Source: Chlorobiaceae bacterium (GTDB lineage: Bacteria > Bacteroidota > Chlorobiia > Chlorobiales > Chlorobiaceae). Taken from it: DNA of 61,274 nucleotides. The stretch covers positions 1 to 61,274 of the forward strand of contig JAAXWS010000014.1 of assembly GCA_013334865.1 (NCBI GenBank), in the 5' to 3' direction. Of this stretch, positions 1-61,274 are shown one piece after another. The translations under genes were made by a program, and so were the position numbers. Under the pieces are notes generated by a model. That model was not told the DNA's origin and searched no databases. It saw only the letters and a program-made list of their open reading frames with translations. The first letter of the stretch is position 1, and every line of letters begins with the position of its first letter.

Positions 1-3
1 TTT

Positions 4-112
4 TACGGCGACTATTTCCCTGGTGATCACCTCTTCCCATTCCGAACAGAGTAGTTAAGCCCAGGAGAGCCGATGGTACTGCTTTATTGCGGGAGAGTAG
101 GTCGTCGCCGAG
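4..112 (+). rRNA. rrf: 5S ribosomal RNA
   Basis: The terminal helix is visible: bases 6-12 pair perfectly with 104-110. The conserved core around 32-51, which contains the CCGAACAGAG-type loop, and the helix II partners (CCTGG near 19 and CCAGG near 61) are in place. It is the last gene of an rRNA operon whose 16S and 23S genes lie upstream of the window. The exact ends are uncertain by a few bases. Confidence 0.93.
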
Positions 113-123
113 TTTTTATACAG

Positions 124-154
124 AAAAGCCCGCAGCAGTTTCGCGGGCTTTTTT
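124..154 (+). terminator. Rho-independent terminator of the rRNA operon
   Basis: A stem AAAGCCCGC (125-133) pairs with GCGGGCTTT (143-151) and is followed by a T run. It lies just after the 5S rRNA. Confidence 0.9.
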
Positions 155-299
155 GTTTTATGACCCACCGCACCCTGCTTTACGCTGTATCCTTCCTCCT
201 CGTTCACGTGAACTACACGCCCCTTTTTGCCGTTGTTCTTAGTGTCCTCCATTCGGTTGTACCTGTTCCCCCTGCAACGACTATCCTCGGAGGTGCATC

Positions 300-1457
300 A
301 TGAAACGCGAATCGACTGGTATTCCGGCTGGACTGCTCAAAGAGCATGACTCCCCCTGCATTTCAATCTTCATGCCTACAGGCAGGCGACATCCCGAAAA
401 TCTTCAGGACGCGCTCCACTTCAAGAACCTGGTGACCGAAGCCCGTGAGAAGGGGATCGCACTTGTCGGCAAGCGCGGCATCCAGTCGTTGATCGACCGG
501 TTGACGCCGATGATCGACGACCACGATTTCTGGATGCACACGCTCGACGGGGTTGCCGTATTCGTGTCCCCGGACCACTTCCAGGTCCTGCACCTGCAGG
601 AGCCGGTGGAGGCGCAGGTCAGCGTATCGGAAAAAGGAAAATTCCACATCAAGCCCCTGCTCCGTCTTTTCCAGAGTGGAGACCGGTTCCAGGTGCTTGC
701 CGTTACCAGGACCGATGTCCGGCTGTTCGAGGGCAACCGGTTCAGGCTCGAGGAAATCAGGCCGGCAGCGGGAGTCCCGAAAACACTTGTCGATGCGCTG
801 GGATTCGAGACGACTCCGCCCCATCAGACCGTTGCCTCTTTCGGCGTGGCCGGAAGCCCCGGCTCCATGCGGCATGGGCACAGTTCGCGCAGGGACGAGG
901 AGGAGCTGGATATCGAGCGCTTTTACCGGGTTGTCGACCGGGCGGTCACCGAGTGGCACTCGATGCCGTCCGGGCTGCCCCTCATCCTGGCGGCCCTTCC
1001 GGAACATCAGAGCGAGTTCCGGGCGGTGAGCCACAATCCTCACCTTCTCGAGGAGGGGCTCAGCATCGACCCTCGTCTGGCAGGAAGCGAAGAGCTGCGC
1101 TTGCTGGCATGGGAGCTGCTGGAGCCGCGATGGAGCATGAAGGTTGATGAGATGCTGGCAAAATATGAGGAGTACTATTCGAAGCAACTTGGCGACGACG
1201 ACCCGTACGTGATCGCCAAGGCGGCAGGGGCCGGACGCGTATGGACCCTGCTGCTCGACAGCGAGCGGCGATACCCGGGCTCGCTGGAGCCGGCGACCGG
1301 CAGGATCGTGCCCGCAAAGGCCGGCGACGTGTCGGCGGGCGACGTACTCGAGGATCTCGCCATGCTGGTACTCGACAACGGCGGCGAGGTGCTGGTGCTT
1401 CCTTCTGAAAAGATGCCGAGCCTGACCGGGGTGGCGGCACTTTACCGTTATGCTTGA
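300..1457 (+). CDS. Bacterial archaeo-eukaryotic release factor (baeRF)-like protein
   Basis: A 385-residue protein. Its N-terminal stretch (cysteine at about 20 followed by ISIFMPT, then QDALHFKNL near 37-45) resembles the bacterial homologues of archaeo-eukaryotic release factor eRF1/Pelota called baeRF, probably family 3 or 7. Those proteins have been proposed to act on stalled ribosomes or nascent chains, but their biochemistry is little known. GGAGG at 289-293 is well placed for the ATG at 300. No GGQ motif is seen, so peptide-release chemistry cannot be assumed. It stands alone downstream of the rRNA operon terminator and 85 bp ahead of the next gene. The family call comes from pattern memory and is moderate. 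Confidence 0.6.
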   Translation: MKRESTGIPAGLLKEHDSPCISIFMPTGRRHPENLQDALHFKNLVTEAREKGIALVGKRGIQSLIDRLTPMIDDHDFWMHTLDGVAVFVSPDHFQVLHLQEPVEAQVSVSEKGKFHIKPLLRLFQSGDRFQVLAVTRTDVRLFEGNRFRLEEIRPAAGVPKTLVDALGFETTPPHQTVASFGVAGSPGSMRHGHSSRRDEEELDIERFYRVVDRAVTEWHSMPSGLPLILAALPEHQSEFRAVSHNPHLLEEGLSIDPRLAGSEELRLLAWELLEPRWSMKVDEMLAKYEEYYSKQLGDDDPYVIAKAAGAGRVWTLLLDSERRYPGSLEPATGRIVPAKAGDVSAGDVLEDLAMLVLDNGGEVLVLPSEKMPSLTGVAALYRYA

Positions 1458-1542
1458 ACCGACCGACGGGAGCTATCCGTATTCACGCCCCATGCGCTAT
1501 ATTCAGGATTGAACCGGCCGGCGCAGGACCCAGTAGCAGGTA

Positions 1543-3567
1543 GTGCCGGACAGGCTGTCGATGTCAATCCTATCGGGCGGTATGCAAGAAAGCAGGGAGA
1601 TTTTCTGGAATGTCGGTAGCGGGGCGGTTCCCGTGATGTACCTGCTGTCGCTGGCGGCGGCGGGCGCCATGGTCCTGGGGTTCCGCAGGCTGGTCGGCGT
1701 CTGGCGTCAGGGACGCCCGCTCGACCGGTTCGACCGCCGCCGCGAGCGTTTCACCAGGTTTATCTCAGAATCCCTGACCCAGCGCAAGGTATTGCGTGTG
1801 CCTGACGGCGGCGTGTTCCACTCTGGACTGTTCTGGGGATTCTCAGCGATGTTCGCCGGCACCCTCCTGGTGATGCTCCAGGCGGACATTCTCGCCCCCC
1901 TGTTCCACGTCAACCTGCTTACGGGTCTCTTCTACCGGCTCTTTTCCCTGGTGCTCGACCTTGCCGGCATCACGGCGATCCTGGCGCTGGGCGGCCTGTT
2001 CGTCCGGCGTTTCGTCATCCGGCCGGACGGGCTTGAAACGACCCGTGAGGACGGGCTTGTCCATGCATTGCTGTTTTCCATCCTCCTGACCGGCTTCCTG
2101 ATCGAGGGAAGCCGTATGGCCGTCACTGAAGTTCGTGACAACCACGGCCTTGCTTTCTGGTCTCCGGTCGGCCTGCTTGCCGCCGGCCTGTTCGCCTCCA
2201 TGGATGACGCCACGGTCCGGTCGCTGCACCGTGGCCTCTGGTGGCTCCATCTCCTGCTCGGACTCGGTTTCGTGGTCATGATACCCCTGACCAAACTGCG
2301 CCATCTCTTTACCACGAGCGGGAACAGCTTTCTGGCACCCCTCGAGGGACAGGGCGATGTCGCCACGATAGATCTCGAGGATGAGCGCATCGAGCGGTTC
2401 GGGGCTGCGAACGCCGCAGAGCTTACCTGGAAGGACCTGTTCGACGCCGATGCCTGCACCGCCTGCAAGCGATGCCAGGAGCGCTGCCCGGCCTGGGCCA
2501 CCGGAAAGCCACTGTCGCCGATGAAGGTCGTCCGCCAGATCGGGCTGGCCGCTGCGCAGTCGCCGTCGGGCAGCATCGTCGACGACGTGACGAGGGACGC
2601 ACTATGGGCCTGCACGACCTGTGGGGCCTGCCAGGAGATCTGCCCGGCCGATATTGAGCATGTGGTCAAGATCATCGGGATGCGACGCAGCCTTACCCTC
2701 ATGGAGGGCGAGTTCGCAGGCGACGAAGTGCGCAAGGCTACCACGGCGATCGAGGTGAGCGGCAACCCCTTCGGGGTGGCCCCGGCGTCGAGGGGGAGCT
2801 GGGCTGTAGGCCTGCCGGTCAGCGTCATGGCGGAGGAGCGCAATGTGGATATCCTCTACTTCGCCGGCTGCTACGCGTCGTTCGATCCGCGGAACCGGAA
2901 GGTTGCCGAAAGCTTCGTCCGCATCTGCGCCGCTGCCGGCATCAGGGTCGGCATCCTCGGGGCCGAGGAGCGGTGCTGCGGGGAGCCGACGAGGAGGATG
3001 GGCAACGAGTACCTCTACCAGGCGAAGGCCCGCGAGAACATCGCCGCCTTCAGGAAATACGGAGTGACGCGGATCGTGACCGCCTGCCCGCACTGCTTCA
3101 CGATGCTGGGGCGTGAGTACCGCGACCTTGGCCTCGAGGTGCCGGTCGAGCACCACTCGACCTTCATCGCCGCGCTCGTTGAGCGGAACCTGCTGAAACT
3201 CGCACCGGAACCGTTCGGCTGCACCTGGCACGACTCCTGCTACCTGGGCCGCCACAACGGGATCTATTCGGAACCCCGGGGCCTGCTGAAGGCGGCGGGA
3301 GGAGCGCTCTCGGAGATGGCGCCTCACGGCCCGGACAGCTTCTGTTGCGGCGCAGGTGGAGGGCGGATCCTTGCCGAGGAGCGCACCGGCCGGAGGATCA
3401 GCGCCGAGCGGGTGAAGATGGCCAGGCAGACCGGCGCCGGGACCCTGGTCTCCGCCTGCCCGTTCTGCCTCTCTATGTTCGAGGATGGACTTGCCGCAGA
3501 TGGCCCGGTTGCCGGAATGAAGGCGCAGGATTTGGCTGAAATCGTCGCCGCAAGGATCCGCGGGTAG
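1543..3567 (+). CDS. Membrane-bound HdrDE/FadF-like FeS oxidoreductase (probable ETF:quinone oxidoreductase)
   Basis: A fusion protein with about six membrane helices in the first ~265 residues (NarI/HdrE-like). Two ferredoxin motifs follow, CTACKRCQERCP near 305 and CTTCGACQEICP near 357. Then come two CCG cysteine-rich domains: the first around CYASF...CCGEP...CPHC, the second around CYLGRHN...CCGAGGG...CPFC. This order is that of FadF / ETF:(methyl)menaquinone oxidoreductase and HdrD-type proteins, which pass electrons between electron-transfer flavoprotein and the quinone pool. EtfB and EtfA are encoded two genes downstream, which supports that role. The GTG at 1543 has no well-spaced ribosome site. 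ATGs at 1561 and 1582 are alternatives, and the latter would begin right before the REIFWN segment usual at the start of this family. Confidence 0.82.
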   Translation: MPDRLSMSILSGGMQESREIFWNVGSGAVPVMYLLSLAAAGAMVLGFRRLVGVWRQGRPLDRFDRRRERFTRFISESLTQRKVLRVPDGGVFHSGLFWGFSAMFAGTLLVMLQADILAPLFHVNLLTGLFYRLFSLVLDLAGITAILALGGLFVRRFVIRPDGLETTREDGLVHALLFSILLTGFLIEGSRMAVTEVRDNHGLAFWSPVGLLAAGLFASMDDATVRSLHRGLWWLHLLLGLGFVVMIPLTKLRHLFTTSGNSFLAPLEGQGDVATIDLEDERIERFGAANAAELTWKDLFDADACTACKRCQERCPAWATGKPLSPMKVVRQIGLAAAQSPSGSIVDDVTRDALWACTTCGACQEICPADIEHVVKIIGMRRSLTLMEGEFAGDEVRKATTAIEVSGNPFGVAPASRGSWAVGLPVSVMAEERNVDILYFAGCYASFDPRNRKVAESFVRICAAAGIRVGILGAEERCCGEPTRRMGNEYLYQAKARENIAAFRKYGVTRIVTACPHCFTMLGREYRDLGLEVPVEHHSTFIAALVERNLLKLAPEPFGCTWHDSCYLGRHNGIYSEPRGLLKAAGGALSEMAPHGPDSFCCGAGGGRILAEERTGRRISAERVKMARQTGAGTLVSACPFCLSMFEDGLAADGPVAGMKAQDLAEIVAARIRG

Positions 3568-3736
3568 TTGGCAGCATGGGTCCGGAAAACGTATCTTGTC
3601 GAATACCGTGAAGCAGTCCGCTTTCCGGAACTCCAGAGAACCTACAGGGAATGCAATGCCTTCAGGAACGGGTCCGCACAGTGCCGGCCTTGTCCCCTTG
3701 CCCCCGCATTTTCAATGATCTGAACCATCAACGCCA

Positions 3737-4909
3737 ATGCTGACTCGAAACGAATCGTACCGGCGCATCGTGCGCCTCCAGGAGCGGCTTGCCGGCCAGG
3801 GGGTGCATGCCGCCCTGCTGCTCATGCCGATCGATATCTACTATTTCACCGGCACCCGTCAGAACTCGGCGCTCCTGGTCCCCGCCCAGGGCGAGGCGAC
3901 ACTGCTGGTGCGCAAGAGCCTCTCGAGGGCGAGGGCCGAGAGCCCGCTCGGCGATATCCGCCCGTTTCCCTCCAGCAAGGAGCTGCCGGCGGTGTTCGGG
4001 GATGTGCAGGCCACCATCGGCCTGACCTTCGACGCCGTGCCGATCCAGCAGCAGGCCTACTACTCCAAGGTGCTGCCCGGCCGGAATTTTGTCGACATAT
4101 CGATGATGGTGCGGGAAATCAGGTCGGTCAAGTCCCCGGCCGAGATTGAACTGCTTCGGAAAAGTGCCTCCCTCCTTTCGTCGGTCATTGCACAGGTACC
4201 GCAGTTCCTGAAGGCAGGCATGCGCGAACTGGACCTGGCTGCCGAGATCGAGTATCGGCTTCGCAAGGCCGGTAATGAAGGTATTCTCCGGATGAGGGCA
4301 TTCAATCAGGAGATTTTTGCAGGCATGGCGGTTTCCTCCGGCGCTGCGACATACGGTTTTTTTGATGGTCCCGTGACGGGAAAAGGGCTTTCCAGTGCTT
4401 CGCCCCAGGGCGCATCGCTTGAGCCGGTGCGCGCCAATGAGCCGGTGCTGATCGATGTGCCATGCGTCCTCAACGGATATATCACCGATATGACCCGCAT
4501 TTTCGTGGTCGGATCACTCGATCCTGAATTGCAGCGTGCGTTTGACATAGCTCTCGAAATCCAGGAGGCGGTGCGGCGGGCCATGGTGCCCGGTGCGGTC
4601 TGCGAGGAGATCTACCTGCAGGCGGCGGCGATTGCCGAAAAAGCCGGTCTCGGCGGCAACTTCATGGGCATGCCCGGGGAGCAGTCACGGTTCGTCGGCC
4701 ACGGCATCGGCCTTGAGGTCGACGAGCTGCCGGTGCTCGCGCAGGGGTTCAAGATGCCGCTGCATGCCGGCCAGGTGATCGCCGTCGAGCCGAAGTTCGT
4801 GATCCCGGGCAAGGGTGCCATCGGCATCGAGAACACCTTCGTTGTCACCGAAGAGGGCGGCGAACGGCTGAGCGACTTCCCCGACGACATCGTGTTCCTG
4901 AGCGCATGA
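3737..4909 (+). CDS. M24 family metallopeptidase (Xaa-Pro aminopeptidase/dipeptidase)
   Basis: A 390-residue protein with a creatinase-like N domain and a C-terminal pita-bread metallopeptidase domain. The five expected metal ligands can be traced: two Asp in LIDVPCVLNGYITDMTR, His in FVGHGIGLEVDELPVL, Glu in VIAVEPKF and Glu in GIENTFVV. Enzymes of this family remove or split N-terminal Xaa-Pro. The gene stop overlaps the etfB start by four bases (ATGA at 4906-4909), so it is translated in one unit with etfBA although no metabolic link to ETF is known. Substrate specificity cannot be told from sequence. Confidence 0.85.
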   Translation: MLTRNESYRRIVRLQERLAGQGVHAALLLMPIDIYYFTGTRQNSALLVPAQGEATLLVRKSLSRARAESPLGDIRPFPSSKELPAVFGDVQATIGLTFDAVPIQQQAYYSKVLPGRNFVDISMMVREIRSVKSPAEIELLRKSASLLSSVIAQVPQFLKAGMRELDLAAEIEYRLRKAGNEGILRMRAFNQEIFAGMAVSSGAATYGFFDGPVTGKGLSSASPQGASLEPVRANEPVLIDVPCVLNGYITDMTRIFVVGSLDPELQRAFDIALEIQEAVRRAMVPGAVCEEIYLQAAAIAEKAGLGGNFMGMPGEQSRFVGHGIGLEVDELPVLAQGFKMPLHAGQVIAVEPKFVIPGKGAIGIENTFVVTEEGGERLSDFPDDIVFLSA

Positions 4910-5697
4910 AGATCCTCGTCTGCGTCAAGCAGGTCCCCGACATGGAGGGCCGCTTCAACCCGAACGCCGCCGGTACCTGGTTCGACGAGGCCGGACTGGC
5001 GTTCCGCATGAACGATTACGATGAGTTCGCTGTAGAGGAGGCCGTCCGGCTGAAGGAGCGGCTCGGCGGGGAGGCTGAGGTTACCGTGCTCTCCGTGGGC
5101 CCCGACCGAGTCATCGAGACGATCCGCAAGGCCATGGCCATGGGGTGCGACCGCGGGGTCCACGTCAGGGACGAAGGGGCGGCGGAGCGGGATCCCTGGC
5201 AGATCGCCTCGATGATCGCCGGATATGCCCGGTCACGGGCGTACGGCCTGGTCTTCACCGGCATGCAGTCGCTCGATCGGGGCTCGGCGCAGGTGGGGGT
5301 CCTCGTGGCGGAGCTGCTGGGCCTGTCCTGCGCGACCACCGCCGTTGGCTTCTCCTGCGACGGCGGCACGGCGACCGTGGAGCGTGAGCTCGAGGGCGGG
5401 GCGAAGGCTGTCGTCAGGCTGAAGCTCCCGGCGCTGGTCACCTGCCAGCTCGGGCTCAACAACCCGCGCTATCCGACCCTGCCCAACATCCTGAAAGCGA
5501 AAAGGAGGGAGCTGGTCATCCTCACTCCCGACGAACTCGGTATTGAGGCTCCGCTTGTCGCAACGGCAGGGTTTTCCCGCCACGAGCGAAGCGGCGCCTG
5601 CACGGTGCTCGAAGGCGAGCTCGACGGGCTTGCCGCACGGGTCATCGATCTGCTGGACGAGCGGACGGCCGTACTGCGCCGGGGAGGTGGGCGATGA
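4906..5697 (+). CDS. etfB: Electron transfer flavoprotein, beta subunit
   Basis: A 263-residue EtfB. The family signature is present near 155-195 (VERELEGGAKAVVRLKLPA followed by TCQLGLNNPRYPTLPNI), as is the N-terminal KILVCVKQVPD. EtfB binds AMP and, with EtfA, forms the soluble FAD carrier that takes electrons from acyl-CoA dehydrogenases and related flavoenzymes. It overlaps the upstream peptidase gene and the downstream etfA by four bases each, a tight translational coupling. The likely quinone-side partner is the FeS oxidoreductase at 1543. No dehydrogenase donor is encoded in the window. Confidence 0.93.
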   Translation: MKILVCVKQVPDMEGRFNPNAAGTWFDEAGLAFRMNDYDEFAVEEAVRLKERLGGEAEVTVLSVGPDRVIETIRKAMAMGCDRGVHVRDEGAAERDPWQIASMIAGYARSRAYGLVFTGMQSLDRGSAQVGVLVAELLGLSCATTAVGFSCDGGTATVERELEGGAKAVVRLKLPALVTCQLGLNNPRYPTLPNILKAKRRELVILTPDELGIEAPLVATAGFSRHERSGACTVLEGELDGLAARVIDLLDERTAVLRRGGGR

Positions 5698-6605
5698 AGA
5701 AGGCATTGCTGGTCGCGGAGTGCCGGCAGGGGAGGCTCGTCGCAGATTACGCCGAACTGCCCGGCTTCGCCCGGGCCCTCGGTTCCGAGTCATCCATGGT
5801 GCTCGTCGGCTATCCTGAAGAGTTGCCGCGGTTCGACGGAAGGCTCCATTTCGCCGATGCCCGCGAGTACGGCGAGTACAATCCAGACGTGCACAAGCGC
5901 CTGGTGCTGCGGGCCGTCGAGGCCGAACGGCCGGATTACGTGGTTTTCATGCACTCCTCGTACGGCTGGGACCTGGCGCCGAGGGTTGCGGCGGCCATGA
6001 GGGCGGCGCAGGTGTCGGAGGTTTCCGGCATCGGCGATGGCGGTTTCGTGACAGGCTGCTGCAACGGCAAGATGCGGCGGACGGTCAGGCCGCTGACACC
6101 CTGTGCCGTGCTGACCCTCCGGCAGGGGGCGTTTCACGCTGAACGCGGCGGCGAACCCCGCTGCCTTCCACTCGAAGCGGAAAAAGCGGCTTCCGTCCAA
6201 CTGCTCCGCTACGAGCCTCCGGCGGGCGGAGGGATCGACCTCTCCAGGGCGGAGGTGGTCGTCAGTGCAGGACGTGGCGTCGGGCGGCAGGAGCATATAG
6301 AACTTGTCAGGGCGCTGGCCGAAGCCCTCGGCGGCGAAGTGGGGGCCAGCCGCCCCGTGGTCGATGCCGGCTGGCTTGAGCATGGCCGCCAGATCGGCTC
6401 TACGGGCCAGACAGTGGCGCCTTCGCTCTATGTGGCGTGCGGTGTCTCGGGAGCCATCCAGCATGTCGCCGGCATGAAGGGCTCAGGCTTCGTGATCGCG
6501 ATAAATACCGACCGTGACGCACCGATCGCGGAGGTTGCCGACCTGCTGGTGGCGGCCGACCTGGAGCAGTTCCTGCCGGTACTTATCTCGAAGCTGCGCT
6601 CCTGA
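5694..6605 (+). CDS. etfA: Electron transfer flavoprotein, alpha subunit
   Basis: A 303-residue EtfA. The C-terminal FAD-binding domain carries the signature LYVACGVSGAIQHVAGMKGS and then IAINTDRDAPI, and the GRGV motif lies near 198. The N-terminal domain is shorter and more divergent than in mitochondrial-type EtfA. It starts in a four-base ATGA overlap with etfB, so the two subunits are made together. There is no sign of the extra N-terminal ferredoxin seen in some bifurcating ETFs. Confidence 0.93.
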   Translation: MKKALLVAECRQGRLVADYAELPGFARALGSESSMVLVGYPEELPRFDGRLHFADAREYGEYNPDVHKRLVLRAVEAERPDYVVFMHSSYGWDLAPRVAAAMRAAQVSEVSGIGDGGFVTGCCNGKMRRTVRPLTPCAVLTLRQGAFHAERGGEPRCLPLEAEKAASVQLLRYEPPAGGGIDLSRAEVVVSAGRGVGRQEHIELVRALAEALGGEVGASRPVVDAGWLEHGRQIGSTGQTVAPSLYVACGVSGAIQHVAGMKGSGFVIAINTDRDAPIAEVADLLVAADLEQFLPVLISKLRS

Positions 6606-6687
6606 CAGGACTGGGCGCATTTCTTCTTCACGGCGATGGATGTTATTTTGTCCGCCACGGAGATGGCAGCAACCTAAACACGGGTCA

Positions 6688-7104
6688 ATGAACCAGGATC
6701 GATACGCGTTTTCGTACGAGATGGAGGTGCGCGACTATGAGTGCGACATGCAGGGAATCGTCAACAACAGCGTCTACCAGAACTACCTCGAGCATGCGCG
6801 GCACCAGTACCTGAAGACGGTCGGCATCGATTTCAGGGAGTTCACCGAGAAGGGGATCAACCTCGTGGTGATCCGTGCCGAGCTCGACTACAAGTATCCT
6901 CTTCGGAGCGGCGACCGGTTCGCCGTATGCCTGGACATGGTGCGCGAGTCGTCCCTCAAGTTCGCCTTCCATCAGGAGATCCTCCGCCTGCCGGACCTGA
7001 AGACGGCCGTGAAGGCGAAGGTCATCGGCACGGCGCTCAACGGCCGTGGCCGTCCCGAGCTCCCCGACGAGCTGGATCGATTGATGCAGGTCCGGGAACC
7101 CTGA
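6688..7104 (+). CDS. Acyl-CoA thioesterase, 4HBT/YbgC hot-dog fold
   Basis: A 138-residue single hot-dog domain. The catalytic segment YECDMQGIVNNSVYQNYLEHAR (about residues 18-39) has the Asp and the VNN...Y...E pattern of 4-hydroxybenzoyl-CoA thioesterase/YbgC enzymes, which hydrolyse acyl-CoA or acyl-ACP thioesters. I chose the ATG at 6688 because homology begins there; the open frame further upstream overlaps etfA. It sits 82 bp after etfA on the same strand, which fits an acyl-CoA-related role for the cluster. The substrate is unknown. Confidence 0.85.
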   Translation: MNQDRYAFSYEMEVRDYECDMQGIVNNSVYQNYLEHARHQYLKTVGIDFREFTEKGINLVVIRAELDYKYPLRSGDRFAVCLDMVRESSLKFAFHQEILRLPDLKTAVKAKVIGTALNGRGRPELPDELDRLMQVREP

Positions 7105-7121
7105 CCGGCTTCTGACGCTGG

Positions 7122-7682
7122 ATGGCATATTGTTCACTTTACGATGTTGCGTATATGAAACCATTGAGAGAGGTCGCTGAATCATACATGGCGCTCGCCG
7201 ATGCGCAGCGGCGCCTGCTCGAAGGCGCTTACGAAGAGGCCGCGGCCGACTGCCGCAAAGCCATGGACTCCTCCCGGAGGATGCCACCGGAAGAGGCGTT
7301 CGACCATGCCGGGTTCGACGCATTCTGCCATGCAGGGCTCGCCGAAGCCCTCGCCCGGCTCGGGTCATACGATGAGGCACTCCTGTCTGCCGACCTGGCT
7401 CTGAAGTATTTCAACCGGCGGGGAGAGCTCAACCAGGATGAAGGGAAGCTCTGGATCATGACGGTATTCAGCAGGGCGCTCTCCCTCGACGGCCTCGGGC
7501 GCGACCGGGATGCCCTTGCCGAATACCGCAAGGCCTCCGAGATGCTCGCCGAACGCAAAGGCGAGACTCCAGGCAGGGAAACGCTGCTCGCGGAGGCCGC
7601 TGGCCGGATTGCGGAGCTGGAGCGTTCGGCCAAACCCGAAAAGCCTGCGGGCTACAAGGCTTGGTGGGAGTTCTGGTCGTGA
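7122..7682 (+). CDS. TPR-like helical repeat protein of unknown function
   Basis: A 186-residue (or 175-residue, if starting at the ATG at 7155) soluble protein made almost entirely of amphipathic helices. Segments such as LLEGAYEEAAADCRKAMD, CHAGLAEALARLGSYDEALLSADLALKYF and RALSLDGLGRDRDALAEYRKASEML match the spacing of tetratricopeptide repeats, which usually mediate protein contacts. No signal peptide or enzyme motif is seen. Its stop overlaps the GTG start of the next gene, a glycosyltransferase, suggesting co-translation. Confidence 0.6.
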   Translation: MAYCSLYDVAYMKPLREVAESYMALADAQRRLLEGAYEEAAADCRKAMDSSRRMPPEEAFDHAGFDAFCHAGLAEALARLGSYDEALLSADLALKYFNRRGELNQDEGKLWIMTVFSRALSLDGLGRDRDALAEYRKASEMLAERKGETPGRETLLAEAAGRIAELERSAKPEKPAGYKAWWEFWS

Positions 7683-8689
7683 CGGGGGCTTCCGACATCC
7701 GGAGTATCCTGGTCGTACGCCTGAGCTCCATCGGGGACGTCGTCCTGACGACTCCGGTAGTGCAGGAGCTGCGCAGGGCTTTCCCCGGCGCGCGCATCGA
7801 TTTCTGCACGAAAGCGTCCTTCGTGCCGCTGCTGGCCGGAAACCCGGCCATTTCATCGGTCTGTACTCCCGAGAGCCTCATGGGGATCGCCTACGACATT
7901 GCGGTCGACCTGCAGAACAACCGCCGCTCCCGGGCATTGCTTCGCGGCCTCGACATCGGGTCGGTCCGGCGGTACCGGAAACGGAACTGGAAAAAGCTGC
8001 TTCTGGTGCGCGTGAAGCTGAACCTGTATGGCGACGCCTACCGCTCGGTCGTGCAGCGTTACGGCGAGGCGGTCGAGGGGCTCGTCGGGACCGTTACGGC
8101 ACCGTGCGCGCTTTTTCCCTCACGTGAGGACCGGGACTTCGCGCTGGGCACGCTCAAAGGTTCCGTGCCGGTGCTTGCCGTCTGTTTCGGGGCGAACCAC
8201 TTCACCAAGCGCTACCCCGAGGAGCGTTTCGCCGCGGTGATCGAGCGTGTTGCCATGCAGACGCCCGTCCGGGTAATCCTGCTCGGCGGGAAGGAGGATA
8301 TCGCAGGAGCTGAACGGATCATGGCCCTGCTGCCGCAAGCGGTACGCAGCCGGGTCCGCTCCATGGCCGGCCTGGCCACCCTGACGCAGAGCGCGGCCCT
8401 GCTCGAACGTTCGGACCTGGTGCTCTGCAACGATACCGGCCTCATGCACATGGCTTCGGCTTTCGGCCGCAAAGTGCTTGTGCTGTTCGGTTCGTCGGTG
8501 AAGGAGTTCGGGTTCCTGCCCTGGGGTACGCCGTTCGAGCTTTTCGAGACGCCAGGCCTCGCCTGCCGGCCCTGCTCCCACATCGGCCGCGACTCCTGCC
8601 CGAAGGGCCATTTCCGCTGCATGAATGACATCACTCCCGAGCGGGTCGCCTCGCGCGTCGTTGAACTCGTCAAACAGTGCCGCCGGTGA
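7679..8689 (+). CDS. Glycosyltransferase family 9 (ADP-heptose:LPS heptosyltransferase-like)
   Basis: A 336-residue GT9 protein. The N terminus SILVVRLSSIGDVVLTTPVVQELRRAFP is the characteristic GT-B acceptor-domain start. The donor side shows AVCFGANHFTKRYPEERFAAVI and, near the end, LCNDTGLMHMASAFGRKVLVLFG. These enzymes transfer heptose (or a related sugar) from an ADP donor to lipopolysaccharide inner core at the cytoplasmic face. I chose the GTG at 7679, which overlaps the previous stop, over the upstream TTG at 7661. A CxxC-containing tail (CRPCSH...CPKGHFRC near 300-320) is common in this family. Confidence 0.85.
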   Translation: MTGASDIRSILVVRLSSIGDVVLTTPVVQELRRAFPGARIDFCTKASFVPLLAGNPAISSVCTPESLMGIAYDIAVDLQNNRRSRALLRGLDIGSVRRYRKRNWKKLLLVRVKLNLYGDAYRSVVQRYGEAVEGLVGTVTAPCALFPSREDRDFALGTLKGSVPVLAVCFGANHFTKRYPEERFAAVIERVAMQTPVRVILLGGKEDIAGAERIMALLPQAVRSRVRSMAGLATLTQSAALLERSDLVLCNDTGLMHMASAFGRKVLVLFGSSVKEFGFLPWGTPFELFETPGLACRPCSHIGRDSCPKGHFRCMNDITPERVASRVVELVKQCRR

Positions 8690-9450
8690 AGATCGCCTCC
8701 TGGAACGTCAACGGCATCCGCGCCCGCCACGAATCGCTCTGCGGCTGGATCGGGCGAAGCCGCCCCGACATCGTCGTGCTGCAGGAGGTCAAGGCGCTCG
8801 AAGCCGAGATTCCCGCGAGCGTCACGGGGCTCGACGGGTACCGGAAGTTCTGGAACGGCTCGTCGTTCAGGAAAGGGTACAGCGGGGTCGGCATCCTCCT
8901 GCGTGAGGGGGCCTGCCCGGAGCCGGGATGGGAGATCCCGGGGTTCGATGTCGAGAACCGCACGGCGGTGCTCCACTGCGGGCGGCTCACCCTGGTCGGC
9001 ACCTACGTGCCGAGGGGCGACGGCCCGGAGCACTATGCGGTCAAGCTCCGTTACCTTGAGTCGCTCCGGGAGTACATCGCCGGCCTGCTCGCCGGCGGGC
9101 GGGAGGTCGTGCTCGCGGGGGACATGAACGTGGCGCTGCGCGACATGGACGTGCACCGTTCGCAGAACAGGCCGGGCGCCATCGGCCTCAGGCCCGAGGA
9201 GCGTGCCGCCATCGATGCCCACCTCGACCTCGGGCTCCGGGACGTCATGCGCGACCTGAACCCCGACAGGAAGGACCTCTTCACCTGGTGGCCCAACTGG
9301 AAGTTCGCAAGGGAGCGCAACCTCGGATGGCGGATCGACTGCTTCTACCTCTCCCCGGGCCTGGCGTCGAGGGTTGCCGGCGCGTCGGTCGAGCTCGACG
9401 AGCGCAGCTCGGACCACGCCCCGGTGGTGGTTGAGATTCGTGACACGTAA
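8686..9450 (+). CDS. xth: Exonuclease III / AP endonuclease
   Basis: A 254-residue member of the endonuclease/exonuclease/phosphatase fold. It begins KIASWNVNGIRAR, has the metal Glu in VLQEVKALE, the central AGDMNVAL and the C-terminal SSDHAPVV. The enzyme incises DNA 5' of abasic sites and degrades 3' ends during base-excision repair. The start is taken as GTG 8686, which overlaps the preceding stop; a GTG three codons earlier is possible. The stop codon TAA lies inside a perfect 10-bp inverted repeat described separately. Confidence 0.93.
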   Translation: MKIASWNVNGIRARHESLCGWIGRSRPDIVVLQEVKALEAEIPASVTGLDGYRKFWNGSSFRKGYSGVGILLREGACPEPGWEIPGFDVENRTAVLHCGRLTLVGTYVPRGDGPEHYAVKLRYLESLREYIAGLLAGGREVVLAGDMNVALRDMDVHRSQNRPGAIGLRPEERAAIDAHLDLGLRDVMRDLNPDRKDLFTWWPNWKFARERNLGWRIDCFYLSPGLASRVAGASVELDERSSDHAPVVVEIRDT

Positions 9451-9461
9451 CACGTGTCACG
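9439..9461. repeat. Perfect inverted repeat overlapping the xth stop codon
   Basis: CGTGACACGT (9439-9448) and ACGTGTCACG (9452-9461) are exact reverse complements with a 3-base spacer. There is no T run, so it is not a classic terminator. Related words (CGTGTTACG, CGTGACACG) recur downstream of bchZ near 16772-16795. Confidence 0.75.
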
Positions 9462-9527
9462 CTTTCCGCGTCACGTCCCTCCGTTGGAAAAAAGAAAATA
9501 ATGTGATACATTTGAGGTCCTAAAAAG

Positions 9528-9583
9528 CAGGTGGTGTTCACGGGCGACCGTGAAGCCGTGGGCCAGGGATTGCGCAATACCTG
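9528..9583 (+). promoter_or_regulatory. Structured 5' leader of rpsF (candidate S6:S18 autoregulatory element)
   Basis: CAGGT (9528-9532) can pair with ACCTG (9579-9583). Within it a perfect 7-bp hairpin TTCACGG/CCGTGAA (9537-9543 with 9548-9554) closes a GCGA tetraloop, followed by a CCG. An rpsF leader bound by the S6:S18 complex is known in many bacteria. Assigning this structure to it is an inference from position and shape. Confidence 0.45.
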
Positions 9584-9629
9584 TACCCCGCCATTTGCCA
9601 GTTTCCCGTCATCACAGAACCATTGCGCT

Positions 9630-10022
9630 ATGAACAAACTGAAACAGTACGAATGTACCGTCATCATTGACGGCGGCCTTCAGGATGATGCCATCGCCTC
9701 GGCGATGGAGCTCGTGAAAAACACGATCGCCGGAAAGGGCGGCGTGATCAACAGTGTCCTGGAAGTCGGAAGAAGGAAGATGGCCTACCTCATCCGCAAG
9801 TCCTCCATCGGGTATTACGCACACATCGAGTTCGATGCCGCCCCGTCGGCCATCGCAGAGATCGAACGCGTGTTCCGTTATGAAGACAACATCCTGCGGT
9901 TCCTCATTATCCAGCTGAGCTCCCCGCTCCTCGAGATGCGCAAGCGAGTCGAGAAGTACAGCGTCATGCTCGGCAGCCCTGAAGACCAGCCCGAAGGCGA
10001 AGCCGCAGCAGCCAAGAGCTGA
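9630..10022 (+). CDS. rpsF: 30S ribosomal protein S6
   Basis: A 130-residue S6. The fold-defining segments [37 protein letters not shown] and [14 protein letters not shown] are clear, followed by a short acidic/alanine tail. S6 binds 16S rRNA with S18 in the 30S platform. The ATG at 9630 is where homology starts; the frame is open upstream but runs into the structured leader. It is the first gene of the rpsF-ssb-rpsR-rplI operon. Confidence 0.95.
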
Positions 10023-10092
10023 CGAGTGAAGATGCACGGTTGTGTATGGACGATGAAATGATCCCATTTGTGAACAAAAAGGAGAAGATGTC

Positions 10093-10560
10093 ATGGCGGA
10101 ATTGAAGATGCCTGAGATCAACAGCGTCATTATTGCCGGGAACCTCACCAAGGATCCGGTATTCAGACAGACGAATTCAGGCGGAACGCCAGTCGTCAAT
10201 TTCTCGATCGCGTGCAACCGACGGTTCAGGGACAGCAACCACCAGTGGCAGGAGGACGTCTGCTATGTCGGCGTCGTGGCCTGGAACAAGCTCGCCGAGA
10301 GCTGCCGGGACAACCTGAAGAAGAGCTCGGCCGTGCTGGTCGACGGTGAGTTGCAGAGCCGCACCTGGAAAGCCCAGGACGGCACCTCGAGGACCGTGGT
10401 CGAAATCAAGGCCAGGAGGATCCAGTTCCTCAACAAGAGGAAGAAAAATGGAGAGGAGGACGAGGAAGGGTTCATCGAGGACGATACGCATGATATCCAT
10501 CATGGCGGCATCGATGACGATGGGCACCTTTACGAGTACAAGTACCTCTCTTCCGACTGA
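10093..10560 (+). CDS. ssb: Single-stranded DNA-binding protein
   Basis: A 155-residue protein with an N-terminal OB fold (about residues 9-118): NSVIIAGNLTKDPVFRQTNSGG, VVNFSIACNR, VAWNKLAE and LVDGELQSRTW. SSB coats single-stranded DNA in replication and repair. GGAGAAG at 10081-10087 serves the ATG at 10093. After the OB fold comes a short acidic tail (GEEDEEGFIEDDTHDIHHGGIDDD by position about 125-147), but the protein ends YKYLSSD and lacks the usual terminal DDxPF tip that recruits partner proteins. It lies between rpsF and rpsR, the common bacterial arrangement. Confidence 0.93.
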   Translation: MAELKMPEINSVIIAGNLTKDPVFRQTNSGGTPVVNFSIACNRRFRDSNHQWQEDVCYVGVVAWNKLAESCRDNLKKSSAVLVDGELQSRTWKAQDGTSRTVVEIKARRIQFLNKRKKNGEEDEEGFIEDDTHDIHHGGIDDDGHLYEYKYLSSD

Positions 10561-10595
10561 AAAGAACACAAGCTACAATTATCTTGAAAAGACTC

Positions 10596-10859
10596 ATGAG
10601 ACAAAAACCATCATCTGCACAGGGCAGCAAGTCTTTGGGCAACGCTCTTGCATCGAAAAAGAAAGTGTCCAAGAACCAGGTGGTCTTCTTCGACTACCGT
10701 GACGAGCGCAAGCTGAAGCGGTTCATCAACGACCAGGGGAAGATGATCCCCCGCCGCATCACCGGACTGTCGGCCAAGGAGCAGAGCCTCTTGACCCACT
10801 CGATCAAGTGGGCGAGGTTCCTTGCCATCATTCCTTATGTTGCCGACGAGTACAAATAA
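10596..10859 (+). CDS. rpsR: 30S ribosomal protein S18
   Basis: An 87-residue S18. The core [34 protein letters not shown] is typical, and the C-terminal [12 protein letters not shown] completes the domain. S18 pairs with S6 in the small-subunit platform. The ATG at 10596 is preferred; a TTG at 10584 four codons upstream is the alternative. Confidence 0.95.
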
Positions 10860-10903
10860 GTGGTTGTGCACAATTTCAATTATTCAGAACGAGGAAACTG
10901 ACC

Positions 10904-11359
10904 GTGAAAATAATTTTAAGAAAAGATGTGGCAACCCTTGGCGATGCCGGCGAAGTCGTCACCGTCAAGAACGGTTATGCCAATAACTTCCTGATCCCGC
11001 AGGGCTACGCCATCCGTGCCACCGAAGGGACCATCAAGGCTCTCGAAACCGAGAAGAAGCAGCAGGCGAGGAAGATCGAGTTGCAGCGCAAGAACGCCAG
11101 GGATCTGGCCGGCAAACTCGAGCAGACGCCCGTCAAGGTGCTCGCCAAGGCTGGCGAATCCGGCAAGCTGTTCGGCACCGTGACCGCCGGCGACATCGCC
11201 GAGGCCCTCAAGCAGCAGGGTGTCGAGATCGACCGCAGGAAGATCCACCTCGAGGCTCCGATCAAGACCCTCGGCAAGTTCGAGGCAGACGTGAAGCTGT
11301 TCATGGACGTAACCGCCAGGCTCAGCATCGAGGTCGAAGCCGAAGGCGCCGGCGAGTAA
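10904..11359 (+). CDS. rplI: 50S ribosomal protein L9
   Basis: A 151-residue L9 with the N-terminal rRNA-binding domain ([35 protein letters not shown]), a long connecting helix (about 40-75) and a C-terminal domain ([14 protein letters not shown]...). It starts with GTG at 10904. L9 binds 23S rRNA near the L1 stalk. It is the last gene of the rpsF operon, with a terminator 43 bp downstream. Confidence 0.95.
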
Positions 11360-11402
11360 TCGCGCAGGCACAGGCTCCGGCCCGCCCGGAACCGATGACA
11401 TC

Positions 11403-11437
11403 AAGCCCCGTGGCCATAGTGCCCCGGGGCTTTTTTT
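11403..11437 (+). terminator. Rho-independent terminator after rplI
   Basis: AAGCCCCG (11403-11410) pairs with CGGGGCTT (11425-11432) and continues into a run of seven T. Confidence 0.9.
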
Positions 11438-11554
11438 ATTTCGGCAAGTTGGAAAATCTGCACGTCAGGCGTACACTTTATACTATGGGGTACGCCTCTC
11501 TTCACCCCCCATGCCGGCTGTTGCAGTAATCCGTAACCCAAAAGGGAGAGCAAC

Positions 11555-11947
11555 ATGAATCAGACCCTCCTCAACGAGAAGTATCCCATCTACATCCTGG
11601 AGCTCGAGAAACGCGAGACAAGCTGTCGGAGCGTGGATGACATCATCGCCTATTACGGGAAAAAGATCGAGGCCCATCCGGAAGCGACCTGTATCGGGGT
11701 TTTCGACCATTACGCCCATACCTCCGCCCTGCAGGACGGCAGCATCAGCGACGATATCCGCGCAGCGAAGAATATTGTCCTCTGCTTCGGCAAGGACATC
11801 ATGAATCCGAAGGTCCTGGCCATCCGGCCCAAGTCGATCGGCGTCGCCGAGCTTTCCGGCAGCTTCGTCATCAGCTTCCTGGAAGCACCGAACCCGGCGG
11901 CCAACGAAGCCATGGAGACCTGGACCCTCGCGCTCAAGGACCGGTAG
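11555..11947 (+). CDS. Conserved hypothetical protein, small cytosolic
   Basis: A 130-residue soluble protein that I do not recognise with certainty. It has an ordered, single-domain look (alternating helices and strands, no signal peptide or membrane segment). Histidines occur in EAHPEAT and FDHYAHT (about 41-58), one cysteine at 47 and another at about 78. AAAGGGAGAG at about 11540-11549 is a good ribosome site for the ATG at 11555. It is a single-gene unit between two terminators. No function is proposed. Confidence 0.6.
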   Translation: MNQTLLNEKYPIYILELEKRETSCRSVDDIIAYYGKKIEAHPEATCIGVFDHYAHTSALQDGSISDDIRAAKNIVLCFGKDIMNPKVLAIRPKSIGVAELSGSFVISFLEAPNPAANEAMETWTLALKDR

Positions 11948-12016
11948 GAAGGCGCGAGCCAGGTACAGGCAACGGCAGCTTTTGAGGAGAAGGGACTGCA
12001 ATGCAGGCAGCAGGGA

Positions 12017-12049
12017 TAAAAAAAAGACGATGCTCTGCAGCATCGTCTT
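12017..12049 (-). terminator. Rho-independent terminator of the thrS-pheS operon
   Basis: A perfect 11-bp stem AAGACGATGCT/AGCATCGTCTT (12024-12034 with 12039-12049). Read on the minus strand it is followed by a run of T (12017-12025). Confidence 0.88.
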
Positions 12050-12054
12050 CCTTC

Positions 12055-12090
12055 GTCCCTAATGTCCCTGATGTCCTTTCAGTCCTTTTT
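12055..12090. repeat. Four-unit 9-bp tandem repeat (GTCC-N5) downstream of pheS
   Basis: Units GTCCCTAAT, GTCCCTGAT, GTCCTTTCA and GTCCTTTTT lie head to tail between the pheS stop and the operon terminator. A similar array lies at 35407-35442. Confidence 0.7.
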
Positions 12091-12092
12091 TC

Positions 12093-13118
12093 TCAAGCCG
12101 AGAACTGCGCAAGCATTCTCACGTCGTTCTCGAACAGCAGCCTGATGTCGTCGATCTTGTAGCGAAGCAGGGCCGTTCGGTCCACGCCCATGCCGAAGGC
12201 ATAGCCGGTCCACTCTTCGGGGTCGATGCCGCAGTTGCGCATCACGTTCGGGTGCACCATGCCGCATCCCATGATCTCCAGCCAGCCGGACTTCTTGCAG
12301 ACCCGGCAGCCCTTGCCGCCGCAGAGGTAGCAGGTAACGTCCACCTCTGCCGATGGCTCGGTGAAGGGGAAGAAGCTCGGCCTGAAGCGCAGTTTCACGT
12401 CGGTTCCGAACATCTGGCGTGCGAATGAATAGATGGTGGCCTTCAGGTCCGCGAACGATACGTTTTTGTCGATATAGAGTCCTTCGAGCTGGTGGAAGAC
12501 GCAGTAGCTCCGGGCACTGATCGCCTCGTTGCGATACACCTTGCCTGGACAGATGACCCTGATCGGCGGCTTCTGGTCCAGCATGACCCTTACCTGCACG
12601 GGGGAGGTGTGCGTCCGGAGGAGCACGTCGCCGCCCTCCTGCCCCCTCGACACGAAGAAGGTGTCCTGCATGTCCCTGGCCGGATGGTTCGGCGGGAAGT
12701 TCAGGAGGTCGAAATTGTACTCGTCCAGTTCGAGCTCCGGTCCGGTCGCGATACTGAAGCCCATGGCCGAAAAGATACGCTTCATGTCGCCCAGCACTTT
12801 CTGTACCGGGTGTTCGGAGCCGCAGAATGACCGCCTTCCCGGAAGCGAGATGTCGATGGCCGGATGCGCAGGCCCGGCGGTTTCGGCAAAACGCGCATCA
12901 GCTTCGTCGGCCTTTGCCTCGGCCGAAAGCTTCAGCGCGTTCAACAGTTGCCCTACGGCCGGCCTTTCGGACGGAGCGACCTCCTTCAGCCGTGCGAAAA
13001 GTGCGGCGATGCGCCCTTTCCGCACGGTGAATTCAAGCCTGAATGCTTCGAGTTCTTTCTGGTTGCGGATCTCGAAGCCGTCGATCTCCTGCTGCAGTTG
13101 CCGGATGCTTGTCTCCAT
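12093..13118 (-). CDS. pheS: Phenylalanyl-tRNA synthetase, alpha subunit
   Basis: A 341-residue PheS. An N-terminal coiled-coil arm (1-90) precedes the class II core with motif 2 ([24 protein letters not shown]), [17 protein letters not shown] and motif 3 ([32 protein letters not shown]). It charges tRNA-Phe together with PheT, which is not in the window. A cysteine-rich insert [16 protein letters not shown] (about 270-285) may bind zinc, as in a subset of bacterial PheS. Start: the ATG at 13118, 19 bp after rplT; the longer frame would need a TTG inside rplT. Confidence 0.95.
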
Positions 13119-13137
13119 AGGGGCGTCTTGAGTGGCG

Positions 13138-13485
13138 TTAATCAAGAGCGCTCTTGACGATCACCGAGAAGGCCGCAGGATCCTTGACGGCGATCTCTGC
13201 CAGTGCCTTGCGGTCGATCTGGATGTTCTTCTTGTGGATGGCATCCATGAGGCGCGAGTAGGAGACGCCGTTCAGGCGGGCGGCTGCGTTGATGCGCATG
13301 ATCCAGAGCGAACGGAAGTTGCGCTTTTTGACCCGGCGGTCGCGGTAGGCGTACTGCTCGGCTTTGTCGACGGCGTGCTTGACGACGGTCAGGACGTTGC
13401 CGCGTGAACCCCAGTAACCTTTCGCTTTGTTGAGAATCCTTTTCCTTCTGGCCTTTGAGGCGACCGCGTTATTTGCTTTAGGCAT
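13138..13485 (-). CDS. rplT: 50S ribosomal protein L20
   Basis: A 115-residue L20, beginning [26 protein letters not shown] in family style, with [14 protein letters not shown] and YSRLMDAI. L20 binds 23S rRNA early in 50S assembly and in several phyla represses its own operon through the rpmI leader. It lies between rpmI and pheS in the conserved infC-rpmI-rplT-pheS order. Confidence 0.96.
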
Positions 13486-13521
13486 CGTTGTGTCGGTTAG
13501 TGTTGTAGTTTCATCGGACCC

Positions 13522-13716
13522 TTAGGCAAGGATCATCCGCTTGATCTGGTTTTCACGGGTCGAATCGACCAGGGTCGACTGGTGCAGGCGGCGGGTGCGT
13601 TTCCTGTTCTTATGCTCGAGGTTGTGGGAGCCGTTCATACGCTCGCGCTTGACCTTTCCGGATGCGGTTGCCTTGAACCTTTTGCAGGCACCGCGATGTG
13701 ATTTCATTTTAGGCAT
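13522..13716 (-). CDS. rpmI: 50S ribosomal protein L35
   Basis: A 64-residue L35: MPKMKSHRGACKRFKATASGKVKR..., then NLEHKNRKRTRRLH. It is strongly basic. The 36-bp gap to rplT and 45-bp gap to infC leave little room for a separate promoter, so it is cotranscribed. Confidence 0.96.
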   Translation of the reverse strand: MPKMKSHRGACKRFKATASGKVKRERMNGSHNLEHKNRKRTRRLHQSTLVDSTRENQIKRMILA

Positions 13717-13761
13717 GATCGTCGGTTTTAATGATAAAAAGTCGTTTCGCTGTAACTTGTC

Positions 13762-14397
13762 TTATTCTGAATCGTCGTCCTCTTCAGGCTCGGCCGAGAT
13801 GGGTTCGAGTGGCGGCAGGGGTGCCGACTTGGCTCTCCGCTTCTCGAACTGCTCGATCTTTTTCTTGTCGGGTTCGAAGTAGACGAAGAGCTTCTTGCCC
13901 TCGAACTTCGGTTCGCCGTCCCGGCTGCCCACCGTGCCGAGCCTTTCGGTCAGGCGGTCGGCCAGCTCGAGTCCCTTGTCCTTGTAGATGATCGACCGGC
14001 CGAGGAACACGATGGTCGCCCTCACGCGGTTGCCCTTGCGGAGGAACTCCTCGAGGTGCGCCGTCTTGAAGTCGAAATCGTGCTTGTCCGTGTTCGGATG
14101 GAAGCGAAGCTCCTTGAGCGTGGTGGTCTTCTGCTTCTTCTTGAGGTCCTTCTCCTTCTGAGCCATTTTGTAGATCAGCTTCCCGTAGTTCTCCATCTTG
14201 CAGACGGGAGGCTGTGCATTCGGCTGAACCTCGATCAGGTCGAGGTTGCGCTCCTCGGCAGCTCTCCTGGCGTCCATGGTCCGCATGACCTGCATGGTGC
14301 CGTCCGGAAAGACGACCCTGACTTCAGGTACCCGGATCTGATCGTTGATCCTGTACGAGAGTTTCGGTTTCTGGCCGGATGTCTTCTGTTTTTTCAT
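13762..14397 (-). CDS. infC: Translation initiation factor IF-3
   Basis: A 211-residue IF-3. The N domain has [15 protein letters not shown] and [22 protein letters not shown]; after a lysine-rich linker (about 85-100) the C domain has [42 protein letters not shown]-3 prevents premature subunit joining and checks the start codon. The protein ends in an acidic tail (EPEEDDDSE) longer than in E. coli. The start is an ordinary ATG at 14397 rather than the ATT used by E. coli, although an in-frame ATT lies three codons upstream. No good Shine-Dalgarno sequence is seen. Confidence 0.95.
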
Positions 14398-14442
14398 TCG
14401 ATGAATGTTGTGTTTGGGATCAGATTTCCTGACGGGTACCGA

Positions 14443-16416
14443 TCAGGCTCGTTGAGCAATTTCTTCACTGAGTCGGGCTACGATCTCCTGGACCCCCAGG
14501 CGGCCTTCGTCCCCCTTGCGGTGGCGGCGCACCGAGACCTCACGGGCCTCCTGTTCGTTCCTGCCGATGACCAGCATCACGGGGATCTTCGAAAGCTCGG
14601 CCTCGCGGATCTTCTTGCCGATCTTCTCGCTGCGCAGGTCGATCTCGGCGCGGATGCCGGCCGCCTGCAGCTTCGCGTAGACCTCGCGGGCGTAATCGTG
14701 CACGTCTTCGGCTATCGGCAGCACCGTTACCTGCACCGGCGCGAGCCAGAGCGGGAAGTTGCCTGCGGTATGCTCGATCAGCACGCCGATGAAGCGCTCC
14801 ATAGAACCGAATGGCGCGCGGTGGATGACCACCGGGCGGTGCTTCTGGCCGTCACTGCCGATGTAGCTCAAATCAAAGCGCTCGGGCATGACGTAGTCTA
14901 CCTGGACGGTGCCGAGCTGCCACTTGCGGCCGATGGCGTCCCTGACGATGAAATCGATCTTCGGGCCGTAGAAGCTCGCTTCGCCGATGCCGATGAAGTA
15001 CTTGATACCCATGCGGTCGGCGGCCTCCTTCACATCCTTCTCAGCCTGCTCCCAGACCTCGGCGGTGCCGCCGTACTTCGCCTGGTTTGCCGGGTCGTGC
15101 AGCGACAGGCGCGTCTCGACCTCGTCGAAGCCGAGGGTGTTGAAGACGAAGCGGGTCAGGTCTATGGCGTTGCATATCTCGTCGACCAGCTGGTCCGGCC
15201 GGCAGTAGATGTGCGAGTCGTCCTGGGTAAAGCCGCGGGCGCGTACCAGGCCGTTCAGCTCGCCGGACTGCTCGTGGCGGTAGACGGTGCCGAACTCTGT
15301 CAGGCGGATCGGCAGGTCGCGGTAGCTGCGCAGGTCCGAACTGTAGATCAGGTGGTGGTGCGGGCAGTTCATCGGCTTGAGGAGGTACTGCTCCTCGCGG
15401 CCGGTTTCGTCCTTGTAGGTCAGGGGCGGGAACTGCGAATCGCTGTAGTACGGGTAGTGGCCGGAGCGCTTGTAGAGTTCGATGTTGCCGATGTGCGGCG
15501 TGTAGACCGGCACGTAGCCACGCTTGCGCTGCTCTCCCTTCAGGAAGGTTTCGAGCTCGTTGCGGATGATGGCGCCCTTCGGCAGCCAGATCGGCAGTCC
15601 GCTGCCGACCTCGGGGGTCAGCATGAAGAGCCCCAGCTCGGCGCCCAGTTTGCGGTGGTCGCGGCGGCGGGCCTCCTCCAGCCGGGCGACGTGCTCCTTG
15701 AGGAGCTTGTCCGACGGGAAGGTGACACCGTAGATGCGCTGCATCGACTCGCGGCTCGAGTCGCCGCGCCAGTAGGATGCGGAGATGTTGGTCAGGAGCA
15801 CCGCCCTGATCTTCCCGGTGTTGGGCAGGTGAGGGCCGCTGCAGAGGTCGGCGAAGCCGTCCTGGTGGTAGACCGAGACCGTCTCGACTCCCTTGAGGGT
15901 CTCCTCGAGGATCTCGACCTTGTACGGGTCCTTGCGGCTCTCCCTGAAGTAGCCGATCGCCTGCTCCCGGGGCATCTCCTCCCGCCTGATGGCGATGTCG
16001 CGGCCGGAGATCTCGAGCATCTTCGCCTCGATGTTGCGGAGGTCATCCTCGTTGAAGCGTTCGGGGTAGGCGACGTCGTAGTAGAAGCCCTGTTCGATGG
16101 CCGGGCCTGCGCCGAACTTCGCACCGGGGAAGAGCTCCTCGATGGCCTGTGCCATCAGGTGGCTCGAGCTGTGCCAGAAGATCTCCTTGCCGTCAGGGCT
16201 GTCGAAGGTGACGATGGATACCCCGGCATTGCGGGTGATGGGTGTGCCGAGGTCCTGGAGCCTGCCGTCGACGATGATGCCGAGCGCAGCCTCTGCCAGT
16301 TTCCTGCCGATGGAAGCGGCGATGTCGAGGCCGGTGATGCCGGCCGGGAAGGTCTTTTCAGTACCGTCGGGCAGGGTGATGACCACCTGCTCACGGTTAT
16401 CCGTTGTCTCAGACAT
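14443..16416 (-). CDS. thrS: Threonyl-tRNA synthetase
   Basis: A 657-residue ThrRS. A TGS domain (about 11-75) is followed by the editing domain with HSSSHLMAQAIEELFP, the class II core with the zinc-binding CPHHHLIY segment and motif 2 (FGTVYRHEQSGELNGLVRARGFTQDDSHIY), motif 3 (VVIHRAPFGSMERFIGVLIEH) and an anticodon-binding domain. I chose the ATG at 16416 because the TGS homology begins there; the longer frame from 16497 adds an unconserved leader. It heads the operon with infC, rpmI, rplT and pheS. Confidence 0.95.
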   Translation of the reverse strand: MSETTDNREQVVITLPDGTEKTFPAGITGLDIAASIGRKLAEAALGIIVDGRLQDLGTPITRNAGVSIVTFDSPDGKEIFWHSSSHLMAQAIEELFPGAKFGAGPAIEQGFYYDVAYPERFNEDDLRNIEAKMLEISGRDIAIRREEMPREQAIGYFRESRKDPYKVEILEETLKGVETVSVYHQDGFADLCSGPHLPNTGKIRAVLLTNISASYWRGDSSRESMQRIYGVTFPSDKLLKEHVARLEEARRRDHRKLGAELGLFMLTPEVGSGLPIWLPKGAIIRNELETFLKGEQRKRGYVPVYTPHIGNIELYKRSGHYPYYSDSQFPPLTYKDETGREEQYLLKPMNCPHHHLIYSSDLRSYRDLPIRLTEFGTVYRHEQSGELNGLVRARGFTQDDSHIYCRPDQLVDEICNAIDLTRFVFNTLGFDEVETRLSLHDPANQAKYGGTAEVWEQAEKDVKEAADRMGIKYFIGIGEASFYGPKIDFIVRDAIGRKWQLGTVQVDYVMPERFDLSYIGSDGQKHRPVVIHRAPFGSMERFIGVLIEHTAGNFPLWLAPVQVTVLPIAEDVHDYAREVYAKLQAAGIRAEIDLRSEKIGKKIREAELSKIPVMLVIGRNEQEAREVSVRRHRKGDEGRLGVQEIVARLSEEIAQRA

Positions 16417-16677
16417 GGAAAGTTCAGTCCATAATCGTGTTTCCGGAAGAGGTCCGTCGACCTGCATTCCGCTCCCGGTCAGGGAGATAATCGACACAGC
16501 CTCTTTACGTCAGTATTCGCCGGCCGGGAGGGCTATGTATCCGTAAATGGCAACTGCCATGTTTACCCCGAACCGATAAGAAGACCTGCATTATGCAAAA
16601 AAAACGGGAAATATGCAAGAGGAGGGCTTTGCAATAAAGCTCACACCCGGCACCGCGGTGTTTGGCCACGATTTTAT

Positions 16678-16713
16678 GTGGACGTCGTGGACTTGGTGGA
16701 CGATGTGGACATG
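16678..16713. repeat. Four-unit 9-bp tandem repeat (GTGGAC-N3)
   Basis: Units GTGGACGTC, GTGGACTTG, GTGGACGAT and GTGGACATG are in strict 9-bp register. It lies in the non-coding stretch beyond the bchZ stop. Confidence 0.7.
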
Positions 16714-16760
16714 CGGGGGGATTGGGTTTGGGCTCTTTTCAGAGGTTCTTGCCCAATCTG

Positions 16761-16797
16761 TCCGTGTCAGTTCGTGTTACGCGTTACGTGACACGGA
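16761..16797. repeat. Palindromic block downstream of bchZ
   Basis: The outer arms TCCGTGTCA (16761-16769) and TGACACGGA (16789-16797) are exact reverse complements. The interior contains CGTGTTACG and CGTTACGTG. It shares words with the inverted repeat at the end of xth (9439-9461). No T run follows on the minus strand. Confidence 0.6.
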
Positions 16798-16820
16798 TTC
16801 ATCGTCACTGGTCACTCCCC

Positions 16821-18230
16821 TCACGATACCTGCCCCAGTACCTCGGGGGTGACGGTGTCGAGACCCTTTGCTGCAGCATGTGACTCCGCCTTCTGCTTCA
16901 GCTCGCGGCCGAAGGAGATCTGGCTGATGAAGGGGGCCTTTTTCACGATCTGTTCGAGCAGGGCGTTCGCCTCGGGGGCCCATGCCATGCGGACGGTCGG
17001 GGCGGCAGGGCCGGTCTGGCGCCTGGTGATGGGGAGGAAGGCGAAGAGGATGTCGTAGAGGGCATTGACGATCTCCTGGATGATCCAGACGGCGCCGCTG
17101 TGGCCCATGAAGGGGGTGCCGAGCGCCCGGCGCACGATCGGGCCCGGGAACCCCGCCGGGATGAAACGCGCTTTCGCGTCGATCTCGGCAAGGTAGATCT
17201 TGTCGGGCATGCGGCCGAAGAGGAACTGTGGCTGCTTCTGCATGATCTCGTCACGGACGAGCGAATTGTCGGCTTCGGCCGAGTCGTGGCTGAAGAGGCA
17301 CTGCATGCCCATCTCCCCGGCAAGGAAGCGCTCGAGGCCGCAGGCGTAGGTTCCTGAGGCCGCGACGCCGAAGCGGATGGTCGGGAACCATTCGGACTGC
17401 GGGCCGCGCCAGAGGTCCCAGAGGGGTTTCAGGGTGGTTCGCTTCTCTTCGGCGATGAACCGTTCCGCCTGCCCGCGGTTGCCGGTGAGGTCACCGAGTG
17501 CAAGCAGGAACTCCGTGGTCTCCCCGAGGCCGAAGGGGGCGAACAGAACAGGTCGCCCGAGCCTTGCCGCCAGCTCCGAGCCGAACTCGCGGTACATGAC
17601 GACGATCACCTCCGAGTCCTTCAGGCCGGAGACCTCTTCGACCTTCGATTCGAAAGGGTAGACGTGCTTCACCGTGGCCCCCGCGCCCGAGACGAGCCGC
17701 TTGAGTTCGGCAAGGTCGGACGGGCTGTTGAAGCAGCCGTAGGTCGGGCCGATGATGCTGACGGTTCCGGGTTCGACATCCGCGGGCCGGCCGTCGTCGA
17801 AGCGGTCGAAGAGCCATGCGAGCGCGCGCTCCCGGCCCTGCCACTCGTTCTCGCCGAGCGAGTTGGACGGGAAGAACTTCACCGACGGGTATTTCATCTC
17901 GAGCAGGCTGCGGTGGTCGCTGCCGATCATTTCGCTTTCGGCGCTCGAGACGAGGATAAGCTGCCTGCCAGTCCCGTCGATCTGGTCGAGGATCTGCTGC
18001 ACCGCCTCCGAGCTTCCGGACGAGGCGATCTCCTTTTCGGTCAGGCTGGTCGGGGTGAGGTTCTCGAGGTAGGGGACCGCGTCGGTGTAGTCCATGACGG
18101 CAACGCCGACGAGGTTGTAGCAGCCGACGGGTGCGTCAGCCACGACGTGGACGTTCTCGAGGGCGCAGAAGGTGTTGACCGCGGCCCAGTAGGCGCTTGC
18201 GGTTGATTCGTCCCTGACTGTTTTTCCCAT
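16821..18230 (-). CDS. bchZ: Chlorophyllide a reductase, subunit Z
   Basis: A 469-residue nitrogenase-like protein. The N-terminal ADAPVGCYNLVGVAVMDYTDAVPYLENLTP includes the single cysteine expected to ligand the 4Fe-4S cluster at the BchY/BchZ interface. SIIGPTYGCFNSPSDLAELKRLV and the C-terminal RMAWAPEANALLEQIVKKAPFISQISFGRELKQKAE match BchZ rather than BchB. With BchX (reductase) and BchY it reduces the C7-C8 double bond of chlorophyllide a toward bacteriochlorophyll a. BchX and BchY are not in the window. Start: ATG at 18230; the longer frame to 18275 is less likely. The first 95 bp overlap the 3' end of the GH3 gene on the same strand. Confidence 0.88.
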   Translation of the reverse strand: MGKTVRDESTASAYWAAVNTFCALENVHVVADAPVGCYNLVGVAVMDYTDAVPYLENLTPTSLTEKEIASSGSSEAVQQILDQIDGTGRQLILVSSAESEMIGSDHRSLLEMKYPSVKFFPSNSLGENEWQGRERALAWLFDRFDDGRPADVEPGTVSIIGPTYGCFNSPSDLAELKRLVSGAGATVKHVYPFESKVEEVSGLKDSEVIVVMYREFGSELAARLGRPVLFAPFGLGETTEFLLALGDLTGNRGQAERFIAEEKRTTLKPLWDLWRGPQSEWFPTIRFGVAASGTYACGLERFLAGEMGMQCLFSHDSAEADNSLVRDEIMQKQPQFLFGRMPDKIYLAEIDAKARFIPAGFPGPIVRRALGTPFMGHSGAVWIIQEIVNALYDILFAFLPITRRQTGPAAPTVRMAWAPEANALLEQIVKKAPFISQISFGRELKQKAESHAAAKGLDTVTPEVLGQVS

Positions 18231-20070
18231 GGTCGGTACGGCGGTAAGCGGGTTTCGGTGAACGGTGGACGGCATGGCCGGCCGAAGCCAAATCTACGGA
18301 ATTATCGGCGTAATGCTCAAGGCTTGCCTCCCCGAGCGACACCGGGAGCCTGCCGGCAGGCTCGATCTCGCCGTTGAGCACGCGGACCACAGCACTCTCC
18401 GCCCGTTCGCTGGTGCTGTACGCGCAGAGTGCTGTGCCGATTTCAGGAAACCGGGCCAGCAGGTAGGGGGTGCCGAAGGAGACGAAGACGATCGGGGTGC
18501 CCGGCGCGACCTTTGAGGGGAGGCTGCGGACGAAATCGACCTGGCGGCCGCTGAGCTTCGAGGGGCCGCTGGCCGGGACCGCCTGGATCTCGGTCGTCAG
18601 GATGACCGCCGAAGCGCCGGCGGCCATGCTTGTGGCCTCGATGAAGGTTTTCTCCTGGCTCGTCGGGTCGAGCCGGAGGTGGACGACGGCATAGTTCCTG
18701 CCGAGCTTGTCGGCAAAGGTCTTCGCATGCTCATCGCCGGGCTTGTCCTGGATGATGATGTCGAGAACGGGGCCGTTCATCGCCTTGCGGAACGGCACGA
18801 AGTTGTCGCGGTCCCTGATGAGCGTGACGGCGTTTTCGGCGATCTTTCCGGCGATCCGGAGACCTTCGGGCTGGCCGACCAGCTCCTGCAGGCGGGTCAG
18901 GTCCACCATCTTTCTCCGGTCGAGCTCCAGCCAGTGCTTGAGCTGGAGGATCCTCCGCACCGACTCGTCGATCCTGGATTCGGGAATGGATCCGTTCACG
19001 ACGGCCGCAGCCACGGCGCTGTGCGCGGCTTCCGGGTCCGGCGGGAACAGCAGGATGTCGTTGCCGGCCTGCACGGCACGGACGTAGACCTCGCCCAAGG
19101 GCATGCCGTTCTGGAGCGCCTTCATGTTCAGCGCGTCGGTGACGATCACGCCGCTGAAGCCGAGTTCATTGCGCAGCAGGTCGGTCACGATGGTCCGGGA
19201 GATCGATGCCGGTTCCATGGTGCCGGTCAGCTTCGGCACGGCAAGGTGGCCGACCATGACGCTCATGACCCCCTGCTCGATTGCCGCCCTGAAGGGCTTC
19301 AGCTCGTACTCGTCCAGCCGCTGCCGGTCCCCCTCGAGCACGGGCAGCGCGTGATGGCTGTCGACGGTGACGTCGCCGTGGCCGGGGAAGTGCTTGGCCG
19401 TGGCCGCCACGCCGTTGGACTGGAGGCCGTCGATGATTGCCGACGACATCGCGATGGCCAGCGGGATGCGGTCTCCGAACGAGCGGGTGTTGATGACCGG
19501 ATTGGCCGGATTGATGTTCAGGTCGACCGAGGGGGCGTAGTCCTGACTGATGCCGACGGCTCGGGCTTCGTTGGCGATGATCCTTGCCATCGATCGGGCG
19601 AGTTCGGGATCGCCGGAGGCCGCCACGGCCATGCCGGGGGAGAATTCCGTGGCGCCCTCGAGGCGCATCGCGAGTCCGCGCTCCATGTCCGCGCTGACGA
19701 GCAGCGGGATACGCGACACCGACTGGAAGTGGTTCGCCAGCATGCCGGCCCCGAAGACGTCGCCCTTGAGGAACATGACGCCGCCGATCTTTCCCTGTTC
19801 GGCAAGGCGTGACAGGAGCAGGTATTCCCTGTCGGTGTTGCTCCGGTACTGCCCCTCGATGCTGGCCACGATCATCTGCCCAACCTTTTCGGGAAGGGTC
19901 ATTTTTTCCAGCGTCTCTTCGACCCACGGATCCTTCCTGGAAAAGAGGGCCTGCGCCGTGTTCAGCTTCGGCTTGCTCCGGTCGCGCGCCATGGCCGGCC
20001 AGGCGCAGGTGAGGGCGAACAGCAGGGAGAGGATGCAGAGGGGGATTTTTATACTCAGGCGCATGGGCAT
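18136..20070 (-). CDS. Glycoside hydrolase family 3, NagZ-like beta-N-acetylhexosaminidase, exported
   Basis: A 644-residue protein. A signal peptide (KIPLCILSLLFALTCAWPAMA) precedes a GH3 N-terminal barrel with AKHFPGHGDVTVDSHHALP, the Asp-His loop typical of NagZ, and the nucleophile Asp in SGVIVTDALNMKAL. A GH3 C-terminal domain follows (about 380-600). NagZ-type enzymes cleave N-acetylglucosamine from muropeptides; the signal peptide places this one in the periplasm or envelope. Starts at 20070 or 20064 are both possible. The last ~32 codons overlap bchZ and read as an arginine-rich tail without family conservation. Confidence 0.82.
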   Translation of the reverse strand: MPMRLSIKIPLCILSLLFALTCAWPAMARDRSKPKLNTAQALFSRKDPWVEETLEKMTLPEKVGQMIVASIEGQYRSNTDREYLLLSRLAEQGKIGGVMFLKGDVFGAGMLANHFQSVSRIPLLVSADMERGLAMRLEGATEFSPGMAVAASGDPELARSMARIIANEARAVGISQDYAPSVDLNINPANPVINTRSFGDRIPLAIAMSSAIIDGLQSNGVAATAKHFPGHGDVTVDSHHALPVLEGDRQRLDEYELKPFRAAIEQGVMSVMVGHLAVPKLTGTMEPASISRTIVTDLLRNELGFSGVIVTDALNMKALQNGMPLGEVYVRAVQAGNDILLFPPDPEAAHSAVAAAVVNGSIPESRIDESVRRILQLKHWLELDRRKMVDLTRLQELVGQPEGLRIAGKIAENAVTLIRDRDNFVPFRKAMNGPVLDIIIQDKPGDEHAKTFADKLGRNYAVVHLRLDPTSQEKTFIEATSMAAGASAVILTTEIQAVPASGPSKLSGRQVDFVRSLPSKVAPGTPIVFVSFGTPYLLARFPEIGTALCAYSTSERAESAVVRVLNGEIEPAGRLPVSLGEASLEHYADNSVDLASAGHAVHRSPKPAYRRTDHGKNSQGRINRKRLLGRGQHLLRPRERPRRG

Positions 20071-20147
20071 CTCGGGTAACAAGAACAATGTCGCAATCAT
20101 CGGGGCTCGAAAGGCAATCTATGAAACCGTCTCCTCAGGCCGAAAGG

Positions 20148-20183
20148 AAAAATCGGGGCCGCATGGCTTGCGGCCCCGATTTT
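20148..20183 (-). terminator. Rho-independent terminator after gcvPB
   Basis: AAAATCGGGGCCGC (20149-20162) pairs with the complementary arm ending at 20183, with a short loop. On the minus strand the stem is followed by TTTTT. It separates gcvPB from the GH3 gene downstream. Confidence 0.88.
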
Positions 20184-20199
20184 CAGCAGAAGGACGGAT

Positions 20200-21660
20200 T
20201 CAGTATGAGCAGCAGATATTGAGCTGGCGCGACGCCTGCGCCTCGTCCAGGCGCCTGACCGGGGTCGTCACCGGAGCGGCGAGCACCTTTGCCGGGTCGG
20301 CCGCGGCCTCTTCGGCAATGGCGATCATCGCGTCGGCGAAGGCGTCGAGGGTCTCCTTCGTCTCGGTCTCGGTAGGCTCGATCATCAGCGCCTCGCTCAC
20401 GATGAGCGGGAAGTATACCGTCGGGGCGTGGTAGCCGTAGTCCAGCAGGCGCTTGGCGATGTCGAGCGTCCTGACGTTGTGCTCCTTCTTCTGGCGGTCG
20501 CCCGACAGGCAGAACTCGTGCATGACCGGTTTCGGATACGGCAGCGCGTAGTGGTCAAGCAGGCGGCCAAGGAGGTAGTTCGCGTTGATGATGGCGTTTT
20601 CGGAGACGCGCTTCAGCCCTTCGGCGCCGAGCATGCGGATGTAGGTGTAGGCCCTTACCAGCACGGAGAAGTTGCCGTAGAAGTTCATCATCCGGCCGAT
20701 GTTCTCAGGCCGGTCGGTGTTGAGGCGGTATTTCGTCTCGCCCTCCTCCTCGTACTTCTCGACCACCGGGACCGGCAGGAATTCGACCAGCTTTTCACTC
20801 ACGCCCACCGGGCCGCTGCCGGGGCCGCCACCGCCGTGCGGAGCCGAGAAGCTCTTGTGCAGGTTGTAGTGCACCACGTCGAAGCCCATGTCGCCGGGCC
20901 TGCTGAGGCCGAGCAGGGCGTTCATGTTGGCGCCATCCATGTAGAGGAGGCTGCCGTTGTCGTGCACCATCTTCGCGATGGTCAGGATTTCGGACTCGAA
21001 AAGGCCGATGGTGTTCGGATTGGTCAGCATGAGCGCCGCAACTTCGCCGTCGAGCTTCGAGCGGAGGTCGTCGAGATCGGTACGGCCTGCGGCGTTGCTC
21101 TTCACCGAGACGGTCTCATAGCCGCCAAGGGCGGCCGAGGCCGGGTTGGTGCCGTGGGCCGAATCGACCACGAGCAGTTTCTTCCGGGGCTTTCCGAGAT
21201 TCTGGTGGTACTTCTTGATGAGCAGGATGCCGGTCAGCTCCCCGTGTGCTCCGGCGGCAGGCTGCAGCGACACGGCCGCCATGCCGGCGATCTCGCTGAG
21301 CATCTCCGCAAGCTCGTGCATCATCTGCAGGGCACCCTGGACGGTCGCCTCCGGCTGCATCGGGTGCAGCGCGGCGAATCCGGGCAGGTCGCAGGTGTAG
21401 TCGTTGATCTTGGGGTTGTACTTCATCGTACAGCTCCCGAGCGGGTACATGTTCTTGTCGACGTGGTAGTTGAGGTTCGACAGCCTCACGAAGTGCCGGA
21501 CCACCTCGCTTTCCGGAATCTCGGGCAGTTCAGCGGCATCCTTCCTCAGGAATTTCAGGGGGAGGAGCTCGCCGGCCGGCTTTGCCGGGATGTCGAGCGG
21601 CGAGAAGCTGTAGCCTTTGCGGCCGCTGCGGGAGAGATCGAAAATCAGTGGTTCTTTCAT
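20200..21660 (-). CDS. gcvPB: Glycine dehydrogenase (decarboxylating), subunit 2
   Basis: A 486-residue P-protein subunit 2. The PLP-lysine region [27 protein letters not shown] is near 285-310, with [15 protein letters not shown] and [11 protein letters not shown] upstream. With subunit 1 (gcvPA, not in the window) it decarboxylates glycine and passes the aminomethyl group to the lipoyl H-protein. The start is the ATG at 21660, where the family homology [17 protein letters not shown] begins. The C terminus ends in a cysteine pair (NICCSY). The split P-protein is typical of Chlorobi and many non-proteobacteria. Confidence 0.94.
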
Positions 21661-21751
21661 GGATCGGTACGATGCGGGTGACGACAAATGAGTTTCAAAT
21701 ATAGACCGAATCGGGGCAATGCCCAAGAAGGCCGGGGAAAAAAGCTGGCTG

Positions 21752-22582
21752 TTACATGGCATCCTGACGGTCGAACGGATCGCTCGTTTCGAGCAGTGCC
21801 ATCGCCTCTTTCGCCGCGAACTGCTCGGCATCCTTCTTGCGGGGGGCGCGGCCCCTGCCGAGGACTATCCCCCTGCAGGATGCCTCGACGGTGAATGTTT
21901 TTTCGTGCTCGGCCCCCTCCTCGCCGACGACGCAGTATTGCGGCGGAGGCAGGTGGCGCGACTGGGCGTATTCGATCAGCCGGCTCTTGTAGTTGTGCTC
22001 CTCCTCGACGACCCGCTGCAGGTCGATGCGGCCGATCACATGGCTCATGATGAAGCGCTCCGCGCCGGCGATCCCCTGGTCGAGGTAGATGGCGCCGATG
22101 AGCGCCTCGAAGCCGTCGGCGAGCGCCGACTCGCTCGTCCGGATGCGCTCCCTGTCCGCGGAATCGCCGATGAAGAGGTGTGGGCCCAGGCCGAGGTGCA
22201 GGGCGAAGGCCGCAAGGGATTTCCGGTTGACGATCTTCGAGCGGTTGTTCGACAGATGCCCTTCGTCGCTCGACGGGAACTGCTTGAACAGGTGTTCGGA
22301 GACCAGCAGGTCGAGCACGGCGTCACCGAGGAATTCGAGGCGCTGGTTCGACTCGGGGTGTTCGGCATCCTGCGGGAGGTCGTGGAGCACCGATCGGTGC
22401 ATCAGGGCGGTACTGTAGAGCGTCAGGCGGCGGCAGGCGCGTCCTGTAAGGCCGCCGAGCCAGGCGATGGTCTCAGGGGCGAGCGGGAACTGCTCTGCCG
22501 AGCCGTTCCCGTTTCCCGAACTCCCGGAACTGTCGTTGCGGAGGAAGTTGAGGGATGTCAGCTTTTGCCACAGTTGCGACAT
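21752..22582 (-). CDS. rnc: Ribonuclease III
   Basis: A 276-residue RNase III. The signature [21 protein letters not shown] and the second acidic patch [16 protein letters not shown] form the catalytic site. A double-stranded RNA-binding domain (about 188-262) ends in [16 protein letters not shown]. An N-terminal extension of about 60 residues, partly Ser/Gly/Asn-rich, is longer than in E. coli. It follows fabF by 16 bp at the end of the fatty-acid operon, an arrangement shared with many bacteria. Confidence 0.95.
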
Positions 22583-22598
22583 GGGCGGACATCGGGGT

Positions 22599-23852
22599 TC
22601 ACAGTGACGGGGCTTTCTTGAAGATCACGCACCCGTTGTGGCCGCCGAACCCGAAGCCGTTGTTCAGCGCATACTCGATCTTGCGCTCCTTCGGCTTGTT
22701 GGGCGTCACGTCCAGGTCGATCTGCGGGTCGAGGTTGTCGCAGTTGATGGTCGGCGGGACCACCTGGTTCTGCAATGCGAGGATGCAGGCGACGGACTCC
22801 ACGACGCCGGCAGCTCCGAGCAGGTGGCCGGTCATGGACTTGGTCGAGCTGATGCTCAGCTTGTAGGCATGGTCGCCGAACGCTTTCTTGATCGCCTGGA
22901 CCTCGGCGACGTCGCCCAGCGGGGTCGAGGTGCCGTGGGTGTTGACATAGTCGATCCTGTCCGGGGTGATGCCGGCGATCCTCATGGCGGTGTTCATCGC
23001 GGACAGGGCGCCGACCCCTTCCGGATGCGGTGCCGTGAGGTGGTAGGCGTCGGCCGATGCGGCCACGCCGGCGACCTCCGCATAGATCTTTGCGCCGCGC
23101 TTTACCGCGGATTCGTAGGTCTCGAGTACCAGGGAGCCGCCGCCTTCGCCCATGACGAAACCGTCACGGTCGATGTCGTACGGTCGGGAGGCCTTCTCGG
23201 GCCTGTCGTTCGCCGTCGAAAGCGCCCTGGCGGCATTGAAGCCTGCGATGCCCATCTGGGTGATCGCCGCTTCCGATCCGCCGCACACCATGTAGTCGGC
23301 CATGCCCATCTGGATGAGCATGAAGGCGTCCATGATGGCGTGGAGCGAGGTTGCGCATGCCGAGGCGGTCGCGTAGTTCGGCCCCATCAGGCCGCTTCGC
23401 ATGGAGATCTGGCCTGCGGCGATGTCGGGGATCAGCATCGGGATGAAGAACGGGCTCACCCTGCGGGGGCCGCGTTCCATGTAGGTCCTGAACTGCTGGT
23501 CGTAGGTGGTCATGCCGCCGATGCCGGATCCGTGGACGACGCCGATCCTGGTCGGGTCGATCGACTGGAGGTCCAGTCCGGAGTCCTTGATGGCCTGTTC
23601 CGCGGCGATGACGCCGTACTGGCAGTAAGGGTCCATGCGGTCGGCGGATTTGCGGTCGATGTAGTCATCGGCCTTGAAACCCTTCAGCTCGCAGGCGAAC
23701 GTGGTGGCGTAGTCCGTCGTATCGAAATAGGTGATCGGCGCGGCGCCGCTCCTGCCGTTGACGAGCGATGTCCAGAATTCCGTGGCCGAAAGGCCGACGG
23801 GGGACAGCACTCCGATACCGGTAACAACGATTTTCTTCAGTTCCAGACCCAT
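22599..23852 (-). CDS. fabF: 3-oxoacyl-ACP synthase II
   Basis: A 417-residue KAS II. The active-site Cys is at 166 in [13 protein letters not shown], with the histidines in [11 protein letters not shown] and GHLLGAAG. It elongates acyl-ACP with malonyl-ACP and controls temperature-dependent unsaturation in E. coli. It is separated from acpP by 64 bp that carry a strong hairpin. Confidence 0.96.
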
Positions 23853-23879
23853 CTGCAGTTATTTGGCTGTTGAAAGAAG

Positions 23880-23905
23880 AACAGGCAGGGAGATCCCTGC
23901 CTGTT
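23880..23905 (-). terminator. Strong hairpin between acpP and fabF (partial terminator or processing site)
   Basis: AACAGGCAGGGA (23880-23891) and TCCCTGCCTGTT (23894-23905) are perfect 12-bp complements. Read on the minus strand the stem is followed by a T-rich but C-interrupted tract (CTTCTTTC). It could let acpP mRNA accumulate above fabF. Confidence 0.5.
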
Positions 23906-23916
23906 GCTTTGCAAGA

Positions 23917-24156
23917 TTACTTCTTGTTGACGATGTAGTCGATCGCCTGCTGCACGGTGCCGATCTTTTCGGCATCTTCGTCGGGGATCTGGACGCCGAA
24001 CTCGTTCTCGAGCTCCATGATCAGTTCGACGGTGTCGAGGGAATCTGCACCGAGGTCGTCGGAAAACTTGGACTCCGGCTTGATCTGGTCCTTGTTCACT
24101 CCCATTTTGCTGACGATGATATCGTACACCTTATCCTTGATTTCAGCTGCGCTCAT
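23917..24156 (-). CDS. acpP: Acyl carrier protein
   Basis: A 79-residue ACP. The phosphopantetheine serine lies in [18 protein letters not shown] (about residue 38), and the acidic helical bundle is complete. It carries the growing acyl chain for the Fab enzymes. The start is the ATG at 24156; the open frame further upstream is non-conserved and runs through a repeat element. The gap to fabG is 289 bp, by far the largest in the operon, and is filled mostly by the long hairpin at 24302-24452. Confidence 0.96.
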
Positions 24157-24301
24157 CTTGTTCTCCGGGTTGGTTTGGTTGATGATGAAAATAAAAATGG
24201 CGTTTGCGAATATACGAAGAAAAAACAGCGGGCCAAAGCTGGCCTCATTGAGCTTCCCGGAATCCTCCTGATCATCATGAGGGGACGACGTCGGGAAGTG
24301 T

Positions 24302-24452
24302 GAGCAAGGGTATTTTGAAAAGCGTCGTGAGCGGTTCGAGGGCAAGTCGGACGGAGCGCATAAACCGGAGTGTACTGGAGTACACGAGGATTTCGAGCAC
24401 CGACCAACGCAGCCATCGGATCGCGGAACAGCTTTTAAAATCCCCTTACTGC
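24302..24452. repeat. 151-nt mirror-symmetric long-hairpin element between fabG and acpP
   Basis: The left end (24302-24323, GAGCAAGGGTATTTTGAAAA then GC) matches the reverse complement of the right end (24431-24452) with few differences. A near-perfect palindrome GTGTACTGGAGTACAC sits exactly at the centre (24370-24385). The arms between are also partly complementary, so the whole unit can fold into one long imperfect hairpin. The right end contains the fabG stop codon (24446-24448). It has no coding content and looks like a miniature inverted-repeat element or structured intergenic repeat. I recall similar sequences in other Chlorobi and Geobacter-like genomes, but this is not checked. Confidence 0.75.
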
Positions 24453-25192
24453 ATGATCATGCCGCCGTTCACGTTCAGCACCTGCCCCGTGATGTACGAG
24501 GAGTTGTCGCTGGCAAGGAAGGTCACGGCGTTGGCAATGTCCTGCGGCGTGCCGAAGGCGTTCAGCGGGATGGCTTCCAGCATCTTCTGGCGGACTTCGT
24601 CGGAGAGGGCGTCGGTCATCTTGGACGAGATGAATCCCGGCGCGATGGCGTTGGCCCTGATGTTCCGGGACGCCAGCTCCTTGGCCACCGACTTGGTGAA
24701 GGCGATCACGCCGCCCTTGGACGCGGCATAGTTTGCCTGGCCGGCGTTGCCCATGACGCCGACGACCGAGGCGATGTTGATGATCGATCCCGTACGCTGC
24801 TTCATCATGATGCGGGTCACGGCCTTGGTGCAGTTGAAGGTGCCCTTCAGGTTGACGGTCAGCACGGCGTCCCAATCCTCTTCGCTCATCCTCATGAGCA
24901 GGCCGTCGCGGGTGATGCCTGCGTTGTTGACGAGGATGTCGATCCTGCCGTTCTCCTCGGCAATCTCGTTGATGACCTTCTGGGTGGCTTCGGCGCTGGT
25001 GACGTCCAGCTCCTTGCAGGTGACGTTCGCGCCGAGCTCCCTGAGCAGGGACTCGGTTTCGGAGAGCCATTCGGCCTTGACGTCGCAGATGACGAGGTCT
25101 GCGCCGTTCCTTGCGAGCTCCAGGGCGATGGCCTGTCCTATGCCCCTTGCGGAGCCCGTGACGATCGCGGTTTTTCCTTTGAACATGGTCAT
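24446..25192 (-). CDS. fabG: 3-oxoacyl-ACP reductase
   Basis: A 248-residue SDR. Cofactor motif TGSARGIGQ near 12-20, NNAG near 90, the catalytic Ser of NIASVVG, then Tyr and Lys in ANYAASKGG, and the C-terminal VNGGMIMQ. It uses NADPH to reduce 3-oxoacyl-ACP. It lies between fabD and acpP in the standard fab order. Its stop codon is the end of the long hairpin element. Confidence 0.96.
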
Positions 25193-25214
25193 GTGATTTT
25201 CTTTCGGTTGATAG

Positions 25215-26132
25215 TTAAGCCTGGGTGATCCTTGCGGCTACCTGATCGGCGGTGTCCACGCCGTCGGTCTGCGCCGCTTTGCTGATCCGCTTGATGAGAC
25301 CCTGCAGCACCTTCTGGGGGCCGACTTCGAGGAATTCGTCCACGCCGGCGTCCACCATCGCCGTGACCGACTGGTTCCAGAGCACGGAGCTCGTGAGCTG
25401 GCTGATCAGGTTGGCGCGGATTTCGGCGGCTGCCGTGACCGGCCGTGCCACGACGTTCATGCAGACGGGGATCTGTGCGTCACGGATTTCCGTGGCATTG
25501 AGCGCCTCGGCAAGCTCTTTTTCGGCGGGCTTCATGAGTGGCGAGTGGAACGCTCCGGAGACGACGAGCTCCTTGGCCATGCGTGCGCCCTTCGACGGGG
25601 CAAGCTCGACGGCTTTCCTGACGGCGTCGACATCGCCGGAGATCACGACCTGGCCCGGGGAGTTGAAGTTCGCCGCCTGGACCACGCCGTCGGCTCCGGC
25701 CTCCTCGAGCAGGCCGTCGAGGGCCGCATCGTCCATGCCGATGATGGCCGCCATGGTGCCGGGGTTCTGCCGGCCGGCATCCTGCATGAGGGCGCCGCGT
25801 TTGGCGACGAGCCTGACGGCATCCTCGAAGCCGATGGCGCCCGAGAAGCAGAGCGCCGTGTATTCGCCGAGGCTGTGCCCTGCGGCCATTGAGATCCCGT
25901 CACGGCCGAGCAGCATAGCTGCGGCGTAGCTGTGCAGGAAGATCGCGAGCTGCGTGTACTTTGTCTGCCTGAGCTCCTCCTCGCTGCCGGTGAACATGAT
26001 GTCCGTGATGGAGTAGCCGAGGATCCCGTTGGCTTTGTCCATCAGGGCCCTGGCTTCGGGGTACCGCTCGTAGAGGTCGCGGCCCATGCCGCAGTACTGT
26101 GATCCCTGGCCCGGAAATACGAATGCTTTCAT
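25215..26132 (-). CDS. fabD: Malonyl-CoA:ACP transacylase
   Basis: A 305-residue FabD. Nucleophile Ser at 87 in [13 protein letters not shown], His in SGAFHSPLM near 200 and the start [16 protein letters not shown]. It loads malonyl groups on ACP. I chose the ATG at 26132 over the longer open frame, which runs into fabH. Confidence 0.95.
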
Positions 26133-26166
26133 ATCCTGTCGTTGCAATGGGTGGAGGTTGGAGGTG

Positions 26167-27156
26167 TTACTGCCATCTGACATAGATCGCGCCCCAGGTG
26201 TAGCCGGCGCCGAAGCTGGCGAGCACGAGGTTCGTCCCCTTCTGGAGTTTTTTCTGCTCGTCGAGCTCGGCAAGGCAGATGGGCACGGTGGCAGCGGTCG
26301 TATTGCCGTAGTATTCGATGTTCATCATCACCTTCTCCATGCCGATGCCCATGCGATCGGCCGTGGCCTGGATGATGCGCTGGTTCGCCTGGTGGGGCAC
26401 CAGCCAGTCGATGGAGTCTCCGGTCAGGCCGTTGCGCTGCATGATCTCCTCGGCGACGTCGGCCATGGAGGTGACGGCTGCCTTGAAGACCTGCTTGCCG
26501 TCCTGGCGGATGTAGTGCATGCGCTTGTCGATCGTCTCGTGCGAAGAGGGATGGAGGCTGCCGCCGGCCGGCATCAGCAGGTGCTCCCTGCCGTTCTTTC
26601 CATCCGAATAGAGCCTTGCGTCGAGCACGCCGTACCCCTCTTCACTGGCCGGCTCCAGGATGACCCCCGCGGCGCCGTCGCCGAAGAGGATCGCCGTCGC
26701 ACGGTCGGTGAAGTCGATGATGGATGACATCTTGTCGGCGCCGATGACCATGACCTTCCTGCAGTTGCCCGATTCGATGAACTGGGCGCCGGTGTAGAGG
26801 CCGTAGACGAATCCCGAACAGGCTGCCGAGAGGTCGAAACCCCAGGCCCGGTTCGCCCCGATGTTGCCCTGGACGAGGCATGCGGTCGCGGGGAAACTCA
26901 TGTCGGGAGTCATGGTGGCAACGATGATCAGGTCGATCTCCTCGGCCGTGATGCCGCGCTTGTCGAGCAACTGACGGGCGACCTCGGTGCACATGTAGGA
27001 TGTGGCTTTTTCCGGATCCTTCAGGATGCGCCGCTCCCTGATGCCGGTGCGGGTCCTGATCCACTCGTCGTTGGTGTCGAGCATGCGCTCGAAGTCGGCA
27101 TTGGACAGGACCTCCTCGGGCAGGTACTTGGCGGTCGTCGTAATGGCAGCTTTCAT
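26167..27156 (-). CDS. fabH: 3-oxoacyl-ACP synthase III
   Basis: A 329-residue KAS III. Active Cys at 113 in [14 protein letters not shown], His in [10 protein letters not shown], Asn in [12 protein letters not shown]. It starts fatty-acid synthesis by condensing acetyl-CoA (or a branched primer) with malonyl-ACP. The ATG at 27156 fits the family start; a GTG at 27168 is also possible. It is encoded between plsX and fabD. Confidence 0.95.
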
Positions 27157-27283
27157 TGGTATGGTCACGGATTAAAGGTCGAAAACGGGAAGACCGGAAC
27201 CGGCCTGGCCCGGAGTTCGCATTGAACCTGCCGGGGCGGGAAGGTGGATGCGGGCCGTAGTCCGCCCGCATATGAAGATAGTG

Positions 27284-28303
27284 TCAGGAAAGGACTTCGG
27301 CAATATGCTCATTGACCCGCTTCTCGATCATGTGCTCGGCCATGTAGATCATGTTCTTGATGGCTCGTGCCGAAGATCGGCCATGGCCGACGATCGAGAT
27401 GCCGTCGACGCCGAGGAACGGTACTCCGCCCCATTTTTCGACGTCGAAGGGTTCGAACAGCCCTTTGAAGGTCTGGCCGACGAGGCCGGCGGTCTTCGGG
27501 TCGAGCTGGCCTGATCCGACGAGCTTTTCCATGGCCGGCTTGAGCAGCGAGGAGAGGAAGTGCGGGATGCTTTCGCCGAACTTGAGGATGGTGTTGCCCA
27601 CGAGCCCGTCGCAGACGACGATGGTCGACTTGCCGCCAAGGATGTCGTGCCCCTCGATGTTGCCGACGAAGTTGATCTTGTGCTCGCGGTGGGCATCCTG
27701 AAGGAGCCGCCAGGTCTGTTTCAGGGATTCGGGGCCTTTACCCTCCTCTTCGCCGATATTGAGCAGGCCGACCGTCGGGTTCTCGATCTGGGCGGCGTAG
27801 CGCTGGTAGATTGTCAGCATCTCGGCGAACTGCACCAGGTTCTCCGGCTTGCAGTCCACGTTCGCGCCAACGTCGACGATGTTGGTGAGCCCTTCGCCGA
27901 TACGCGGGAAGTAGGCGTAGATGGTCGGGCGGAGCACGCCCGGGAGGCGGCCGAGGACGAAGAGCGATGCGGCCATCTGGGCGCCGGTGTTGCCTGCGCT
28001 CACGAACGCATGGGCCTGTTTGGCCTTGCAGAGCTGCAGCCCCTTGACCAGGGACGATTCCTGCTTGGTCTTGACGGCGATCGCCGGGATGTCTTCCATC
28101 GTGATGGCCTCGGGGGCGTGCATGAACCTGAGGTTCATCTGCGAGAGGTCATGCTGTTCGAGCAGGGGCCTGACTTTGTCTTCCTGTCCGATCAGCAGGA
28201 TCTCGAAGCGGTTTCCGCTCTCGCGGAGGGCTTCGATCGTGCCGTCGACAACGCAGCCCGGTGCGTTGTCGCCCCCCATAGCATCCACGACGATGGTCAA
28301 CAT
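27284..28303 (-). CDS. plsX: Phosphate acyltransferase PlsX
   Basis: A 339-residue PlsX, beginning [25 protein letters not shown], with [23 protein letters not shown]-type ([15 protein letters not shown]) and a C-terminal segment [19 protein letters not shown]. It converts acyl-ACP to acyl-phosphate, the donor for PlsY in phospholipid synthesis. It lies between rpmF and fabH, as in most bacteria. Confidence 0.95.
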
Positions 28304-28332
28304 GGCGGTGCTGTATGATTTGTTGTTACTGC

Positions 28333-28524
28333 TTAGCCGACGACGATTTTACCGGTCACCTGGCGGCCGCGATAGTGGCCGCAGTGACGGCAGGCGCGAT
28401 GCGGCAGGGTCGGTTCGCCGCAATTCGGGCAGACGACCGTGACGGCAGCTTTGGTGCGGGCGTTGAACTGTGCACGCCTCTTGTCCCTTCTGGACTTTGA
28501 CATCTTGGCTTTTGGATTGGCCAT
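28333..28524 (-). CDS. rpmF: 50S ribosomal protein L32
   Basis: A 63-residue L32. It has the basic N terminus [20 protein letters not shown] and a CPNCGEP...[12 protein letters not shown] zinc ribbon with all four cysteines, i.e. the zinc-dependent form. It is coupled with yceD upstream and plsX downstream. Confidence 0.96.
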
Positions 28525-28549
28525 AACCTGTTCAGTTTAAAATCAACGG

Positions 28550-29071
28550 TTAACGATACTTGTTTTTCAATTTCTCGAGCGATTCCTGCCAGGATCCTTC
28601 CGGTGCGCTGTCTGCATCTTCTGGCCGCTCCTGCCGGTAGACTTGGCAGCCGGGATTGTCCGTGCAGGTGACCTTCATCGGGACGGACAGCAGCAGCGTT
28701 TCGCGGACATCCTCCGTCAGGTCGATCGATACCGTATTCCTGTCGATCAGGCGATATTCCTCGTCGTCCTCACCCTGACCCTGGACCTGCTCGTAGATAT
28801 AATATGTCCGGTAGGTTCCTTTCAGCTCGAGCGGGACCGGCGCAAGGCAGAGGTCGCAGCTCAGGCCGGCCTTTGCGGTTGTTTCCAGGGAGACGGCGAT
28901 CTGCTCGTCGTTCTTGTCGACAACGGCCCTTACCGATATCCCGTCCGAAAAACCTGCCTCCTTCACTGCCGAGTCGTTGAAATCAACGGCATCGCAGGTG
29001 AAATCGAACTCGTGGATCCCCTGGGAAAGGCCCGCCAGGCGGATCGCGATCAATGCTCTTTCCTTCGGCAT
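28550..29071 (-). CDS. yceD: DUF177/YceD family protein
   Basis: A 173-residue YceD homologue. The CDLCLAPV segment near 82-89 and a later cysteine pair (CTDNPGC) are family features. YceD has been linked to 23S rRNA accumulation in plants and E. coli and nearly always precedes rpmF. GAGGTGG just upstream supports the ATG at 29071 over the one at 29101. It begins the yceD-rpmF-plsX-fab operon and is divergent from tRNA-Asn. Confidence 0.85.
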   Translation of the reverse strand: MPKERALIAIRLAGLSQGIHEFDFTCDAVDFNDSAVKEAGFSDGISVRAVVDKNDEQIAVSLETTAKAGLSCDLCLAPVPLELKGTYRTYYIYEQVQGQGEDDEEYRLIDRNTVSIDLTEDVRETLLLSVPMKVTCTDNPGCQVYRQERPEDADSAPEGSWQESLEKLKNKYR

Positions 29072-29242
29072 AACCACCTCGTTTCCATAAAAGATTGACA
29101 ATGTACAAAAATAATTATCGAAAAAGAAAATTGCGGAGGGGGCCTCCTGGATGAAAAATGAGGAAAAAAAGCTTTTTCCTGTTTGGATTTTTTTGGCAGG
29201 GATTTATATTTGTACCCGCTTCGGTGATGAACCGGGCAGAAT

Positions 29243-29314
<72 letters not shown>

Positions 29315-29319
29315 CATAA

Positions 29320-29357
29320 AAAGGAAGTACTTGAGTATCGGTGCTTCCTTTTTTTAT
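29320..29357 (+). terminator. Rho-independent terminator after tRNA-Asn
   Basis: AAAGGAAGTAC (29320-29330) pairs with GTGCTTCCTTT (29341-29351) with one G-T pair and runs into T. Confidence 0.88.
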
Positions 29358-29396
29358 TTATGCCTTCCATCAGGTCCACCGTCACCCTCGGATGCT

Positions 29397-29711
29397 GTGG
29401 ATAAATCAGGGCCAACTTTCCTCTACATCCTATACTCAGTGACGGGCGATCGGTACTCTGTCGGTATCTCATCGAATCCTCAACGTCGTCTTGAGTATCA
29501 CAATGCCATAGAGCACGGTTTTACATCTCGTTACCGACCCTGGCGCCTCATGTTTGTCTAGGAGTACCCATCCAAAGCTGATGCCCGGGCTGCCGAGGCC
29601 AAGGTCAAGGGCTGGAAGAGCCTGAAGATGATCGAACACTCATTCGGGGAGAGGCATTGGTTTACAACGACTATCTGGACCCGGGAACGATGGATGTGGA
29701 TGTCCCGTTGA
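29397..29711 (+). pseudogene. GIY-YIG endonuclease-like protein with in-frame TAG
   Basis: The first half reads TFLYILYSVTGDRYSVGISSNPQRRLEYHN and ends RPWRLMFV, the pattern of small GIY-YIG (UvrC/YhbQ-like) proteins. A TAG at 29559-29561 stops it. The same frame then continues EYPSKADARAAEAKVKGWKSLKMIEHSFG, exactly the family C-terminal half. So one substitution interrupts a gene of about 100 codons, and the tail after that (WTRERWMWMSR) is not conserved. The start is unclear: GTG at 29397 is used here, and no good ribosome site is seen. Confidence 0.75.
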
Positions 29712-29719
29712 CAAGGGGG

Positions 29720-29747
29720 TTGCAGCGGGCACAGAATTTCCTATATT
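29720..29747 (+). promoter_or_regulatory. Possible promoter of leuL-leuA
   Basis: TTGCAG (29720-29725), a 16-bp spacer and TATATT (29742-29747) resemble -35/-10 boxes about 44 bp ahead of the leader peptide. Confidence 0.35.
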
Positions 29748-29790
29748 AACTGAAAGACAATCAAATCGCCGGAGCGGCACGAATACCCGT

Positions 29791-29847
29791 ATGAGCAGGA
29801 TCAGCAACAATCTTCTTCTAAGCCTAAGGCTTGCTTCAGGGCACTGA
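29791..29847 (+). CDS. leuL: leu leader peptide (attenuation)
   Basis: An 18-codon reading frame MSRISNNLLLSLRLASGH with five leucine codons among codons 8-14 (CTT CTT CTA, then CTA and CTT). It stops 49 nt before a terminator hairpin, which itself precedes leuA. GGAGCGG at 29771-29777 is a possible, rather distant, ribosome site. By analogy with enteric leuL, ribosome stalling at these codons when leucyl-tRNA is scarce would favour the antiterminator. The function is inferred from codon content and context. Confidence 0.72.
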   Translation: MSRISNNLLLSLRLASGH

Positions 29848-29931
29848 GGGGAGGCGTGTTGCGTTTCGTTCCGTAATTGGTCAGGATTACCGTTTCAAAG
29901 CCGCCAGCCACTCAGGTTCGGTGGCTTTTTT
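29844..29931 (+). promoter_or_regulatory. leuA attenuator: antiterminator and terminator hairpins
   Basis: The terminator pairs AAAGCCGCC (29897-29905) with GGTGGCTTT (29920-29928), followed by TTTTT-type T's. The competing antiterminator can pair CTGAGGGGAGGCG (29844-29856, right at the leader stop codon) with CGCCAGCCACTCAG (29902-29915), consuming the terminator's 5' arm. This is the classic 2:3 versus 3:4 choice. Confidence 0.65.
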
Positions 29932-29981
29932 CGTTTCAAAGCCATTATACTTACAAGAGGACAAAAGGAGATGCAGTTATC

Positions 29982-31664
29982 ATGAAAGCCATGAATTTCA
30001 GGAAGTATGTGCCATATCCGGCCGTCGATATCCCGGACCGGACATGGCCCGGGAAGCGGATCACCAAAGCCCCGATCTGGAGCAGCGTCGATCTTCGCGA
30101 CGGCAACCAGGCGCTCCCGATACCGATGAGCGTCGACGACAAGGTCGCCATGTTCAGGCTGCTCGTCTCCATCGGATTCAAGGAGATCGAGGTCGGTTTC
30201 CCGTCGGCCTCGGCCACGGAGTTCTCATTTGTCCGCAGGCTCATCGAAGAACGGATCATCCCCGATGATGTCACCATCCAGGTGCTGACCCAGTCCCGCG
30301 AACATCTCATCCGCCGGACCTTCGAGGCGATCAGCGGGGCGAAGAACGCCATCGTGCACCTCTACAACTCCACCTCCCGCCAGCAGCGCGACGTGGTTTT
30401 CAGGATGAGCCGCGAGGAGATCAAGGCCATCGCCGTTTCGGGTACCGAGCTGGTGAAGTCCCTGAAGGAGCAGAGCGGCAACCCCGGCATCCGCTTCGAG
30501 TACAGCCCCGAGAGCTTCACCGGGACTGAGCTCGACTACGCACTCGAGGTTTGCCACGCGGTCATGGACACCTGGGGCGCATCGGCCGGCAACAAGGTCA
30601 TCCTGAACCTGCCGTCGACTGTCGAACTGTCGATGCCGAACATCTATGCCGACCGCATCGAGTGGTTCTGCCGCAACATCAGGGACCGCGACGCGGCCAT
30701 CATCAGCGTGCATGCCCACAACGACCGCGGCACGGCGGTCGCCACCTCGGAGCTCGCGCTCCTGGCCGGCGCCGACCGTATCGAAGGAGCCCTGTTCGGC
30801 AACGGCGAGCGGTGCGGCAACATGGATATCGTGACGATGGCCCTGAACCTGCTGACGCAGGGCATCGATCCCGAGCTCGATTTCTCGGACATGCCGAAGA
30901 TCCGCGAAACCTACCGCCGGTGCACGCGCATGGAGATCCACCCTCGCCACCCATACTCCGGCGAGCTGGTCTACACCGCCTTCTCGGGTTCGCACCAGGA
31001 CGCCATCAGCAAGGGCATGAAAGCGCATGCCCGGTGCGCCGAGGGGCTCTGGGACGTGCCCTACCTGCCGATCGACCCGCAGGACGTCGGCTGCAGCTAC
31101 GAGGCGATCGTACGGATCAACAGCCAGTCGGGCAAGGGCGGCATCGCCTACGTGCTCGACAAGGAGTATGGCATCCAGGTCCCGAAATGGATGCAGCCCG
31201 ATTTCGGCAACGTCGTCCAGGAGGTGACCGACCGCACCGGCGACGAACTGACCCCCGGCCAGATCCACGAGCTGTTCCTGAGCGAGTATATCGGCGTGAA
31301 GAGTCCCTATGCGCTCAAGAAGTGCAATATCAGCTGGGATGACGCCGACCCGGATGCCAACGACGAGGTGGCGACCATCATCAGCTGCACGGTGCAGGCA
31401 CCGGAAGGCGAGACCGTGTTCAAGGCGAAGGGCAACGGACCTCTCGATGCCTTTGTCCGCGGCATGGTGAGCCAGACCGGGCTCGACTTCCATGTCGACG
31501 AGTATTCCGAGCATGCCATTGGCCACAGCTCCGACGCCCTGGCCATCGGGTATATCAGGATCTCCTGCACCGACGGGCGCATGGCCTGCGGTTCCGGCAT
31601 CGATTCCAACATCAGCCTCGCCTCCATCAAGGCGATCGTCAGCGCGCTGAACCGCCTGCGCTGA
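29982..31664 (+). CDS. leuA: 2-isopropylmalate synthase (LeuA type 2)
   Basis: A 560-residue protein of the long LeuA2 class. The catalytic barrel has SSVDLRDGNQAL at about 32-43, EVGFPSAS, and the metal histidines in SVHAHNDRGTAVATSELA followed by GNGERCGNMD. A C-terminal LeuA regulatory domain (about 435-560) is the site of leucine feedback in the family. It condenses acetyl-CoA with 2-oxoisovalerate. AAGGAG at 29965-29970 precedes the ATG at 29982. It stands alone, without leuBCD, behind a leucine attenuator. Confidence 0.95.
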   Translation: MKAMNFRKYVPYPAVDIPDRTWPGKRITKAPIWSSVDLRDGNQALPIPMSVDDKVAMFRLLVSIGFKEIEVGFPSASATEFSFVRRLIEERIIPDDVTIQVLTQSREHLIRRTFEAISGAKNAIVHLYNSTSRQQRDVVFRMSREEIKAIAVSGTELVKSLKEQSGNPGIRFEYSPESFTGTELDYALEVCHAVMDTWGASAGNKVILNLPSTVELSMPNIYADRIEWFCRNIRDRDAAIISVHAHNDRGTAVATSELALLAGADRIEGALFGNGERCGNMDIVTMALNLLTQGIDPELDFSDMPKIRETYRRCTRMEIHPRHPYSGELVYTAFSGSHQDAISKGMKAHARCAEGLWDVPYLPIDPQDVGCSYEAIVRINSQSGKGGIAYVLDKEYGIQVPKWMQPDFGNVVQEVTDRTGDELTPGQIHELFLSEYIGVKSPYALKKCNISWDDADPDANDEVATIISCTVQAPEGETVFKAKGNGPLDAFVRGMVSQTGLDFHVDEYSEHAIGHSSDALAIGYIRISCTDGRMACGSGIDSNISLASIKAIVSALNRLR

Positions 31665-31785
31665 CATTCGTGTGCCTCGGCGGCCCCCTGTGCGGTGGCC
31701 GCCGGACGCACCGTAAGTTATCCCCTGTCGTTTCCATTTTGTTGCCTCCCCAGACCTTTACGGTGAACCTCGATCCGAAAGTGCG

Positions 31786-32733
31786 ATGCATGAGAGTTGC
31801 GACCGATCCCCGAGCCTGAGCGCTATCCGCCATGGAGGCCGAAGATGGGGGCGGGCTGTTTCCGGCCTGATGCTTCCGTTGCTCCTCATGGTTGTGCTTC
31901 AGGCTTGCCGTAGCGGTTCCGGTTCCGGGAAGATGCAGGTCGTTGCCTCCATCGAACCGCTCGCCTACTTCGTGGAGCGCATCGGCGGGGATCGGGTTTC
32001 GGTTTCGGTCATGGTGCCTCCCGGGGGCGATCCGCACAGCTACGAACCGACGCCGAGGCAGATGGCCCGGCTGGGTTCGGCGGCCCTCTTCGTCAAGGCC
32101 GGCTCCGGGGTCGAGTTCGAACTCAACTGGATGCCGCGGTTCCTCGGCCTCAACCATGCGCTCAGGGTCTGCGACGCATCGGAAGGTGTCCGCCTGATCC
32201 CGATGGCACACGCCGACCGGCACGATGCCCCGGCAGGTCGGCAGGGCAGGCACGACCCCCATTTCTGGCTGTCGCCGGCCAATGCGAGAGTGATCGCCGC
32301 CAACGTCGAACGTTCGCTTGCCGCGATCGATCAGCCGCACCGCGGTGAGTACGAGGCGAACCTGGCGAAGCTCGACGGGGAGCTGGCGGCTCTCGACGGT
32401 CAGATCAGGCAGCGGTTGGACGGGGTGCCGAACCGCAGGTTCATCGTGTTCCATCCGGCCTGGGGCTATTTCGCACGTGACTTCGGTCTCGAACAGATGG
32501 CAGTCGAACAGGAGGGCAAGGAGCTTACTCCGGTGCAGATGGCTCGGGTGATCCGGCTCGCGAGGTCTGCAGGAATCCGTACCGTGTTCGTCTCTCCGCA
32601 GTTCAGCAGCGCACAGGCTGACGCGATAGCCCACGACATCGGCGGCACCACCGCCACCGTCGATCCGCTGTCGAGGGAGTACCAGGGGAACCTCCGGCGG
32701 GCAGCCGAGGCATTCGCGGGAGGCATGCGATGA
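31786..32733 (+). CDS. znuA: Zinc/manganese ABC transporter, substrate-binding lipoprotein
   Basis: A 315-residue cluster A-I binding protein. The N-terminal hydrophobic stretch ends LLMVVLQAC, a lipobox with Cys near 41. Metal ligands can be traced in GGDPHSYEPTP (His), HDPHFWLSP (His), FHPAWGYFARDF (His) and VDPLS (Asp). A short His/Asp segment (HADRHDAPAGRQGRHD near 143-158) is the metal-loading loop, shorter than in typical ZnuA. The gene overlaps the ATPase gene by four bases. Zinc is the more likely substrate, but Mn or Fe cannot be excluded. Confidence 0.85.
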   Translation: MHESCDRSPSLSAIRHGGRRWGRAVSGLMLPLLLMVVLQACRSGSGSGKMQVVASIEPLAYFVERIGGDRVSVSVMVPPGGDPHSYEPTPRQMARLGSAALFVKAGSGVEFELNWMPRFLGLNHALRVCDASEGVRLIPMAHADRHDAPAGRQGRHDPHFWLSPANARVIAANVERSLAAIDQPHRGEYEANLAKLDGELAALDGQIRQRLDGVPNRRFIVFHPAWGYFARDFGLEQMAVEQEGKELTPVQMARVIRLARSAGIRTVFVSPQFSSAQADAIAHDIGGTTATVDPLSREYQGNLRRAAEAFAGGMR

Positions 32734-33497
32734 ACGAGGCGGTGATCGTCTGCGACCGGCTCGGGGTGACGCTCGGCGGCATGAAGGTACTCGACGGCCT
32801 CTCCATGACGGTCTACAAGGGAGACTTCCTTGCCGTGCTGGGACCCAACGGCGGGGGCAAGACCACCCTGTTGCGGGTCATCCTGGGGCTCGAACAACCT
32901 TCGTCGGGAACGGTCACCGTGTTCGGCGCACGGCCGGGACACGCCCCCGGCCGCATCGGCTACGTGCCCCAGCGCCTTTTCTTCGACCGGGATTTCCCGA
33001 TCAGCGTGGAGGAGGTCGTGCTGATGGGCCGGCTGCCGAGGCGCCGCCTGATACAGCGTTACGGCCGTATCGACCGCGACAGGGCCCATGAAGCCATTGA
33101 AACGGTGGGGCTTGCACGGTTGAAGCACAAGCGGATCGGCACTCTCTCCGGGGGCGAGCTCCAGCGGGCGCTGATTGCCCGCGCGCTGGCGGGCGAGCCT
33201 GAACTGCTGCTGCTCGACGAGCCGACGGCGAGCGTCGACCCCGACATGAAAACCACCGTCTACGACCTGCTCGACCGCCTGAAGGAGCGCCACACGATCG
33301 TCCTCGTCACGCACGATACCGGCACGGTCGGCCACAGCGTGTCGCGCGTCGCCTGCCTGAACTGCACCCTCGACATGCATGGGCCGGCCTCGTCGCTCGG
33401 CACCGCTTCCCTCGAAAGGGTTTATGGCCACCCGGTCGAGGTGGTGCTGCATGAGCACGAGCGTCACGACAGCAAACCGGACGACCTGCATGCCTGA
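32730..33497 (+). CDS. znuC: Metal ABC transporter, ATP-binding protein
   Basis: A 255-residue ABC ATPase: Walker A GPNGGGKTT (about 40), signature LSGGELQRALIARAL (about 142) and Walker B LLLLDEPTASVD. It powers uptake through the ZnuB-type permease. It starts in the ATGA overlap with znuA and overlaps znuB by eight bases. Confidence 0.9.
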   Translation: MNEAVIVCDRLGVTLGGMKVLDGLSMTVYKGDFLAVLGPNGGGKTTLLRVILGLEQPSSGTVTVFGARPGHAPGRIGYVPQRLFFDRDFPISVEEVVLMGRLPRRRLIQRYGRIDRDRAHEAIETVGLARLKHKRIGTLSGGELQRALIARALAGEPELLLLDEPTASVDPDMKTTVYDLLDRLKERHTIVLVTHDTGTVGHSVSRVACLNCTLDMHGPASSLGTASLERVYGHPVEVVLHEHERHDSKPDDLHA

Positions 33498-34305
33498 CTT
33501 CCTGCACTTCGAATTCATGCGCAACGCCCTCGTGGCCGCGCTCCTGTCGAGCATCGCCTGCGGCATCATCGGCTCCTACGTGGTCGTGCGCAGGATCGGC
33601 TCCATCAGCGGCGGCATCGCCCATACCGCCTTCGGAGGCATCGGACTCGGCTACTATCTCGGCGTGAACCCGCTCTTCGGGGTGATCCCCTTCAGCCTGA
33701 TCGCGGCCATCGGCATCGGCCTGCTCACCCGAAAGGCGAAGGTAGCCGAGGATACGGCCATCGGCGCGTTCTGGGCGACCGGCATGGCTGTCGGCGTGAT
33801 CCTGATCGGCCTGACGCCGGGCTACGCCCCGAACCTTTTCAGCTACCTCTTCGGGAACATCCTGACCGTACCGGTTTCCGACCTGCGGTTGATCCTCCTG
33901 CTCGACATCTTGATCGGAGGCCTCGTCTGGCTGTTCAGCAAGGAGTTCCTCGCCGTGTCGTTCGACGAGGAGTTCGCCAGGGTTTCCGGACTCAGGACGG
34001 TGTTGCTGGATCTGCTCATGCTCTCCCTGATCGCCCTGACGGTGGTGATCATGGTCAGGGTCGTGGGGATCGTCATGGTCATAGCCCTGCTCACGATGCC
34101 GGCGGCCGTGGCAAGGATGTTCAGCCGCACGCTCCACGGCATGATGGCCCTGGCCGTGCTGCTTTCCGTGCTGTTCAATTTTGCGGGGCTCTGGCTCTCC
34201 TGGGTGTTCGACGTGGCGTCGGGCGCCACCGTGATCCTCGTCGCGGCCATGGTGTTCCTTGCCTCCGGCGCTGCGACGGCACTGGCAGGGAGGCGCAGGC
34301 ATTGA
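33490..34305 (+). CDS. znuB: Metal ABC transporter, permease
   Basis: A 271-residue ABC-3 family permease with about eight hydrophobic helices, starting with FLHFEFMRNALVAALLSSIACGIIGSYVVVRRIGSISGGIAH, the usual family opening. I chose the ATG at 33490, overlapping the znuC end, rather than the long open frame upstream. The family moves Zn, Mn or Fe across the inner membrane. Confidence 0.9.
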   Translation: MPDFLHFEFMRNALVAALLSSIACGIIGSYVVVRRIGSISGGIAHTAFGGIGLGYYLGVNPLFGVIPFSLIAAIGIGLLTRKAKVAEDTAIGAFWATGMAVGVILIGLTPGYAPNLFSYLFGNILTVPVSDLRLILLLDILIGGLVWLFSKEFLAVSFDEEFARVSGLRTVLLDLLMLSLIALTVVIMVRVVGIVMVIALLTMPAAVARMFSRTLHGMMALAVLLSVLFNFAGLWLSWVFDVASGATVILVAAMVFLASGAATALAGRRRH

Positions 34306-34402
34306 TACCTGCCGTCGCTCCGGCCCTATCCTCGCATTGAGGGAATGGCGTCAAAATGTTACATTTGACATACGGATCCCGTCCATCAAACCAGATTGCG
34401 TT

Positions 34403-34633
34403 ATGAAGCCGCTGTACTATATCGTCGCCGCAGGCCTGTCGATCCTGCTGTCGATCTACGTGTTCATCTTCGGCACCGGAGCCAACAGCCAGCTGATCGC
34501 GATCTTCATCGGCCTCTGGGCACCGACCATCATCTGCCTCGGCATCTTCAACATCCTCATGAACATCCACGATGAGATGTGCTGCGCCCACAAACGCATC
34601 GAGGATCGGCAGAGCTGCCGCAACGAGCCCTGA
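34403..34633 (+). CDS. Small membrane protein of unknown function
   Basis: A 76-residue protein with two hydrophobic helices (YYIVAAGLSILLSIYVFIFG and LIAIFIGLWAPTIICLGIFNIL) and a short cytosolic tail containing CC and HDEMCCAHKR, a possible metal site. It starts at the ATG at 34403. It lies between the metal transporter and crcB on the same strand; no assigned function. Confidence 0.65.
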   Translation: MKPLYYIVAAGLSILLSIYVFIFGTGANSQLIAIFIGLWAPTIICLGIFNILMNIHDEMCCAHKRIEDRQSCRNEP

Positions 34634-34681
34634 TCCCGGCGACATGCCAACCCCGGAACCTCATCCTTCGCGGAGGACCTC

Positions 34682-35056
34682 GTGAAGAACGTCATGCTCG
34701 TCGGCCTCGGCGGCTTCGCCGGTTCGGTGTTCCGCTACCTTGTGGCCCTCGCCGTGCCGTTCTCGGCGGGCGGGTTTCCCTACGCCACGCTGGCGGTCAA
34801 CCTCGTCGGCTCATTCATCATCGGATTTGTGAGCGAGCTGGCGCTCACCACCACGATGATCACCCCTGAAACCAGGCTGCTCCTGACGACGGGGTTCTGC
34901 GGCGGCCTGACCACCTTTTCGACGGCCATGTACGAGACCATGGGGCTTGGCAGGGACGGACAGGCGCTCTATGCCGGCCTTTACGTCGCGGCCAGCCTCT
35001 TCGGCGGCCTGGCATGCATATTTACCGGAACGCTCTGCGCAAAACTCTGGCAATGA
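34682..35056 (+). CDS. crcB: Fluoride channel/exporter CrcB (Fluc)
   Basis: A 124-residue protein with four membrane segments. Typical Fluc features are GGFAGSVFRYLV at the N terminus, TLAVNLVGSFIIGF (the conserved Asn) and TTGFCGGLTTFSTAMYE. It dimerises to let fluoride out of the cell. GGAGG precedes the GTG at 34682. No fluoride riboswitch was recognised upstream. It overlaps the DUF190 gene by four bases. Confidence 0.93.
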   Translation: MKNVMLVGLGGFAGSVFRYLVALAVPFSAGGFPYATLAVNLVGSFIIGFVSELALTTTMITPETRLLLTTGFCGGLTTFSTAMYETMGLGRDGQALYAGLYVAASLFGGLACIFTGTLCAKLWQ

Positions 35057-35388
35057 TGACCTTCACCGAAAGCGAACTGCTCAGGATCTTCGTCGGCGAG
35101 AAGGAGAAGCTCCACCACCGGCCGATCTACGAATTACTCGTAAGCCGGGCCCTCGAGCAGGGCATGGCCGGTGCGACCGTCCTTCGCGGGCTGCTCTCCT
35201 TCGGCCTGCGCCACAAGGTCCACTCGGCCAAGATCCTCGAACTTGCCGAGGACCTGCCGATGGTGGTCGAGATAGTGGACCGCACCGAAAAGATCGAAAG
35301 CTTCCTCCCGGAAGTCGAAAGCCTGCTGCGCGAAGCCGGCGCCGACGCGCTGGTCACCCGCGAGGTGGTGAAACAGTGGACCACTTAG
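35053..35388 (+). CDS. DUF190 family protein
   Basis: A 111-residue PII-like-fold protein: LLRIFVGEKEKLHHRPIYELLVSRALEQGMAGATVLRGLLSFG is the DUF190 signature. Members are often encoded beside crcB, and here start and stop overlap (ATGA), suggesting a role tied to fluoride export. What ligand it binds is unknown. Confidence 0.85.
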   Translation: MMTFTESELLRIFVGEKEKLHHRPIYELLVSRALEQGMAGATVLRGLLSFGLRHKVHSAKILELAEDLPMVVEIVDRTEKIESFLPEVESLLREAGADALVTREVVKQWTT

Positions 35389-35406
35389 GGCAATTTACGT
35401 TTGATT

Positions 35407-35442
35407 GTCCCTGTCATCCTTTCAGTCCATTCAGTCCCTGAC
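35407..35442. repeat. Four-unit 9-bp tandem repeat (GTCC-N5) at the truncated toxin end
   Basis: Units GTCCCTGTC, ATCCTTTCA, GTCCATTCA and GTCCCTGAC are in 9-bp register. They include the last codons and stop of the truncated toxin gene. The array closely resembles 12055-12090. Confidence 0.7.
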
Positions 35443-35628
35443 GTGAACCCGCTCGAGTTCAGGATGGACGTGTCGTCGCTCCGGAAATTCTTCGAGGGAA
35501 CGACAGGTTTCCTGAAGCTTCTCCAATAGGTAATCCGCTTTCTGTAGCGACTCGGTACGGGCTACGTAGTTCCAGATGTCGAAAATATCACTTAGGGCAT
35601 CGGCGCTCAGATAAATCCGATACTTCAT
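35431..35628 (-). pseudogene. RelE/ParE-family toxin, 3' truncated
   Basis: The 65-residue frame MKYRIYLSADALSDIFDIWNYVART... to EFPERRHVHPELERV matches the N-terminal two thirds of ParE/RelE-like toxins (usual length about 95). The C-terminal strands with the conserved basic and tyrosine residues are absent; the frame ends as soon as it enters the 9-bp repeat array. Its ATG overlaps the stop of the antitoxin remnant, as in an intact module. Confidence 0.75.
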
Positions 35629-35866
35629 GAGCCTCGTTGCTCTTCAATACGTTTTCTGATCGAATCGAACGCTTTTCCGGCAGGCTTGAACTCTCCCTGG
35701 TTGATGCTCGCGGAAGATTGGGGCAGCATCTTGAGCAACGCCAGGCTTTCTTGCGTTTCTTCCTAGACATGGATGTCCTGGACAATCACCTTGGCTTCTC
35801 CGTGATGACTTCCGAGGCGTGGGTTTTCAGGTAGCTGACGGGCTTGATCGAGTCGCTGTATTTCAT
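35625..35866 (-). pseudogene. Phd/YefM-family antitoxin remnant
   Basis: From the ATG at 35866 (good GGAG upstream) the frame reads MKYSDSIKPVSYLKTHASEVIT and then stops after a frame change. In another frame GEAKVIVQDIHV, a TAG, and EETQESLALLKMLPQSS... to the stop at 35625 complete the antitoxin pattern. So the middle is deleted or shifted and one stop is added. Together with the truncated toxin this is a dead module. Confidence 0.75.
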
Positions 35867-35951
35867 GAGAGGCTCCGTTTCGACTATTATGCCGTCTGAA
35901 TTATAGTCGGATTTATTGAGACTCAATACGGTCACCTCGAACGATCGTGGC

Positions 35952-35989
35952 AAAAAAAATGAAAAGGGAGGCTGGTGGGCCTCCCTTTT
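35952..35989 (-). terminator. Rho-independent terminator after hemL
   Basis: An 11-bp stem AAAAGGGAGGC/GCCTCCCTTTT (35962-35972 with 35979-35989). On the minus strand it is followed by eight T. Confidence 0.9.
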
Positions 35990-36011
35990 GCATGTCTGTC
36001 GCGCCGTTCCC

Positions 36012-37307
36012 TTACTGGTGGGCGGCGACCAGCGCGTTGTAGTTCGCCTTGACGGTCTTCTCGAGATCCTCGTCGGAGTGCACGAAGCTGGTGAACATGG
36101 CTTCGAACTGCGACGGGGCGAGGTAGATGCCCTGGTCGAGCATCGAGTGGAAGTACTTGCCGTACTTGGCGGAGTCGGCGGTTATGGCGCTCTTGTAGTC
36201 GACGACCGGGGTCTCGGTGAAGAAGAGGCAGGCCATGGATCCGACGCGGTTCTGCACGTAGTTCAAACCGAGCTTGTCCATGTTGGCCTTGAAGCCGGCT
36301 TCGAGGAAAGCGGCCTTGCGCTCGAGTTCCGGATAGGGGTTCTCCTCGATGAGGATCTTCAGGGTCTCGAGGCCTGCGGTCAGGGCGAGCGGGTTGCCCG
36401 AGAGGGTGCCGGCCTGGTAGACCGAACCCAGCGGAGCCACGTTTTCCATGATCTGGCGCTTGCCGCCGAACGCGCCGACCGGGAGGCCGCCGCCGATGAT
36501 CTTGCCCATCGTGGTCAGGTCGGGGGTGACGCCGTAGTACTCCTGCGCGCCGCCGAGGGCCACGCGGAATCCGCACATGACTTCGTCAAAGATCAGCACG
36601 ATGCCTTCCTTGTCGCAGAGCTCGCGGAGGGCTACGAGGAACTCCTTTTTGGCGGGGATGACGCCCGTGTTGCCGGCGACCGGCTCGATGATGATGGCTG
36701 CGACCTGGCCCCTGTTCTCGTTGACGAGTACCTTGACCGATTCGATATCGTTATAGGTGGCGTTGAGGGTGTCGTTGGCGGTACCCTTGGTCACGCCGGG
36801 GCTGTCGGGTGCGCCGAGGGTGAGCACGCCTGAACCTGCCTTGATGAGGAAGCTGTCGCCGTGGCCGTGGTAGCAGCCCTCGAACTTGATGATTTTATCC
36901 TTGCCGGTGTAGCCGCGGGCAAGGCGGACGGCCGACATGGTGGCTTCGGTGCCGCTGTTGACCATGCGGACCATCTCGAGCGACGGTACGACCTTGCAGA
37001 GCAGTTCAGCGATCTCGATTTCGAGCTCGATCGGGGTGCCGAAGCTGGTGCCGATGTTGCGCAGGGTGTACTCGATCGCCGCGGTCAGGCGGGGATGCAT
37101 GCTGCCGAGGATGAACGGGCCCCAGGATCCGACATAGTCCAGGTAGGTGTTGCCGTCGACGTCGGTCATGTAAGCGCCCTTGCCCTTGGCCATGTAAATC
37201 GGGGTGCCGCCGACGGATTTGAAGGCGCGGACGGGGGAGTTGACGCCGCCGGGAATGAACTTTTTCGCTTTCTCGAAGAGTTCAGCAGATCTGGTGAGTT
37301 GAGGCAT
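36012..37307 (-). CDS. hemL: Glutamate-1-semialdehyde 2,1-aminomutase
   Basis: A 431-residue class III aminotransferase fold. It begins SAELFEKAKKFIPGGVNSPVRAF, has LIFDEVMCGFRVALGGAQEYYG and the PLP lysine in LTTMGKIIGGGLPVGAFGG (about 267). It makes 5-aminolevulinate in the C5 pathway, the first committed precursor for haem and bacteriochlorophyll. It is a monocistronic unit on the minus strand between recO and its own terminator. Confidence 0.96.
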   Translation of the reverse strand: MPQLTRSAELFEKAKKFIPGGVNSPVRAFKSVGGTPIYMAKGKGAYMTDVDGNTYLDYVGSWGPFILGSMHPRLTAAIEYTLRNIGTSFGTPIELEIEIAELLCKVVPSLEMVRMVNSGTEATMSAVRLARGYTGKDKIIKFEGCYHGHGDSFLIKAGSGVLTLGAPDSPGVTKGTANDTLNATYNDIESVKVLVNENRGQVAAIIIEPVAGNTGVIPAKKEFLVALRELCDKEGIVLIFDEVMCGFRVALGGAQEYYGVTPDLTTMGKIIGGGLPVGAFGGKRQIMENVAPLGSVYQAGTLSGNPLALTAGLETLKILIEENPYPELERKAAFLEAGFKANMDKLGLNYVQNRVGSMACLFFTETPVVDYKSAITADSAKYGKYFHSMLDQGIYLAPSQFEAMFTSFVHSDEDLEKTVKANYNALVAAHQ

Positions 37308-37409
37308 GTCGGATCGCTCTGTTTGGTTTTATAGAAAGAATGTGAAAAATACTGGGCAAGATAGTAAAAATGTCCCGAACATTGAAAGCTTTCGGGGGAC
37401 AGGGCGGGA

Positions 37410-38180
37410 TCAGGAGGAGACGAGCCGGGAGACGATGTCGAGATGCTTGCGGTGAGGCATCCGTTCGAGATGCGTGGAGCAGTAGTCCTGCAGCAGGTCG
37501 CAGATTGCTGAGAGATCGGCGGGGTCGGCGTCGGGGGTGCCGTTCGCGGAGATGCTGCGGAGGATGCGGTACTGCTCGACCGGCACCGGCTGCAGGCGGC
37601 TGTCGAAGGATGTCTGGGTCCCCGGCAGGGCGAACCCGCCCGGATCATGCACGAAATGTAGCTCCCGGAGCCCCCGGGCGTCGATCGACGGCTCGATCTT
37701 TTCCCGGCTGAATACGCAGCGGTCGATAGACGGTTCGAAGCCGAGCACGCCGACCAGCCGCAACAGGAAGCGTGCCAAGATGGCCTGGAACCCTTCGCTT
37801 GTGCCGCACAGCCGTTCGATGGCCGAGCTGAGCAGCGTGAAGAGCGGGATGTTCTTCTCGTCCGGGCCCGATGAGTGTCGCGCCAGGTCCAGGATCCGGT
37901 AGAGCATGGCGAAGCGTTCGAGGTCGGGCTCCAGCGACAGGGGGCTGAGCACCAGGCTCGCATCGCTGGCCAGCTGGATGTCGCGGGTGCTGCGCCGGTA
38001 TATCACCGCGTCGACGATGTTGCCCGCGCTGAACAGGCCGCTCATCCGGTTTTTCGGATTCCGGACGGCCTTCAGGATGACGGAAACCTGCCCGAACTCC
38101 CTGGTCAGGAGCAGGCAGATCTTCGACTGGTCCCGGTACTTGATCTCGCGGAGCACCACCGCGCGGGTCTTGACGATCAT
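37410..38180 (-). CDS. recO: DNA repair protein RecO
   Basis: A 256-residue RecO. The N-terminal OB domain starts MIVKTRAVVLREIKYRDQSKICLLLTREFGQVSVILKAVR. The helical C domain retains FLLRLVGVLGFEPSIDRC. The four-cysteine zinc site found in many RecO proteins is not present (only isolated cysteines). RecO loads RecA with RecR in recombinational repair. Confidence 0.9.
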   Translation of the reverse strand: MIVKTRAVVLREIKYRDQSKICLLLTREFGQVSVILKAVRNPKNRMSGLFSAGNIVDAVIYRRSTRDIQLASDASLVLSPLSLEPDLERFAMLYRILDLARHSSGPDEKNIPLFTLLSSAIERLCGTSEGFQAILARFLLRLVGVLGFEPSIDRCVFSREKIEPSIDARGLRELHFVHDPGGFALPGTQTSFDSRLQPVPVEQYRILRSISANGTPDADPADLSAICDLLQDYCSTHLERMPHRKHLDIVSRLVSS

Positions 38181-38309
38181 CCGGAAACTTTTTTTTGAGA
38201 ATAAATATAATTATATACGATCACCTTGATTGCACCGCGTTTCCACGACGTGCAACCCCATGAACAACAACATCAGTAAGACAATAGATTCTTAAAGGAG
38301 GAATATCAT

Positions 38310-38558
38310 ATGCCTACCTATCATTACCGCTGCAGCAGCTGTGGTTTCGAAACCGAAGTGTTCCAGCGCATGACCGAGGACGCCCTGACCACCTGCACCG
38401 GTTGCGGCAAGGAGACGTTCGAGCGCGTCATCAGCGCCGAAGGCGGATTCGTGCTCAAGGGGTCCGGATTCTACGGTACGGACTACTGCGGCAGCAAATC
38501 GTCGTCCAAGGCGTCGGAGTCCGGCGGCGGCTGTTCGACCTGCCCGCACGCCAAATGA
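38310..38558 (+). CDS. FmdB-type zinc ribbon protein
   Basis: An 82-residue protein. The start [19 protein letters not shown] with CxxC, then [14 protein letters not shown], is the putative regulatory protein FmdB family zinc ribbon. A Ser/Gly/Cys-rich tail ([10 protein letters not shown]... CSTCPHAK) holds an extra CxxC. AAAGGAGG at about 38294-38301 is a strong ribosome site. Its function is unknown in most bacteria. Confidence 0.88.
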
Positions 38559-38597
38559 CCCCTGTGCCGGGTCCACGGCCATCAGCATAGAGCCTTG

Positions 38598-38631
38598 CCG
38601 AAGCCTTCCCTCACCGGAAGGCTTCGGTTTT
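38598..38631 (+). terminator. Rho-independent terminator after the FmdB gene
   Basis: A 12-bp stem CCGAAGCCTTCC/GGAAGGCTTCGG (38598-38609 with 38616-38627) is followed by TTTT. Its end touches the stop codon of the convergent LptA-like gene. Confidence 0.85.
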
Positions 38632-39557
38632 CATCTGAAAACCGGTTTCTCGCGTTCGCGCCAGCGGAAATCCGGGAGGTCGATTCCCTTGTCCTCCCGC
38701 AGGCTGTTCGGGTACTGTTTTCCCAGTGCATTTCCCGTCGTCAGGATGCGGCTCAGCTTTCCCTCCCTGAAGAACAGGCGCAGCTTGTCGCCGCTCGTGA
38801 AGTTCGCCCCCGACGGTTGGTTCGCGTCGTCGTAGGTGTGGTAGAGGGCCCGGGCCTTCGTCGTCACGGTCACTCCGGTCAGGCGCGAACGGTCGTCGAG
38901 CGTCACCACCATATGTTCGCCGCTCATCTGGTCGAACAGGGGCCTTCCGGCGGAAAGCGTATCCCTCGATGCGAAGAACGCGTGGCCGTGCACCTGGATT
39001 TCATCGGCCCTCTTCTCGCCGGAGACCTCCTTCAGGTGCACCCGGATGACGTCTCCGCTGAGCTGGCGCCCCTGCTGCCAGACGATCGCATCGTCGTACA
39101 GCCACAGCTCGTCGCTCTTCTGGTTGAAAACCGAACGGTTCGACTTCGCCACCAGGTTGTCGCGGACGACCCGGCCCCGGACGTTCCCGGAAAGTTCGCC
39201 TGCCTCCTCATCCGGATGGTAGATACCCCTGTCGCCGAAGGTTTCGAGCGTGTTGTCCTTGATGAAGATGTTTCCTTCGAGCTCGATCAGGTCGCTTTCG
39301 GGGTACTCGACCGCGTGGTCGCACCTGAGGCTCCTGGCTCCCTGAACGAAGACCACGCCCCCGGTCGCCGACCGGAACGGCTGAACCTTGCCCGAGGATT
39401 CGGGGGTTTCTCCACCCTCGATGACGTCGGCGTGTTCAAGCACCGTTTTCTTTTTCTCCGCAGAGGCAGTATAATCCGTCAGGCCGGGAGCCAGGATGGC
39501 AGGCAGTGCCAGGAAGCACAGCAAGGCTATGGCGGTCGGTTTTCCTGTTCTCATCAT
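38631..39557 (-). CDS. LptA/OstA-like exported protein
   Basis: A 308-residue protein with a signal peptide (KPTAIALLCFLALPAILAPGLTDYTASA). The rest is built of beta strands in the OstA/LptA repeat manner: SLRCDHAVEYPESDLIELEGNIFIKD, GRGIYHPD-like, SNRSVFNQKSDELWLYDDAIVWQQGRQLSGDVIRVHL. Such proteins bridge lipopolysaccharide across the periplasm. It is longer than E. coli LptA (about 185). The ATG at 39557 is preceded by GGGAGA. It is divergent from the epimerase-like gene, with 58 bp between them. Confidence 0.75.
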   Translation of the reverse strand: MMRTGKPTAIALLCFLALPAILAPGLTDYTASAEKKKTVLEHADVIEGGETPESSGKVQPFRSATGGVVFVQGARSLRCDHAVEYPESDLIELEGNIFIKDNTLETFGDRGIYHPDEEAGELSGNVRGRVVRDNLVAKSNRSVFNQKSDELWLYDDAIVWQQGRQLSGDVIRVHLKEVSGEKRADEIQVHGHAFFASRDTLSAGRPLFDQMSGEHMVVTLDDRSRLTGVTVTTKARALYHTYDDANQPSGANFTSGDKLRLFFREGKLSRILTTGNALGKQYPNSLREDKGIDLPDFRWREREKPVFR

Positions 39558-39615
39558 GCGAGGTCTCCCGGAGATTGTCGTGTTGTCTGTCAATGTACCA
39601 TAATAGCTATCGTCA

Positions 39616-40698
39616 GTGAAAAAAACAGTGTTGGTCGCCCGGGGGCGGTTTGGGTTCCTGAAAATCGCCCCCCTCTTTTCCGCCCTTGAAGGCAACGGGC
39701 TCCTCGAACCGGTGCCGGCGCTCGTCGTGCCGGAGGGCGAGCCGGGGCCGGAACCCTCGCTCCTTGCCGCTTTCGGCCTCGAAGACCGGCTCCGGAGGAT
39801 CCCTGTCGCGGCCGGCACGCCTGTCGGGGAGAGCGCCGGCCTCATGCTCGCCTTTGAAAGCCTGTTTGCCGAGGTCGCACCGGACTTCGTCGTGCCCGGA
39901 GGCTACGACAACGCAGCCTTGGCAGCCGCCATCACCGCGTCGCGGATGGGCATCCCCGTCGTCAGCCTCGAGGCAGGCCTTCGCAGCTACGACCGTTCCG
40001 AGCCCGAGGAGCTCAACCGGCTGATCATCGATGCGGTCGCGGCGCTCCACTTCGTCAGCGAGCACAGCGGCGTTTACAACCTTATCAACGAGGGCTTCGC
40101 AGACGACCGTATCCTGTTTGCCGGAAACCCGTCCATCGACAGCCTCGTGGCGCTCATCGGCGACGCCAACCGCTCGGAGGTGCTCGCCTCGCTCGGGCTG
40201 GAGCCGAAGAAATTCGCCACCGTGATGCTCGGCATGCCGCTCCAGCCCGGAGCCGCCGGGAACCACGACCTTCTCTGCAGGGTGCTCGGGTCCATAGCCG
40301 CCACGACGACCGTGCTCCTGCCCTTTGGCGTCCTGCCGGACGGCGGCGTGCATGAAGCCTTCGGCAGCATACCCGGCATCAGGGTGATCCCCATGCCCGA
40401 TACGGTCGACCTGCTGCGGGTACTCAAGGAATCGGCGTTCGTCCTCACCGACAGCGAAGAGTTCGAGTCCGAGCTGACCGTCATGAGCGTGCCGTGCCTC
40501 TCCCTGCGCCAGGGCACCTGCCGCCCTTCGACCGTCGAGGTCGGCACCAATGCGATCATCGGCTTCGATGAAGATGATCTCCTCGAGCGCGCGTCGGTCA
40601 TCCTCTCCGGAAAACCGACAGGCAAGACCCTCATCCCCGAAAAGTGGGACGGCGCCTCCGCGAAACGCATCGCCGAAGTGCTCGAACGGGCAAGTTGA
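39616..40698 (+). CDS. UDP-N-acetylglucosamine 2-epimerase family protein, divergent
   Basis: A 360-residue GT-B-fold protein with WecB-family landmarks: LEAGLRSYDRSEPEELNRLIIDAVA near 122-146, then FAGNPSIDS, TDSEEFESELTVMSVPCLSLRQGTCRPSTVEVGTNAIIGF. Several catalytic positions are altered: the usual GTRPE start is GRFGFLK, the QGDT Asp region reads PGGYDNA, VEAGLR is preceded by S instead of H, and the HRREN histidine segment is replaced by LGMPLQPG. True epimerase activity is therefore doubtful; another nucleotide-sugar role is possible. Confidence 0.7.
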   Translation: MKKTVLVARGRFGFLKIAPLFSALEGNGLLEPVPALVVPEGEPGPEPSLLAAFGLEDRLRRIPVAAGTPVGESAGLMLAFESLFAEVAPDFVVPGGYDNAALAAAITASRMGIPVVSLEAGLRSYDRSEPEELNRLIIDAVAALHFVSEHSGVYNLINEGFADDRILFAGNPSIDSLVALIGDANRSEVLASLGLEPKKFATVMLGMPLQPGAAGNHDLLCRVLGSIAATTTVLLPFGVLPDGGVHEAFGSIPGIRVIPMPDTVDLLRVLKESAFVLTDSEEFESELTVMSVPCLSLRQGTCRPSTVEVGTNAIIGFDEDDLLERASVILSGKPTGKTLIPEKWDGASAKRIAEVLERAS

Positions 40699-40740
40699 CT
40701 TCCACCACAGCTGAACCACAACCATCGGAGGATCGACCAT

Positions 40741-41280
40741 ATGAGTGCAGGAGAACAACAGCGGGGGGTTGGCATACAGGCGATCCTCGACCGGCGGAGC
40801 GTACGCGACTTTACGCCGGAACCGGTCCGGGAGGCGGAGCTCGAGCAGCTCGTGAGGGCTGGCATGGCGGCTCCGACGGCCAAGAACATGCAGCCATGGG
40901 CGTTCGTCGTCGTCACCGGTCGCGAGATGCTCGACCGCCTCGCGGAAGGGCTGCCCTACGGGAAGATGCTCGGCAAGGCGCCGGCGGCCATCGTGGTCTG
41001 CACCCGGCCGGAGCTGGCCAACAACGGGAGCCTGGAGCTGGCGGTGGTCGACGCCACCTGCGCGGCCGAGAACATCCTTCTGGCGGCCCACGCCCTGGGC
41101 CTCGGGTCGGTCTGGGTCGCCTCGTATCCCTATGAGGAGCGGATGGCGCACGTCGGCGGCGTACTGGGGATACCGGGGGAGGTGATTCCCCTGTGCGTAC
41201 TGCCGGTCGGCCGTCCCGCGGCGGTAAAGCCGCCCATCGACAAGTACAAGTCCGAGCGCATCCACCGCGAGCGCTGGTGA
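40741..41280 (+). CDS. Nitroreductase family protein
   Basis: A 179-residue single-domain FMN enzyme. ILDRRSVRDFTPEPV (about 15-29) and APTAKNMQPWAFVVV contact FMN phosphate and ring; AAENILLAAHALGLGSVWVASYP is the central helix region. These proteins reduce nitro groups, quinones or other electron acceptors with NAD(P)H. ATCGGAGG precedes the ATG at 40741. It is followed after 34 bp by a membrane protein gene. Confidence 0.88.
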   Translation: MSAGEQQRGVGIQAILDRRSVRDFTPEPVREAELEQLVRAGMAAPTAKNMQPWAFVVVTGREMLDRLAEGLPYGKMLGKAPAAIVVCTRPELANNGSLELAVVDATCAAENILLAAHALGLGSVWVASYPYEERMAHVGGVLGIPGEVIPLCVLPVGRPAAVKPPIDKYKSERIHRERW

Positions 41281-41314
41281 GCGTTTCCGAACAACCCCTA
41301 TCCGGAGCAGCGGC

Positions 41315-42052
41315 ATGGCCGTTCACGATACCGAAGATACGTTCGACCTGAACAGGATCATCTCGCAGGGCTGGAAGCTCTACCTGCGGAATTTCACTTC
41401 CATTGCGGCGACCGTCCTTCTCGTCTCCGTGCCGGTGAACGCGGCGCTGTCGTTCCTGCCCGTCCACCTGCTCCCGGGGCATGGTCCGTATGATGCCTGG
41501 GTCATGCGGCTGCTCTCCTCGGCGAAGCTCCTGGTGTTCAACGGCCTGATCGCCATGGCGGTGTCGAAGATCGTCGAGACTTCGGCAACGGGTATCCCGA
41601 TTTCATGGTCCTCCTTGTTCCGGCATGCCCTTTCGAGACTGGGAGCGGCCCTCTCGCCTGGTCCGCTCCTGGCGCTTTCTGCAATTGGGATGCTCCTGCT
41701 CCTGCTCGTGCCACGGGTGGGCGAAGCGATCTACTACGCGCTCTTCACCTTCCACTTCATCGCCGTGTCGCTGCGGGGACGGTCCGGCATGGCGGCGATC
41801 GACTATTCGAGGGGGCTTTTCGCGGGCCGTTTCGGCAAGGTGTTCTGGAGCCAGCTCGTCTTTTTCCTCTTTCCGGCGGCATTGACTGCCGCCATGCTGC
41901 CCTTCATCCTCGTGCTTCCGAGAACGCCCGCTGTCGCGACCGCCCTCAACGCGCTCCTCGACCTCTTCCTCGCCTGGCCGTTCGCGATGTCGACCCTCTT
42001 GTTTCTCGGCCTCGAGTCGCCGGGGATGGATAAGGTGCAGGGAGGCGCCTGA
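41315..42052 (+). CDS. Polytopic membrane protein of unknown function
   Basis: A 245-residue protein with about five to six hydrophobic segments. The N terminus DTFDLNRIISQGWKLYLRNFTSIAATVLLVSVPVNAAL resembles the start of the GlpQ/YckC-like or DUF975-like integral membrane families, but I cannot assign one. No enzyme motif is seen. It converges with the metallophosphoesterase gene, with only 3 bp between them. Confidence 0.6.
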   Translation: MAVHDTEDTFDLNRIISQGWKLYLRNFTSIAATVLLVSVPVNAALSFLPVHLLPGHGPYDAWVMRLLSSAKLLVFNGLIAMAVSKIVETSATGIPISWSSLFRHALSRLGAALSPGPLLALSAIGMLLLLLVPRVGEAIYYALFTFHFIAVSLRGRSGMAAIDYSRGLFAGRFGKVFWSQLVFFLFPAALTAAMLPFILVLPRTPAVATALNALLDLFLAWPFAMSTLLFLGLESPGMDKVQGGA

Positions 42053-42055
42053 GCC

Positions 42056-42889
42056 TCAGACGAAGAATTCCAGGTCGTGCAGGGTATTGCCGTCAAGGGA
42101 AAGGATCCGCAGGCGTCCGTCGCCGATCTCCACGGTGCCGCAGCAAAAGCATGGCTGCTCGCATCCGCCCGCGAACGCGGGCAGCACGATGAAGTGGATG
42201 CCGTCGCGGAGGGCGTAGCCTCCGGGGTGGAAGTGCCCGCTGAAGCAGGCCCGGACGTTCGGGTAGCGGCTGATGAGCGCCGATACCTCCTCGTGGTTCC
42301 AGAGCAGGCCGTGCTTCGCGTCGGTGGTCTCTTCGAGCAGCGGAAGGTGCGAGAGCACGATGACCGGTTCCTCGTTGCGCAGGGCCGAGTCGAGCTCCCC
42401 GACGAGCCATTCGAGCTGGCGGCTGCCGACCGCGCCGCAGTAGAAGAGCGCCTGGCGCACGTCGCGGTAGTAGGCGAGCAGGTTGCTGTCGGCGGTGTTT
42501 TCGGGTTCTGAAAGCATCGACACATCCATGCTGTGCAATACGATGAAGCGGATGCCGCCCGTGGCGAATGCGTAGTAAGGGGCAGGGATTCCCATGATGC
42601 TGAAGAGTCGCTCCTGCGGTACGGCGAGGCAGTGGTTGCCGGGCACGTGCACCATCGGCCCCGGATAGCGGGCGAGCATGCCGCGCACCTCGACGAGGTC
42701 GCAGAATGCCGCGTCGCCTTCACGGCTGACGAGGTCCCCGAGCTGCACGACGAATGCCGTTTTCTGTTCCTGCCAGCGGTTGATGCACCGGGTCAGGCCG
42801 GCGGGAGTCGTGCCGGCCTGTTCATCGGGTGTGTAGTGGATGTCGGTGACGATGCCGAACCTGAGCGGATGGCCTTCGGAAGGAGCCAT
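42056..42889 (-). CDS. Calcineurin-like metallophosphoesterase
   Basis: A 277-residue class III phosphoesterase. Motifs in order: GIVTDIHY, VQLGDLVS, HVPGNHCL, LSHLPLLEE, SGHFHPGGY. The overall layout resembles ADP-ribose/CDP-alcohol diphosphatases of the ADPRM type. Start: ATG at 42889; upstream in the long frame it overlaps prfB. It lies 10 bp downstream of prfB on the same strand, so the two may be cotranscribed. Confidence 0.82.
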   Translation of the reverse strand: MAPSEGHPLRFGIVTDIHYTPDEQAGTTPAGLTRCINRWQEQKTAFVVQLGDLVSREGDAAFCDLVEVRGMLARYPGPMVHVPGNHCLAVPQERLFSIMGIPAPYYAFATGGIRFIVLHSMDVSMLSEPENTADSNLLAYYRDVRQALFYCGAVGSRQLEWLVGELDSALRNEEPVIVLSHLPLLEETTDAKHGLLWNHEEVSALISRYPNVRACFSGHFHPGGYALRDGIHFIVLPAFAGGCEQPCFCCGTVEIGDGRLRILSLDGNTLHDLEFFV

Positions 42890-42899
42890 GGTGCCGAGG

Positions 42900-43995
42900 T
42901 CAGTCGCCGAATTCGGAGAGGTAGCGCTGCATGAACTCGTCGAGGTCGCCGTCGAGCACGTTCTCGACGTCGAACCGCTCGTAATTGGTCCGGTGGTCCT
43001 TGATGCGCCGGTCGTCGAGCACGTAGCTGCGGATCTGGCTGCCCCACTCGATCTTCTTCTTCTTGCCCTCGATCTCGCGCTTCTGGGCCTCCTCCTCCTC
43101 ACGCTTGCGCTGGTAAAGCTGGGCCATGAGCATCTTCATCGCGCGCTCCCTGTTCTGGAACTGCGAACGCTCCTCCTGGCATCCGACCACGATGCCCGAG
43201 GGGATGTGCTTGATGCGTACGGCCGTTTCGACCTTGTTGACGTTCTGGCCGCCCTTGCCGCCGCTGCGGAAGGTCGAGAGTTCGAGGTCCTCCTTCCTCA
43301 CTTCGATCTCCACGTCGGGTGGGGCTTCGGGGTAGGTGAAGACGCTGGCGAACGAGGTGTGGCGCCGTGCGTTCGAGTCGTAGGGTGAGACCCTGACGAG
43401 GCGATGCACGCCGTTCTCCGCCTTGAGGTAGCCGTAGGCGTATGGCCCGATGATTTCGAGTGTCGCCGTCTTGATGCCCGCGCCGTCGCCCTCCTGGTAG
43501 TCGTCGGTGAAGACCTTGTACCCCTTGCGTTCGGCCCAGCGCATGTACATGCGGTAGAGCATCTCGGCCCAGTCCTGGGCCTCGGTGCCGCCGGCGCCGG
43601 CGTGGATGATGATCATGGCATTGCCCGCGTCGTCCTTGCCGGAGAGCATGTTCCGGAACTCCAGCGCGTCGATCTCCTTCTCGAGGCTTTCGATGGTGGC
43701 GTCGAGGTCCCCAACGAGGGACTCGTCCTCCAGCTCCGTGGCGATCTCGATCTCCTCGGCGGCATTGTCGGCGGCAGATTTGATCCGGTCGTAGGCCTCG
43801 GTCCAGGATTTGTGGTCGTTGAGCTCCTTGAGCAGCGCGTGCGCGGCCTTCTGGTCGTTCCAGAAGTCGGGCGCGGCCGAAACCTTTTCGAGGTCGCTTA
43901 CCTTCTCTTTTCGCTCATCGATGTCAAAGATACCCCCGTAACTGGTCCATGCGGTGGTTGATGGCGTGGATGCGGTCTTTTTCGGCGTCGAACAT
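42900..43995 (-). CDS. prfB: Peptide chain release factor 2 (programmed +1 frameshift)
   Basis: RF2 of about 364 residues encoded in two frames. Codons 1-23 (from ATG at 43995) read [23 protein letters not shown] and end at an in-frame TGA; a +1 shift then continues [15 protein letters not shown]... to 42900. The GGQ loop is [14 protein letters not shown]. The tripeptide anticodon region reads [18 protein letters not shown] instead of the usual SPF. RF2 releases peptides at UGA and UAA. A single-frame reading from 44114 would give a false N terminus. Confidence 0.95.
43923..43938 (-). promoter_or_regulatory. RF2 programmed frameshift site
   Basis: Minus-strand CGGGGGTATCTTTGAC: the Shine-Dalgarno-like GGGGG, the slippery CTT and the TGA stop followed by C. 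The layout matches the E. coli prfB recoding signal nearly base for base, so RF2 autoregulation by its own UGA stop is expected. Confidence 0.93.
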
Positions 43996-44257
43996 GGTGG
44001 TAAGGGTAAATAATGAACGGGTTTCCTCGATACTTTTTCCGGCTTCCTGCCGCGCGGCTGCTGCAGGCAGGCTGGTGCCGGCTGCTGTGAATATAAACAT
44101 TTCGCTCCGGCCATAAAGTGCTCACGGTAATTCCCGGCGTGCCGGGCAGGGTGATTCTTTGCCTGCTTCCATGGTTGATACTCCTGTGGCCGCTCCCGCC
44201 GAAGTTTCCCCCTGCATGTCCCCTTTTCGAAACGATGGCTGAAAATGGAGGATGACG

Positions 44258-44803
44258 ATGAACAGGGCTATCGATGACCTTATGCACGAGCATGGCGCAA
44301 TCCTCGAAGGATTGCGGATCCTGGAAGGCATCGCCGGGCTGATGGAACGTGGCGGTTCCGTCGACGAAGGCGACATCTCCGACATGCTCGGCTTCCTGAA
44401 GGTGTTCGCCGACCGTTGCCACCACGGCAAGGAGGAGGCGTATCTGTTTCCGGCTCTGGCGAAGGCCGGCGTTTCCGAGCAGGATGTCTCGCTTCCTGCG
44501 TTGCTCTCCGAGCACGCCCGGGGGCGGGAGCTGCTCCGTGCCATGGAGGCCTCGAGCTTTCCGAAGCTCAGGCCTGCGGAGTTCACGGCCGCAGTGCACG
44601 GCTACCTCGACCTCCTCGACGCGCATATCAGGAAGGAGAATACGATACTGTTTCCCCTGGCGGACACGCTGCTCACTGATCTCCAAGCTGAAGAGCTCTT
44701 CGAGGCGTTCGAGGCACATGAGGCGACGGTCATCGGCAAGGGGAGGCACGAGGAGCTCCACGAGCTGCTTGGCAGGCTGCGCACGAGGTATGCCGGAGCA
44801 TGA
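44258..44803 (+). CDS. Hemerythrin HHE domain protein
   Basis: A 181-residue four-helix protein. Iron ligands are placed as in hemerythrin-like domains: His pair in [13 protein letters not shown], His and Glu in [14 protein letters not shown], His in [11 protein letters not shown], and His and Glu in [14 protein letters not shown]. Such proteins bind a di-iron site and sense or store oxygen or nitric oxide; in an anaerobe an oxygen or NO response is plausible. GGAGG at 44247-44251 selects the ATG at 44258. Confidence 0.88.
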
Positions 44804-44948
44804 GCGGGTTCGACATCAGGGGTTCATGAGAAATAAGATGCCTCCGTCCGGAAAAAGAGCGCTACATTTCATATTTTGTAGAAACGGCCTGCCCGGGCAC
44901 GACCTGAAAACCGGCACCTGGCCCCGAAAGCACTACCCGATACCGTGT

Positions 44949-46964
44949 ATGAACCCTGAATTCCTCCTCCCGGCTCCAATCCGCATTGATCAGCCTTTCG
45001 ATGGCCGCCGGAGGGTCATCATCGACAGGATCTCCCCGGAGATCGATGGCGGGAGATTCCCTGCAAAATGCATCGAAGGCGAGGCCGTCACGGTCGAGGC
45101 CGACATCTTCACCGACGGGGCCGACACCATCGAGGCCGAGCTGCTCTTCCGCCGCCGCGGCGACAAGGAGTGGTCCTCCGTGCCGATGGCTGCGCTGGTG
45201 AACGATCTCTGGACCGGCTCCTTCAGGGTCGGCGCGCCGGGCATCTATGAATACACCGTACAGGCCTGGGTGGACCATTTCCTCACCTGGCAGAAAGGGC
45301 TGAAAAAGAAGATCGACGCCGGACAGGACATCGGCATCGACCTGAAGATCGGGGCGACCATCGTTGAACTCGGGGCGGCAAGGGCCAGGGGCGAGGATGC
45401 GGGTACCCTGCACCACCACGTCGGCCTCCTGACCGTCGGCGACCGTGAATCCGCCGTCGAGGCGGCGCTCGGCGAAGAGCTTGCCGCGGCCATGCTGCGC
45501 TGTCCCGACAAGTCGATCGCGAGCATGTACGAGAAGGTGCTGCTGCTGCAGGTCGACCAGCGGAAGGCCGGCTTCAGCACCTGGTACGAGTTCTTCCCGC
45601 GTTCATGGGGCGGCGAGCCCGGCCGGCACGGCACCTTCAGGGAGTGCATGGCAAAGCTGCCGCGCATCGCGCAGATGGGCTTCGACGTGGTCTACCTGCC
45701 GCCGATCCACCCGATCGGCCTGACGAAGCGCAAGGGCCGGAACAATTCGCTGGTGGCCATGCCGGACGATCCCGGCAGCTGCTGGGCGATCGGCGGCCCC
45801 GATGGCGGCCACACCTCCGTGCATCCGGAGCTCGGCAGCATGGCCGATTTCGAGGCTTTCGTGCAGGAGGCCGAAAGCCGCGGCATCTCGGTGGCGCTCG
45901 ACATCGCGTTCCAGTGCTCGCCTGACCATCCCTGGGTGCTCGAACATCCGCAGTGGTTCCGCTGGCGTCCCGACGGCACGGTCCAGTTCGCCGAGAACCC
46001 GCCGAAGCGCTATGAGGACATCCTCCCGATCGACTTCGAGACGAAAGACTGGCAGAACCTCTGGAGCGAGCTTCGCGGCGTCTTCCTTTTCTGGGTCGGC
46101 AAGGGAGTGAAGATCTTCCGTGTCGACAATCCGCACACCAAGGCCTTCCCCTTCTGGGAGTGGGCGATCGGCACCATCCGGCAGATGCATCCCGACACGG
46201 TCTTCCTCGCCGAGGCGTTTACCCGGCCGAAGCTCATGGCGCGGCTCGCCAAGGCCGGCTACAACCAGTCCTATACCTACTTCACCTGGCGCAACTCCAA
46301 GCAGGAGCTGCAGCAGTACCTCTCCGAGCTGACCGGGACGGAGCTGGTCGACTTCATGCGTCCGAACTTCTGGCCCAACACGCCGGACATCCTCCACGAG
46401 GAGCTCCAGACCGGCAGCCGGGCGAAGTTCATCATCCGCCAGGTGCTTGCCGCCACGCTCTCGTCGAACTACGGCATGTACGGCCCTGCCTACGAGCTGT
46501 GCGAGCACGTGCCCGTGGCGCCGGGCAAGGAGGAGTACATCGATTCGGAGAAGTACGAGATCAAGCGCTGGGACCTCGACCGTCCCGGCAACATCAGGGC
46601 GGAGATCACCGCGGTCAACCGGATAAGGAGGGAGAACCCCGCCCTGCAGCAGACCCGCAACATCACCTTCGTGCGCATCGACGCCGGGGCGAACCGCGAG
46701 CACGACCAGCTCATGGCCTACGTCAAACGCTCGGCCGACGGGGGCAACGTCATCCTCACCGTGGTCAACCTGGACCACCGGAACACCCAGGGCGGCTGGC
46801 TCCGCTTCCCGCTCGAACTGTTCGGCCTGCCGCACACCCAGGCGTTCACGGTCGAAGAGCTCCTTACGGGGCAGAGCTTTCACTGGAACGGCGAGTGGAA
46901 CTTCGTCGAGCTGAACCCGAACGTCATGCCCGCGCACATTTTCAGAGTCATCCTGCCTTCTTAA
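44949..46964 (+). CDS. glgE: Alpha-1,4-glucan:maltose-1-phosphate maltosyltransferase
   Basis: A 671-residue GH13_3 enzyme. An N-terminal domain (RRVIIDRISPEIDGGRFPAKCIEGEAVTVEADIFTDGAD at about 20-59) is followed by the barrel with nucleophile Asp393 in KIFRVDNPHTKAF and acid/base Glu422 in FLAEAFTRPK, numbers close to those of Streptomyces GlgE. It extends alpha-glucan with maltose-1-phosphate. I use the ATG at 44949; the long open frame upstream overlaps the hemerythrin gene. treS-mak follows after 26 bp, supplying maltose-1-phosphate. Confidence 0.93.
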   Translation: MNPEFLLPAPIRIDQPFDGRRRVIIDRISPEIDGGRFPAKCIEGEAVTVEADIFTDGADTIEAELLFRRRGDKEWSSVPMAALVNDLWTGSFRVGAPGIYEYTVQAWVDHFLTWQKGLKKKIDAGQDIGIDLKIGATIVELGAARARGEDAGTLHHHVGLLTVGDRESAVEAALGEELAAAMLRCPDKSIASMYEKVLLLQVDQRKAGFSTWYEFFPRSWGGEPGRHGTFRECMAKLPRIAQMGFDVVYLPPIHPIGLTKRKGRNNSLVAMPDDPGSCWAIGGPDGGHTSVHPELGSMADFEAFVQEAESRGISVALDIAFQCSPDHPWVLEHPQWFRWRPDGTVQFAENPPKRYEDILPIDFETKDWQNLWSELRGVFLFWVGKGVKIFRVDNPHTKAFPFWEWAIGTIRQMHPDTVFLAEAFTRPKLMARLAKAGYNQSYTYFTWRNSKQELQQYLSELTGTELVDFMRPNFWPNTPDILHEELQTGSRAKFIIRQVLAATLSSNYGMYGPAYELCEHVPVAPGKEEYIDSEKYEIKRWDLDRPGNIRAEITAVNRIRRENPALQQTRNITFVRIDAGANREHDQLMAYVKRSADGGNVILTVVNLDHRNTQGGWLRFPLELFGLPHTQAFTVEELLTGQSFHWNGEWNFVELNPNVMPAHIFRVILPS

Positions 46965-46990
46965 CCAAACGCACCGCAGCATTACCGCCA

Positions 46991-50314
<3,324 letters not shown>

Positions 50315-50329
50315 CCCGCCTGCCCGCAA

Positions 50330-50355
50330 CCGTCCGTCCCCACTGGGGCGGACGG
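50330..50355 (+). terminator. Strong hairpin after treS-mak, no T run
   Basis: CCGTCCG then CCCC (50330-50341) pair with GGGG and CGGACGG (50345-50355), with one bulged T. The absence of a T tract makes it more likely an mRNA-stabilising or processing hairpin than an intrinsic terminator. Confidence 0.4.
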
Positions 50356-50390
50356 CGGCGCGGCATGAACCTCTACCGCAACCACGCCAC

Positions 50391-51032
50391 ATGCAGGAAC
50401 ACCGCCTTCCCGTTATGGTCAGCGGCCGCTACCTCGTCAAGGCCCCCCGGGCGCCAGGCGCCTTTCCGCTGCTTGCCGGATTCCACGGCTACGGCCAGAC
50501 GGCTGAGCATCAGCTTGACCTTCTGGATAGGATCCCAGGAAGTGATCGCTGGATAAGGTGTTCGATCGAGGCGCTGCATCCGTTCATGAACGACAGGGGG
50601 GATGCGGGGGCAAGCTGGATGACGACGCGCGACCGCGAGCTCCGGATCGTCGAGAACGTCGCGTACGTCGATGCCGTGCTCGGAAGGCTCCTGGACAGCA
50701 GCCTTTCTTCCGGTACGGTCGTGCTGCACGGTTTCTCGCAGGGGGCCGGCATGGCCTGCCGGGCGGCGGTGCTCGGCTGCCACCGGGTCTCGGCCGTGAT
50801 GCTCGTCGGAGGCGACGTGCCTCCGGAACTCGAGTGGCTCGAGCCGATGCGCTCGGTGCATCTGGCGCGCGGCGACCGCGACCGGCTGTATACGCAGGAG
50901 CGTTTCGCAGGCGACCGGGAGCGTCTCAGGGGAGCCGGGGTGGCGGTGGCGGAAACCGTTTTCCGGGGCGGGCACGGGCCTGAAGCCGGCTACTTCGCAG
51001 CGGCGGGATGTTTCCTGGCCGGAGTGGCCTGA
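50391..51032 (+). CDS. Alpha/beta hydrolase (phospholipase/carboxylesterase-like)
   Basis: A 213-residue protein. LLAGFHGYGQTAEHQLDLL forms the oxyanion region; the nucleophile Ser is in LHGFSQGAGMACRAAV (about 116), Asp in LARGDRDRLYTQE and His in FRGGHGPEAGYF. It fits the phospholipase/carboxylesterase (YpfH/Est) group of serine esterases. It follows the glgE-treS pair on the same strand 76 bp later; a link to glucan or trehalose metabolism is not shown. Confidence 0.8.
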   Translation: MQEHRLPVMVSGRYLVKAPRAPGAFPLLAGFHGYGQTAEHQLDLLDRIPGSDRWIRCSIEALHPFMNDRGDAGASWMTTRDRELRIVENVAYVDAVLGRLLDSSLSSGTVVLHGFSQGAGMACRAAVLGCHRVSAVMLVGGDVPPELEWLEPMRSVHLARGDRDRLYTQERFAGDRERLRGAGVAVAETVFRGGHGPEAGYFAAAGCFLAGVA

Positions 51033-51047
51033 GCGGCGCGGCGGGGG

Positions 51048-51866
51048 TCAGAGAGCCTTTTTTGCCCGGTTCCACAGGGCGTCGAGCTCATCGGCGCTGT
51101 ACTCCTGCCATGCGCGTCCCGAGGCAAGCACCTCTTGCTCGACCCTCCTGAACCGGTCCATGAATTTGTTGGTCGCTTTGCGGAGCGCGTCTTCCGGGTT
51201 GGCGTCGATGAATCGGCTGTAGTTGACGATGGTGAAGAGGAGGTCGCCGAACTCCTCCTGGCGTTCCTGCGCATTCCTTGCATGCCTGAGCTCCCCGATC
51301 TCCTCGACGAGCTTGTCCAGCACCCCCTGGTCGCTCGGCCAGTCGAAGCCGACGCCCGCGACCTTCTTCTGTACCCGGTAGGCGCGGAGCAGTTCGGACA
51401 TCGCTTTCGGAACCCCCTCGAGCAGGCTCTTCCGCCCCTCCTTCATCTTGAGGTTCTCCCAGTTGCCGAGCACGGCCGCCTCGGTCTCCGCGACCGTGTC
51501 GCCGAAGACGTGGGGGTGGCGGCTGATGAGCTTGTGGCAGAGCGCCTCGAAGACCTCGACGAACGAGAATTTGCCCGCTTCGTCGGCCAGCAGCACCTGG
51601 AAGCAGAGGTGCAGGAACAGGTCGCCGATCTCCTTGCGGAGCTCCGCGTCATCTCCTTCGTCGATGGCGTGCACCAGTTCGTAGCTCTCCTCGAGCAGCA
51701 GGTGGGCGAGCGACTCCGGCGTCTGTTTCCGGTCCCAGGGGCACTCGGCACGCAGCACGCGGACGAGGTCCACCACCCGCTCGAAATGCTCGGCGGGGGT
51801 TCCGGCCTGATGGTTGAGCACGGCCTCCTTGAGGTCTGCGATCGATGGGCTCTTTTCTGGCTTCAT
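51048..51866 (-). CDS. mazG: Nucleoside triphosphate pyrophosphohydrolase MazG
   Basis: A 272-residue tandem MazG protein. The first domain has ECPWDRKQTPESLAHLLLEESYELVHAIDEGDDAELRKEIGDLFLHLCF with the EExxE and ExxD metal residues; a second, weaker copy is at about 195-240 (LVEEIGELRHA...EEFGDLLFTIVNY). The enzyme hydrolyses NTPs and dNTPs to NMPs and pyrophosphate and clears aberrant nucleotides. It is convergent with the esterase gene. Confidence 0.94.
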   Translation of the reverse strand: MKPEKSPSIADLKEAVLNHQAGTPAEHFERVVDLVRVLRAECPWDRKQTPESLAHLLLEESYELVHAIDEGDDAELRKEIGDLFLHLCFQVLLADEAGKFSFVEVFEALCHKLISRHPHVFGDTVAETEAAVLGNWENLKMKEGRKSLLEGVPKAMSELLRAYRVQKKVAGVGFDWPSDQGVLDKLVEEIGELRHARNAQERQEEFGDLLFTIVNYSRFIDANPEDALRKATNKFMDRFRRVEQEVLASGRAWQEYSADELDALWNRAKKAL

Positions 51867-51957
51867 GGTCGGGGGTGGTTGCGTTGCACCAAAGTTACCA
51901 TTTCCCTGCGAGAATCCTTACCTTTCTGGGGTGCTTGAACCAACGCCAGAAGCAATC

Positions 51958-52629
51958 ATGGAACTTGCCGGAAAAATAGCGGTGGTGACCGGGTCGAGTT
52001 CCGGAATCGGCCTCTCGCTGGTGCGTGCGCTGCTCGATGTGGGCGCCGAAGTCTACGGATTGAGCCGCAGTGCAACGCCGGTCGAACATGATCGTTTCCG
52101 GTGGCTGCAGGCCGACGTGACCCGCGAAGAGGAGATCGGACGGGCATTCTTCGAGGTGCTCGGCCGGCACGGCCGGGTCGACCTGCTGGTGAACAACGCC
52201 GGGTTCGGTTTTTTCCGGGACGTCGAAACCATCGAAACCGGCGAATGGCGGAGCCTCATCGACACCAACCTCACGGCGGCGTTCCTCTGCACCAGGCTGG
52301 TCGTCCCCTCCATGAAGGAACGGCGCTGCGGCATGATCGTCAACATCGGTTCGGTTGCCGGCAAACGCGGCATCAGGGGAGGGACCGCCTACTGTGCTTC
52401 CAAGTTCGCCATCAACGGGTTCTCCGAGTCGCTCATGGAGGAACTCCGCGAATTCGGCATCCGCGTGGCCTGCATCAACCCGGGATCGGTCATGACCGGA
52501 TTTTTCGACCACGCCGGCATCCAGCCGAAAAAGTACCTGCAACCCGGTGATGTCGCCCGGCTGATCGTCTCGCTCGTCGAACTGCCGGACGGCATGCTTC
52601 CTGACGAACTCACCGTAAGGCCACTCTGA
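51958..52629 (+). CDS. Short-chain dehydrogenase/reductase
   Basis: A 223-residue SDR: cofactor motif TGSSSGIGLSL at 12-22, NNAGFGFF near 80, catalytic Ser in IGSVAGKRG, Tyr and Lys in TAYCASKFAINGFSES, then NPGSVMTGFF. It is NAD(P)-dependent; the substrate is unknown. I use the ATG at 51958. mnmE starts 10 bp downstream. Confidence 0.88.
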   Translation: MELAGKIAVVTGSSSGIGLSLVRALLDVGAEVYGLSRSATPVEHDRFRWLQADVTREEEIGRAFFEVLGRHGRVDLLVNNAGFGFFRDVETIETGEWRSLIDTNLTAAFLCTRLVVPSMKERRCGMIVNIGSVAGKRGIRGGTAYCASKFAINGFSESLMEELREFGIRVACINPGSVMTGFFDHAGIQPKKYLQPGDVARLIVSLVELPDGMLPDELTVRPL

Positions 52630-52639
52630 ATCGATAGAT

Positions 52640-54070
52640 ATGGATTTTTCTGCATCTGCACCGATCATGCCCCTGCCCGGGGAGCCAATCGCGGCCATCG
52701 CCACACCCGTTGGCGTCGGTGCGCTCGCGGTCGTGCGAATCAGCGGCGACGGGGTGCACGGGATTGCCGACCGGATATTCCGGAAACCCGACGGTAACGC
52801 CGGAACCCTTGCCGGTTCAGCCGGTTACACCGCGCACTTCGGACGGCTGTACGACGGCCCGCAACTCATCGACGAGGTGATCGCCCTCGTGTTCCGTGCA
52901 CCGCACTCCTTCACGGCAGAGGATATGGTCGAGTTCACCTGCCACGGCGGGCCGGTGGTGGTGCAGCAGGTGCTCAAGCTCCTGCTCGACAGCGGGTGCA
53001 GGCTTGCCGAGCCCGGCGAGTTCACCCGGCGCGCCTTCCTGAACGGCCGCATCGACCTGCTCCAGGCCGAGGCAATCGGGGAGATGATCCATGCCCGCTC
53101 CGAATCGGCCTGGCGCACGGCCGTCAGCCAGATGAAGGGAGATCTCTCCGAAAAACTTGATGGCCTGCGTGAGAGCCTCCTGCGCTCCTGTGCCCTGCTC
53201 GAGCTGGAGCTGGATTTCGGCGAGGAGGATGTCGAGTTCCAGAGCCGTGAGGAACTTGCCCTGCAGGTGGAGGAGCTGCAGGGGGAAGTCGGCCGCCTCG
53301 TCGATTCCTACCAGCACGGCCGGATTGCCAGCGAGGGGGTCGCAACCGTGATAGCCGGCCGCCCGAACGCCGGCAAGTCGACGCTGCTCAACACCCTGCT
53401 TGGCCAGGAGCGCGCCATCGTCAGCCACATGCCGGGTACCACGAGGGACTATATCGAGGAGTGCTTCATCCATGACAGGACCATGTTCCGCCTCACCGAC
53501 ACGGCCGGCCTGCGAGAGGCGGGCGGGGAGATCGAGCATGAAGGCATCCGGCGGAGCCGCATGAAGATGGCCGAGGCCGACCTCATGCTCTACCTCTTCG
53601 ACATCTCCTCCGGGAACCTGGATGAAGAGATCGACGACATCAGGCGCATCCATACGGAGCATCCCTGCGCGCGGTTCATCGCCGTCGCCAACAAGACCGA
53701 CCGCGCAGCTTCGGCCGAAATGGCCATCGGCCGGGTCCATCATGAGTCCGGCGCCGAGGTGATCGGCATCTCCGCGCTTGAAGGCAAGGGGATCGATACG
53801 CTCAAGCAGCGCATGGGGGAACTGGTCAGGGACCTCGACAAGCTCCACGAAGCGAGCGTGCTTGTCACCAGCCTCCGCCATTACGAAGCCCTCCGCAACG
53901 CCGCAGACGCCCTCCGGAACGCCCGTGAACTCATCGATCATCACGCCGACACCGAGCTTGTCGCCTTCGAGCTCCGCTCCGCCCTCGACTACGTCGGCGA
54001 GATCACCGGGAGGGTCGTCAATGAGGAGATCCTCAACACGATATTCTCCCGTTTCTGCATCGGAAAGTAG
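52640..54070 (+). CDS. mnmE: tRNA modification GTPase MnmE
   Basis: A 476-residue MnmE. The N-terminal folate-binding domain begins IAAIATPVGVGALAVVRISG. The inserted G domain has AGRPNAGKSTLLN (P loop), GTTRD, LTDTAGLRE and NKTD. The protein ends IFSRFCIGK with the conserved cysteine. With MnmG it makes the 5-aminomethyl-type modification at U34 of tRNAs. The last 18 bases correspond to the site used by SGI1-type genomic islands. Confidence 0.96.
   Translation: MDFSASAPIMPLPGEPIAAIATPVGVGALAVVRISGDGVHGIADRIFRKPDGNAGTLAGSAGYTAHFGRLYDGPQLIDEVIALVFRAPHSFTAEDMVEFTCHGGPVVVQQVLKLLLDSGCRLAEPGEFTRRAFLNGRIDLLQAEAIGEMIHARSESAWRTAVSQMKGDLSEKLDGLRESLLRSCALLELELDFGEEDVEFQSREELALQVEELQGEVGRLVDSYQHGRIASEGVATVIAGRPNAGKSTLLNTLLGQERAIVSHMPGTTRDYIEECFIHDRTMFRLTDTAGLREAGGEIEHEGIRRSRMKMAEADLMLYLFDISSGNLDEEIDDIRRIHTEHPCARFIAVANKTDRAASAEMAIGRVHHESGAEVIGISALEGKGIDTLKQRMGELVRDLDKLHEASVLVTSLRHYEALRNAADALRNARELIDHHADTELVAFELRSALDYVGEITGRVVNEEILNTIFSRFCIGK
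54053..54070 (+). other. mnmE 3'-end, potential genomic-island attachment site
   Basis: TTCTGCATCGGAAAGTAG encodes FCIGK and the stop. In Salmonella and relatives the equivalent 18 bp of thdF/trmE is the attB of SGI1. No second copy was seen by eye further right in the window, so integration is a hypothesis. Confidence 0.35.
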
Positions 54071-54200
54071 TGCTAAGGCTCTAAGTCTATATTTTGAAAC
54101 GGAATAGCTTGTTCGTGCCTTGGTGGCGACTCGGTTCGTGGTCTGATTTTGTTCTTGTTGCCCTATAGGATGTTGACTGTTCCGCAACAACATCTCTTCT

Positions 54201-54875
54201 TCAAAGCATAAACGCGTTCCCTGTCAGCTCCCGCAACTGCATCAAGGTGTCCGGTGATAAATTGAAGATGCAATAAACTTCTGAAGCTGATTGGGAACTA
54301 TGATAGGTCAACCGGTAAGACCTTCCGGTTTTTGGATCAAGCAATGTGTATTCGTTACCGGCCTTCATGTCCGGCAAGGCGGAATCCGGTTGCGCCATAA
54401 GAACCGCTTGCCCAGATTGCGAGAAGCCCATCAGCGTCAGGTACACGCCATGTGAGCGGGAGGGTTTTGCGGCGGTGACCGTAACCGTGACCGTGTAATC
54501 CTGTATTGTCCCATCTTCTGCCGTGACGGTATAGGTTACCGGGCCCGTGAAGTCGTTGGCCGTGGTGCCGCTGGCCTGGGTTGTTGAGCCTACCTTAACC
54601 GAGGCCCCTGTCGTGGTGAAGGTGCCTGTCAGGGCAGTGACATCTGTTCCTGATGGGACGGTTAGCGCAATGGTGTGGCTGGTTGCGTTCACTGTGCCAG
54701 TCACAGCGGGGTTTGTAAAGCCAAATGCGGTTATTGCCTTGTAGGCACCGGACATCTTTTCAATTCCGGGATTGATCACGGCTGAGGCGGACTGGCTTAT
54801 GGTAACCGCAGATAGAGACAGGAGCAACATTGCTGCCCTTATTCGGGTGACATATGGTTTTGCCATCGAGTTCAT
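54201..54875 (-). CDS. Secreted Ig-like (DUF5018-like) repeat protein, single repeat
   Basis: A 224-residue exported protein. The signal segment RIRAAMLLLSLSAVTISQSASA is followed by one domain of about 85 residues: ITAFGFTNPAVTGTV, HTIALTVPSGTDVTALTGTF, VTYTVTAEDGTIQDYTVTVTV. This is the beta-sandwich repeat also found three times in the protein at 59819; the two share N termini almost word for word. A different C-terminal domain (about 142-224) ends NLSPDTLMQLRELTGNAFML and has a cysteine. It is on the minus strand, behind the regulator genes. Such repeats usually sit on the cell surface. Function unknown. Confidence 0.75.
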   Translation of the reverse strand: MNSMAKPYVTRIRAAMLLLSLSAVTISQSASAVINPGIEKMSGAYKAITAFGFTNPAVTGTVNATSHTIALTVPSGTDVTALTGTFTTTGASVKVGSTTQASGTTANDFTGPVTYTVTAEDGTIQDYTVTVTVTAAKPSRSHGVYLTLMGFSQSGQAVLMAQPDSALPDMKAGNEYTLLDPKTGRSYRLTYHSSQSASEVYCIFNLSPDTLMQLRELTGNAFML

Positions 54876-55027
54876 GGGGGCCTCGTGAAAGTTATAATAA
54901 GATGACTGGTCGACGATGATTGCGTTGACCGTTGCGAAGGCGCCGGCCGGCTTTGCTGAAGCGCAGCATCCCGGTTACGGCAGATAAATCAGCCTGGGCA
55001 AGAAAACCCTGTAGCGTTCGTGCCGGG

Positions 55028-55774
55028 CTATTCGACACTGATATCCCCTATGAAACTGTACCCGACACCATGGACGGTCTGGATGGGAGGCTCAATATTA
55101 AGCCTGGATATTTTAGAGCGCAGACGTCTGACCAGCGACTCCAGTGAGTTGTTGCCCGACTCATTATTGAAGTAACCGAGATGTTTCAGTATATCCAGTC
55201 GCCTCGACGGAGTGCTTCTGTCCCGGCAGAGCAGCGTGATGAAGTCAAGTTCTTTGGGTGTCAGGTTTATCTGGCCACCAAAGGTGGTGTGGAGCGTCCA
55301 TTTGCCGGGCACAAGACGCCATGATACGGGCATTGCCGACTGCGAAACTCCCTGCTGGGCCAGGGGCGGCACTGTTTCTGCACCGGATTCGTTGAGACGA
55401 CCCACAAGAGATTCTATAGCCATGGCAAGCTCACGAAAATCGACCGGCTTGACCAGATACGTATCGGCGCCTGCCTTATGTCCGGCAATTTTATCATCGA
55501 TAGAGGCTCGCGCAGTATACATGATGATGCGAGTCTTACTGTTCTTTCTCAGGTATTCGCAGAGCACAATTCCATTCTGGTCAGGCAGGCCGATATCGAG
55601 GATAGCCACAGCATAGGTTTGCAGGTTTATTTGGCTGTAAAACTCGACAGCCGACCCTACCCCGGTAACCACATACCCATGAAGGCTCAGATATTCAACC
55701 ATACTGTTGAGCACCAAAACATCATCTTCCACGATGATGACGCGATGCTTGGGGTTGTTCCTGTTCACTTCCAT
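55028..55774 (-). CDS. OmpR-type response regulator
   Basis: A 248-residue regulator. The receiver domain has acidic pair VEDD at 16-19, phospho-acceptor Asp60 in AILDIGLPDQNG, Thr near 87 and Lys in TYLVKPVDF. A linker precedes a winged-helix DNA-binding domain (about 158-245) with ELDFITLLCRD and VRRLRSKISR...HGVGYSF. It follows the sensor kinase by 12 bp, so the two form a system. Likely targets are the divergently transcribed outer-membrane genes. Confidence 0.9.
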   Translation of the reverse strand: MEVNRNNPKHRVIIVEDDVLVLNSMVEYLSLHGYVVTGVGSAVEFYSQINLQTYAVAILDIGLPDQNGIVLCEYLRKNSKTRIIMYTARASIDDKIAGHKAGADTYLVKPVDFRELAMAIESLVGRLNESGAETVPPLAQQGVSQSAMPVSWRLVPGKWTLHTTFGGQINLTPKELDFITLLCRDRSTPSRRLDILKHLGYFNNESGNNSLESLVRRLRSKISRLNIEPPIQTVHGVGYSFIGDISVE

Positions 55775-55786
55775 GGATATGAGGGG

Positions 55787-58042
55787 TTACTGATTGTTCA
55801 GGCTTGATGAATTGACTTCGGCTTGGTCGGCAAGCGGCAGGCGCACCGTTGCCACCACCCCTGAGTCACGGTGTTCAAGTGTCACGCTGCCATTATGCTG
55901 GCCGATAATCTGGCGGATCAGCCAGAGCCCGATACCTGCGCCGCTGGTATTGGCGCTGTTGCGCCCGCGTTTGTACTTCTCAAAAAGCACTTCAGGCTCT
56001 TCCATGGCCAGGGCTGCCGTCTGATTTTCTATCCTTATCACCGCGTCATCCCCTTCGATACTGCACTTCACCTCTATCGGCGAATCAGGTATCGAGTACT
56101 TCCGTGCATTGTCGAGCAGATTGAAAATGGCCGTCTTAAGGTATTGCGGATTGCAGAGGAGGTAATGTTCGCCCTGTGCCTCTGCATGGTTGAAAACAAG
56201 CCGTGGCCAGAATATCCGTGCATCAGCGACCTGCAGGGCAAGGAACGGCTCAAGAAGAATTCGCTCAAAGTCGACACCATTTTCCTTATCGGCAATGCGG
56301 TTCTGCTCCAGGGAGACATCCATGATCTCGATAAGGCGATCAATGGATATCTGTATGGCGTTCAGGTTGTTGCGATATTTCTCCGGATTATCTTCTTCCA
56401 TGATTTCAATGATGTCGATATTGCCGCGAATCACGGTAAGAGGCGTCCGATACTCATGGGAGAGCATTTCTATAAGGCGTTGCTGCTGTTCAAGAGTGAT
56501 TTTCTTGGCGGCAAGTGCCAGTTCAAGCCGATTCTCGCGTTCACGCAGCTGAAGCGTCATTTCAGAGGCCAGCTGCATTGCCTTCTGTTCCGCCCCTTTT
56601 GCCAGGTTGACCATCTCCATCTCCGCCATATGCAGGCGATTAAGAAATGCAAGAAACATGAGGACCATATCGACGATGGACACAAAATAGAGTGTATTGA
56701 TCCACCACCAGTTCATCGCTATCCATCCGAATGCGAGCAGGAACTGCACGGTATAGGCCAGGAACGTGAAAATGTAGGCAATGAGAAAAAACATCCTGCC
56801 TGATTCGAACGTGGTTGTTTCCCTGAACTCCGGCCGGTAAACAAAAAACAGCAGGAGAAATGCCGCATTCGAAAAGAAAGGTACAGTTTCACCGTAAGTC
56901 GCGACAGGAACAAAAAAAAGAGCGAGCAACGCACCTCCGAGTACCAGCAGTAAGGCGTGGTGAAGGCGTGGCACTCTTTTGGTTTCGAACATCGTCATGG
57001 CGAGGGCGATCAGCAGCAACCCTCCGATACCGAGTCCGGCCCCATAGAGCGGCACCAGGATGCGGTGCGAAACAGCCGGCAGGACAAGCGTTATCATGCC
57101 CGAGGATGCGAGCGCAGAGCAGAAGAGGGATAAAACCCAGAAGGCGAAGATGAGGTAGATGGAGTCCCTGAGTCTCAGGAAAATAAGGACGTTCACCACC
57201 GTCAGCACCAAGGTCATGATGAGGTACCCCCCATCGATGATGGTTATCTTGCTCGTGCAGGAGATGAGGCCGGGCAGCGTGTGCAGGGCACCGGCCAGCA
57301 TGAGCGTGGTATTGGAACGCACACAGAGGTAGATGGTGCCCGGGCCGTCAGGTTTCAGCACGATCGGCGCCACAAACTCAGGGTGCACCAGGGGTCGCTC
57401 CGCAGCAGGCACGATTGCGCCGAGACTGGTGCGGCGGTAGGAAGCGGCCTGCGTGGGATCACTCCCCGTCTGCTCGTAGAGGGTGACGTTTTCAAGGTAT
57501 GACGGATAGAGCTGCAGCCAGGCCTGCCCGGGAAATGGTGACGTACGCATCACCCTCATCCGCACCCATACCGCCTGATGCCCTTTCCCCGCCTCGACAT
57601 TGTTGCTGATGGGCACAAAACGCACGGCCTTCCCGGCAAGAAGCCCCTCTAGGGTCATCGTCCCGGTCTCATCGACGAATTGCTCCATATGGCCGGAAAT
57701 ATCATACGATGATCCGCCGGCGAGCACAATCGGCATAACCGTCCCGTCAGCCCTGAATGGCACCAGGGCACAGACAAGAAGCAGCAGCAATCGGGCCGCA
57801 GCCGTTATGGACAGCTTTCTGACTTTCAGCGGGGGATATGTTTTATGCTGTTGAAAAACACCATCAATAATCCTGTGACGGCAGCCCGACTCAACTCGAC
57901 AAAAGACGATGGCTGTAAAATTTACAAGAGGTATAACGTAATAACAAACAGTAAAACTCCGCACTCCGGCTGGGCAATAAACAGGATTCCCTCTCGCATG
58001 CTGCTCTAGGACCCTTGTGCAATTCTGACTGAATTCTGGCAA
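55787..58042 (-). CDS. Sensor histidine kinase with 7TMR-DISM sensor region
   Basis: A protein of up to 751 residues. The periplasmic sensor domain (about 105-260, VWVRMRVMRTSPFPGQAWLQLYPSYLENVTLYEQ) is a 7TMR-DISM extracellular type, followed by seven helices (about 265-470), a coiled coil (about 475-520), HisKA with His529 in MLSHEYRTPL and a HATPase with NLLDNARKYS and GAGIGLWLIRQII. The start is unsettled. The frame opens with TTG at 58042, but the natural signal peptide VRKLSITAAARLLLLLVCALVP begins only at about 57829, where the codon is CTG and no ATG or GTG is in frame. Confidence 0.88.
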   Translation of the reverse strand: MPEFSQNCTRVLEQHARGNPVYCPAGVRSFTVCYYVIPLVNFTAIVFCRVESGCRHRIIDGVFQQHKTYPPLKVRKLSITAAARLLLLLVCALVPFRADGTVMPIVLAGGSSYDISGHMEQFVDETGTMTLEGLLAGKAVRFVPISNNVEAGKGHQAVWVRMRVMRTSPFPGQAWLQLYPSYLENVTLYEQTGSDPTQAASYRRTSLGAIVPAAERPLVHPEFVAPIVLKPDGPGTIYLCVRSNTTLMLAGALHTLPGLISCTSKITIIDGGYLIMTLVLTVVNVLIFLRLRDSIYLIFAFWVLSLFCSALASSGMITLVLPAVSHRILVPLYGAGLGIGGLLLIALAMTMFETKRVPRLHHALLLVLGGALLALFFVPVATYGETVPFFSNAAFLLLFFVYRPEFRETTTFESGRMFFLIAYIFTFLAYTVQFLLAFGWIAMNWWWINTLYFVSIVDMVLMFLAFLNRLHMAEMEMVNLAKGAEQKAMQLASEMTLQLRERENRLELALAAKKITLEQQQRLIEMLSHEYRTPLTVIRGNIDIIEIMEEDNPEKYRNNLNAIQISIDRLIEIMDVSLEQNRIADKENGVDFERILLEPFLALQVADARIFWPRLVFNHAEAQGEHYLLCNPQYLKTAIFNLLDNARKYSIPDSPIEVKCSIEGDDAVIRIENQTAALAMEEPEVLFEKYKRGRNSANTSGAGIGLWLIRQIIGQHNGSVTLEHRDSGVVATVRLPLADQAEVNSSSLNNQ

Positions 58043-58057
58043 TCCGGCAGCTGCAAT

Positions 58058-58073
58058 CTGACAGTTCTGTCAG
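58058..58073. promoter_or_regulatory. Perfect palindrome between the kinase and OMP genes (candidate operator)
   Basis: CTGACAGTTCTGTCAG is a perfect 7+2+7 inverted repeat in the 192-bp divergent intergenic region, upstream of the outer-membrane gene. It is a candidate binding site for the neighbouring response regulator. Confidence 0.4.
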
Positions 58074-58234
58074 TCTCCATGGTCAGGTAAAATCAGTATT
58101 AATCGGTTGTTCCGAGGCTCCTGCCGAAGGTAGATTACGCGAGTTGTAAAAAATAGCCCAAAACGAGTCCTGTTTTGCCGAAAGGCATGAATAGGGACTT
58201 CAATAACTCGTAAATACCTCACCCCGTCACATTC

Positions 58235-59788
58235 ATGCGTATTACAAAAACGATGACGCATCTGGTTGTCGGCACGATCTTTTGCTCTGCGTCGCTGCAC
58301 GCCGAAGCACAGCAGGAGTCGCCCGACAGCCGGACAACGCTTCAGGCGCTTTCAAAATCAATTGTTTCAGAAGCGCTCTCTGAAAGGCCCTCTTCGCAGC
58401 CTTCAGGTGCTGCGACTACTCCCGCCCAGCCATTTTCAGGCGCAGGGGCCGGCAGCCGGCAGGGCCTCTCCCAGCTTGCCGCCAATTTGCCATCGGTTCC
58501 GGTTGCTTTTGCCGACGGGGCGGTCAAGACAACGCTCGCTCCCGGCGCCACCGAACTGCGCTATAAAGGCGATAACGCCACGGCATCGGTCAACCTCGGG
58601 TTCGGCTATATTAAAGAGCAGAACGCACTTGCTACCGGTGGAGGCAAGGCGGATCTTGCCGTGCTCCCATTTGAGGCGCTTGCCCTCGGCACCAATTTTT
58701 CCCACTATGTCAACCGCAACGATGTGGCGGTGAACGCAGTCTGGCAGATTCCAAATTCAGGACTCCGCGTCAAGGCCACCGGCGGATACCTCTGGGGCAA
58801 CCAGAACTTCGACTTCGCTTCAGGCTCGGCGAACGTCGACCTCCAGCAGCTCGGTTACGTCTTCTCCACCCAGTACATCGTTCCTAAGGCAGACGAGTTG
58901 TCCTGCCTGCACTCCATCGGCTTCTCCCTGTGGGGCGCTCGCGCCACGCAGCGCTCGTACGCCGGCGGCACAACAACCTTCCAGACCGAAACGGCAACAG
59001 ACTACATTATCTCTTCCGACCCGCATACCCTCTCCGCAGGCCGGATGTTCGGTGCATCGGCAGATACCCAGATCGCACTCTTCCAGAACCTGGTGACCAG
59101 GGGATCGGTCGGTTACGAACAGGTCCGCTTTCCCTTTGCAGACGGCACAAGCGAACTCAACCGTTCGGCATTCTACAACGTCGACCTCCGTCTTGAGCTC
59201 TTTTCGGACGTCACGGTCGGCGCAGGATACAAGAAGGGCGCAGCTGAAAACCTTTTCAGTCTCAACCTCGAGAGCGGCAACTGGCAGCTCAACGCATACC
59301 GGAACGACGGACAGAACGGCATAGCCGATAACAAGGGGGTCTTGCTCAGCTACCGCCTCGGCATCGGCGGCAGCACGAAGCACGCACCGCTTGCCCGCCG
59401 CATGCAGCCGAGCCGCAGCAACGACGGCGCAGCACTCCTTGCCGCCGCCACCACCCGTCCTGCGCAGCTGCCCCAGAGCTTCCTTGCCAAGGTTGATCTC
59501 ACTGCGGTAACCGAGTTGTTGAAGATCAGCAAAGCGGGCCTGCCGTCAGGTGCAACGGTCAACACCGAAGACGACGTCTTCGTGACTGTCGGCACCGGAA
59601 CCCCGACTGTCACAGACGTTACCCGCAACGGTTCGCCGATAGTTTACACTGCCCTTGTCGGCACAACAGTTGACAAGGTCGTCATTCACGGCAAGCAGTT
59701 CCCGGCAGCCACAACCAGCGACACCTACCTTATCCACGTGACGGATGGAAATGGCAACCCCTATACCATCACCGTCATCGTCGACTAA
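58235..59788 (+). CDS. Outer-membrane beta-barrel protein with C-terminal Ig-like domain
   Basis: A 517-residue exported protein. A signal peptide (THLVVGTIFCSASLHAEAQ), then a low-complexity Ser/Ala/Pro region (30-95). Residues about 100-375 alternate as amphipathic strands ending in aromatic residues (SVNLGFGYIKEQ, RVKATGGYLWGNQ, VDLRLELFSDVTVGAGYKK, WQLNAYRNDGQN, GVLLSYRLGIGG), as in a beta barrel. The last ~85 residues (about 432-517, ending YTITVIVD) look like an Ig-like domain related to the repeats of its neighbour. It is divergent from the two-component genes; the repeat protein at 59819 follows after 30 bp. I do not recognise a named family. Confidence 0.65.
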   Translation: MRITKTMTHLVVGTIFCSASLHAEAQQESPDSRTTLQALSKSIVSEALSERPSSQPSGAATTPAQPFSGAGAGSRQGLSQLAANLPSVPVAFADGAVKTTLAPGATELRYKGDNATASVNLGFGYIKEQNALATGGGKADLAVLPFEALALGTNFSHYVNRNDVAVNAVWQIPNSGLRVKATGGYLWGNQNFDFASGSANVDLQQLGYVFSTQYIVPKADELSCLHSIGFSLWGARATQRSYAGGTTTFQTETATDYIISSDPHTLSAGRMFGASADTQIALFQNLVTRGSVGYEQVRFPFADGTSELNRSAFYNVDLRLELFSDVTVGAGYKKGAAENLFSLNLESGNWQLNAYRNDGQNGIADNKGVLLSYRLGIGGSTKHAPLARRMQPSRSNDGAALLAAATTRPAQLPQSFLAKVDLTAVTELLKISKAGLPSGATVNTEDDVFVTVGTGTPTVTDVTRNGSPIVYTALVGTTVDKVVIHGKQFPAATTSDTYLIHVTDGNGNPYTITVIVD

Positions 59789-59818
59789 TCATTTTATCAT
59801 AACTCTTACGAGACCCCA

Positions 59819-61045
59819 ATGAAACCCATGGCAAAAAAATCTGTCACCCGACTCAGGGCAGCAATGCTGCTCCTGGTTCTGATTGCGGTGACCATAACCC
59901 AGTCGGCATCGGCCGTAGTCAATATCCGGAGCATCACGGTAAAAGGTGCCTCGAAGGCAATCACGGCATTCAGATTTACTAACCCGGCAGTCACCGGGAC
60001 GGTGACTGAATCGAACCATACTATCGCGCTGACGGTGCCATATGGTACAAATGTCCAGGCCCTTAAAGCCACCTTCACCACGACAGGCACATCGGTCAAG
60101 GTGGGCTTGGCAACCCAGACCAGCGACACCCCCAACAACTTCACCAACGAGGTAACCTATACCGTCACTGCTGAAGATGGGACGACTCAGGATTACGTGG
60201 TTACGGTTACGGTAGCCAGGAACCCGGCAAAGGCAATCACGGCGTTCAGCATATCCGGTCAGACCGGAACAACGGTCATCAATGAGACCAATCACACCAT
60301 AGCAGTAACCATGCCGTCTGGTTCTGCAGTGACCTCACTGCAACCGAATGTGACCATAACCGGAGCATCGGTCGGCCCGACCAGTGGCACCGCCAAAGAC
60401 TTCACCAACCCGGTAACCTACACCGTCACCGCTGAAGATGGCACGACACAGGATTACGTGGTTACGGTTACGGTAGCCAGGAACCCGGCAAAGGCAATCA
60501 CGGCATTCAGCATATCCGGTCAGACAGGAACAACGGCCATCAATGAGACCAATCACACCATAGCAGTAACCATGCCGTCTGGTTCTGCAGTGACCTCATT
60601 GCAACCGAATGTGACCATAACCGGAGCATCGGTCAGTCCGACCAGTGGCACCGCCAAAGACTTCACCAACCCGGTAACCTACACCGTCACAGCTGAAGAT
60701 GGGACGACTCAGGATTACGTGGTTACTGTTAATGATGCGGCCACGGCGTATAACTACGGAACGTTCAAAGTAATCGCTTACAATTATGGACCAACGCTTC
60801 CCTGGAATGCCCATCAGCCTTTGACACAAGTGGAATACACTCCAGGCACAGACTCAGTGGCATACGCAACAACAGCCACCGTATGGCCGCAGCACGTTTA
60901 CGAACTCACCAAAATAGGAACGCAGCTAGTGCAGACAAGTGTTTCAGTCTACAAACTCAACGACAACGGAACCGATAAGTGGTTTCTATATAACTTTGTC
61001 GGTACGCAAGGAGCCGAGTACACTATTAGGCCCGGGAACTACTAA
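59819..61045 (+). CDS. Secreted Ig-like (DUF5018-like) repeat protein, three repeats
   Basis: A 408-residue exported protein. Signal segment RLRAAMLLLVLIAVTITQSASA, then three repeats of about 87 residues (about 45-134, 135-221, 222-305). Repeats two and three are almost identical, each running from NPAKAITAFSISGQTG to DGTTQDYVVTV. A unique C-terminal domain (about 310-408) is rich in Tyr, Thr and Asn and ends EYTIRPGNY. It is cotranscribed with the outer-membrane gene and ends at a terminator. A surface adhesive or structural role is likely but not shown. Confidence 0.78.
   Translation: MKPMAKKSVTRLRAAMLLLVLIAVTITQSASAVVNIRSITVKGASKAITAFRFTNPAVTGTVTESNHTIALTVPYGTNVQALKATFTTTGTSVKVGLATQTSDTPNNFTNEVTYTVTAEDGTTQDYVVTVTVARNPAKAITAFSISGQTGTTVINETNHTIAVTMPSGSAVTSLQPNVTITGASVGPTSGTAKDFTNPVTYTVTAEDGTTQDYVVTVTVARNPAKAITAFSISGQTGTTAINETNHTIAVTMPSGSAVTSLQPNVTITGASVSPTSGTAKDFTNPVTYTVTAEDGTTQDYVVTVNDAATAYNYGTFKVIAYNYGPTLPWNAHQPLTQVEYTPGTDSVAYATTATVWPQHVYELTKIGTQLVQTSVSVYKLNDNGTDKWFLYNFVGTQGAEYTIRPGNY
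60221..60741. repeat. Two near-identical 261-bp tandem copies inside the repeat protein
   Basis: Copy one begins at 60221 (AACCCGGCAAAGGCAATCAC) and copy two at 60482 with the same word, a shift of 261 bp or exactly 87 codons. Only scattered base changes separate them. The recent duplication can change the number of repeats by recombination. Confidence 0.9.
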
Positions 61046-61055
61046 TTCTAAATTA

Positions 61056-61096
61056 AAAATGAGATCAGCCGGTTGATTGCCGGCTGATCTCATTTT
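61056..61096 (+). terminator. Rho-independent terminator after the repeat protein
   Basis: AAAATGAGATCAGCCGG pairs with CCGGCTGATCTCATTTT across a short loop. The 17-bp stem with A/T flanks can work in both directions. Confidence 0.88.
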
Positions 61097-61248
61097 GGAG
61101 TTGCAAGGGAAAAATGGACGCATCAAGAAGCCACAGCCTTCGGGGGAAGACTAGGGGACGTTGTTCAATAGCGTAAAACAATTTAATTTTCATTGATTAA
61201 ATTGAAACCGAGACGGAAATTCAATCAGGATGACCGAAAGGAGGGAAA

Positions 61249-61274
61249 ATGCCAAGAGGAGCGCGCCTTGATGC
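61249..61274 (+). CDS. REP-associated tyrosine (Y1/IS200-like) transposase, N-terminal fragment
   Basis: Only the first eight codons are in the window, MPRGARLD, followed by A/C. AAAGGAGGG at 61237-61245 is an excellent ribosome site. The opening is that of RAYT/Y1_Tnp proteins (usually continuing with a proline/glycine and then HHV). The preceding 150 bp have a short hairpin CTTC-GGGG-GAAG at about 61138-61150. The identification rests on eight residues and is tentative. Confidence 0.5.

Follow-up and report, generated by a model that had tools for sequence, protein, structure and literature searches.

In the leader-peptide attenuators of E. coli (leuL, trpL and hisL), a short leader open reading frame (ORF) carrying control codons is followed by mutually exclusive antiterminator and terminator structures and a biosynthetic target, and rare CUA leucine codons are present in leuL. 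The first-pass annotation of the locus described here noted that such attenuation is best known from proteobacteria, a statement that needs correction as it has already been reported in Actinobacteria (PMC1262725, PMC10272879) and Firmicutes (PMC5794164). The actinobacterial LEU element has a leucine codon run ahead of leuA, but is described as a pseudoknot in which leucine codons and the Shine-Dalgarno box make up the base stem, and attenuation of the classical kind was judged unlikely there (PMC1262725). With the leucine-rich attenuator peptide of S. aureus ilv (PMC5794164) and the ilvB-II and ilvB-OMG uORF motifs (PMC10272879), a gene for branched-chain biosynthesis follows a uORF with many branched-chain codons. 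In the literature searched no description of attenuation in Chlorobi was found; the survey of Lopatovskaya et al. 2010 may mention Chlorobi.

The Chlorobi leader shares the general plan of the E. coli attenuators, and rare CUA leucine codons with leuL, and differs from them in its phylum and leuA type, its single target gene, a start without a clear Shine-Dalgarno sequence, and the lack of a match to the Rfam Leu_leader (RF00512) at the gathering score or at E values up to 10. No Rfam family related to the leader was found. Like the LEU element it has a leucine codon run before leuA, but its intrinsic terminator and antiterminator set it apart from that element as published. The S. aureus peptide and the ilvB motifs, for which sequence comparison was made through Rfam only, have other target genes.

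A leucine-rich leader and alternative stems upstream of leuA

The window analysed is a stretch of 61,274 nucleotides from a Chlorobiaceae bacterium (contig JAAXWS010000014.1), and contains the following features at and upstream of leuA.

29720 to 29747, plus strand: candidate promoter TTGCAG-16 nt-TATATT (sequence, and recurrence in same-genus genomes)
29791 to 29847, plus strand: leader peptide ORF, MSRISNNLLLSLRLASGH then stop (homologous leucine-rich leaders in the family)
29804 to 29816, plus strand: candidate segment 1 (protector), pairing with 29850 to 29862 when no ribosome is present (folding only)
29812 to 29832, plus strand: control region CTT CTT CTA AGC CTA AGG CTT, with two rare CUA leucine codons (sequence, CUA excess)
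29834 to 29839 with 29844 to 29849, plus strand: second small hairpin (folding)
29844 to 29856, plus strand: segment 2, antiterminator 5′ strand, overlapping the leader stop codon (sequence, comparison)
29873 to 29890, plus strand: small hairpin GTAATT/GATTAC within the antiterminator loop (folding)
29897 to 29931, plus strand: intrinsic terminator (segments 3:4) with U-run (sequence, comparison)
29902 to 29915, plus strand: segment 3, antiterminator 3′ strand, common to the terminator 5′ arm (sequence, comparison)
29965 to 29970, plus strand: Shine-Dalgarno-like AAGGAG of leuA (sequence)
29982 to 31664, plus strand: leuA, 2-isopropylmalate synthase of the LEU1/yeast type (TIGR00970, above cut-off)

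The leader ORF was originally described as an 18-codon leader with five leucine codons, three of them consecutive, and this is right at the base level: it runs from an ATG at 29791 to a TGA at 29845-29847, with leucine at codons 8, 9, 10, 12 and 14 (CTT CTT CTA, CTA and CTT; 29812-29820, 29824-29826 and 29830-29832). The TTGCAG/TATATT pattern occurs in the same place in most same-genus genomes compared, and transcription from this candidate promoter would start near 29754. There is no conserved Shine-Dalgarno sequence upstream of the leader ATG in the same-genus leaders compared. Dinucleotide shuffles of 29700-29981 gave an ORF of 10-45 codons with three consecutive leucines and at least five leucines in total in 11 of 2000 cases with ATG starts only and in 20 of 2000 with any start; the same criterion was reached in 6 of 866 tiles of the window.

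The terminator hairpin and its T run, proposed from the outset as a 9-bp stem, agree with the sequence: AAAGCCGCC (29897-29905) pairs with GGTGGCTTT (29920-29928), with an inner extension AGCC/GGTT and a U-run at 29926-29931 (-17.8 kcal/mol). The competing antiterminator is also present, 29844-29856 pairing with 29902-29915 through CUGAG/CUCAG, GG/CC and GGCG/CGCC (duplex energy -21.4), and is predicted to be mutually exclusive with the terminator. For this one sequence, 92 of 2000 base shuffles of the antiterminator 5′ strand pair equally well, so that the single sequence is modest evidence and the comparative evidence decides.

The annotated lone LeuA of type 2 (leuA2) is indeed the only LeuA of its genome. 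It matches TIGR00970, other LeuA homologues in the source genome are distant, no TIGR00973 LeuA was found there, and an ilvDBNC-leuBCD-cimA operon (gene names read from translations) lies on another contig without leuA. The operonic leuA (TIGR00973) is missing in the window's genus and present in most sister-genus genomes, usually alongside leuA2, and also in two genomes from another family of the order. Between the tRNA-Asn gene and the leader, 29440-29700 reads by eye as a GIY-YIG endonuclease-like frame with an in-frame TAG, probably a pseudogene. Elsewhere in the window, 9525-9600 matches the Rfam S6-S18-Chlorobi ribosomal protein leader.

Conservation and codon usage of the leader in Chlorobiaceae

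A LeuA search of 86 family genomes gave 83 hits, and the DNA upstream of these was taken, 80 regions being readable. A leucine-rich ORF ending approximately 90-135 nt before leuA was found in 76 of the 80, and these 76 leaders were aligned. This comparison of leuA upstream regions in other Chlorobi had been proposed as a check, with homologous leaders lacking leucine codons or the alternative pairing as the contrary outcome; nearly all Chlorobiaceae leaders keep both. Four regions are exceptions: the leader is lost in L058 and L081, degenerate in L074, and in L059 leuA has unrelated upstream DNA. In L058 and L081, both of the sister genus, the tRNA-Asn gene directly abuts the retained leuA terminator, representing a natural leader loss. 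Three genomes, L001 (the source of the window), L005 and L006, have lost 4 bases compared with their sisters, which brings the leader stop within the first bases of segment 2; a ribosome at the shifted stop would still cover this segment. A covariance model of the leader (R1) gave a single strong full-length match per genome in 79 of the 86 family genomes. Across the rest of the class no match was as strong, and the weak full-length ones looked on reading like terminators of other genes or coding sequence.

Codon differences between gap-matched pairs of leaders were more frequent at the third position (0.226) than at the first and second positions (0.118 and 0.121). Leucine accounts for 26% of leader residues, with a median of 8 per leader. 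CUA makes up 39 of 145 leader leucine codons versus 2 of 703 in leuA in the window's genus, and 50 of 446 versus 1 of 374 in the sister genus; none of the 248 leucine codons of the window genes is CUA. Fisher values for these counts overstate independence because the counted genomes are related, and the effect recurs in both genera. The third-position excess and the CUA excess point to coding selection on the leader ORF.

Comparative support for the alternative stems

In the family alignment 94.2% of terminator cells are paired, and the antiterminator register has 84.5% of cells paired compared with 46-62% when the strands are slid. RNAalifold on the whole alignment recovered the terminator alone, and the antiterminator was therefore tested as a named structure. 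It has 32 double-change cells where shuffles give 20.2, and 1 of 500 shuffles reached the observed count. In the pair counts of the two stems, neither the tally of doubly changed pairs nor that of pair types rises above shuffles, and kinship inflates all counts of this sort. A duplex permutation test of 33 divergent leaders (<80% identity) showed that same-species 2:3 duplexes are stronger than between-species duplexes (-20.25 versus -18.86; 7 of 2000 permutations), and that same-species terminator arms (3:4) are stronger than mismatched arms (0 of 2000 permutations). The 1:2 protector had no covariation support in the same leaders (1635 of 2000 permutations). Apart from the protector stem, every feature that can be tested on sequence supports membership of the attenuator class.

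Proposed mechanism and alternative explanations

The locus is very probably a ribosome-mediated transcription attenuator through which the supply of charged tRNA-Leu would control leuA, with the promoter, leader translation, co-transcriptional kinetics and leucine response all predicted from the DNA. When leucine is plentiful, the ribosome would pass the leucine codons, reach the stop at 29845-29847 and thereby cover segment 2, leaving segments 3 and 4 to make the terminator and end transcription ahead of leuA. With too little charged tRNA-Leu, it would stall on the leucine codons, notably the rare CUA, and segment 2 would be free to pair with segment 3, blocking the terminator and allowing leuA to be transcribed. 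Folding with a ribosome on the leucine codons and polymerase at 29918 gave the antiterminator and the small internal hairpin; with the ribosome at the stop codon it gave the terminator, and without a ribosome segment 2 was sequestered with the leucine-codon region in addition to the terminator, the three outcomes that the model calls for. The full stalled transcript favours the terminator at equilibrium, and the switch must therefore act kinetically, as is usual for such switches. The hairpin between 29834-29839 and 29844-29849 would compete unless covered by the stalled ribosome, so that stalling may fit Leu 12 or 14 better than Leu 8.

Conservation of RNA upstream of leuA could also be expected of a leucine-binding riboswitch or a protein-binding RNA, the kind of element suggested in the case of the actinobacterial LEU, in which translation of the ORF would not be regulatory; mutations of leader codons in S. 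coelicolor did not have the effects expected under classical attenuation (PMC1262725). Here such an element is very unlikely, given that conservation tracks codons (third-position changes and rare CUA) as well as both alternative stems, and that no T-box or amino acid riboswitch covariance model matched at the gathering score or at E values up to 10.

An extremely improbable reading is that the hairpin terminates the upstream genes (tRNA-Asn and the GIY-YIG fragment) and that the leucine-rich ORF is due to chance. A tRNA-Asn gene does lie upstream and abuts the terminator retained in L058 and L081, but the 76 leaders, which show coding selection and a CUA excess, conserve ORF, antiterminator and terminator jointly, a chance leucine-rich ORF appears in only 0.5-1% of shuffles, and leader homologues precede leuA in other phyla. 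The position of a short ORF upstream of leuA would also suit a translational effect through re-initiation or masking of the ribosome-binding site, which is the least credible of these explanations since 134 nt, including the conserved U-tailed terminator, separate the leader stop from the leuA start, and it is with the terminator arm, not with the leuA ribosome-binding site, that the alternative pairing competes.

Leader homologues in other phyla

Among 296 Bacteroidota genomes, leuA of the window's type is found only in the two Chlorobiaceae genera, and every other family of the order lacks it. Outside the family, the nearest LeuA proteins found are from Elusimicrobia, Spirochaetaceae, Omnitrophota and FCPU426, and the LeuA tree places the one from Elusimicrobia as sister to Chlorobi with moderate support (99/79). 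R1 matches were found before leuA in Elusimicrobia (L149, E value 4e-11, 584 nt upstream), Omnitrophota (L154, 9e-10; L156, 2e-8; L153, 4e-5) and FCPU426 (L157, 1e-7), and these leaders keep a GAGGTGYG-like segment 2 and the antiterminator-terminator pairing. In Omnitrophota, leuA of this type occurs in 2 of 193 sampled genomes. The homologous leader is missing from most Spirochaetota leuA2 genes examined. Short leucine-rich ORFs precede leuA2 in L223, L229, L234, L238 and L240 of this phylum (e.g. MNSGLSRILGLLLSLLLLLGTRGAGGPEPA); R1 does not recognise them over their whole length, and they are possibly independent attenuators.

Because leader homologues precede the same leuA type in the nearest relatives, while the other Bacteroidota sampled lack this leuA, the simplest reading is that leader and gene were probably transferred together horizontally, in either direction. 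We lean towards the view that leuA2 and its leader make up a regulated module, complete in itself, that has moved in one piece by horizontal transfer among Chlorobi, Elusimicrobia, Omnitrophota and FCPU426, and was left as the sole leuA in Chlorobaculum-like genomes after loss of the operonic leuA. If so, the module would function immediately in any bacterium that couples transcription to translation, because the attenuator brings its own leucine sensor.

A second leader before ilvD

In Chlorobiaceae (L200 (G000:C31) and L247-L273) a conserved ORF rich in valine, isoleucine and leucine ends approximately 60-140 nt before ilvD, at the head of the ilvDBNC-leuBCD-cimA operon. The source-genome peptide ends in GLSVVRVSIQVS before the stop, and the ORF is followed by conserved CCCAAGTCC and GGCTTCGGGA blocks. 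This leader has no Rfam match and is likely to be a second attenuator.

Discussion

The class of mechanism is old and well known; the analysis adds its occurrence in this phylum, its wide conservation there, the evidence from codon usage and the likely joint transfer of leader and leuA2. The leuA product catalyses the first committed step of leucine synthesis, and its leader is predicted to be a leucine sensor of the classic type. The comparison places classical leader-peptide attenuation firmly in green sulfur bacteria and provides a data set in which both alternative stems can be seen evolving, and the nearly absent CUA codon offers a simple marker for other attenuators in Chlorobiaceae genomes. 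Transfer of an attenuator together with the enzyme that it controls, as suggested by the distant homologues, would help to explain the spread of such regulation.
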